A model generated the notes under the pieces. That model saw nothing but the letters and a program-made list of their open reading frames with translations, was not told the DNA's origin and searched no databases. DNA of 34,934 nucleotides from Nitrospirota bacterium (GTDB taxonomy: Bacteria; Nitrospirota; Thermodesulfovibrionia; Thermodesulfovibrionales; UBA6898): NCBI GenBank assembly GCA_021814065.1, contig JAKAIZ010000006.1:1-34934 (forward strand), written 5' to 3'. A program made the translations under genes and the position numbers. Within the stretch, counting starts at the first letter, position 1. Each line of letters opens with the position of its first letter. Shown in pieces: positions 1-34,934 of the stretch.

Positions 1-408
1 CCCGAAACATCACGGGAATGTACTTCCTATTACTGACACTTGCGATTATCTTGTCAACGCTTAATGTTTCAAGCAGAAATCACAAGATCTTAGTGCCTTC
101 TCCTAACAGTGGGATCCTAAAGTTACAGTTTGACAACCGGTTTTGAATGTGATAGAAGATGGAATATAGGAGTCCCGACAAAGTCAACCACTCTGTAGGG
201 ATAGGGCAGAAGACAGCGGGTGCCGAATGAGTCTCTAGGGACGGGTTGCTGAAGGACTGTTTTTTTGGTGAGTTCGGCTTTATGATGGTAGAGAGGGTGA
301 TCAATTGCGTCTATTCTTCGCAGATATTCCGTTAAGAGATAGGCTTGTAAGCTGTTTCCATCGTTTGATGAGACAATACACATACATACTAAGGAGGGAG
401 GGTTTGTC
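1..408. other. Gene-poor left edge
   Basis: No convincing complete gene is visible here. Plus-strand frame 3 is open from the window edge to a TGA at 144-146 and would encode a hydrophobic stretch with a short polar tail, so it could be the C-terminal end of a gene starting outside the window. A frame of 47 codons open from an edge is weak evidence. The stretch 147-390 is relatively AT-rich and I see no RNA gene. A strong Shine-Dalgarno (AAGGAGGGAG, 391-400) belongs to the lipoprotein gene that follows. Confidence 0.3.
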
Positions 409-2007
409 ATGACCGCGCATATCAGAGCTAATATATTTTGGTGGTGTCTGATCACCATTTTTGTAGCCGCCTGTTCGTCCGGTGGCGGTAGTGCTGATGA
501 GTTTACTGAAAAGCTGGTCGCCGACCTCACGGCGAGCGGGTTCCAAGTCAGCCAGGGCTACCCGAAGCTGTACACACTGCAGGACTGTATTGATCATACC
601 TACCCGTCGCTGAAGAACTGCTTCCAGGCCAACCCCGCATCTCCATATGTGATACCGATCGTGAAGTTATGGCCGGACGAGTACGTGGCCCCGGCAATGG
701 TGAATGCGTTCGTCGAGACACAGCCCGGATACAGCGCGACATACCGGCTCGACGAAAGGGAGGCGATTGTTATGTACGGCCGGATGCCGCCACCGGGCCG
801 ATACATGGGGCTGCAGACATGGGCGTTCAGCCAGGACGGAAAGTGGAAGCCCGAGGATTACAACCAGTGGGCGAACACGCCGGATCTGCCTTTCCCCATC
901 CAGTATTTGTTCGACACGATCCCACCCGACGACCCGACGTCTCAGCGGGTCATCACCTTCTCGGCCCTCGGGGACGTCGTCAACAACGTGGTCATGCAAC
1001 GGAAGTCGGGTTACCCCTTCCGGGAGACCCGGTACTTCATCATCACCCCAAGCGCCACGACGGACCATGCTGTCCGCCTCGCGTTGCAGGCGCAGGGGGT
1101 TTCGGACGACCACATCTTCACGGAGCAAATCCCCAGCTGGGATGATTTCGGACCTATCGGACCGCTCGGAATGGGCAAGAATGCCATCGACTTTGTGACC
1201 GCATTCCGCTACGCCGTTCCCGACGACCAGGACGCTGCTGACAAATGGCGAAATACTCTTCCGCTGACGGTCTTGCGCGTACGTGCCCCTGCCTCTCTGG
1301 GCCCGGTGAATCCCTACGGATCGCTGACCTTTGAACCGCGAAGCGCGAATAGCGAGGCCGATCTGGCCGGCGACCTGCAAAACCTTGTCGATGCGGTGTG
1401 CGACAGTCTCAGCAGTAATGCGAACCTTACGAGCACAGACTGCACACAGCAGCCGCCAGCCTCATCGTACATGCCGGACCCGGTGCGCGACTACGGGTGG
1501 ATCGGGCCATACTGCATGGACATCGGCATGGACTGCCAAGGCGACCAGCAAGAGGCGGCCTACTACTTCTCATCGCCCCGCTCGATCAACTCCGGGCAGA
1601 TCTACGCGGTGGTCGACACGCTTGCCACCGAAACCGGCAACGCGACCTACGTGGCCCTGGCAGCCACTGACGCCTCGATTATGGCGGGCGTCTCGAACGG
1701 GACCATCCTGGACACGGGCCTCAAAGGCTCCGCAGTCGGCTATGCCACCACCGTGCACAACACCGGCAAGTTCTTCGTGCACTACTTTACCGGCACGGGG
1801 AACTGCGCCGTACTCGATAAAGTACTCGTGAACGTACCCGGCGGGGCGGCGAACTGCACCGAGATTAGCGGCACGACGCAAGGAGATCCGAACCTGTACG
1901 ACATGTTCATATTCGCGCTCCGCGACTACATCGCCACTGACACGGCACGCGGGCCGGATTCCTCCAAACTTCTGACGCCGAGGATCCTCACGTTCACGAA
2001 TCCATAG
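409..2007 (+). CDS. Orphan lipoprotein of unknown function
   Basis: This 532-residue protein has a lipoprotein signal peptide: a short basic N-terminus, a hydrophobic core and a lipobox ending VAAC around residue 22, followed by a Ser/Gly linker (SSGGGS). It should be exported and lipidated. I do not recognise the mature domain. It is rich in aromatic residues, Asp and Pro, and has scattered cysteines (for example the DCIDH and NCF segments near residues 45-60 and GNCAV and NCTE late in the chain) that could form disulfides outside the cytoplasm. The ATG is supported by a strong Shine-Dalgarno 9 bases upstream. It stands alone beside a decayed stretch, and its mixed codon choice differs from the strongly G/C-ending housekeeping genes downstream, which hints at recent acquisition. 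The function is unknown. Confidence 0.8.
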   Translation: MTAHIRANIFWWCLITIFVAACSSGGGSADEFTEKLVADLTASGFQVSQGYPKLYTLQDCIDHTYPSLKNCFQANPASPYVIPIVKLWPDEYVAPAMVNAFVETQPGYSATYRLDEREAIVMYGRMPPPGRYMGLQTWAFSQDGKWKPEDYNQWANTPDLPFPIQYLFDTIPPDDPTSQRVITFSALGDVVNNVVMQRKSGYPFRETRYFIITPSATTDHAVRLALQAQGVSDDHIFTEQIPSWDDFGPIGPLGMGKNAIDFVTAFRYAVPDDQDAADKWRNTLPLTVLRVRAPASLGPVNPYGSLTFEPRSANSEADLAGDLQNLVDAVCDSLSSNANLTSTDCTQQPPASSYMPDPVRDYGWIGPYCMDIGMDCQGDQQEAAYYFSSPRSINSGQIYAVVDTLATETGNATYVALAATDASIMAGVSNGTILDTGLKGSAVGYATTVHNTGKFFVHYFTGTGNCAVLDKVLVNVPGGAANCTEISGTTQGDPNLYDMFIFALRDYIATDTARGPDSSKLLTPRILTFTNP

Positions 2008-2853
2008 TCGGCTCCTACGGACATGCAGGGACACTTTGAAAGGAGGACTAAGACATACACTCTGCGTGTTGCACGACCAGAATACGATATGTAATTTTCA
2101 CGATAAATAAATGGGGCAGCAACTGAAAGATGGAGGAACTCGCAGCAAAAGGAGGTGCCTCCATCCCAAATTCAGGTTAGGCCAGGATTCTTTCGATCTC
2201 CTCTATCAGAGCCGGAAAGGAATCGGAGTCGCAGATTCTTGCGATAACTCAAAGCCGTGCTTACATACCCCCTTAGCTGCAGCATTACACATTACTTTCG
2301 GAAATCCTCGTCAGTTTCGCTTAGCAATATCTGCGGACTTGTCGGTGTTAATGACACAACCCTCATTGAAAATCCGGGGTCAGCTCTTTTAGCCGGTTTT
2401 AGATGAAAGTTTCTTCCGGCATTCCGCAGGGGAGAATGAGCGCTCAAAAATCTTCCTCATGTACGGTCTCAGACCAAAGGCGGTAGGACCTATACAGACT
2501 ACGGGATAAACTCTTCAGTTATCGCGAATCGAAACGCGCGTTGGTTCCTGTGAGAAAGTGGACATCGGGCGACGGATACTCCGCGGGCATCGTTGAAACC
2601 TTCAAAGAGTTCGTTCCGAGCTGACCTCGGCTTGCCATAAATATTCCCCTGATGCCGGAAATGTAGCAATCGAGTACCCACAAATGCCCGCAATTCGGAG
2701 GCTCGATCCCCAGTTCCGAAGAAAGTGCGGCATGACAGCTCTGATACACCCTCACCGCCTCTGTCCCAGTTTCTCGTGACATGCCATGAGACAGCGGCAA
2801 GGGCTTCGAAGAGGCCAGACTAATGGGATACCGGATATATCGGGGAAAAAGCG
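2008..2853. other. Decayed intergenic stretch with gene relics
   Basis: No intact gene is supported in these 846 bases. Short open frames exist on both strands but lack good start signals. On the minus strand, 2185-2260 reads a protein-like C-terminus (PALIEEIERILA then stop) with an in-frame stop just upstream, which suggests a degraded gene. A second relic at 2655-2775 is listed separately. The mixture looks like an old insertion or deletion scar between the lipoprotein and the DUF2207 gene. Confidence 0.45.
2655..2775 (-). pseudogene. Relic of a BTAD-type transcriptional regulator
   Basis: Minus-strand translation here gives EAVRVYQSCHAALSSELGIE and then, after a one-base frame change near 2700, SELRAF. 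This matches the conserved helix of the bacterial transcriptional activator domain found in SARP/AfsR and MalT-like regulators, typically EALRxYxRCRxxLxxELGxEPSPExRAL. Flanking sequence in all frames lacks the DNA-binding and ATPase parts and carries stops. Only about 35 codons are recognisable, so this is a fragment of a broken gene. The call rests on motif memory, not a search. Confidence 0.5.
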
Positions 2854-4785
2854 TCACCAGCCGCCGCCTCCTCCGCCTCCTCCGCCTCCGCCTGAAGAAC
2901 CGCCCCCGCCGCTTCCGGACCCGGAGCCGGGTGGAGTCGAGGCCGAAGCCACGGAAGAGGGAAGTGAGCTGCCGAGGGATGAAGAAAATCCGGATATGTT
3001 CGTTAAGTCCCATATCGTTCCGCTGTACCACCGGGGCTCGTATTGCGCCTCGGCAAGTGTCCCGCTGAACTGCTCGGACCATTGCTGCTCAACATCGAGG
3101 GCAAGGGCATAGGGAAGATATCTTTCAAACAGCTCAGGTGTCCTCTCCGGCGGGTTCATGCGGTTGAGGCGGTCTTCTTCCGTAGCGGAAAGAAATGTCC
3201 TGAATCCCTCGATCTTGTCGCGCAGCATGCCGCCTGCCTTTGTAGGGGCCTTCAGCAGGTTATGAAACAGATAGCTTACTGCCGGGAACCCGAGGAATGT
3301 CAGTGCGTAAAGCGGAGTCGTATTGAAAGACAGGCCGAGGAACCCTCCGGTTATCGCGGCTGTCAGGAGAAGACCATACAGGCCGACCATCATGCCGTCC
3401 CCCGCCTTTCTGACGGACGACGTGATTCCCCGCCTTCCCTCCTCCTCTTTGCCGCTCTGCCTCGATTTTCTGATTCCCGCCAGAGCTATCGCCGTAAAGA
3501 GAGCAGAGAAAAACAATATCATGAAGACCAGCCCGCAGCTGCCAACGTCGGCCCTTGTAAAACTGTAGAACATAAAAAGCAGGGACAATACCACGCCGGC
3601 GATAAAATACGGCCTGTTGGTCACAAAAAAGTCCTTTTCGACCCTCGACTTAAGCAGGGCCTTGAGGTCGTCTATAGCCTTCGAAATCTTACTGTAATTC
3701 TCATCCGAGAGGACGAGGCTCTTGCGGGTGGCAAGCAGGTTTGACCAGATCGTCTGTTCCTCCGCGGAAAGACCGACTGGATCTTCCCTGATCTTCATGA
3801 GGGTATAAGAGCCGCCTGACTGCTTTATCTTCAGCAAGCCCTTGACCGCCATATTTATGACGGCTGCTGCAAATACCTTGTCGTCGTAGCCCATCTTCGA
3901 GATGAACCGCACTGCCGCCGGAGAGAGGCCGGGAGGCGGGCCGTACTCCGGCACGATCGACCGCCTCTCAGGATCTCTGCCGACTATAAACCAGGCGATC
4001 AGGTAGTATGCCAGTACTGCGAGCAGACCGATCAGCCCCCAGAGTAGGTCCCGATTGTCCTTTATGAAATATCCGATCCTCTCGCTCTGCGAAGGTGCCC
4101 GTACGAAACCTTTTGGCCAGGTGACGACGATAGTAAGACCTTCGGATTCCCGAAGCGGCGCACTGGTAGAGAATGTCCGTCTGCCGGAGGTGTCCAGACC
4201 TGAGGTGAAATTCCTGCCTTTTGCCCCCTGCGGCCCTGTATATCCGTCTACGGCGAGGACTTTCCCTTGAGCCCCCACAGGGAGTTGCACAGTGGCAGTC
4301 GCCCTGTCGATCGGGAACTGCCAGCCGTTTCCTGTGACGTACCAGTAGAGCTCGTCATGGTCCCTGAAGTATCCGAGCTGGCGGTTCGTCCTGTATCTGA
4401 GCGTATATACGTGCTCCCCCGGCGGGACGAGGACGTTTGCATCCCCTATCTTTATCCGGACGCCGTTGTCTATGGCCTCGTAAATGAAATTCTCCTTCTT
4501 CCCGTCCCTGAGCACTTTTTCGACCTGAAAGCCCCGCATGGAGCGGTTCCAGAGCATGTCTCTGTAGACGGTGGGGAAGTCGCGATAGATGCCATGTTTG
4601 ATGTCCTGGCCCTCAGCCAGCACCTTGATCGTCTCCTCGATGGTCACCGTGGAGTCGGCGTGCACGGTGATGAGGCTATCGAACGACATTATCCGCTCCT
4701 CATCCCCCTCGACTGGAAAGGCAGAGCCTTCAAGACAGACACATAAGATGGCGGCCAGAAAGAAGGCCGATAAACGTTTCGTCAT
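2854..4785 (-). CDS. DUF2207 family membrane protein with Gly-rich tail
   Basis: This 643-residue protein has an N-terminal signal peptide (about residues 1-25) followed by the DUF2207 extracytoplasmic domain. That domain begins with a phrase typical of the family, describing a beta-rich region (SLITVHADSTVTIEETIKV), then GIYRDFPTVYRD. A transmembrane helix lies near residues 245-265 (LLWGLIGLLAVLAYYLIAWF), then a cytosolic part with more membrane segments around residues 395-445 and 470-505. The C-terminus is a Ser/Gly run ending in Trp, as in many members of this family, and is encoded by a GCC/TCC-type triplet tract at 2857-2905 on the plus strand. The molecular function of the family is unknown. 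The gene is alone on its strand; its upstream Shine-Dalgarno (GGTAGG) is weak. Confidence 0.85.
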   Translation of the reverse strand: MTKRLSAFFLAAILCVCLEGSAFPVEGDEERIMSFDSLITVHADSTVTIEETIKVLAEGQDIKHGIYRDFPTVYRDMLWNRSMRGFQVEKVLRDGKKENFIYEAIDNGVRIKIGDANVLVPPGEHVYTLRYRTNRQLGYFRDHDELYWYVTGNGWQFPIDRATATVQLPVGAQGKVLAVDGYTGPQGAKGRNFTSGLDTSGRRTFSTSAPLRESEGLTIVVTWPKGFVRAPSQSERIGYFIKDNRDLLWGLIGLLAVLAYYLIAWFIVGRDPERRSIVPEYGPPPGLSPAAVRFISKMGYDDKVFAAAVINMAVKGLLKIKQSGGSYTLMKIREDPVGLSAEEQTIWSNLLATRKSLVLSDENYSKISKAIDDLKALLKSRVEKDFFVTNRPYFIAGVVLSLLFMFYSFTRADVGSCGLVFMILFFSALFTAIALAGIRKSRQSGKEEEGRRGITSSVRKAGDGMMVGLYGLLLTAAITGGFLGLSFNTTPLYALTFLGFPAVSYLFHNLLKAPTKAGGMLRDKIEGFRTFLSATEEDRLNRMNPPERTPELFERYLPYALALDVEQQWSEQFSGTLAEAQYEPRWYSGTIWDLTNISGFSSSLGSSLPSSVASASTPPGSGSGSGGGGSSGGGGGGGGGGGW

Positions 4786-4997
4786 CCTACCTAACTAACG
4801 TCAGCATGATTATATCACCCGATGCCATGCTCCCTTCGCATTCTTCCTTATCCCTTGCAGTGCCGGCTTGCTTCCGGACGCCGCTACGTAGCATACCAGA
4901 TTTTTCGAAAAAATCCAGTTTCCACGGCGTCAGGTGCCGGGACAAGGGATCTGGGCATCGATCCTTTTCAGAAACGACGGCTCTTTGCATAATCGGG

Positions 4998-5003
4998 TAT
5001 ACT
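4998..5003 (+). promoter_or_regulatory. -10 box (TATACT) before mqnP
   Basis: TATACT lies 27 bases before the mqnP ATG and is placed for a start near 5010, giving a leader of about 20 bases. I see no good -35 box at 16-18 bases spacing, so the promoter is tentative. Just upstream, 4899-4916 is an AT-rich palindrome (GATTTTT / AAAAAATC). Confidence 0.35.
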
Positions 5004-5029
5004 ATTTAAGTAATGATTTCGAGGTATCC

Positions 5030-5890
5030 ATGAGCGCGGTGATCCAGAAAATAACGCTGTACCTGAGGATGATCAAATTCTCCCACTCGATATTCGCGCT
5101 TCCTTTTGCGTTCACCTCGGCGCTGATTGCAGCATCGGGCATTCCGTCCCCGCGGCAGATATTCTGGATCGTGGCAGCGATGGTCGGCGCGAGGTCCGGT
5201 GCGATGGGGCTTAACAGGATCATCGACAGGAAGATAGACGCCTTAAACCCCCGCACGGCAGGAAGGGAGTTGCCTCGAGGGGTGATAGGCGTCGGTGAGA
5301 CCGTCCTTTTTGTCGCCATCTCCTTCGGGGTGATGGTCTATGCGGCATATATGCTGAATCCTCTCTGCCTGGTGCTTTCGCCCCTTGCGATCGCCGTCCT
5401 TTTCCTTTACTCATATACGAAGAGGTTCACCTGGTCTTCCCACTTTGTCCTCGGCCTCTCGATTTCGGCCGCGCCGCTAGGCTCCTGGATAGCGGTGAAG
5501 GGCTCCTTCGACCCGGCGATACTCCCTCTCGTCCTTGCGGTGATCTTCTGGCTTGCCGGCTTCGATGTGCTCTACGCACTTCAGGATATCGAGTTCGACA
5601 GGAGCCATGGACTGTATTCGATCCCGAAGCGTTTCGGAGTGAGAAAGTCGCTTTATCTCTCGAGGTCTTTTCATGCGGTCAGCTTCTTCCTTCTCGTCGC
5701 CAACGGTCTGATCTTCGGCCTCGGCGGCCTTTACATAGCGGGCATGGTTGTCACCTGCGGTCTTTTCATTTACGAACACTCCCTGATAAAAGAGAATGAC
5801 CTCAGCAAGCTCGACCTGGCCTTCTTCAACATGAACGGCTACATCAGCATGACGATTTTTTTCTTCACCCTTGCGGACTTTCTGATATGA
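5030..5890 (+). CDS. mqnP: UbiA-family prenyltransferase, MqnP type
   Basis: This is an integral membrane prenyltransferase of 286 residues that attaches the polyprenyl tail to an aromatic acid. The first Asp-rich motif is NRIIDRKID (N62-D70), followed by ALNPRTAGRELP. The second is DIEFD (D186-D190), followed by RSHGLYSIPKRFG. The NR rather than ND start of motif 1 and the NPRTAGRELP segment are typical of the MqnP/UbiA-like enzymes of the futalosine menaquinone route, which act on 1,4-dihydroxy-6-naphthoate. About eight hydrophobic segments are visible. The ATG at 5030 is chosen over the longer frame from 4934 because GAGGT precedes it and the family begins at KxxLYLRMIKFSHS. Its stop overlaps the ubiX start (ATGA), so the pair is co-translated. 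Confidence 0.88.
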   Translation: MSAVIQKITLYLRMIKFSHSIFALPFAFTSALIAASGIPSPRQIFWIVAAMVGARSGAMGLNRIIDRKIDALNPRTAGRELPRGVIGVGETVLFVAISFGVMVYAAYMLNPLCLVLSPLAIAVLFLYSYTKRFTWSSHFVLGLSISAAPLGSWIAVKGSFDPAILPLVLAVIFWLAGFDVLYALQDIEFDRSHGLYSIPKRFGVRKSLYLSRSFHAVSFFLLVANGLIFGLGGLYIAGMVVTCGLFIYEHSLIKENDLSKLDLAFFNMNGYISMTIFFFTLADFLI

Positions 5891-6480
5891 AGAAATACGT
5901 CCTGGCGATCACCGGTGCGACCGGGCCTGTTATAGGGCTGAGGGTACTGAAGGAACTCTGCCGTGCGGCTGAAGCTCATGTGATAATATCCCGTCAGTCT
6001 TTCTCCATCATGCGTGACGAGGCCGGTGTCGATCTTTTCGCGGAGACGGCGGCAGCGACTGAGAAGAAGATCAGAAAGTTCGCCGGCTCTAAGAGTATCT
6101 TTTATTACGAAGAAGGGAATTTCGAGGCGCCCGTAGCGAGCGGGTCCTTCAAAACGGACGGGATGCTTGTGGTACCCTGCTCAATGAAGAGCCTGTCGGG
6201 CATCGCGCACGGATACGCTAACAGCCTTATCGAACGGGCGGCGGACGTGACGATCAAGGAAGGAAGGCCCCTTATCCTCGCACCGCGGGAGATGCCGTTT
6301 AGCCCGATCCACCTTGAAAACATGCTCGCGCTGGCGAGGCTGGGTGTGAAGATAGCCGCGCCGGTCATCGGGTTCTACCACGGCCCGAAGACGATAGACG
6401 ATATGATCGATTTCGTTTCCGGCAAGATCCTCGACCTGATCGGAATAGAGCATGAGATTTTCAAAAGGTGGGGCAAATAA
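5887..6480 (+). CDS. ubiX: UbiX-family flavin prenyltransferase
   Basis: This 197-residue protein is a flavin prenyltransferase (UbiX/Pad1 family), which makes prenylated FMN, the cofactor of UbiD-type decarboxylases. The FMN-binding start VLAITGATGPVIGLRVLKEL corresponds to the usual GASGxxYGxRLLE. The middle has the conserved VVPCSMKSLSGIAHGYANSL (about residues 97-116) and RPLILAPREMPFSPIHLENM (about residues 128-147). Length and end (IGIEHEIFKRW) match the family. It overlaps mqnP by four bases. In futalosine-pathway organisms this pairing suggests it supplies prFMN to the UbiD-like decarboxylase of menaquinone synthesis, which is not in the window. The Ala-to-Pro change in the GATGP loop is slightly unusual. 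Confidence 0.88.
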   Translation: MKKYVLAITGATGPVIGLRVLKELCRAAEAHVIISRQSFSIMRDEAGVDLFAETAAATEKKIRKFAGSKSIFYYEEGNFEAPVASGSFKTDGMLVVPCSMKSLSGIAHGYANSLIERAADVTIKEGRPLILAPREMPFSPIHLENMLALARLGVKIAAPVIGFYHGPKTIDDMIDFVSGKILDLIGIEHEIFKRWGK

Positions 6481-6513
6481 GGAGGGCGTTACAAATGAAC
6501 AGACAGCACTTTC

Positions 6514-6625
6514 TGTCATTCCCGCAATCCCGAAGACTTTCGGGAGGTCGGGAATCCTTCCGAAGAAAGATTCTCGCCCCGGCGAGTCGCCGAGGATGAC
6601 CGGACAAGCCGGAATGACCGGGAAT
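6514..6625. repeat. Palindromic interspersed repeat (GTCATTCCCG type)
   Basis: Between ubiX and ymdB lies a non-coding element built of GTCATTCCCG-like words in both orientations: GTCATTCCCGC at 6514-6524, the reverse form GAATGACCGGGAAT at 6612-6625, and a perfect hairpin CCCGAA-GACT-TTCGGG at 6529-6544, followed by GGTCGGGAATCC. Elements with TGTCATTCCCGC...GCGGGAATCC are common dispersed repeats in many Proteobacteria and Nitrospirota. No ORF or terminator T-tract is associated with it. Confidence 0.6.
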
Positions 6626-6739
6626 GTAAATTGAGCGCAGATGCTATTCTGAGAATTCCAATAAGAGGGACGCAGCTCCTTCGCCGGGAAGAGTTCTTGG
6701 GGGCACGATTAGACATGCAGTCTCCATTTGCCTGTCGTG

Positions 6740-7522
6740 TCAGGGATACGTGAGCTGGAGTCGCTGGATGTTTGTCGCCTTCCCAGTCTGGCTGTTGATG
6801 TCCAGCGTTACCGCCGACAGGACCACCGCTCCCTGGGCCGTCTCGAATTTTGCCGGCATGCTGGAAAGGAAACGTTGGATTATCTGATCGACGTCCATGC
6901 CGATGACTGAATAAGCGGGACCTGTCATGCCTACGTCGGTGATATAGGCCGTTCCGTTCGAAAGGACTTTCTCGTCGGCCGTCTGGACATGGGTGTGCGT
7001 CCCGATTACCGCGCTTACGTCTCCGTCGACGTAGTAGCCGAAGGCGATCTTTTCGGAGGTTGCTTCTGCATGGAAATCTATGATGATGATCTTCGTTTCT
7101 CTCAGCAGTCTTTCGATTTCAGCCCTGCCCGTCCTGAAAGGACAGTCCATCCCCGTCATGAAGACCCGGCCCGAGAGGTTGAGGACCGCCGCCTTCAGCC
7201 CGTTCGGTAGCGTAAGCACTATGCTGCCGCTTCCAGGCACTCCCGGGGGATAATTGAGGGGCCTCAACACCTTGTTGTCCTTCGAGATGTAAGGTATGAA
7301 ATCTTTTTTGTCCCATACATGGTTGCCGGTCGTGATGACATGCACGCCGGTCCTGAAGAGGTCGGCGACGAGCGGCTCGGTGAGACCGAAGCCCCCCGCG
7401 ATGTTTTCGCCGTTGGCGATCACGAAATCTATCCTGCACTTGTCGACGAGGCCGGGCAGGAGGGCCTTGACGGCCGTCCTGCCGGGTTTCCCGACGATGT
7501 CGCCGATGAAGAGGACCTTCAT
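6740..7522 (-). CDS. ymdB: YmdB-like metallophosphoesterase (TIGR00282)
   Basis: This is a 260-residue dinuclear metallophosphoesterase related to Bacillus YmdB, a 2',3'-cyclic-nucleotide phosphodiesterase. Visible metal ligands and motifs, in order, are GDIVGKPGR (D8), NGEN (N37-N40), GNHVWD (N67, H68), DFHAEATSEK (H151) and GTHTHVQTAD (H176, H178). Length and order match the family closely. It follows rny in the same direction with a 72-base gap that contains a palindromic repeat. The rny-ymdB pairing is conserved in many bacteria, and in Bacillus loss of ymdB alters biofilm and motility, consistent with a link to RNA turnover. ATG at 7522 is the start used by the family (MKVLFIGDIVG). Confidence 0.9.
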   Translation of the reverse strand: MKVLFIGDIVGKPGRTAVKALLPGLVDKCRIDFVIANGENIAGGFGLTEPLVADLFRTGVHVITTGNHVWDKKDFIPYISKDNKVLRPLNYPPGVPGSGSIVLTLPNGLKAAVLNLSGRVFMTGMDCPFRTGRAEIERLLRETKIIIIDFHAEATSEKIAFGYYVDGDVSAVIGTHTHVQTADEKVLSNGTAYITDVGMTGPAYSVIGMDVDQIIQRFLSSMPAKFETAQGAVVLSAVTLDINSQTGKATNIQRLQLTYP

Positions 7523-7525
7523 ACC

Positions 7526-7590
7526 GTGAAACGTGAGAAGTGAAACGTGAGAAGTCTCATGCCTCGGACCTTTAACCTTTGACCTTTCAC
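7526..7590. repeat. Palindromic GTGAAA-type repeat, copy 1
   Basis: This spacer between ymdB and rny consists of the exact tandem GTGAAACGTGAGAA (7526-7539 and 7540-7553), a short centre, then the inverse motif CCTTTAACCTTTGACCTTTC (7568-7587 region). It forms an imperfect inverted repeat of GTGAAA(C/G)GT words. The same word set, again with two inverted arms, occurs inside the start of gspK at about 14088-14177. Confidence 0.6.
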
Positions 7591-7594
7591 AGTT

Positions 7595-9157
7595 TTATTT
7601 CGCATACTCGACATAGCGGGCTTCCCTGATGACCGTCACCTTGATCTGGCCCGGGTAGGACATCTCCGCCTCTATCTTTTTTGAGAGGTCCCGCGCCATC
7701 ATCGAAGACATCTCGTCGTTCACGTCTTCCGGCTTCACGATGATCCTGATCTCCCTGCCAGCCTGGATGGCGTAACACTTCTCCACGCCCTTGAAAGACA
7801 GGGCCATCTTTTCGAGAGTCTCGAGCCTCTTGAGGTAGTGTTCGATGCTCTCCCTCCTCACTCCCGGCCGTGCAGCCGAAAGCGCGTCGGCAGCCGCGAC
7901 GAGCGCCGCCTCTACCGTGATCGGTTCGCCTTCTCCGTGGTGCACAAGGACCGCGTTGACGACCTTGTTGTTTTCGCCATACTTGCGGGCGAGGTTAGCG
8001 CCGATCTCCTGGTGCGTGCCTTCGATCTCGTGGTCCACCGCCTTGCCGATGTCATGAAGAAGCCCCGATCTCTTGGCGAGTTTGGTGTCTACCCCGATTT
8101 CCCCGGCCATCATTCCGGCGATATAGGCGACCTCACGCGAGTGCTGGAGCATATTTTGTCCGTATGACGTCCTGTATTTGAGTCTCCCGAGGGTCTTTAC
8201 AAGCTCCGGATGGATGCCGGAAAGCCCGAGATCGAAGACCGCCTTCTCGCCTTCTTCCCGCACGTTGATATCGACCTCCTTTCTCACCTTCTCGACGATC
8301 TCCTCGATCCTCGTGGGATGGATACGGCCGTCGGCGATCAGACGTTCGAGCGAAAGTCTCGCGACCTCCCGGCGCACAGGGTCGAAGGCGGACAGCGTTA
8401 CCATCTCGGGCGTATCGTCGACGATGAGATCGACTCCCGTTGCCGCTTCGAGGGCCCTGATGTTCCGGCCCTCCCTGCCGATGATCCTGCCCTTCATTTC
8501 GTCGTTCGGAAGGCTCACCGCAGTCACGGTCGCGTCAGCCACGTAATCGCTTGCGTACCGTTGTATCGCAGAGCCCATGATCTCCTTCGCCTTTCTGTCG
8601 GCGTTTTCCTTCGCCTCGTCTTCGATCCTCTTGATAAGCTTAGCTACCTCAAACTTCGCCTCTTCTTCCGTGCGTCTGAGGATCTCCTGTTTCGCCTCCT
8701 CGGATGTGATCCCCGAGAGCTTTTCGAGTATGGCGGTCTGGTCCGTCAGAAGCTGGTTATACTTGTTCTCTTTCTCCTGTTGAGAACGTTCCTTGCCGCT
8801 GTACTCTTTTTCGCGCCGGCCGAGGTCGTGCTCGCGCTTGTCGATGATGTCGAATTTCCTCTCGATCGATTCTTCCTTCTGCCTGAGTCTTTTTTCGAGA
8901 TGGTTGAGTTCTGTTTTTCTCTCCCGCAGTTCTTTTTCCGCTTCTGTCTTGGCCTGGTAAACGATGTCTTTCGCTTCGAGAGACGCCTCCTTCTTGATCG
9001 ACTCCGCCTCCTTCAGCGTCTCGTCTATAATCTTTTTCTTTTCATTATTGATGGAGTCCCTCTGTGTCTTGAGGGCGTTCCTGTAGATGAGACTCATAAT
9101 CAGGCCGACCACAACTCCGGCAACGACAGAGGCCAGCAGATATACCATGTTAATCAT
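7595..9157 (-). CDS. rny: Ribonuclease Y
   Basis: This 520-residue, membrane-anchored endoribonuclease starts mRNA decay. It has an N-terminal transmembrane helix ([20 protein letters not shown], from residue 4), a long charged coiled coil (about residues 25-180), a KH RNA-binding domain with [15 protein letters not shown], and an HD phosphohydrolase domain with [12 protein letters not shown] (catalytic H368-D369) and VLVHHGEGE. Length equals Bacillus RNase Y. The ATG at 9157 is preferred to the longer frame from 9205 because AGGAGG lies upstream and the protein then begins at its membrane helix. The start overlaps the rarA stop by eight bases (GATGATTAA), so rarA-rny-ymdB is likely one transcript. 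Confidence 0.93.
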
Positions 9158-10424
9158 CCGAAGTGCTCCTCCTTTTTTGCAGCCGTGATTTGATAATCCT
9201 TTCAAACCCCTCCGCAGAAGGGTCGTAAAAGCGTTTCTCTGTTTTCATGTACTCCTGTTTCACATAGTGGCCCGGGAAGCTATGGGGGTAACGATACCCT
9301 TTCCCGGCCCCGAGCCGTTTCGCACCCGGATAATGGGCGTCCCGAAGATGCTCGGGGACCTGCTGCACCGGCTGCGTCCTCAGCTCTTCGGTCGCCTTCT
9401 CGATCGCCATATACGAGGCGTTGCTTTTCGGCGCCGAAGCAATGTATACCGCGGCCTGCGCAAGGGGTATCCTCCCTTCCGGCATCCCGATCCTCTCCAG
9501 TGCGTGCATCGCCGAAACCGCGACGGCGAGCGCGTGAGGGTCAGCGTTACCGACGTCTTCAGATGCGCAGATTACGATCCTCCTTGCGATGAAAAGCGGG
9601 TCTTCCCCCGACTCGACCATTTTTGCGAGCCAATAAACGGTCGCATCCGGGTCCGATCCGCGCATGCTTTTGATAAAGGCGGAAATAGTGTCGTAATGAT
9701 CGTCTTCGTCGTAGTAAAGCGTCTTGTTCTGCAGTGCCTCTTTTACCCGATCCAGCGTGATGACCCGCTCTTTCCCCGCCTCGCCCAGGGAAAGGAAGGC
9801 GAGCTCCAGGATATTCAGCGCCCTCCTGGCGTCCCCTTCGCTCGTCGAAGCGATAAAATCAGCGGCGTCCTCCGCGAGGGAAACTCCATTGCCCGCAAGA
9901 CCGCGGCTGTCAATCACTGCCCTCTTCACCAGCCCCCTCAGATCGTCCTTTGGAATAGGATTTAACCGGAAGATAAGCGACCTCGACGAAAGCGCCGGCA
10001 CCAGCGAAAAGAACGGGTTTTCGGTGGAGGCGCCGATAAGTGTCAATTCTCCTGTTTCGATGTAGGGGAGGAGGGCGTCCTGCTGGAGCTTGTTGAAGCG
10101 GTGGATCTCGTCGACGAAGAGTATCGTCTTTGCAGACCTGATCGACGACACCGCTTCGCGTATGTCCTTGACGCCGGCGGTGACGGCGTTTATCGAGACG
10201 AAGTCGGCCTTTGTCTTGTGGGCGATGATATGGGCGAGCGCCGTCTTGCCGGTGCCCGGCGGCCCATAGAAGATCAGGGAGACGATCTTGTCTTCCTCTA
10301 TCAGCCTCCTGAGGGGCCTGTTTGGACCGAGCAGATGTGACTGGCCGAGGAAATCATCGAAGTCCCCGGGTTGCATCCGCCAAGCAAGCGGAGGTGTCCT
10401 GCTCTCAGTTTTGAAAAGTTCCAC
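9150..10424 (-). CDS. rarA: Replication-associated recombination protein A
   Basis: This 424-residue AAA+ ATPase is of the RarA/MgsA/WRNIP1 family, which acts at stalled replication forks with SSB and RecA. Walker A is GPPGTGKT (residues 54-61), Walker B is [12 protein letters not shown] (about 101-112), sensor 1 is LIGASTENP, and the arginine finger region is SSRSLIFRL. The C-terminal tetramerisation part ([34 protein letters not shown]) is complete. The start is GTG at 10424 with GGGAG upstream. That Shine-Dalgarno lies in an inverted repeat (10428-10445), which could restrict initiation. It heads the rarA-rny-ymdB operon and lies downstream of the 6S RNA gene, a neighbourhood also seen in Bacillus (bsrA near yrvN). 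Confidence 0.93.
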
Positions 10425-10427
10425 GTT

Positions 10428-10445
10428 AGCTCCCTCGAGCGGGAG
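10428..10445 (-). promoter_or_regulatory. Hairpin over the rarA ribosome-binding site
   Basis: GCTCCC-TCGAGC-GGGAGC is a perfect 6-bp inverted repeat whose minus-strand 3' arm (GGGAGC) is the Shine-Dalgarno of the GTG-initiated rarA gene. No T-tract follows, so it is unlikely to be a terminator. It may modulate rarA translation. Confidence 0.4.
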
Positions 10446-10613
10446 CTATAGTTTCAGCAGGGCTTTTGGAGCAGGGGAAAGACCGGAAGGCCCGGTATCA
10501 AAAGAAAATTGTCGATTTGAATCTATGGAAAAGTCTGCCACGGCAGACCCTGATATGCTGTATTCTCTTTTTTCCCTGAGGTTGCCACCCAAAAGCGCAA
10601 AAACTATAGCCGC
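10443..10613 (-). ncRNA. Candidate structured RNA (or small palindromic element) between 6S RNA and rarA
   Basis: These 170 bases are bounded by a perfect 10-bp inverted repeat, GCTATAGTTT (10445-10454) and AAACTATAGC (10603-10612). Nested inside are GCTTTTGG / CCAAAAGC and CAGGGGAAAGA / TCTTTTTTCCCTG, all in the right order to make a long rod. The centre holds two local hairpins, one of which is a terminator-like stem (10534-10549). No reading frame of note is present. Either it is a leader or small RNA transcribed with the 6S/rarA unit, or it is a MITE-like insertion; compensatory changes in relatives would tell. The strand is inferred from its neighbours. Confidence 0.4.
10530..10549 (-). 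terminator. Intrinsic terminator-like hairpin downstream of 6S RNA
   Basis: On the minus strand GTCTGC-CGTG-GCAGAC forms a 6-bp stem with a 4-base loop and is followed by TTTTCC. It lies about 90 bases after the 6S RNA end and before rarA, so it could end read-through from the 6S promoter. The short T-tract keeps confidence moderate. Confidence 0.45.
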
Positions 10614-10637
10614 CAGCTTTAACAACAGAATATGAAT

Positions 10638-10810
10638 CCCGCCCTGTCGTGTATATGAAGAATCAGATCCGCCTATTGGATAGGTGGGTGCCATAAAGGT
10701 GGCTTTAGGCTTTTGACACCTGGTCAACATGCACACCGACACCTTACGCGGGCTCCCTAAAGATCTAATTTGCCGGATCAACTTTTTCATATATCACTTA
10801 CAGGGCAGGT
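10638..10810 (-). ncRNA. ssrS: 6S RNA
   Basis: The minus-strand transcript folds as 6S RNA, the promoter mimic that binds the sigma70 RNA polymerase holoenzyme. The closing stem is in three blocks that pair in order: CCTGCCCTGT with ACAGGGCGGG, TATATGAA with TTCATATA, and GATCCG with CGGATC. The interior has the conserved order GGTGTGCATG, a hairpin (TTGAC-CAGGT-GTCAA), AAGCCTAAA and GGCACCCACCT, which parallels the E. coli 6S sequence (GGTGAGCATG, hairpin, AAGCCTTAAA, TTCACCTT). The length of about 173 nt is typical. It lies upstream of rarA on the same strand, an established 6S neighbourhood. Confidence 0.88.
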
Positions 10811-10818
10811 AATTACCC

Positions 10819-10824
10819 TATATA
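10819..10824 (-). promoter_or_regulatory. -10 box of the 6S RNA promoter
   Basis: TATATA (within TATAAATATATATAGGG on the minus strand) is placed 7-9 bases before the 5' end predicted from the 6S closing stem. I cannot see a good -35 box at the usual distance. Confidence 0.4.
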
Positions 10825-11024
10825 TATTTATACCAGAAGAAGAGCCCTTTGGGCAAGGGGAAAATCTTTTCCTCTCGGCGGTTTTATCTTGTATTCACGG
10901 CCATTTTTTAATAAACTAAATAGATTATGTACAATAGTTACTACGGAGAACTATACCGTGGATTTCGCTGCGGGCGGGAGCTGTCTGCCGGCGATACGTG
11001 TGAACAAGTGACAGGAGGCCATAC

Positions 11025-11243
11025 ATGTTTGGATTGGGAATGCCGGAACTTATCGTCATACTCATCATAGTCCTGGTCCTTTTCGGGGCGAACAGGCTGC
11101 CCGAAATCGGCAAGGGAATCGGCTCGGCGATCAGAAACTTCAAGAAGGCGACGTCGGAGCCTGATGAGATTGATGTGACGCCGAAAAAGAAGGTCTCACA
11201 GGATGAAGAAAAGGGAGGCGGGGAAAAGGAAAAGGGTGAATAG
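11025..11243 (+). CDS. tatA: Twin-arginine translocase subunit TatA
   Basis: This 72-residue Sec-independent translocase subunit has the classic layout: a short N-terminal transmembrane helix ([20 protein letters not shown]), the FG hinge, then the amphipathic helix [18 protein letters not shown] and a charged tail rich in Lys and Glu. The ATG has a strong AGGAGG 7 bases upstream. A TACAAT box at 10930-10935 may be its -10 element. Its end overlaps the alanine racemase gene. TatC is not nearby. A second tatA-like 3' end occurs at the right edge of the window, so the genome probably has more than one TatA. Confidence 0.92.
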
Positions 11244-12333
11244 AGGGCCTGCAGCCGTAATAGACCTGTCCGCCCTTGCGCACAACCTTGAAATCGTCAG
11301 AAAGATCGTCAGCAAAAAACAGATCATAGCCGTGGTTAAGGCCGATGCCTATGGGCACGGCTCGGCTGAGATCTCCCGAAGGCTTGTTTCTCTCGGTGTC
11401 TCCCGGCTTGCAGTCGCCTTTACGGGCGAAGCGAAGCTCCTGAGGCAGTCCGGCATCGGCGCCGAGATCATCGTCCTCTTCGACCGCACCGCCGCGGACG
11501 ACTACTTTAACTATTCCCTGACCCCCGTGATCCAGGACAAACGCACCGCGCATGAGTTCTCTCGCCTGGCGGGACAGCGGGGAACGAGGGTCCGCGTGCA
11601 TGTAAAGGTCGATACCGGAATGGGGAGAATAGGGTTCAGCCCTGAGAATGCGGCTGCAGAAGTTGCCGAGATCGCCGGGCTGGAGGGGATCGAACTGGAA
11701 GGTCTGATGAGCCATTTTTCCGAGGCCGATCTCGCCGACAGGTCATATGCCCTCCGGCAGCTCAGCGTGTTCAATGCGATCAGGGACAAAGTCTCCGCGA
11801 AACTCGGCAGGCATGTCATGTGCCATATGGCAAACAGCGCCGCTGTGCTCTCGTTGCCGGAGGCGATACAGGACGCGGTAAGGCCGGGGCTGCTTCTTTA
11901 CGGATGCTCTCCTTTTAAAGAGGGGCATGGTCTGAGGCCGCTTATGACTGTCAAGACCGGCTTGCTGACGGTCAGAAACCTGCGGTCCGGTACGCCGGTG
12001 AGTTACGGCAGGACATTTACGACGAAGAGACGGAGCAGGATAGCAGTTGTACCTGTCGGCTATGCGGACGGATATAACCGGCTTTTTTCAAATAACGCCG
12101 AGATGCTCGTCAAGGGGAGAAAGGCGCCGGTGGTCGGCAGGGTCTGTATGGACCTTACGATGCTCGATGTGACGGATATCGACGGCGTGGAGGAGGGCGA
12201 CGAGGTCGTTATCCTCGGGAGTCAGGGCCGTGAAACGATTACCGCGGCCGACCTTTCCGGAAGGATCGGCACGATCCCTTATGAAATCATCACGTCCCTC
12301 GGGAGCAGGGCGAAGAGGGAATATGTGAATTGA
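11203..12333 (+). CDS. alr: Alanine racemase
   Basis: This PLP-dependent enzyme interconverts L- and D-alanine for peptidoglycan. The PLP lysine lies in [11 protein letters not shown] (K46 counted from 11203); [28 protein letters not shown] and the catalytic tyrosine in VPVGYADGY (Y287) are all present, with [15 protein letters not shown] near the C-terminus. The frame is open from ATG 11203, which overlaps tatA by 41 bases. GTG at 11236 gives [19 protein letters not shown], matching the usual alr N-terminus, and overlaps the tatA stop by only eight bases; I think it is the more likely start (365 residues). The gene appears co-translated with tatA. Confidence 0.93.
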
Positions 12334-12339
12334 CAGGCC

Positions 12340-12369
12340 TTGAGACTCCTGGGGCCGATCCTGTACAAT
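12340..12369 (+). promoter_or_regulatory. Sigma70-type promoter of the gsp operon
   Basis: TTGAGA (12340-12345) and TACAAT (12364-12369) are spaced by 18 bases, with a predicted start near 12376, 30 bases before the gspE ATG. It lies in the only gap (58 bases) between alr and the secretion operon. Confidence 0.55.
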
Positions 12370-12406
12370 ACGGCATCGTGATACTTTAAGTGTGGACGAG
12401 GTAGAT

Positions 12407-14083
12407 ATGCATAAGAAGATCGGCGAAATACTCCTCGAAATGGGTTTCATCACCGAGACCGACATAAAGAGGATACTCGAAGTCCAGATCGCCGAGGGAG
12501 GCAAGAGACGTTTCGGGGAGATTCTTCTGGCAGGGGAAATGCCCGAAGAACGGATCCTCAAGGCTCTGGCGGTCCAGTTTAACATGCCTGTCGTCGATGC
12601 GCAGGAATTCCCCGAGCAATTTCCCGTCGAAAAGATCTCCTACCAGTTCCTCGAGAATAACACTCTTCTTCCGCTGGGCCTCAGGGACGGCGTCCTCACG
12701 ATGGCGGTCAGCGATCCGATGAATACGGAATGCATCGAGACGATCCGTTCTTCTTTCGGATACGAAGTCGAGATGGTGCTCGCGGGGAGAGACGAGATCA
12801 TGCGACACCTTCAGCTCCTCAAGGCTTCGAGGTCCGCGGTCATGCAGCAGGTGATAGAGGATGCCGCGGAAGATGAGGCGGCCGGTCCGGACGTGACCGG
12901 CGAGATAAGCCACCTGAGGGACCTGGCCCAGGAAAAAGGCATTATTCAGCTTGTCAACCTCATCATCGAAAACGCAGTGAAGGACCGTGCAAGCGACATC
13001 CATATCGAGCCGGGTGAAGTCAGCGTCAGGGCGCGCTACCGAATCGACGGCGTGCTGTACGAAAAAGAGACTTTCCCTGCAAGAATGTATTCGGCGATCT
13101 CATCCAGGGTGAAGCTCCTGGCGCAGATGAATATCGCGGAACGAAGGCTGCCGCAGGACGGCAGGATCAAGGTAAACGCGGGGGGAAAGGCCGTGGACAT
13201 CAGGGTCTCGACCCTGCCGACGATTTACGGCGAGAGCATCGTAATGAGGCTCCTCGACAAGGAGTCCTCTTTCATCACCCTCGAACAACTCGGCTTCGAC
13301 AGGGTCCTGCTCGATATCTACGAGGAGACGATCAAGAGGCCCTACGGCATGATACTGATCACCGGCCCGACTGGCAGCGGAAAATCGACCACGCTCTACG
13401 CGTCGCTGGACAAAATCAATTCGTCCGAAAAGAAGATCATTACGATCGAGGAACCGGTCGAATATCTTATGTCCGGCATCAACCAGATCCAGGTGAGGCC
13501 GAAGATCGGCCTCACCTTCGCGGGCGGCCTCAGGCACATCGTCCGGCAGGACCCGGACATCATCATGGTCGGCGAGATCAGGGACCTCGAGACGGCCGGC
13601 ATCGCTATCCATGCCGCGCTGACAGGGCACCTGCTCTTCAGCACCCTCCACACCAACGACGCGCCTGGCGCGATCACGAGGCTGATGGATATGGGCATCG
13701 AGAATTACCTCGTCTCCTCCACTCTCATCTGCGTCATGGCCCAGAGGCTTGTGAGAAAGACCTGTAACCGGTGCAGGGTGAGCCGGCCTGTATCCGAGGA
13801 AATTAGGAGAAAGTTCGACTATACTATCACCGACATGTGGGCGGGCGAGGGGTGCGAACACTGTTCCGGGACCGGGTATCGCGGGCGGGTGGGGATCTTC
13901 GAGGTGTTGCCGGTGGGAGACGAGATACGGGAGTTGGTCATGCGGAGGGCCACGGTGAAGGAAATTAAGGACAAGGCGGTTGCCCTCGGGATGCGCACGC
14001 TGAGGGAAGACGGCATACAAAAGGTGAAAGACGGCATCACCACAATAGACGAGGTGCTGCGGGTTACGCAAGTTGGACTATGA
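12407..14083 (+). CDS. gspE: Type II secretion ATPase GspE
   Basis: This is the cytoplasmic hexameric ATPase that drives pseudopilus assembly in type II secretion. The N-terminal MshEN-like domain (LLEMGFITETDIKRIL and its repeat) is followed by the RecA-like motor with Walker A GPTGSGKST (residues 320-328), an Asp box, Walker B GEIRD (from residue 389), a His box (HTNDAPGAITRL), and a zinc site C453xxC456...C483xxC486. About 558 residues, as expected. ATG 12407 is preferred to GTG 12392 because GAGG sits 5-6 bases before it. A PilB role is possible by sequence alone, but the gspK-L-M-C-D genes that follow with overlaps settle on GspE. Confidence 0.9.
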   Translation: MHKKIGEILLEMGFITETDIKRILEVQIAEGGKRRFGEILLAGEMPEERILKALAVQFNMPVVDAQEFPEQFPVEKISYQFLENNTLLPLGLRDGVLTMAVSDPMNTECIETIRSSFGYEVEMVLAGRDEIMRHLQLLKASRSAVMQQVIEDAAEDEAAGPDVTGEISHLRDLAQEKGIIQLVNLIIENAVKDRASDIHIEPGEVSVRARYRIDGVLYEKETFPARMYSAISSRVKLLAQMNIAERRLPQDGRIKVNAGGKAVDIRVSTLPTIYGESIVMRLLDKESSFITLEQLGFDRVLLDIYEETIKRPYGMILITGPTGSGKSTTLYASLDKINSSEKKIITIEEPVEYLMSGINQIQVRPKIGLTFAGGLRHIVRQDPDIIMVGEIRDLETAGIAIHAALTGHLLFSTLHTNDAPGAITRLMDMGIENYLVSSTLICVMAQRLVRKTCNRCRVSRPVSEEIRRKFDYTITDMWAGEGCEHCSGTGYRGRVGIFEVLPVGDEIRELVMRRATVKEIKDKAVALGMRTLREDGIQKVKDGITTIDEVLRVTQVGL

Positions 14084-15111
14084 GTCGGTCAAAGGTGAAA
14101 GGTGAAAAGTTAAAAGTGGAACAGCAAAAGGAAAAAAAGCGCCGACTTTTCACATTTTACTTTTCACGTTTCACGGAAGAAGGGATCGCGCTGATCATGG
14201 TACTCTGGGTTCTCGTCATGCTTACCATCATCGCTCTTAATTACCTCGGCTCATCCAGGGCGAATTCTGCCGGTACGCGGAACCTGAAGGAGGAGACACA
14301 GTCTTACTATATGGCCCTTTCTGGATATCACGAGGCGTTGCAGTATCTGATGTCCGACAAGGACCCGGGCTTTGACTTGTTCGATACCGACGGGAATTTC
14401 CGGGTCGACAGGGACACCCCTCCTATCACCGGGACGAAGAGCGTGGGGGACGGCGAGGTGAATATCCGGATTACCGATGAGAATTCGAAGATCAACATCA
14501 ATAATGTCCAGCCGGAACGTCTCAAGAGTCTGTTGGAATATGCCGGGATACCCGAAGAAGCCATACCTGAACTGATTGATTCTATCGAGGACTGGAAGGA
14601 CCCCTCGAGTAAGGAAACCCATCGGCTCCTTGGCGCGGGTGATGACTATTATGAATCTCTGGCCGATCCTTATACGGCGAAACACGCTGTTTTTGACGTG
14701 CCGGAGGAACTGCTGCTCGTGAAGGGCATGAAACCCGAATACCTTTACGGTTCGAAGGACATCAAGCCCCTTCTGCCGCTTCTCACCACGTTCGGAAAGG
14801 GCGGCATGAATATCAACACCGTCAACCAAGACATGATGACGATGCTCGGCCTCAACAACTTCGAAATAGAGGCGGTGATGAAGCAGAGGACCGCCGAGGC
14901 AGGGGGCTTCACCTTCGTGCCCGAGGAGTTCGCCCGCCTCGGGTTCGGCGCAACTTCCTCGGGCGTACTGAGAATCGAAGTGACCGCCAGGGCGCACATG
15001 AAAGGCCCCGTGTCAAAGGTCGTCGCAATCATTAACCGGCAGCCGGCGGGCGGGACATACAAGATCCAGACCCTTTATTGGAGAGAAAGTGCGGAGAATA
15101 TTAGGGGTTAG
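14080..15111 (+). CDS. gspK: Type II secretion minor pseudopilin GspK
   Basis: This is the tip pseudopilin of the type II system. The prepilin-like hydrophobic segment EEGIALIMVLWVLVMLTIIA (about residues 32-51) is followed by the helical GspK domain, which includes ITDENSKININNVQPERL and two helix-hairpin-helix-like segments. 343 residues. Normally the protein starts with a few residues before GIALIMVLW. Here about 30 extra residues, rich in Lys and Phe, precede it and are encoded by an inverted repeat (14088-14177), so the leader for the prepilin peptidase is unusually long. Start and gspE stop overlap as ATGA. An internal start closer to the hydrophobic segment cannot be excluded. Confidence 0.85.
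   Translation: MSRSKVKGEKLKVEQQKEKKRRLFTFYFSRFTEEGIALIMVLWVLVMLTIIALNYLGSSRANSAGTRNLKEETQSYYMALSGYHEALQYLMSDKDPGFDLFDTDGNFRVDRDTPPITGTKSVGDGEVNIRITDENSKININNVQPERLKSLLEYAGIPEEAIPELIDSIEDWKDPSSKETHRLLGAGDDYYESLADPYTAKHAVFDVPEELLLVKGMKPEYLYGSKDIKPLLPLLTTFGKGGMNINTVNQDMMTMLGLNNFEIEAVMKQRTAEAGGFTFVPEEFARLGFGATSSGVLRIEVTARAHMKGPVSKVVAIINRQPAGGTYKIQTLYWRESAENIRG
14088..14177. repeat. Palindromic GTGAAA-type repeat, copy 2, inside gspK
   Basis: The left arm (GGTCAAAGGTGAAAGGTGAA, 14088-14107, continuing AAGTTAAAAGTGG) and the right arm (CTTTTCACATTTTACTTTTC, 14144-14163 region, then ACGTTTCACG) are imperfect inverted copies around an A-rich centre. The words match the repeat between ymdB and rny (7526-7590). 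Here the element is in frame and supplies residues 3-31 of GspK. Confidence 0.6.
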
Positions 15112-16354
15112 TTTCGGCCAGGACCGGCTCGGGGCGGAAATTATCGAATACGGGCTGTTCGCGAAAAAGACGGTCAGGTCCGAAAACCTCGTACTCCCGG
15201 AGGCGGAGGAGAGGGACATTTTCATCGCGGGGGCGCTTGAGAAATGGAAGAAGGAGCACGCGCCGGACGGCGCCGTCATCGGGCTGCCGCTTCAGCGTTT
15301 CTCTCATCAGCTGGTCGACATGCCGGCCATGAAAAGAAGTGATATGAAGAAGGCCCTCCTGTTCGAACTCGAGAAACATCTGCCGCTTCCCGTCGATGAA
15401 TATCTTTTCGATTTCTTAATCATGCCGGGGGAACCGGGCCGTACAAAGGTCCTGGTCCTTTCGGTCAAGAAAGAGGTCGTGCGCCGGATGACGGATATGT
15501 GCGCGGCAGCCGGTATCGCAGTCACCTCGGTGAGGTGCAATACGCTCTCTGTGCTCTGGAACATGCTCGATATGGCCGGGAAGAACGTGCACGGCCTTTT
15601 CGTAATCGGCACAGGGGACGGCTATGAAATCTCAGGGGTAAAGAATTCCTCTCCATTGTACCTGAAGTCTTATGCGAAGAATGCGGACCTTACCCGGGAA
15701 ATCGAGAGGCTTGCAGCGCTGTATCCCGGCGGTGTATATTTCATGGGCGACGCCGATGCTGCGACGGTGGAGAGGTTCAGGGGCAGAAAATTCGCCTTCC
15801 CGATCCCGGGGGCTCTCGCCCTTTCGGCGCTGAGGAAGAACTTTTTGAACCTCGACTTCCTGCCGGAAGACCTGACAAGAACAGGCGCCGACCCTTACCC
15901 CTACCTCATAGGCGGATTGGCAGCAGCCTCTTTGGCGATCTTTCTTCTGACCGGCGTTACTGTCTATTACAAGCAGTGGAGCACGCTGAAGGCCATAGAG
16001 ACAAAAGGGGCGGCCATCAGGGCAAGGGCGGCGGGCGTCCTGGCGGAGAGGAAGAAGCTCGATGCGCTCCGGAATAACAGGGATGCGCTCCGCGATTTCC
16101 TCGGGAAAAGCAATGTGGCGATAAAGGCGATGAGCGAACTCAGTGAGGTGCTGCCGAAAGACTCTTGGCTGATCAATATAGCTGTCGACGACAAGGGGAA
16201 GGTGGAGATCGAAGGATTCACCCGCAAGACCTCCTCGGTGATCGCGGCGCTGGAAAAGTCGAAGGCGTTCAAAAACGTGGCTTTTTCGGCTCCCATCCTC
16301 GCACGAGATGGTGAAGAACGGTTTGCTCTCTCGATGGAGGTCGAAGGCCGGTGA
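15089..16354 (+). CDS. gspL: GspL-like type II secretion protein (PilM/PilN fused type)
   Basis: This 421-residue inner-membrane platform protein has an actin-like, PilM/GspL N-terminal half (GVSFGQDRLGAEII; AVIGLPLQRFSHQLVDMP; LLFELEKHLPLPVDEY), a single transmembrane helix about residue 270-288 (YLIGGLAAASLAIFLLTGV), and a periplasmic PilN/GspL-type part with a coiled coil (about 300-335) and LSEVLPKDSWL. It should bridge GspE to GspM. It begins with GTG 15089, 23 bases inside gspK, after a GGAGAGAAA Shine-Dalgarno. Sequence similarity alone would suit a PilM-PilN fusion; operon position supports GspL. Confidence 0.8.
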   Translation: MRRILGVSFGQDRLGAEIIEYGLFAKKTVRSENLVLPEAEERDIFIAGALEKWKKEHAPDGAVIGLPLQRFSHQLVDMPAMKRSDMKKALLFELEKHLPLPVDEYLFDFLIMPGEPGRTKVLVLSVKKEVVRRMTDMCAAAGIAVTSVRCNTLSVLWNMLDMAGKNVHGLFVIGTGDGYEISGVKNSSPLYLKSYAKNADLTREIERLAALYPGGVYFMGDADAATVERFRGRKFAFPIPGALALSALRKNFLNLDFLPEDLTRTGADPYPYLIGGLAAASLAIFLLTGVTVYYKQWSTLKAIETKGAAIRARAAGVLAERKKLDALRNNRDALRDFLGKSNVAIKAMSELSEVLPKDSWLINIAVDDKGKVEIEGFTRKTSSVIAALEKSKAFKNVAFSAPILARDGEERFALSMEVEGR

Positions 16355-16878
16355 GCAGACGATATGCACTTTTAGGGGTGGCTCTTGTCCTGGCGGTCCT
16401 GGCATTCGAGTATTACTTCCTGAGACCCGGATCGGAGCTTCTGAAAGACCGCGTGGATGCGGCATACGCCGTGATGCAGAAGGACGAGCTGTATCTGAAA
16501 GGGGCGGCTGCTACAGGGGAAGGCATTCAGACCGTTTCCCGCGAAGTAGAGGTTTTGGAAAAGAGATTGATACCGGAAAAATCGGAGTTTCTCGCTGCTG
16601 CGAGATTGCAGGGTGAGGTATCCGACCTCGCTGAAAAAGCCGGCCTGAAGGTGTTGACGATAAGGCCGCTTGCGGCTTCAAAGGTGAATGACTACCGGAG
16701 CGTCCCGATATATTTCGAGGGCAACGGGAGCATAAGAGGTATAAGCGAGTTTCTGCGGTCGATCGAGTCGGACGGCCTGCTGATAAGGATCGACAAGCTG
16801 GGGCTGAACATCACTAACATGCAGAATCCGAAAGACCTGAAGTTCAAAATTCAGGTATCGGGACTGGCGAAAATATGA
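16351..16878 (+). CDS. gspM: GspM-like type II secretion protein (PilO type)
   Basis: This 175-residue inner-membrane protein has one N-terminal transmembrane helix (YALLGVALVLAVLAFEYYFL, residues 5-24), a coiled coil (about 30-85) and a small ferredoxin-like periplasmic domain (IYFEGNGSIRGISEFLRSIE). This is the layout of GspM/PilO, the partner of GspL. The start is GTG in a GTGA overlap with gspL. Identification relies on topology and operon position, since this family is poorly conserved. Confidence 0.75.
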   Translation: MSRRYALLGVALVLAVLAFEYYFLRPGSELLKDRVDAAYAVMQKDELYLKGAAATGEGIQTVSREVEVLEKRLIPEKSEFLAAARLQGEVSDLAEKAGLKVLTIRPLAASKVNDYRSVPIYFEGNGSIRGISEFLRSIESDGLLIRIDKLGLNITNMQNPKDLKFKIQVSGLAKI

Positions 16879-17369
16879 TACGGAAGGTCGCAATGCTTGC
16901 GGTCGTCTTTTTTTTGTTCCTTTATGCGGTCTGGAATTTTTACACTCAGGCAATTGTACTGGACCCGCTCTCCGAGGTTGCGATGGAGCGGCCCCGGCAG
17001 GGGGGGCGCCAGGCGGGCGCCGGGGTAGAATATCGGCCGGCATGGAGCAAGGTTATAGCCGAGAAAAACCTCTTCAGCGCCGAAAGGACATATCGGGAAC
17101 AGAAACCGGTTTCGTCCGTGCCGCAGGTACCGGAAAAAAGGCCCGAGTTTGTGCTCAAGGGGATTGTGCTCGATTCCTACGGCGACTATGTCGCGTATCT
17201 CGAGATCGACAAGTCGAAACCTGTCGCCGTCCGTAAAGGAGATAAAATCGAGAAGACAGAAATAGTTGGCGTATCCGCCAGGCAGGCTGTGCTAAAATGG
17301 AACGGCGAAATTATCGATCTGAGCCTGGAGAGGATTAAGACTATTGATAATTCGAAGGTGGCGAAATGA
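16875..17369 (+). CDS. gspC: GspC-like type II secretion protein
   Basis: This 164-residue protein anchors the inner-membrane platform to the secretin. It has an N-terminal transmembrane helix (VAMLAVVFFLFLYAVWNFY), a Pro/Gly-rich linker, and a homology region (KNLFSAERTYRE, then FVLKGIVLDSYGDYVAYLE, KPVAVRKGDKIEKTEIVGVS, LERIKTID) typical of the GspC HR domain. No C-terminal PDZ domain is present, so it is the short, PulP/PilP-like form. ATGA overlap with gspM and a four-base overlap with gspD place it in the operon. Confidence 0.78.
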   Translation: MIRKVAMLAVVFFLFLYAVWNFYTQAIVLDPLSEVAMERPRQGGRQAGAGVEYRPAWSKVIAEKNLFSAERTYREQKPVSSVPQVPEKRPEFVLKGIVLDSYGDYVAYLEIDKSKPVAVRKGDKIEKTEIVGVSARQAVLKWNGEIIDLSLERIKTIDNSKVAK

Positions 17370-19387
17370 ACTATAAGACAGTCGCAGTCATGCTTATGCT
17401 ATTGGTGGTATACTCCTGCGCACCGAAACAGGCGGTGAAGCCGGTCGAGACCCCTGCGCCTCCCGGTGAGGCGCTGAAGCTGCCCGAGGTCGAGCCGAAG
17501 AAGGAAACGGTCGGGGAGAAAAAGGCCGGGGAAGGAAAGACTGGGGCGCCGGCACCTGCGCCTGCCGAAAAGGAGCAGGAAGAGCAATACGTCATGCTCA
17601 ACTTCGAGAATACCGACGTCGAAACTGTCATCGCTACGATATGCGAGATGCTGAAGATCAACTATATTATTGCACCCGGCGTATCGGGCAAGATCACGAT
17701 CCAGTCTTACAATAAAATCCCCATGAGCGAACTGTTCGCGACCTTTCAGACGATACTGGAAGTGAATGGATTCACCGCGGTGAAGTACGGCAGTTTCTAC
17801 AGAATCGTGCCGATCGACACGGCAAAGCAGCAGCCTGTTACGGTTGCGACCGGAAAGAAGCCCGTTGTCCCCACAGACCAGAGCTTCGTGACCCAGGAGG
17901 TGCCGCTCGAGTATGTGAAGGCGGGCGATGTCGCCAATATCGTAAGGAACCTGATGCCGAGGGGGACGGACATAATCGTCTACGAGCCTTCCAATATGCT
18001 GATAATTACTGCGCCCCCTGCGGGGATGCTGAAGTTCCTGAAGATCCTTGAAGCGATCGACATCCCGGCCACCGAACGTGACACGGTGAGGACCTTTGTC
18101 TACTATGTCGAAAACGGCGAGGCGAAGAAGCTCATGGATATCCTCAAGAGTATTTATGTTAACAAAAAAGGAGAGGCTTCTCCGGTCAGGACGACCGGTC
18201 CCGCTTCTACTCCTGTCCCCCCGGTGCCGACCGCGCAGTCGACGCGTGCCCGTATCCAGAGGCCCCAGACGACACCGAGCGGCGCCTCTGTCCAGGAAGG
18301 GTTGGCGGGAGAGATAGAAGGAGAGCCTCAGATTGAGGCGTACGAAGACATAAACGCCCTGCTGATCAAGACGACGCCGAGGGGGTATCTCTCTTTGCTG
18401 GAGACTATCAAGAAACTTGATGTCCAGCCGAAACAGGTGCTGATCGAGGTGCTGATAGCCGAGATCACGCTCGACAACAGTACGCAGTTCGGGATCGAAT
18501 GGCTCCTCAAGTCCTCAGTCCAGACCTCAAACAGGGATTATGATTTCGACCTCATCGGCGGGTTTACCGATAAGAATACCGACAGGCTCCAGTACAATAC
18601 CGATACCAACAGGTTCCAGCTCCCGGCGAATGCGGACAAGATCCTGACGCAGCCGGTGAATGCCTTTGCGAATATCCTTGCTCCGAGAAAATTCGATATG
18701 CTGCTCACCGCCGCGGCCTCTTCCGGAAGGCTCAACGTGATCGCAAGCCCGCACATCCTGGCGCTTGACAACAAGGAGGCGAAGATCGAGATTGCGGATG
18801 AGGTGCCGGTTGCCACGGCGATAACCCAGCCTATTGCCACCACCGGCACTACCGTCAATGCTACGTCCCAGGTGCAGTTCAAGCTGGCAGGAACGATCCT
18901 TACTGTTACTCCGCACATCAACGATAAAAAACAGGTAACGCTGAAGCTGGTGCAGGAGGTGAGCGATATCGGCAAGACCTACCCGATCGGGGGGCAGGAC
19001 TACCAGGGGTTCACCACGCGAAAGGCGACGACTACGGCGATCGTTCAGGACGGCCACACTCTAGTGCTGGGGGGTATCATCAATGAGACAAAGCAGACTA
19101 CGCACAACGGCATCCCGTTCCTCAGCGATCTTCCTGTCTTGGGCTATCTCTTCGGATCGACGACGAACACGAATACGAGAAAGGAATTGATCCTAATGGT
19201 CACCCCTCGCGTGATCGGCAATTATGAGGAGGCCGACGATCTAACTCAGGAGTTAAAGGAGCGGGTCAGGGGGCTTAAGGAGCGGATAGAGCGCAAAGAA
19301 AGGGAGGAGAGAAACGGCGGAGAAACACAGCAAGGGCAGACGGAGGCGCCGGCATCCCCGGCTTTTACAGGCAAGCCCTCGGACTGA
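17366..19387 (+). CDS. gspD: Type II secretion secretin GspD
   Basis: This is the outer-membrane secretin, the exit channel of type II secretion. The 673-residue protein has a lipoprotein signal (VVYSC, Cys18), a Pro/Glu/Lys-rich linker (to about residue 72), an N0-type domain (YVMLNFENTDVETVI), N1/N2 modules (VPLEYVKAGDVANIVRNLMP; VRTFVYYVENGEAKKLMDIL) with a Pro/Thr/Ser insertion, an N3 module, and the secretin core (VLIEVLIAEITLDNSTQFGI; LNVIASPHILALDNKEAKIE; VLGGIINETKQTTHNGIPFL; GYLFGSTT). The lipid anchor suggests it may reach the outer membrane without a pilotin. It closes the gspE-K-L-M-C-D operon; the pseudopilins G, H, I, J and the F platform must be encoded elsewhere. Confidence 0.92.
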   Translation: MNYKTVAVMLMLLVVYSCAPKQAVKPVETPAPPGEALKLPEVEPKKETVGEKKAGEGKTGAPAPAPAEKEQEEQYVMLNFENTDVETVIATICEMLKINYIIAPGVSGKITIQSYNKIPMSELFATFQTILEVNGFTAVKYGSFYRIVPIDTAKQQPVTVATGKKPVVPTDQSFVTQEVPLEYVKAGDVANIVRNLMPRGTDIIVYEPSNMLIITAPPAGMLKFLKILEAIDIPATERDTVRTFVYYVENGEAKKLMDILKSIYVNKKGEASPVRTTGPASTPVPPVPTAQSTRARIQRPQTTPSGASVQEGLAGEIEGEPQIEAYEDINALLIKTTPRGYLSLLETIKKLDVQPKQVLIEVLIAEITLDNSTQFGIEWLLKSSVQTSNRDYDFDLIGGFTDKNTDRLQYNTDTNRFQLPANADKILTQPVNAFANILAPRKFDMLLTAAASSGRLNVIASPHILALDNKEAKIEIADEVPVATAITQPIATTGTTVNATSQVQFKLAGTILTVTPHINDKKQVTLKLVQEVSDIGKTYPIGGQDYQGFTTRKATTTAIVQDGHTLVLGGIINETKQTTHNGIPFLSDLPVLGYLFGSTTNTNTRKELILMVTPRVIGNYEEADDLTQELKERVRGLKERIERKEREERNGGETQQGQTEAPASPAFTGKPSD

Positions 19388-19575
19388 TAAAAAGACCTGG
19401 ATTTTCTCTGTGAGCCATGGACGATCAGGTCCGGCAGTGACAAGCCCGTAAGTTTCATACATTTAATTGCCGAAGCGTAATAGATTCCCTCCCGTTTTCA
19501 GACAGGGAGGTCAACCCTATATTCATCGCGGGGCCTTTCTTGGTGTTTGTTCCCCTGTTTGATGCAAAAATAATC

Positions 19576-19603
19576 TTGACTTTTTCTTCCCATGAGGTAG
19601 ATT
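19576..19603 (+). promoter_or_regulatory. Promoter of the small-ORF unit
   Basis: TTGACT (19576-19581) and TAGATT (19598-19603) are separated by 16 bases, with a start expected near 19610. A small hairpin (AGGCCTT / AAGGCCT, about 19612-19632) follows in the leader. Confidence 0.5.
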
Positions 19604-19667
19604 GGAAATGAGGCCTTTTGGAAGAAGGCCTTGCAGATCACGATTACGGCTTGCAAGGGAGGAGGAG

Positions 19668-19781
19668 GTGAAGCAGGTGAAGAAGACATTGAGCAGAGAG
19701 GCTCTTGTCAAGGAGGCCGCTTTCTGGTCGCGTCTGCAGAAGGCAGCCAAGGAAAACCCTGGCAAGGTATGCCACAAGTGA
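19668..19781 (+). CDS. Small basic protein of unknown function (34-37 residues)
   Basis: A short frame begins at GTG 19668 or GTG 19677 after an unusually strong Shine-Dalgarno (GGGAGGAGGAGG region, 19658-19668) and ends at TGA 19779-19781. The product, starting KQVKKTLSREALVKEAAFW, is helical and Lys-rich and ends GKVCHK. From GTG 19677 it has 34 residues. It has its own promoter and is followed by two tight hairpins and an intrinsic terminator, so it is an independent transcription unit. A radical SAM/SPASM gene begins 140 bases on, so a peptide-maturation link is possible but unproven. It could instead be a leader in a small regulatory RNA. Confidence 0.5.
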   Translation: MKQVKKTLSREALVKEAAFWSRLQKAAKENPGKVCHK

Positions 19782-19800
19782 AAGGGCTGAAAGAGCTGAA

Positions 19801-19827
19801 GTTGCCGGTCGGCAACGAGATCTCGTT
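19801..19827 (+). other. Two hairpins in the 3' part of the small-ORF transcript
   Basis: GTTGCC-GGTC-GGCAAC (19801-19816) is a perfect stem with a tetraloop, and the overlapping AACGAG-AT-CTCGTT (19814-19827) is a second perfect inverted repeat; the two share bases and are mutually exclusive in part. Together with the terminator they make the 3' region highly structured. Confidence 0.5.
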
Positions 19828-19828
19828 A

Positions 19829-19867
19829 GGCGGATAGGGAAGAGCAATTTTCCCATCCGCCGGGTTT
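19829..19867 (+). terminator. Intrinsic terminator after the small ORF
   Basis: GGCGGAT-A-GGGAA pairs with TTCCC-ATCCGCC (12 bp with one bulged A, loop GAGCAATT) and is followed by GGGTTTTTC. This is a clear rho-independent terminator on the plus strand. Confidence 0.85.
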
Positions 19868-19921
19868 TTCTCCTCCCTGGTTCCATGAACAAGCGGTAAA
19901 ATAGAACAATTCTAAACAGTC

Positions 19922-20971
19922 ATGTCAATAACCAATTCTCATGAATTCTTCATACAGTGGCACCTGACGGAAAGGTGCAACCTGAGATGCGCCCATTGTT
20001 ATCAGACCGGCGGAAAAAGCGCAGAGCTTTCGCTGGCGGAGATCAGGTCTGTTGCGGAAGAGGTTGCGGAGACGCTGGATGTATGGAGCGAAACGTACGG
20101 TATCTCTTTTTCGCCGAGCGTCAGCGTCACCGGCGGGGAACCTTTTCTCAGACCGGATCTCCCGGAGATCCTCGAAACGATCCGGAACAAGGGTTTTGAC
20201 CTCTATCTCCTTTCAAACGGCACCCTTATCGACGAGGCAAGGGCGGGGATGCTTTCCCGCCTCTCGGTGAATGGTGTCCAGATAAGCATGGAGGGGCCTG
20301 CGGTTGTGCATGACGCTATCAGGGGGAAGGGAAGCTTTTCGGCGTCTGTAGTTGGTATCAGGCATCTTATCGATGCAGGGCTGAGGGTGACGATAAACGC
20401 GACGTTGTCGGACCTGAACTCGGGGCACTTGCGCGATCTTGTGGAGATCGCCCTTTCGCTCAGGGTGCAGCGGCTGGGTTTTTCGAGACTTGTCCCGTCC
20501 GGCAGAGGACTCGGGCTCATCGACAGGATGGTCGAAAGGGAAAAAGTCAGAAAGATATACGATGAGATCTTTTCTCTTAGGCCGGCAGGCCTCGAGATCG
20601 TCACCGGTGATCCGGTGGCGTCACAGATGAGCTGTCCTGCGGACGAGGATGCGGGTAACGTTGCAACCGGCGGCTGTGCCGCCGGTTTATCGGGACTGAC
20701 TTTCCTGCCTGACGGAACGATCGTCCCCTGCAGAAGATTGTTTGTGCCGATAGGCAATGTCAGAAACGACAGGATCAGGGAAGTCTGGGCCTCTTCGCCG
20801 GTGCTGGCGGCGCTTCGTGATAGGACCCGATACAAGGGAAGATGCGGTGACTGCAGGAGGTGGGCGGTCTGCAGGGGCTGCCGCGCGATCGCCTATGCGT
20901 ATTCATCTGCCAAAGGCAAACCTGATTTTCTTTCAGAGGATCCCCAGTGTTTTATCGGGGGAAGAGGCTGA
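19922..20971 (+). CDS. Radical SAM/SPASM domain protein
   Basis: This 349-residue radical S-adenosylmethionine enzyme has the 4Fe-4S loop CNLRCAHC (C19, C23, C26) followed by the GGEPFLRPDL motif (about residue 67) and LLSNGTLID. The C-terminal part is a SPASM domain binding auxiliary clusters, with Cys-rich segments GCAAGLSGLTFLPDGTIVPC and then RCGDCRRWAVCRGC and a final DPQC. Relatives (PqqE, NirJ/AhbC-D, anSME, peptide maturases) modify peptides or tetrapyrroles; the substrate is not predictable here. No Shine-Dalgarno precedes the ATG, while a TAAAAT at 19897-19902 could be a -10 box, giving a very short leader. Neighbours are a small ORF upstream and a membrane methyltransferase downstream. 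Confidence 0.85.
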   Translation: MSITNSHEFFIQWHLTERCNLRCAHCYQTGGKSAELSLAEIRSVAEEVAETLDVWSETYGISFSPSVSVTGGEPFLRPDLPEILETIRNKGFDLYLLSNGTLIDEARAGMLSRLSVNGVQISMEGPAVVHDAIRGKGSFSASVVGIRHLIDAGLRVTINATLSDLNSGHLRDLVEIALSLRVQRLGFSRLVPSGRGLGLIDRMVEREKVRKIYDEIFSLRPAGLEIVTGDPVASQMSCPADEDAGNVATGGCAAGLSGLTFLPDGTIVPCRRLFVPIGNVRNDRIREVWASSPVLAALRDRTRYKGRCGDCRRWAVCRGCRAIAYAYSSAKGKPDFLSEDPQCFIGGRG

Positions 20972-21155
20972 ATCCAACTGTGCATAACGTCAGGAGGACA
21001 TGCTGAAAAAATCCCATAAAAGCGGCAGCGTTTGATTGGTGATTCACGTAAACGCAGAAATTGCCATGTGCGGCATTCTGAAAAAGGGTCGGCCGGCCAC
21101 GTTTGGGGACTTTGCGGAGCCGTCCGCACACGGCGGATCCGCCCGAGGAGGACTG

Positions 21156-21203
21156 ATGATGGACTTTTTTCACCAAATCCTCCTTCTCTTGTTGACAGTA
21201 TGA
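21156..21203 (+). CDS. 15-codon leader ORF coupled to the methyltransferase gene
   Basis: ATG 21156 follows a strong GAGGAGG (21145-21151) and encodes a hydrophobic MMDFFHQILLLLLTV before a TGA that overlaps the next gene's ATG (ATGA, 21200-21203). The methyltransferase ATG itself has no Shine-Dalgarno, so its translation may depend on this short frame. The frame also extends upstream to ATG 21066 (45 codons), but without a ribosome-binding site. Confidence 0.35.
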   Translation: MMDFFHQILLLLLTV

Positions 21204-21778
21204 CCGATTTTCTTGCCTTGGTTACTGTCATGGTTTGGCCCGTAATTCCGCTTTTTTGGATCCCGGTCCATGAATTTCCAAGGCTCTTCAGGCGTCTCGG
21301 CAAGTTGACCTATATTATGCCGGCTGTCCTTTGGCCGCCGCTCGCGTATGTCATCTTTATCGGCCGGGACCTGCTTCTCCATTACCGGTTTGATCTGCCT
21401 TTATCGGTCCGGATTGCGGGGGCTTTCTTGCTGGCGGCGGGGATTGCACTTCAGATCAGGACCGGAGTGCTCCTGAGTCTTCGCGGGCTTATGGGAATTC
21501 CGGAGATATCTCCCGGGACATCTGACAGGCTGGTGCGGGAGGGAGTATTTTCTGTTGTGAGGCATCCGACCTATCTGTCGCACACCATGATGCTGACGGG
21601 AATGTTTCTTCTAACCTCTGTGGCCGCCGTCGGGATCGTTGCGCTTCTCGATTTCACGGTGATAAACGCGTTCGTCATTCCCCTGGAAGAGCGGGAGCTC
21701 TTTACACGGTTCGGAGCGGATTACGTCGAGTACCGTAAAGAGGTGCCGAGGTATTTCCCCAGGATCGGGAAGAAGTAG
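21200..21778 (+). CDS. Isoprenylcysteine carboxyl methyltransferase-like membrane protein
   Basis: This 192-residue protein has about five hydrophobic segments and the C-terminal signature of the ICMT/PEMT/NnrU-like membrane methyltransferases: VREGVFSVVRHPTYLSHTMM (SAM-binding RHPxY) and, near the end, EERELFTRFGADYVEYRKEV followed by PRYFPR. Such enzymes methylate lipids, prenylated cysteines or other small acids; the substrate is unknown. A longer frame from 21032 exists, but its extra 56 residues are not family-like. I choose ATG 21200 because it begins just before the first membrane helix and overlaps the preceding short frame as ATGA. It may form a unit with the radical SAM gene. Confidence 0.8.
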   Translation: MTDFLALVTVMVWPVIPLFWIPVHEFPRLFRRLGKLTYIMPAVLWPPLAYVIFIGRDLLLHYRFDLPLSVRIAGAFLLAAGIALQIRTGVLLSLRGLMGIPEISPGTSDRLVREGVFSVVRHPTYLSHTMMLTGMFLLTSVAAVGIVALLDFTVINAFVIPLEERELFTRFGADYVEYRKEVPRYFPRIGKK

Positions 21779-21832
21779 CGCTGCCGCTTGCTCAGGGGCA
21801 GGCAACGAGGAGCCCTTTTCCGGAGCCACGAA

Positions 21833-21863
21833 TTGACAACCCATATGATCGAAACAATATAAT
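21833..21863 (+). promoter_or_regulatory. Promoter before the spermidine-synthase-like gene
   Basis: TTGACA (21833-21838) is followed at 19 bases by a perfect TATAAT (21858-21863), inside an AT-rich patch. Spacing is longer than the 17-base optimum; an overlapping CAATAT gives 16. The predicted leader is about 70 bases. Confidence 0.5.
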
Positions 21864-21940
21864 TATAGCAGTAAGCTTTCTCCCTGACACAGAATCCTGA
21901 GAAGCAGGCACGATGACCTGCGGGGAGAAGTGCAGTAAAT

Positions 21941-24900
21941 ATGACAGAGAAGAAGACATATTACGTTAATAACACCTTTCGCACCTATTTAAGCATGAGC
22001 TGGCTGGTTTTTATTCTTTTTTTCGTTTCAGGCGCCTGCGGACTGATCTATGAGGTCGTCTGGTCCAGAATGATGATGCTCATATTCGGCAGGAGCGTTA
22101 TCGCAGTCGGTATCGTCCTGGCGGCCTTCATGTCGGGCATCGCTCTGGGCAGCTACCTGCTCGGGAGGTACGCCGACCGGACCCGCAACCCTCTGCGGCT
22201 TTATGCTCTTTGCGAGGCAGGAGTTGGTCTTGCCGCCTTCGTCGCCTCGTTCCTGTTGATGCGGATAACGCCGGTCTATGCATGGGTGCATGAGACCTTC
22301 GGCGAGTCGCCGTTGGCGTTCTCGGTTGTTCGTTTTTTCATTGCGTTTGCGCTTCTCATCGTTCCCACTATCCTTATGGGCGTTAGCCTGCCGGTCTTGT
22401 CCAGGGTCGTAGTGAAACGGTTGTCCCGGGTGGGAAAGGAACTGGGAGGCCTGTATGCGGTCAACACCGTTGGAGCGGTAGCCGGGAGCCTTGCGGCCGG
22501 GTTTTATCTCATCGGCCGTCTCGGTCTGCACGGAGCGGTCGACGTGGCTGTCCTCGGGAACTTGGCGGTGGGCTTGCTGGCTTGGATGGCGTCCGGACGT
22601 CTGCAACGTGCCGATGCTGCTGACGGCCCGTCTTTGCCGGTCGATCTCTCCTCACCGCGTCCCGTTGCCGGCGCTCAGGCCGCGCGAACCTACCGCATCG
22701 TGCTCTGGGCATTCGCCCTCTCCGGAGTGTCATCGTTCTCGTACGAGATATTCTGGACGCGTTCCCTCGTCTTTCTGCTCGGCAGCACGACATACGCCTT
22801 TACTCTGATGCTCACGGCATTTCTGTCGGGAATTGCTCTCGGGGGTTACGGTATCCGGTTCCTGGGGAGAATAGTTAGAAGCCCGTTGCGGCTGCTTGCG
22901 GCAGTCGAAATGCTGATCGGAGTCTTTTCGGCAGTTGCTCTGCCTTTGCTCTTCTACGTCGTGAAATCGGAGAGTGTGCGCTCGTTTATTGAACGGTTTT
23001 CAGGCCAGACCGACCTGCTCGCGGTCTCCAACTTCGTGATCGCACTTTCTGTAATGCTTCTCCCTGCCACCCTGATCGGCGCTACGCTGCCTCTGATGGG
23101 AGAGGTCTTCGTATCCGATCTTCGGAAAACCGGAAGGACCGTCGGAAAGATCTATGCCGTCAATACGATGGGCAATGTGGCTGGAGCGCTCCTGCCTGGC
23201 CTCCTGATTATGCCTCTCCTGGGCATACAGAAAGGTATCCTACTGATGGCAGCCCTCAATATCACACTGGGAGCGGTGATTTCCCTCTCGCGGTGGAGAC
23301 ACGCCGTGGCCGTTGTGGTTGCAGGTATGGTCGCCATCCCGGCCGTAGCGTTTGGTCTCGGGAAGATGCCGATCTCTTTTCAGTTCCCGTCGGAGTATCA
23401 GAAGCCGATAGACGAGGTGCTGTACTACCGGGAGGGTGGACTTGTGACGACCAAGGTGTGGGTCAGCGCCGAGACGGGGTATAAGGTGATCAGCGTCGAC
23501 GGTATCAACATCGGAGGGACGAGTGATTCCGACTACAAGCAGCAGATCCTGGCCCATCTGCCGAAGCTTCTGATGAAATCGTATCGATCGGAGCTGTCGA
23601 TCGGGCTCGGCTCCGGCATCCTGGTCGGAGAGAGTGCGCGGCACGCCGCTCTGAAGAGGATCGTGAGCGTGGAGATATCACGGGGCGTTGTAGAGGGAGC
23701 ACGGTACTTCGCGCAACAGAATTTCAATGTCCTCCGTGACCCGCGCGTTTCTGTCGTGGTCGATGACGTGGTCGACTACCTCAGAACGACCAAGGAGAAG
23801 TTCGACATCATTTCGGCCGATGAGAAGACGACGGGCAAATACGCCACCAATTCCTTTTCGTACTCGAAGGAATACTACGCGCTTCTCAGACAGCGGCTCG
23901 CCCCTGGAGGACTCGTGATCCAGTGGGTTCCGACCGATCTTCCTCCTTCTCAGTATGCACTAGCGCTGAGGACGTTTGTCGATGAGTTCCCTCATGTCCA
24001 GCTTTGGTACTTCCCTTCCGTCGGAATCTTTACCATGACGAACACCTTCCTCATCGGATCGAACGATCCTGTCGGGATCGATGTCCTGCGGATGCGCAAG
24101 GCCATGGATTCCGACCTGGACGCCTTCCGGGGCATTCGCAAGTATGGCCTTACCTCAGCCGAAGCGGTGCTGGCGCATTTTGTCGGCACGAAAGAGACGC
24201 TGAGTCGTGCCCTGCCGCCCGGACCCGTAAATACTTTCGAATATCCGTACTACGAGTTTTACTCTCCCCGGGACTATGCCGTCCCGGCGGACGAGAGGAC
24301 TCTTGTGAACCACACGATGCTGGCATCGATGCGCGGGCCGGACTTCGATCGGTTCGTACTGGGGGGCATTGCGGGGCAGGAGGCCGCCCGTCTTAATGCG
24401 GCTTTCCAGGCCGAAGGGATATTCCTGGAAGGAGTCCGCGCACGGCTGGAGGGAGGGGGGGCGGAGCGTGTAGTGCCGTTCTGCGAGCAGGCTGTTTCAA
24501 GGGCGCCATGGGACAGGGGCTTGCGCGACGAAGTCCTCTCCTATCTCTACAATGCGGTCAGCAGGTATTTCTCCGGAGGGAATGCGGCGGAGGCCGTCGA
24601 TCTCATGCGGCGGGCGGCAGACGTCTATCCGGAGTATAGCGAAATCCATTACCGGTACGGGCTGTTGCTCTGGGAGCTAAACAAGCCCGTTCATGCGGTC
24701 GGCGAGATTCAGCAGGCCCTGGCCTTGAATCCGGATTTTGTACCCGGTCGAAGGGCATTGGCGTATATGTACCAGTCGCTCGGAAAAACCGGAGAAGCCG
24801 GCGAGCAATGGAAAGATGCCCTCGTACTCGACCGGGATGATTTGCCGACTCTGGAGGGTTACGGTACTTTTCTCCTCAAACAGCCTGCCGGGACCGAAGA

Positions 24901-25096
24901 GGCCCTCGGCTATCTCCGCAAGGCCTATGAGCGTGACCCTGACGAACCGGGCGTGATCGATGGGTACGCGCGGGCTATGTACCTGAGCGGCAGCATCCCG
25001 GAGGCACGACGTATCGTACGCAAGGGCGGGGATTACTATAAGTCAGATCCGTATTTCGGGAAGTGCAGGGCGGCGATCCTGGGCACGCATTCTTAG
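21941..25096 (+). CDS. Membrane-fused spermidine synthase-like protein with TPR tail
   Basis: A 1051-residue fusion. Residues 1-470 hold two repeats of a membrane module, each starting with a phrase such as SGACGLIYEVVWSRMM or SGVSSFSYEIFWTRSL and continuing MSGIALGSYLLGR, with about 12 to 14 helices. Residues 510-690 form a spermidine-synthase-type Rossmann domain: LSIGLGSGILVGESARH (binding glycines), IVSVEISRGVVEGARYF, VVVDDVVDYLRTTKEKFDII and SADEKTTGKYATNSFSY. The C-terminal 200 residues contain TPR-like helical repeats (YPEYSEIHYRYGLLLWELNK; VPGRRALAYMYQSLGKTGEA). Such proteins are widespread, but few are tested and they may not make polyamines. It is monocistronic, convergent with the Nramp gene. 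Confidence 0.82.
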   Translation: MTEKKTYYVNNTFRTYLSMSWLVFILFFVSGACGLIYEVVWSRMMMLIFGRSVIAVGIVLAAFMSGIALGSYLLGRYADRTRNPLRLYALCEAGVGLAAFVASFLLMRITPVYAWVHETFGESPLAFSVVRFFIAFALLIVPTILMGVSLPVLSRVVVKRLSRVGKELGGLYAVNTVGAVAGSLAAGFYLIGRLGLHGAVDVAVLGNLAVGLLAWMASGRLQRADAADGPSLPVDLSSPRPVAGAQAARTYRIVLWAFALSGVSSFSYEIFWTRSLVFLLGSTTYAFTLMLTAFLSGIALGGYGIRFLGRIVRSPLRLLAAVEMLIGVFSAVALPLLFYVVKSESVRSFIERFSGQTDLLAVSNFVIALSVMLLPATLIGATLPLMGEVFVSDLRKTGRTVGKIYAVNTMGNVAGALLPGLLIMPLLGIQKGILLMAALNITLGAVISLSRWRHAVAVVVAGMVAIPAVAFGLGKMPISFQFPSEYQKPIDEVLYYREGGLVTTKVWVSAETGYKVISVDGINIGGTSDSDYKQQILAHLPKLLMKSYRSELSIGLGSGILVGESARHAALKRIVSVEISRGVVEGARYFAQQNFNVLRDPRVSVVVDDVVDYLRTTKEKFDIISADEKTTGKYATNSFSYSKEYYALLRQRLAPGGLVIQWVPTDLPPSQYALALRTFVDEFPHVQLWYFPSVGIFTMTNTFLIGSNDPVGIDVLRMRKAMDSDLDAFRGIRKYGLTSAEAVLAHFVGTKETLSRALPPGPVNTFEYPYYEFYSPRDYAVPADERTLVNHTMLASMRGPDFDRFVLGGIAGQEAARLNAAFQAEGIFLEGVRARLEGGGAERVVPFCEQAVSRAPWDRGLRDEVLSYLYNAVSRYFSGGNAAEAVDLMRRAADVYPEYSEIHYRYGLLLWELNKPVHAVGEIQQALALNPDFVPGRRALAYMYQSLGKTGEAGEQWKDALVLDRDDLPTLEGYGTFLLKQPAGTEEALGYLRKAYERDPDEPGVIDGYARAMYLSGSIPEARRIVRKGGDYYKSDPYFGKCRAAILGTHS

Positions 25097-25159
25097 GGCG
25101 ATTGGCGCGAACGAAAATATCCGGGAAGGCCCGCAGCGCCATTTTCCTTTTCCACATCC
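25097..25159. terminator. Possible bidirectional terminator
   Basis: Between two convergent genes, GGCGC (about 25103-25107) and GCGCC (about 25136-25140) enclose a smaller CGGG/CCCG hairpin, followed on the plus strand by ATTTTCCTTTT. The loop is long, so this is tentative. Confidence 0.35.
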
Positions 25160-26434
25160 TTATGCTAATCCGAGCATATCAAGGGCGAGCATCAGGTTCA
25201 AAAAAGAGACAACTGCGGCCGTTGTCCAGAGGAGGACGTTGTCGGTCGGTGAATTCGAATGTTTTCCCATCACTCTTTCCGACGACGTAAGGGATATCTG
25301 CGAAAAGATGGTCCATGGAAGCTGGACAGCGAGGACGATCTGACTCCAGATGAGACCGCTGAAGGCGTCTTGCAGAAACAGGACGATAAGGACGGCCCCC
25401 GAAAAGGTGATCGCTGCGCCAGCACGGGAGTGGTTGTCCGAGATATCGAACGGCTCCGCGAATATGCCGGCGAAGATACTGCCTCCGGCCATCGCAGCGG
25501 TGACGGACGAAGAGAAGCCCGAGAGGACCAGCGCGACGGCGAAGATGATATGTGCGGCCTCCCCGAGGAGCGGCTTCAGGGTGACGTCTGCCTGGGCGAG
25601 GTCGGTCACGACCATGCCCCGTGAATGAAAGACGGTGGCCGCGATGATGATAAGCGCACTATTGATCGCCCATCCGACGATCATGGCGAGGAGCGTGTCG
25701 GCGAATTCGTATTTCAGCTGCCTGCCGATGATCTCCTCTCCTTTTCTGTTCCACTGCCTGCTCTGAATGATCTCCGAGTGAAGAAAGAGGTTATGCGGCA
25801 TGACGACTGCCCCCAGGACGCTCATCACGATCGGAAGGGAGCCTGAGGGAAACGAAGGCACGGACCAGCCCATCAACGCCTCGTTCCACCCGATATGCAC
25901 GAGGCTGAGTTCGAAGAGGAAGGAGAAGCCGATAAGCGACACGACGGCAATGATCCATTTTTCGAGTTTCCGGTAGCCGTTCGAAAAGAGGAGATAGCCC
26001 GCGGAAATGGCGGTGATCAAAGCCCCTGTCCTCAGCGGGAGGCCGAAAAGCATATTGAGGCCTATCGCGGCCCCGAGCACCTCTGCCATGGCAGTTGCTG
26101 CTGCTGCGGCCATGGCGCTGCCGAGAAAGAGCCTGCTCGTCCGCCTGCCAAGGAATTTAGTGGACGATTCCGCGAGACAGAGCCCGGTCACGATCCCAAG
26201 GTGCGCGGCATTATGCTGAAGGACGATGAGCATAAGGGTCGAGAGGGTGACGATCCAGAGCAGGCTGTATCCGTATTGAGACCCTGCGGCCACATTAGAA
26301 GCCCAGTTCCCCGGATCGATGAACCCCACGGTCACCAGGAAGCCCGGGCCGATAAATTTCAGGATATCGAGCCCCCCGAACCTCGGGACATGTTTGCCAA
26401 AAATGTTGAAACTTGACATAGCAGCTATTCTCAT
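25160..26434 (-). CDS. Nramp-family divalent metal transporter
   Basis: A 424-residue, 11-helix proton-coupled importer of Mn(II) or Fe(II). Helix 1 carries the metal-binding DPGN (D40-N43, in VGFIDPGNWASN) and helix 6 carries MPHN (in GAVVMPHNLFLHSEII), so both canonical metal-coordinating motifs, including the selective Met, are intact. The early loop FGGLDILKFIGPGFLVTVGF fits the bacterial MntH/Nramp pattern. Start: ATG 26434 overlaps a TATAAT on its own strand, so the ATG at 26419 could be the real start if that box is a promoter; neither has a strong Shine-Dalgarno. It is divergent from the mla operon. Substrate preference (Mn versus Fe) is not readable from the sequence. Confidence 0.88.
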   Translation of the reverse strand: MRIAAMSSFNIFGKHVPRFGGLDILKFIGPGFLVTVGFIDPGNWASNVAAGSQYGYSLLWIVTLSTLMLIVLQHNAAHLGIVTGLCLAESSTKFLGRRTSRLFLGSAMAAAAATAMAEVLGAAIGLNMLFGLPLRTGALITAISAGYLLFSNGYRKLEKWIIAVVSLIGFSFLFELSLVHIGWNEALMGWSVPSFPSGSLPIVMSVLGAVVMPHNLFLHSEIIQSRQWNRKGEEIIGRQLKYEFADTLLAMIVGWAINSALIIIAATVFHSRGMVVTDLAQADVTLKPLLGEAAHIIFAVALVLSGFSSSVTAAMAGGSIFAGIFAEPFDISDNHSRAGAAITFSGAVLIVLFLQDAFSGLIWSQIVLAVQLPWTIFSQISLTSSERVMGKHSNSPTDNVLLWTTAAVVSFLNLMLALDMLGLA

Positions 26435-26565
26435 TATATCCGGTGTCGCAAAAAAAACTTCCTCTCCCGGTCTTCTCTATGACGTTGTCCCCCGGTGAAG
26501 CCGAAAGCGTTCGATTTTTGGTATTATTACCAGATAAAGGAGAAACGTGCTTAAGGAAAGTCAAC

Positions 26566-27330
26566 ATGGATATTAAGGCGCTGCTGAGCGACCTTCAGAA
26601 TTTTTATACGCTGGCGTACCGCGGCCTTTTGGGCATAGTGCGCAGGCCGTTTTATTTTAAGGACGCGATGATCCAGATGGATTACGCAGGCGCCGGCTCC
26701 CTTGTGATCGTGTTTATCGTCGACCTCTTTGTGGGTATGGCGCTTTCCCTCCAACTGTCCGCAGAGCTATCGAGTCTGGGCATGAAGATGTACATCGGCA
26801 TGATCGTGGGGATTTCAGTCGTGAGGGAACTGGGGCCGGTCGTGACCGCGCTCGTCTTTACCGGCCGCGTCGGCGCAGGTATGGCCTCGGAGCTCGGCTC
26901 CATGGTCCTTGGGCATCAAGTCGACACCATAAGGGTCTTCGGGTTCGATCCTGTGAAGAAACTGGTCGTGCCGAGGATTGTGAGTTCCCTGATAATGCTT
27001 CCGGCCCTGACAGTGATCGGGGTGGCGGTTTCTCTCCTGGGGGGATACTATATCGCCGTGTTTGTAAGCCATCAAAGCGGCACGTTTTACTGGAGTTCGA
27101 TCCGCAACATACTGACGATGGAGAACGTGCTTGCAGGGGCCATCAAACCGTTTATCTTCGGATATCTCATTTCCTCCATCTGCTGTTATATGGGGCTTTC
27201 CACAAAGGGCGGCGCGGTAGGGCTGAGACAGTCGACGACGATGGCTGTTGTCATGTCGATCGTCATGATCATTATCTCGGATTTTCTCCTTACGAGGGTG
27301 CTTCTCTATGTCCTGGGGTTCTCGGTATGA
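26566..27330 (+). CDS. mlaE: MlaE-family ABC transporter permease
   Basis: This 254-residue permease belongs to the MlaFEDB-type lipid transporter, which moves phospholipid between the inner and outer membranes. It has an N-terminal amphipathic helix, then five or so hydrophobic segments, with the conserved VVRELGPVVTALVFTGRVGA and GMASELGSMVLGHQVDTIRV in the middle and STKGGAVGLRQSTTMAVV near the end. ATG 26566 (after AAGGAAAG) gives the family N-terminus; the longer frame from 26443 adds an unrelated 41 residues. Its stop overlaps the mlaF start (ATGA). mlaF and mlaD follow; no mlaB or mlaC is seen. Confidence 0.9.
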   Translation: MDIKALLSDLQNFYTLAYRGLLGIVRRPFYFKDAMIQMDYAGAGSLVIVFIVDLFVGMALSLQLSAELSSLGMKMYIGMIVGISVVRELGPVVTALVFTGRVGAGMASELGSMVLGHQVDTIRVFGFDPVKKLVVPRIVSSLIMLPALTVIGVAVSLLGGYYIAVFVSHQSGTFYWSSIRNILTMENVLAGAIKPFIFGYLISSICCYMGLSTKGGAVGLRQSTTMAVVMSIVMIIISDFLLTRVLLYVLGFSV

Positions 27331-28070
27331 TCGTGTTCGACGGGGTCAGTTTCTCCTATGGCAGCCGGAGGGTACTGCGAGATGTGCACCTTTCGGTCGG
27401 TTTTCACGAACGGGTGGCGGTCCTCGGAGGCAGCGGGGAGGGCAAGACTACGATACTGAGGCTGATCCTGGGGCTCATAAAACCCGATGAGGGGAGGATC
27501 CTTATCGAGGGCGATGATATCACGGCCAAACGCGAGGAAGAGCTCAGGGACGTGCGCATGAAATTCAGCATCGTATTTCAGGAGGGAGCTTTGTTTGACT
27601 CCCTCGACGTGAAGGAGAATGTGGCATACTGTCTTCGTGAGTATACCTCCATGTCCGAAGAGGAGATCGACTCAAGGGTGCGGGAGATCCTCGGCTCGGT
27701 CGGGGTGGAACAAGCCATACATCTCATGCCGGAAGAGCTGAGCGGCGGCATGCACCGGAGGGTCTCGATAGCGCGGTCACTGGCGCTGGGAACGCCCAAG
27801 ATGTTTCTGTACGACGAACCGACGACCGGACTCGACCCGGTCAACGCGGACAATATATGCAGGCTGATTGCCGACCTTTCTAAAGACGGGAGGGGGTTTA
27901 TCATGGTGACCCATAAGGTGAGCGACGCGCTGAAGGTCGCTGACAGGTTCATATTTTTGAAGGACGGCTCGCTGCTCTTCGACGGGGACAGCCGCGGGCT
28001 GCTTCATACCGACGCGCCTGAGATCAGGATGTTTATCGAAGAGATAGGCCATCAGGGTCAGGGCTGCTAA
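27327..28070 (+). CDS. mlaF: MlaF-family ABC transporter ATPase
   Basis: This 247-residue ATPase powers the Mla lipid transporter. Walker A is GGSGEGKT (residues 34-41), the Q-loop is VFQEGALF (about 83-90), the signature is LSGGM (138-142) in the MlaF form LSGGMHRRVSIARSL, Walker B is LYDEPTTGLDP (161-171) and the H-loop is MVTHKV. The FQEGALFDSLDV phrase is diagnostic of the MlaF/Ttg2A group. It overlaps mlaE by four bases and is followed after 23 bases by mlaD. Confidence 0.92.
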   Translation: MIVFDGVSFSYGSRRVLRDVHLSVGFHERVAVLGGSGEGKTTILRLILGLIKPDEGRILIEGDDITAKREEELRDVRMKFSIVFQEGALFDSLDVKENVAYCLREYTSMSEEEIDSRVREILGSVGVEQAIHLMPEELSGGMHRRVSIARSLALGTPKMFLYDEPTTGLDPVNADNICRLIADLSKDGRGFIMVTHKVSDALKVADRFIFLKDGSLLFDGDSRGLLHTDAPEIRMFIEEIGHQGQGC

Positions 28071-28093
28071 GAGAACGCCATACGGAGGAGAAC

Positions 28094-29155
28094 ATGTTTG
28101 ATCTGAAGAAACAAGTCAGATGGGCGCAGATAAAGTCCGGTATCATCATATCGATTGCCCTCCTCATCCTTTTTCTTGGGGTATTTTTTGCCGGGAGCAT
28201 CGAGCGGCTTATCAATCCGAAGGTCCGCATAGAAACGGCGATAGCCGACGTCAAGGGATTGAAGAAAGGCGCTCCTGTCTGGGTATACGGCATTGAGGAA
28301 GGCTCGGTGGAGGACATCAGTCTCGATCCGAAATACGGGACGGTTGTGACCATATCGGTCTACAAGAAAGTCCTCAGCGTCCTGAAGATGGACGCTACGG
28401 CAAGCGTTTTGACGATGGGCCTCCTGGGGGACAAGTACGTGGAGTTGAACCCGGGGACCCCTAATGCCGCACCCCTTGCCCCCGGCGCTATGATACGCGG
28501 GACCGCGCAGATCGACCTCAAGGACGTCATGGAAACCGGCGGCCAGTCGATCAAGAAGGTGACGGAGTTCATAGATAAGATGGGCAACCTCGTCGAGAAG
28601 TTGGAAACGAGCAAGGGCACCTTCTCACGGTTCCTCGAAGACCCTGCCCTCTACGATAATTTGAAGGAGTCATCTAAGAACCTTGCCGTGATCACCGCGG
28701 ACATCAGGGGCGGCAGGGGCACAATCGGTCTTCTTGTGAAAGACCCATCACTGTATGAGCGGCTTTCGGCGTCTTCTAAGTCCATGGAAGAGTTCAGCAG
28801 GAAACTCGACAGCGGATCGGGAACGCTTAACAAGCTTCTCACCGACGACCGCCTCTATGCGAAACTTGTCGGCGCGGCGTCTTCTGCCGAGGAATTCGGG
28901 AAAAAGCTGAACAGTTCTTCGGGGACGATCGGCAAGCTCATTGAGGACCCGGAGCTGTACCAGAACCTAACCCTCGCTTCGAAGCGCCTCTCTCTGATAT
29001 TGGAGAGGATTGAAAAGGGCGAGGGGGCCGCCGGCGTGCTGGTTAGTGACGACCAGACAGCGCAAGAACTGAAGGAGACGGTGAAGGAACTCAGGATGCT
29101 TACCGAAGACATCAGAAAAGAGCCGTCGAAGTACTTCAAATTCAGCCTCTTTTAG
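28094..29155 (+). CDS. mlaD: MlaD-family MCE protein with a repeated tail
   Basis: This 353-residue protein is the periplasmic, membrane-anchored lipid-binding subunit. It has one transmembrane helix (about residues 14-36) and an MCE domain (about 42-135; ETAIADVKGLKKGAPVWVYG and SVLTMGLLGDKYVEL). The tail holds five tandem copies of about 34 residues, each led by GTxxxLxxDPxLYxxL (from about residue 176 to 345), of which the last is degenerate. The repeats are helical and likely lengthen a shaft or mediate oligomerisation. AGGAGA lies five to six bases before the ATG. It is the third gene of mlaE-F-D. Confidence 0.88.
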   Translation: MFDLKKQVRWAQIKSGIIISIALLILFLGVFFAGSIERLINPKVRIETAIADVKGLKKGAPVWVYGIEEGSVEDISLDPKYGTVVTISVYKKVLSVLKMDATASVLTMGLLGDKYVELNPGTPNAAPLAPGAMIRGTAQIDLKDVMETGGQSIKKVTEFIDKMGNLVEKLETSKGTFSRFLEDPALYDNLKESSKNLAVITADIRGGRGTIGLLVKDPSLYERLSASSKSMEEFSRKLDSGSGTLNKLLTDDRLYAKLVGAASSAEEFGKKLNSSSGTIGKLIEDPELYQNLTLASKRLSLILERIEKGEGAAGVLVSDDQTAQELKETVKELRMLTEDIRKEPSKYFKFSLF

Positions 29156-29177
29156 CACGGCCCCTTGAGGAAGAGTA

Positions 29178-29207
29178 TTGACAATTTGTTCCGGCAGACT
29201 TTATAGT
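29178..29207 (+). promoter_or_regulatory. Promoter of the riboswitch-PilZ unit
   Basis: A perfect TTGACA (29178-29183) and TATAGT (29202-29207) are 18 bases apart (17 to TTATAG). The predicted start near 29214 falls just before the riboswitch closing stem. Confidence 0.65.
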
Positions 29208-29216
29208 GTAAAACAC

Positions 29217-29307
29217 AATTACGGATAAAGGCGAACTGCCTGAAAGGGCAGGGCGCAAAGCTACCGGTCCCCTGCTCAGAGGGGACGGCGGAGCCGCCGA
29301 AGTAATT
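29217..29307 (+). promoter_or_regulatory. GEMM-I cyclic dinucleotide riboswitch
   Basis: The 91-base aptamer matches the GEMM-I (c-di-GMP-I) fold: closing stem AATTAC (29217-29222) with GTAATT (29302-29307); the conserved AAAGGCGAAC; a hairpin CTGCC-TGAAA-GGGCAG bearing a GAAA tetraloop; the hallmark GGGCGCAAAGCTACCGG; and the second hairpin (TCCCC / GGGGA) leading into GGCGGAGCCGCCG. The 3' closing arm lies in the stretch where the Shine-Dalgarno of the PilZ gene would be, so translational control is likely. The ligand (c-di-GMP or 3',3'-cGAMP of the GEMM-Ib class) is not certain: AAAGGC in place of the common AGGGC is a reason to test cGAMP. Confidence 0.9.
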
Positions 29308-29309
29308 AT

Positions 29310-29597
29310 ATGGACAGCGCCGAAGAAAAACGCAGACATAAGAGAGTCACCTATCATTCGCCGATTCAGTTTATCGTCCTGTCATCAGAGACCCCGGAAT
29401 ATCAGAGAATCCGGTCCAGCGGCGAGATTGTCGATGCCAGCAGTGCGGGGATAGGCATCCTCACGGACTTCCCGCTCCGGCCTGGGCATGTGCTTGAATG
29501 GGACGACATGCACCAGAAAGGCAAGCTCCACATCGCACTGGTCAAATGGTCCAGACAACAGGATGACCGCTGCAGGGCCGGCCTGATGTTCATATAG
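29310..29597 (+). CDS. PilZ domain protein
   Basis: This 95-residue single-domain c-di-GMP receptor has the paired motifs RxxxR (R8-R12, RRHKR) and DxSxxG (D42-G47, DASSAG), both needed for nucleotide binding. The rest is a beta-barrel with no output domain, so it probably works by binding a partner. It lies two bases after a GEMM riboswitch, so expression and activity are both tied to cyclic dinucleotides. No strong Shine-Dalgarno is seen outside the aptamer. Confidence 0.85.
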   Translation: MDSAEEKRRHKRVTYHSPIQFIVLSSETPEYQRIRSSGEIVDASSAGIGILTDFPLRPGHVLEWDDMHQKGKLHIALVKWSRQQDDRCRAGLMFI

Positions 29598-29633
29598 GCC
29601 ATGTACGGTAAAAATATTTCTTGATTAAAAAAA

Positions 29634-29951
29634 ATGATGAATGACGGCAAAAGGAACTGCTGGGAATTCAAGCGGTGCGGGAGGCAACTGGGCGGGCCGA
29701 ACGCGTACGAGATGGGCGTGTGTCCTGCCTCGACGTATGTCTGGTTCGACGGACTCCATGGGGGCAGAAACGCCGGCAGGACCTGCTGGATCATCAGCGG
29801 CACAATGTGCAACGGGGAGGTCCAGAGGAACTTTACCGACAAATTCAAGGTCTGCGGGAGATGCGCTTTCTATAATTCCGTGAAAGAGGAAGAAGGCGGG
29901 CGGATGATCCCATCTATGCTCCTGCTCGAAAAAATAGAAGAAAATAAGTGA
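29634..29951 (+). CDS. Two-CW domain protein, copy 1
   Basis: This 105-residue soluble protein carries Cys residues at 9, 15, 30, 51, 59, 74 and 77, most in conserved phrases: NCWEFKRCGR, VCPAS, HGGRNAGRTCW and KVCGRCAFY. The repeated Cys-Trp pairs identify the two-CW family found mostly in Desulfobacterota and Nitrospirota, of unknown function. The cysteines suggest metal or Fe-S binding. ATG 29634 or 29637 has no Shine-Dalgarno. It is tail to tail with a paralogue on the other strand, seven bases away. Confidence 0.75.
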   Translation: MMNDGKRNCWEFKRCGRQLGGPNAYEMGVCPASTYVWFDGLHGGRNAGRTCWIISGTMCNGEVQRNFTDKFKVCGRCAFYNSVKEEEGGRMIPSMLLLEKIEENK

Positions 29952-29958
29952 GGGATTT

Positions 29959-30282
29959 CTATAACCCTTTCCCACTCTTCCCGGTGAAATAGGCCGTCAT
30001 AAAGAGGCTTGCCGACGGCTGGTAGTCCGACCGTTCCTCTTCCTTCACCTTCTTGCAGAAGTCGCACGCCATGCAGTGATCGTATTTTTTTGCGAATGAT
30101 CCCTGTATCTTCCCGTTGCAGAGCGTGCTTCCAACTACCCAACATGACCTGCCCGCATTCCTGCCCCCATGTATACCGTCGAGTCTTTTTTCGGTGGAGG
30201 CAGGACATGCGCCGAGCTCGTGCGCATGACTGCCGCCCGGTTCTCTGCCGCATCGTTTGAATTCCCAGCAGTTGAGCTTCAT
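29959..30282 (-). CDS. Two-CW domain protein, copy 2
   Basis: This 107-residue paralogue of the gene at 29634-29951 is on the opposite strand. It shares CWEFKRCGR, CPAS, HGGRNAGR.CW, CNG and KY..C..C.F, with Cys at 5, 11, 26, 47, 55, 70, 73 and 76. The tail (about 85-107) is different and Ser/Lys-rich. A GGAG seven bases upstream supports ATG 30282. A TTGGAC...TATTAA pair about 18 bases apart near 30305-30335 could be its promoter. The function is unknown. Confidence 0.75.
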   Translation of the reverse strand: MKLNCWEFKRCGREPGGSHAHELGACPASTEKRLDGIHGGRNAGRSCWVVGSTLCNGKIQGSFAKKYDHCMACDFCKKVKEEERSDYQPSASLFMTAYFTGKSGKGL

Positions 30283-30428
30283 TATCGTCTCCGTTTATAG
30301 CTATTAATAGCACATGCATTTAGTAATGTCCAATATAAAAACAATGCCGATGCAAAATGAAACAGTTATGTATGTTTCGATAATTCCCGTTGGACAAGAC
30401 CACCGTATTTATGATAGGTAATACATAT

Positions 30429-32075
30429 ATGAGCGCCGCCAGAGAAGTCGGCCCCAATATGCGGGACTATAAGAAAGAGTATGAAGAATTTACTCTCTCC
30501 GTGCCGGAAAAGTTTTCATTTCCCCTGGACGTCTTTGACAGGTGGGGCGAGAGGACCGCGCTTTTCTGGACAGACGGCCTCCGGCAGGAGAGGTATTCAT
30601 TTAATGCATTGCGGGACCTATCTTCGAAGGGTGCCGGCGCACTGAGGAAAATGGGAGTGGGCAGGGGGGACAAGGTGCTCGTCATGCTTCCTCACGTCCC
30701 GAAGTGGTGGGAGGTGATGCTCGCCCTCATGAGAGTCGGCGCCGTGCCCATTCCTGCGACAACGCTCCTTACTGCAAAGGACATCGGGTACAGGCTTTCG
30801 GCGACCGATATAAAGGCAGTCATCACGGACGGTGAAGATGCCTGGAAAGTGGAAGACGCGCTGAATGCATCCTTGTATTCCGGGGCAGGCCGCGTCCCTT
30901 CTCTCTTGATAGTAAGCGAGAGGCAGGGCTGGCGTAATTATACCAGGGAGCGTGAGGAAGCGACGCCTTTTGAAGGGGAGAGGGTGCCGTCGAATGAGCC
31001 GGGGCTGATCTATTTCACTTCCGGCACTACCGGTCCCCCGAAGATTGTGCTTCACACGCAGGCATCTTACCCTTTGGCGCACCTGCTTACAGGCCGGTTC
31101 TGGCTCGACCTCAGGCCCGGTGACGTACACTGGAACCTTTCGGACACCGGATGGGCCAAGGCAGCGTGGTCGAGTCTTTTCGGGCCCTGGCATATGGGGG
31201 CGACGATTTTTTCATTTTATAAAGAGGGAAAGTTCGATCCCTCGCTTACCATCGAGACGATGGAGAAGTACGCTGTGACGACGTTCTGCGGGCCGCCGAC
31301 GGCCTATCGGATGATGGTCAAGGAGATGCCGGAGTCCGGGCCGGCACTTCGGACGCCGAGACATTTTGTCGCCGCCGGCGAGCCTCTGAACAGGGAGATT
31401 ATCGAGACGTGGAGAAATCGGACCGGAATGTACGTGTACGACGGGTACGGCCAGACCGAAACCGTCAATGTGCTCGGGAACTTCAGATGCCTTCCGGTGA
31501 AGCCCGGTTCGATGGGGATGCCGGTCCCCGGATATGTGGTGGAGGTGGTAGATGAAAACGGGCATCCGGTTTCCGCGGAAGTCGAAGGAGATATCGCGAT
31601 AAGCGTGAGTCCTGAAAGGCCCGTAGGGTTGTTTAAGGAGTACCTGGGAAATCCGGAGGCAACGGAAAGGACAATGAGGGGCGGGTGGTATATCACGGGC
31701 GACAGGGCCTATAGAGACAAAGAAGGGTATTTCTGGTTTGTAGGAAGAAATGACGACATAATACTTACGTCGGGTTACCGGATCGGCCCCTTTGAGGTAG
31801 AAAGCGTCCTCATAGAACACCCCGCGGTCAGAGAGTCCGCGGTGGTGGCGAGCCCGGACGAGATCAGGGGAGAGGTGGTGAAGGCCTTTATCGTCCTGAC
31901 GAAGGGCCACGAGCCTTCGGCTGCGCTTGTGGCTGAACTGCAGCAATATGTAAAGGAGCGCACCGCACCCTATAAGTATCCGCGCAAGATCGAGTTTGTC
32001 AAAGAACTGCCGAAGACCATAAGCGGGAAGATCAAGCGGAAGGAATTGAAGATGAGGGAATTTGGGAAGATCTGA
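30429..32075 (+). CDS. AMP-forming acyl-CoA synthetase (medium-chain type)
   Basis: This adenylate-forming ligase converts an acid, ATP and CoA to acyl-CoA, AMP and PPi. It has the AMP-binding P-loop YFTSGTTGPPK (from Y195), DGYGQTETV, a hinge region with GDRAYRDKEGYFWFVGRNDD, then GYRIGPFEVESVLIEHPAV, and the C-terminal catalytic lysine in TISGKIKRKEL (K534). 549 residues from ATG 30429 (AGGT seven bases upstream); TTG 30390 and ATG 30411 are alternatives that lengthen the N-terminus. The order of motifs fits the acetyl-/medium-chain acyl-CoA synthetase (ACSM/MACS) group; the exact acid is unknown. It is monocistronic. Confidence 0.88.
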   Translation: MSAAREVGPNMRDYKKEYEEFTLSVPEKFSFPLDVFDRWGERTALFWTDGLRQERYSFNALRDLSSKGAGALRKMGVGRGDKVLVMLPHVPKWWEVMLALMRVGAVPIPATTLLTAKDIGYRLSATDIKAVITDGEDAWKVEDALNASLYSGAGRVPSLLIVSERQGWRNYTREREEATPFEGERVPSNEPGLIYFTSGTTGPPKIVLHTQASYPLAHLLTGRFWLDLRPGDVHWNLSDTGWAKAAWSSLFGPWHMGATIFSFYKEGKFDPSLTIETMEKYAVTTFCGPPTAYRMMVKEMPESGPALRTPRHFVAAGEPLNREIIETWRNRTGMYVYDGYGQTETVNVLGNFRCLPVKPGSMGMPVPGYVVEVVDENGHPVSAEVEGDIAISVSPERPVGLFKEYLGNPEATERTMRGGWYITGDRAYRDKEGYFWFVGRNDDIILTSGYRIGPFEVESVLIEHPAVRESAVVASPDEIRGEVVKAFIVLTKGHEPSAALVAELQQYVKERTAPYKYPRKIEFVKELPKTISGKIKRKELKMREFGKI

Positions 32076-32164
32076 GACGCCCTGTGTCTCCGCGGTATTA
32101 CATCACAGACATGAATTCTTGCCTCCGTCCATCCCGGCAAGCTTAAGGCGCGATGAGATTGCGG

Positions 32165-33052
32165 CTACATGAGCGCGGGCTTATACCCCTTAAACAGAGC
32201 GCCGACGGTATGTGGGGAGGTACGGAAGCCCGTCGTTCCCCCGAACTCGACCGCCGTGAATCCGGCCTCATCCATTAACCTCATCTGGTCCCGGACCGGG
32301 ACCGCCCCGCCGATTCACTGAGACCAGGCCTCAAGGCTGCCTGCCAGTTCTGCGGGCAGATCATTCTCTAAGACCACATCGGCAAACTGGATCCTCCCAC
32401 CGGGTTTGAGCACCCGGTGTATTTCCCTGAAGCAGGCAGATTTACGCGGAGACAAGTTTATCACGCCGTTTGAGATGACGATATCAAAGAAATTGTCCGG
32501 ATAGGGCAGATCTTCCGAATCGATCTTCCTGACCTCAAAATTCGTCGCGCCGGCAGAGGCAAGGTTCCCGACCGCCCGGCTGACCATCTCCTGTGTGAGG
32601 TCGACTCCGCAGATGCGCCCGTCTTTGCCGACTATCCGGCTTGCGACATAAAGGTCGAAGCCTGCCCCGCAACCGAAATCCAAAACGGTTTCCCCGGGGC
32701 GTATCCCGCCAAGTGGAAACGGATTGCCGACCGCGCAAAAGGACTCTATGAGGCTTGAAGGGGCCTGACCGATAATGCCGGAATCGTATCCGAGGGCTTC
32801 TGCGCCTGCCTTGCCTGTGGGATATCCGAATTTCCCCGCGGCAGAAATCGCGACCTCGGCATACTTCTCCCTTATTGCAGCCCTGATGGCGTCGAAATCC
32901 CGGGGAGAGGTCTCTCCGCGGCCGCGAGTATCTGTTGCGGGCTGATCAGGCGCACCAAGAGTAACGGCTATACTGTCTTGCAGGCAACCTCCGGCGCCGC
33001 CCGACGGCGGTCAGGAAGGCGGGGCGGAAATATTTTTCTGCTGATCGTCCAA
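32165..33052 (-). CDS. ArsM-like SAM methyltransferase, candidate selenoprotein (two in-frame TGA)
   Basis: Read on the minus strand from TTG 33052 with TGA as selenocysteine, this gives 295 residues ending in TAG (32165-32167). It has an N-terminal Cys/Pro/Gly segment (Sec14, Cys23), the IREKYAEVAISAAGKF helix, the SAM motif VLDFGCGAGFDLYVASRIVG, VISNGVINLSPRKSACFREI and VLKPGGRIQFADVVL, then EAWSQ-Sec246-IGGAVPVRD. This order matches arsenite methyltransferase/UbiE-like enzymes, in which a conserved Cys that binds arsenic lies before such a GGA element. The only stops are TGA at 33011-33013 and 32315-32317; each has a hairpin at the SECIS distance. The strong GGAGGT lies five bases before TTG. 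No ATG, GTG or TTG occurs between codons 15 and 123. A plain pseudogene is the alternative. Confidence 0.72.
32281..32317 (-). promoter_or_regulatory. Bacterial SECIS-like hairpin after TGA246
   Basis: After the TGA (32315-32317), 11 bases precede a stem GGTCCC-GGTCC-GGGACC (6 bp, 5-base loop). The GGTC of the loop starts 18 bases after the TGA. In the E. coli fdhF SECIS the loop also has GGUC and begins at about the same distance. A close match in distance, stem length and loop sequence supports SelB recruitment at this codon. Confidence 0.65.
32980..33013 (-). promoter_or_regulatory. SECIS-like hairpin after TGA14
   Basis: Downstream of the TGA (33011-33013) the minus strand can pair GGCGGC with GTTGCC (two G-U pairs) around a 7-base loop GCCGGAG. 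The loop Gs fall about 19-20 bases after the TGA, as in known bacterial SECIS elements. Other pairings of this GC-rich tract (CCGCC / GGCGG) compete, so this is less certain than the downstream one. Confidence 0.4.
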
Positions 33053-33081
33053 GCCGGACCTCCGGTTCTTCTATTTAGCCT

Positions 33082-33111
33082 AGTATAATTTCCTGCACGG
33101 AAGTATGTCCA
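33082..33111 (-). promoter_or_regulatory. Promoter of the methyltransferase gene
   Basis: On the minus strand TGGACA (33106-33111) is followed after 18 bases by TATACT (33082-33087). The predicted start near 33075 would leave a leader of about 20 bases before the Shine-Dalgarno GGAGGT and TTG 33052. Confidence 0.5.
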
Positions 33112-33125
33112 GCCCCGCATAGACG

Positions 33126-33158
33126 GAGCCGACGGCATTACGCTAATACCGTCGGCTC
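33126..33158. repeat. Strong palindrome between divergent genes
   Basis: GAGCCGACGG-C-ATT-ACGCT-AAT-A-CCGTCGGCTC forms a 10-bp perfect stem plus three inner pairs around a 5-base loop. There is no T-tract on either strand. It sits just behind the -35 box of the minus-strand methyltransferase promoter and upstream of the plus-strand promoter, a good place for an operator or an independent small hairpin. Confidence 0.5.
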
Positions 33159-33259
33159 TGGAGCGTGAGGCGTGAAGAGCTTACATCGCCCACTTGTAGA
33201 TCATGATCACATCATTCAGAGAAGGACAGCGGGATGCGGATCGGGGTTGATAAGCGCCC

Positions 33260-33288
33260 TTGACAACCCGGTGCAACTCATTAATAAT
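33260..33288 (+). promoter_or_regulatory. Promoter before the cyclic-nucleotide-binding gene
   Basis: A perfect TTGACA (33260-33265) and AATAAT (33283-33288) are separated by 17 bases. The predicted leader is about 95 bases long, to ATG 33392. Apart from the palindrome and the two promoters I see no gene in 33053-33391. Confidence 0.5.
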
Positions 33289-33391
33289 GAAAAAGGCGCC
33301 GCTCTTAATAAAAATAAAGATTGTCTTGTCAGCCCGGAGAATTCCCAAAACATCAATGCGGGTTGGCGAGGAGCGGAGAGGAGGAGGAACG

Positions 33392-34474
33392 ATGACGCTG
33401 CAATCGGGAGATTTGAGGAAGTACAACTACTTTTCTGGTCTTTCAGGCAGTTCGCTGGAAACCCTTTCGAAGAAGCTCAGGACAGTGAGTTTTCCCGCAG
33501 GTACTGCGATTATCGAAGAAGGGGCTGTCGGCGATTCTTTCTACTTTGTGAAAGAAGGCCGCCTCGAGGTGACGAAGAAGACTAAATCGGGCCAGACTTC
33601 AAGGCTTTCGGTAATCGGCAGCGGGCAGGCATTCGGCGAAATAGCCCTGCTGACCTGTTCAGTGCGGTCGAGTTCAGTGCGGGCGGTCACGGACGTCCTG
33701 CTTTATGAGCTGCCAAAGGCGGATTTCGAGGATGTTATTCTTCGCGAGGCCGAATTCAGGCTGATGCTCTACGATGGGGTGAAAGAGCACTCGTACTACA
33801 ACAGGATAAAAGCGCTTCAGCCGTTCGAGTTGCTCAGTCCCGACAAGATGTACGTACTAATGGCGAGGTTGGCCGAAAAGAATTACCTTCCCGGCGAAGA
33901 CATTATTGTGCAGGGAGATAAAGGAGACAGCTACTATATCATCAAGTCCGGCCGTGTTGAAGTGCTGAAGAAGAAAAAAGGCGAAGAGGGGTATCGCGAG
34001 ATCGCGGTGCTGGGAAAAGGCGACGGGTTCGGGGAAGAGGCGCTCATTCGTGATGACCCGCGAAACGCAACTTGCCGCGCAGTTGAAGAGACGACTGTTC
34101 TCGTGCTCGACAAGAAAGATTTCAACCAAATTGTGAAGTCGTCGTTCGTCGAAAATATATTCCCTGAAGAAATAGCACTCGACACCTACCTCGACGATTA
34201 TGTGATCATCGATGCCCGGATACAGCCCGAATACGAAGAAGAGCACATCCGGGGGGCAATAAATATCCCGGTCGAAATACTGCGGGAAAAGTGCTCCGGA
34301 TTCGACCGGTCGAAAAAATATATTACATACTGCCTGAATGACTCGCGGGGCATGGTAGGGGCTTTTCTCCTGAAGAGCCGCGGGTTCGACGCGAAATGTC
34401 TCCGCGGCGGTGTGAGCGGATGGGAAGGTCCTCTGGTGACCGGGGGAGACGGGGTTCACCGTCCGCAGGAATGA
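33392..34474 (+). CDS. Double cyclic-nucleotide-binding and rhodanese protein
   Basis: This 360-residue protein has two cNMP-binding (cupin-like) domains followed by a rhodanese domain and no membrane or DNA-binding part. Phosphate-binding-cassette-like motifs are FGEIALLT (from F81, with RSSSVRA) and FGEEALI (from F213, with RNATCRA). The rhodanese part has IIDARIQPEYEEEHIRGAIN and the catalytic Cys in YCLNDSRG (C314). It likely senses a nucleotide and changes sulfur-transfer or persulfide activity, but no ligand can be assigned. ATG 33392 follows GAGGAGG; the longer frame to 33260 is unlikely, as its start lies on the promoter. Monocistronic by spacing. Confidence 0.85.
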   Translation: MTLQSGDLRKYNYFSGLSGSSLETLSKKLRTVSFPAGTAIIEEGAVGDSFYFVKEGRLEVTKKTKSGQTSRLSVIGSGQAFGEIALLTCSVRSSSVRAVTDVLLYELPKADFEDVILREAEFRLMLYDGVKEHSYYNRIKALQPFELLSPDKMYVLMARLAEKNYLPGEDIIVQGDKGDSYYIIKSGRVEVLKKKKGEEGYREIAVLGKGDGFGEEALIRDDPRNATCRAVEETTVLVLDKKDFNQIVKSSFVENIFPEEIALDTYLDDYVIIDARIQPEYEEEHIRGAINIPVEILREKCSGFDRSKKYITYCLNDSRGMVGAFLLKSRGFDAKCLRGGVSGWEGPLVTGGDGVHRPQE

Positions 34475-34565
34475 CAGGATTTATTTCGCCATGTCCGCTT
34501 TCCTTGTTGTGATTATATGATGGTGCAATTTCGTGATAAAATCTGAAAAAAAAGGAGGCCTCACG

Positions 34566-34934
34566 ATGAAAAAATTTATTATCATAACGACCGCGGCATT
34601 CCTCTGTCTCACCATGACGCTGCCCGTCCTGGCGGCAGGTACCAGGGCGAAAATGGAGGAATCCATAGACGTAATGAACCAGCTCGTCTCGATCCCTGAG
34701 AAGACCATCCCGCTGGCGCTGCTCTCAAGGGCCGAGGGCATCGCGATCATTTCGGGTGTAATCAGGGCCGGCTTCATCATAGGAGGCAGGTACGCACAGG
34801 GCGTCCTTCTAAGGGCGATTACAGTATTTCTTTACACACGCTATTTTTCATTATCTGAATTTGTTTTGGGTGTAACGTTAAGGGCGTTATCCTCCAGAGA
34901 AGCTTTTTTGAAATTCCTGATCGCTTTTCCCATC
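34566..34934 (+). pseudogene. SYLF-domain lipoprotein-like gene, broken near 34811
   Basis: The frame starts at ATG 34566 after AGGAGG with a signal peptide (cleavage after LAAG region, about residue 24) and the SYLF (Ysc84/DUF500) N-terminal motif: IPLALLSRAEGIAIISGVIR and then AGFIIGGRYAQGVLL (to residue 82). Family members continue with a short loop and a conserved GSxGxQIG region; here the frame stays open to the window edge but codes for unrelated residues over DNA that also carries the end of a tatA gene on the other strand. I therefore see a truncated SYLF gene joined to foreign sequence at about 34811. A contig-end assembly error is an alternative. Confidence 0.6.
34841..34934 (-). 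CDS. tatA: Partial TatA-like protein, 3' end only
   Basis: On the minus strand the last 31 codons of a TatA/E-type gene are seen, ending in TAG 34841-34843: [20 protein letters not shown] and then a charged tail (TPKTNSDNEK). This is close to the tatA product at 11025-11243 (SAIRNFKKA...VTPKKK). The N-terminal membrane helix lies outside the window. It indicates a second TatA gene in the genome. Confidence 0.7.
   Translation of the reverse strand, partial: MGKAIRNFKKASLEDNALNVTPKTNSDNEK

Follow-up and report, generated by a model that had tools for sequence, protein, structure and literature searches.

Selenocysteine (Sec) is encoded by UGA, and a gene that uses it is readily mistaken for a shorter one. 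The window, the whole 34,934-nucleotide stretch of a Nitrospirota genome analysed here, contains a minus-strand frame resembling the arsenite methyltransferase ArsM that runs through in-frame TGA codons. The question is whether these codons are stops or Sec codons, and whether one or two of them are decoded. The gene is read here, from its sequence and with a probability of roughly 0.88, as encoding a double selenoprotein carrying Sec14 and Sec246. Among known selenoproteins, only a small minority contain two Sec residues.

Reading frame and the active-site TGA

The read-through frame is open from 33070 to the terminal TAG, and its product has 295 residues when both TGA codons are translated as Sec (Table 1). 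The gene starts at a TTG preceded by a Shine-Dalgarno sequence, 123 codons upstream of the TTG at 32683 given in the ORF listing. The listed start was rejected because it falls within the SAM-binding domain, and 173 of the 295 residues are absent from the listed ORF. The window protein matches Methyltransf_31 in Pfam (8e-32) and ends at the methyltransferase core, without a fused second module at its C-terminus. The earlier note overlooked both this upstream start and the TGA near it; gene callers can easily miss a Sec so close to the start (codon 10-14), and at least 46 genes would have their annotation corrected.

Table 1. Positions of the features of the locus in the window.
Feature	Position	Strand	Detail
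Predicted double-selenocysteine ArsM-like methyltransferase gene	32165..33052	(-)	start TTG 33052-33050, stop TAG 32167-32165
Shine-Dalgarno GGAGG	33059..33063	(-)	6 nt ahead of the TTG start
In-frame TGA, predicted Sec14	33011..33013	(-)	motif SUPPSGGAGGC; codon shared by 46 distinct genes
Candidate SECIS hairpin for Sec14	32981..33003	(-)	CGGGCGGC-GCCGGAG-GUUGCCUG; supported by the gene set
In-frame TGA, predicted Sec246	32315..32317	(-)	motif WSQUIGGA; position of ArsM Cys224
SECIS hairpin for Sec246	32287..32303	(-)	GGUCCC-GGUCC-GGGACC; 12-28 nt past the TGA, loop at +18

The downstream TGA had been proposed in the earlier note as a Sec codon at the Cys position of an ArsM-like enzyme, with family-like sequence continuing beyond it. 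The frame indeed stays open for 49 further codons of ArsM-like sequence up to the TAG. In a phmmer search of the PDB, the alignment runs through the TGA and places it in the column of a Cys in CrArsM and CmArsM. The family was scanned in GTDB genomes and in 396 genomes of the phylum with a profile built from eleven sequences, the window protein and its ten closest relatives. This TGA is present in 11 of these 11 sequences and at the methyltransferase site of all close homologues found. Cys occurs at the site only in more distant relatives, most of which have it, while some have TGA. Sec246 therefore shows the alignment of a TGA with Cys in homologues by which bacterial selenoproteins are recognized.

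The hairpin with a GGTCC loop at +18, also foreseen in the earlier note, is present and outperforms both codon-resampled and shuffled controls. It clearly fits the description of a bacterial SECIS element, for which a hairpin 16-37 nt downstream with G at one of the first two loop positions is expected. Its six pairs (+12 to +28) are intact in 97.5% of cells across 68 distinct sequences, and 29 cells show double-sided (compensatory) changes; in 500 shuffles the average is 91.2% and the maximum 93.1%. The folding energy at 73 sites, chosen for having the TGA so that their number is itself no evidence, has a mean z of -2.4 relative to codon-resampled controls, with 57 sites at p <=0.05. Random control positions give a mean z of -0.24 (7/60 at p <=0.05). 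In all these hairpin tests the sequences are related and do not represent independent trials.

The machinery for Sec insertion, on which the earlier claim also depended, is encoded in the same genome, which is 94% complete: selA, selB, selD, and a tRNA-Sec with a UCA anticodon (65 bits) are all present. The selA and selB genes lie near each other on one contig (C171), and selD (L046, G000:C165:5064-5984) has an in-frame TGA of its own, as is known for Sec-type SelD. Conservation, the SECIS hairpin, and the sel genes lead us to infer Sec incorporation, and the TGA at 32315-32317 is almost certainly a Sec codon. Sec at the position of ArsM Cys224 is a known kind that is already catalogued (PMC13188914), and an arsenite methyltransferase with a UxxG motif is given as an experimentally verified selenoprotein in the same review (PMC13188914).

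None of the signs that the earlier note had named as speaking against Sec was found at this codon, although in one sister genome 837 bp are deleted, which removes most of the gene. That deletion in a close relative, together with two stops within one frame, would suit a pseudogene or sequencing errors. Such an origin is highly improbable and was rejected because the TGAs recur in relatives: the same two codons are shared by 46 distinct genes drawn from many assemblies, neither is replaced by TAA or TAG, and the changes within the SECIS are compensatory.

The N-terminal TGA and its conserved arm

Codon 14 of the frame is the second in-frame TGA. A TGA stands at the matching N-terminal place in nine of the ten closest relatives, and in seven of these it is likewise codon 14, within a motif resembling S/T-U-P-P-S-G-G-x-G-G-C. 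Both TGAs are present in 10 of the 11 aligned sequences, and the only one of the ten relatives without the N-terminal extension is L018. After removal of repeats, the N-terminal TGA is carried by 46 distinct genes including that of the window, mostly at codon 14 and surrounded by U-P-P-S-x-G-A-G-G. Among the 45 such genes taken from loci, Pro is found at residue +2 in 38 and Gly at +7 in 39, and the Sec14 codon was never seen as Cys, TAA, or TAG. Every gene with the arm has TGA there; the arm was not encountered in a Cys form, so that Sec14 is supported by conservation and not by Cys replacement. Nitrospirota and Desulfobulbales-type Thermodesulfobacteriota make up most of the hosts. In 22 of the 25 host genomes selB scores above its cut-off; the other three are drafts, which do not establish its absence.

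It could be supposed that only Sec246 is decoded, and that translation stops at the N-terminal TGA after a short leader and restarts downstream to give a single-Sec ArsM. Relatives in the sister group are complete without an N-terminal Sec, and an ATG, GTG, or TTG lies between Sec14 and the core in 29 of the 45 genes, as such a restart would require. In the window gene and in the 16 other genes, however, there is no such codon; in the window the next in-frame start after the N-terminal TGA is 32683, inside the SAM-binding domain. Moreover, a start with its ribosome-binding site is located 13 codons upstream of this TGA, the residues beside it are conserved in frame, and the codon is invariant in the genes with the arm. 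Translation of a single-Sec protein is accordingly considered quite unlikely, and decoding of both TGAs is the preferred reading.

The hairpin evidence at Sec14 differs between the gene set and the window copy, in which it is weak. In 44 genes the mean z is -1.3 and 15 reach p <=0.05, while the window hairpin on its own is unexceptional (p 0.14). Many relatives use a register that corresponds to 32983-32998 in the window, where the window sequence has one mismatch. The registers vary by clade, with the loop near +19 in most Nitrospirota genes and a GGUC-like loop at +22 in many Desulfobulbales-type genes. Pairing in the Nitrospirota register is 85.1%, which is inside the shuffle range (maximum 85.6%), and in the second register it is 89.7%, slightly above the shuffle maximum of 88.5%. 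Because the SECIS hairpins are only supporting, the case for Sec14 stands mainly on conservation of the codon and motif and on the lack of another start. In L066, L068, L070, L073, L074, L076, L085, L089, and L094, the hairpin of the N-terminal Sec is 3 nt further downstream than in most Nitrospirota genes and its loop is GGUC or GGAC.

On the maximum-likelihood tree, the presence of the N-terminal Sec requires 3 changes compared with 25 when the labels are shuffled. Most genes with this Sec fall in one group with a support of 90, and the deep branches are poorly resolved. Of the 22 tree genes without it, L079 and L105 begin at a contig end and the others have no arm; 21 relatives without the arm are complete or nearly complete. 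The sister set (L078, L084, L088, L095, L096, L098, and others) comprises stand-alone proteins with a single Sec in WSDU or WSNU and a second Sec at neither the N- nor the C-terminus, and one of them is from Anaerobacillus arseniciselenatis. Use of the N-terminal motif as a module elsewhere was considered and rejected: the exact pattern occurs in 4 of 176 genomes of the order, always in this gene.

Comparison with known selenoprotein families

The window protein does not reach the cut-off of any model in NCBIfam release 20. Its matches are to the arsenite methyltransferase/AhpD selenoprotein (ArsM_AhpD_UU, 3e-87), methyltransferase/UXPK-star (1e-85), the ArsM/DUF2284 selenoprotein (4e-82), and PRK11873 ArsM (2e-58). 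The Sec-containing arsenite methyltransferase of the NF008823 type (UxxG) shares its fold and Sec position with the window protein; however, it has one Sec instead of two, and the window protein scores 198 bits against a cut-off of 263. Within the phylum, relatives of this type (L024-L036) keep SNC and N-terminal Cys pairs.

The remaining models describe proteins with more than one Sec. The double selenoprotein NF047649 (methyltransferase/UXPK-star) shares the methyltransferase core (287 bits, cut-off 460) and the possession of two Sec residues. Its name places the second Sec in a C-terminal tail, whereas the match of the window protein ends at model position 251 of 283. NF041537 (arsenite methyltransferase/AhpD; 293 bits, cut-off 510) and NF041536 (arsenite methyltransferase/DUF2284; 276 bits, cut-off 575) also share the core and have more than one Sec, but their extra Sec accompanies a fused C-terminal domain that the window protein lacks. 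The window protein thus has neither the C-terminal module nor the score of the UU and UXPK-star double selenoproteins, and no UXPK-star protein exceeded its NCBIfam cut-off in the ten genomes holding relatives.

Methyltransferase/UXPK-star, ArsM/DUF2284, ArsM/AhpD, and MduS are listed as predictions with two or three Sec residues (PMC13188914). MduS (WP_332845911.1) likewise combines a methyltransferase domain with two Sec residues (PMC13188914, citing Haft and Tolstoy 2025). As far as its listed description allows comparison, its motif is CxxU, in contrast to UxxG in the window family, and no CxxU occurs in the window protein, which matches no NCBIfam model better than the AhpD, UXPK-star, and DUF2284 models. 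An N-terminal UPPSGG Sec is absent from the multi-Sec entries of that review, and no ArsM with an N-terminal Sec was found in the literature searched, to which Haft and Tolstoy 2025 did not belong. The start-proximal selenol arm is probably a new addition to the double-Sec ArsM-like methyltransferases, MduS being compared by description only. It is conceivable, with somewhat less than an even chance, that these genes form an unlisted double-selenoprotein family in which a SUPPSGGxGG arm and an active-site Sec rebuild the metalloid site, and that the C-terminal UXPK, AhpD, and DUF2284 modules are separate solutions. Proteins with no second Sec, an N-terminal Sec, or C-terminal Sec modules provide a natural series for probing the second selenol in metalloid methylation.

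Fold, metalloid ligands and genomic setting

The AlphaFold2 model, computed with 49 sequences, has a confident core (mean pLDDT 88, pTM 0.82). Residues 1-50, forming the arm and linker, are of low confidence, with pLDDT of 41-58 compared with >90 in the core. The thirteen best fold matches in the PDB are all ArsM or AS3MT, which places the SAM methyltransferase fold nearest to ArsM. In CmArsM, arsenic is bound by Cys72, Cys174, and Cys224; C174A and C224A are inactive, and Cys174 is required for methylation of both As(III) and MMA(III) (PMC3877260). The earlier note had assumed the usual As(III) site. This stands for the Cys224 position, which is occupied by Sec246, and fails for the other two ligands: Cys174 corresponds to Gly196, within an SNG found in nearly all family members, and Cys72 corresponds to Val108. 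Two residues before Val108, the family has a new and nearly invariant Cys106 (FCGVG). Because ArsM Cys174 and Cys72 are lost, the flexible Sec arm is, from sequence and model, the best candidate for a substitute metalloid ligand.

The gene would then encode a SAM-dependent ArsM-like methyltransferase with two UGA codons decoded as Sec, in which Sec246 stands in for the metalloid-binding Cys224. Conservation and the model place Sec14 in a short SUPPSGGxGG arm, with a flexible linker between it and the core. Its conservation, position, and predicted flexibility are consistent with an arm that folds over the active site and brings in Sec14. Together with Sec246 and Cys106, Sec14 could provide the soft ligands that bind a trivalent metalloid, in place of the lost Cys72 and Cys174. 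Between turnovers, a selenenylsulfide or diselenide may also be formed and resolved by the two selenols. This arrangement is put forward tentatively.

Arsenite or methylarsenite is the likeliest putative substrate. Since Cys174 of CmArsM is Gly in the window protein, the substrate may differ, and a double-Sec methyltransferase could instead act on another metalloid or on a Se, Te, or Hg compound. Such a substrate is a lesser, though real, possibility and is compatible with the arrangement proposed above. Two of the three CmArsM ligands are missing, with two Sec residues and Cys106 instead, and the gene is not surrounded by a fixed arsenic operon. On the other hand, the nearest sequences and folds are all ArsM, an Acr3 arsenite efflux gene is present in the same genome, and an ArsM-type gene is located beside the relative in L055.

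A conserved operon was rejected, as only a VTT-domain membrane protein recurs, at six loci. Links to plasmids (matches of <40% identity) and to phages (weak methyltransferase matches) were also rejected. In L055 (2811-6222), the double-Sec gene is followed by a gene for a VTT-domain protein, an ORF with a rhodanese domain, and a gene for an ArsM-type methyltransferase, and a VTT-domain gene also directly follows the double-Sec gene in L066, L068, L073, and L074. In the window, the divergent neighbour (33260-34474) encodes two cNMP-binding domains and a C-terminal rhodanese domain. In the sister species of the same genus (G001), the 837 bp deleted run from intergenic sequence upstream of the gene into its coding region (L021 around 1499-1503, corresponding to window 32415-33251), with flanks that are 92-93% identical. 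The remnant comprises approximately the last 80 codons and includes the Sec246 TGA.
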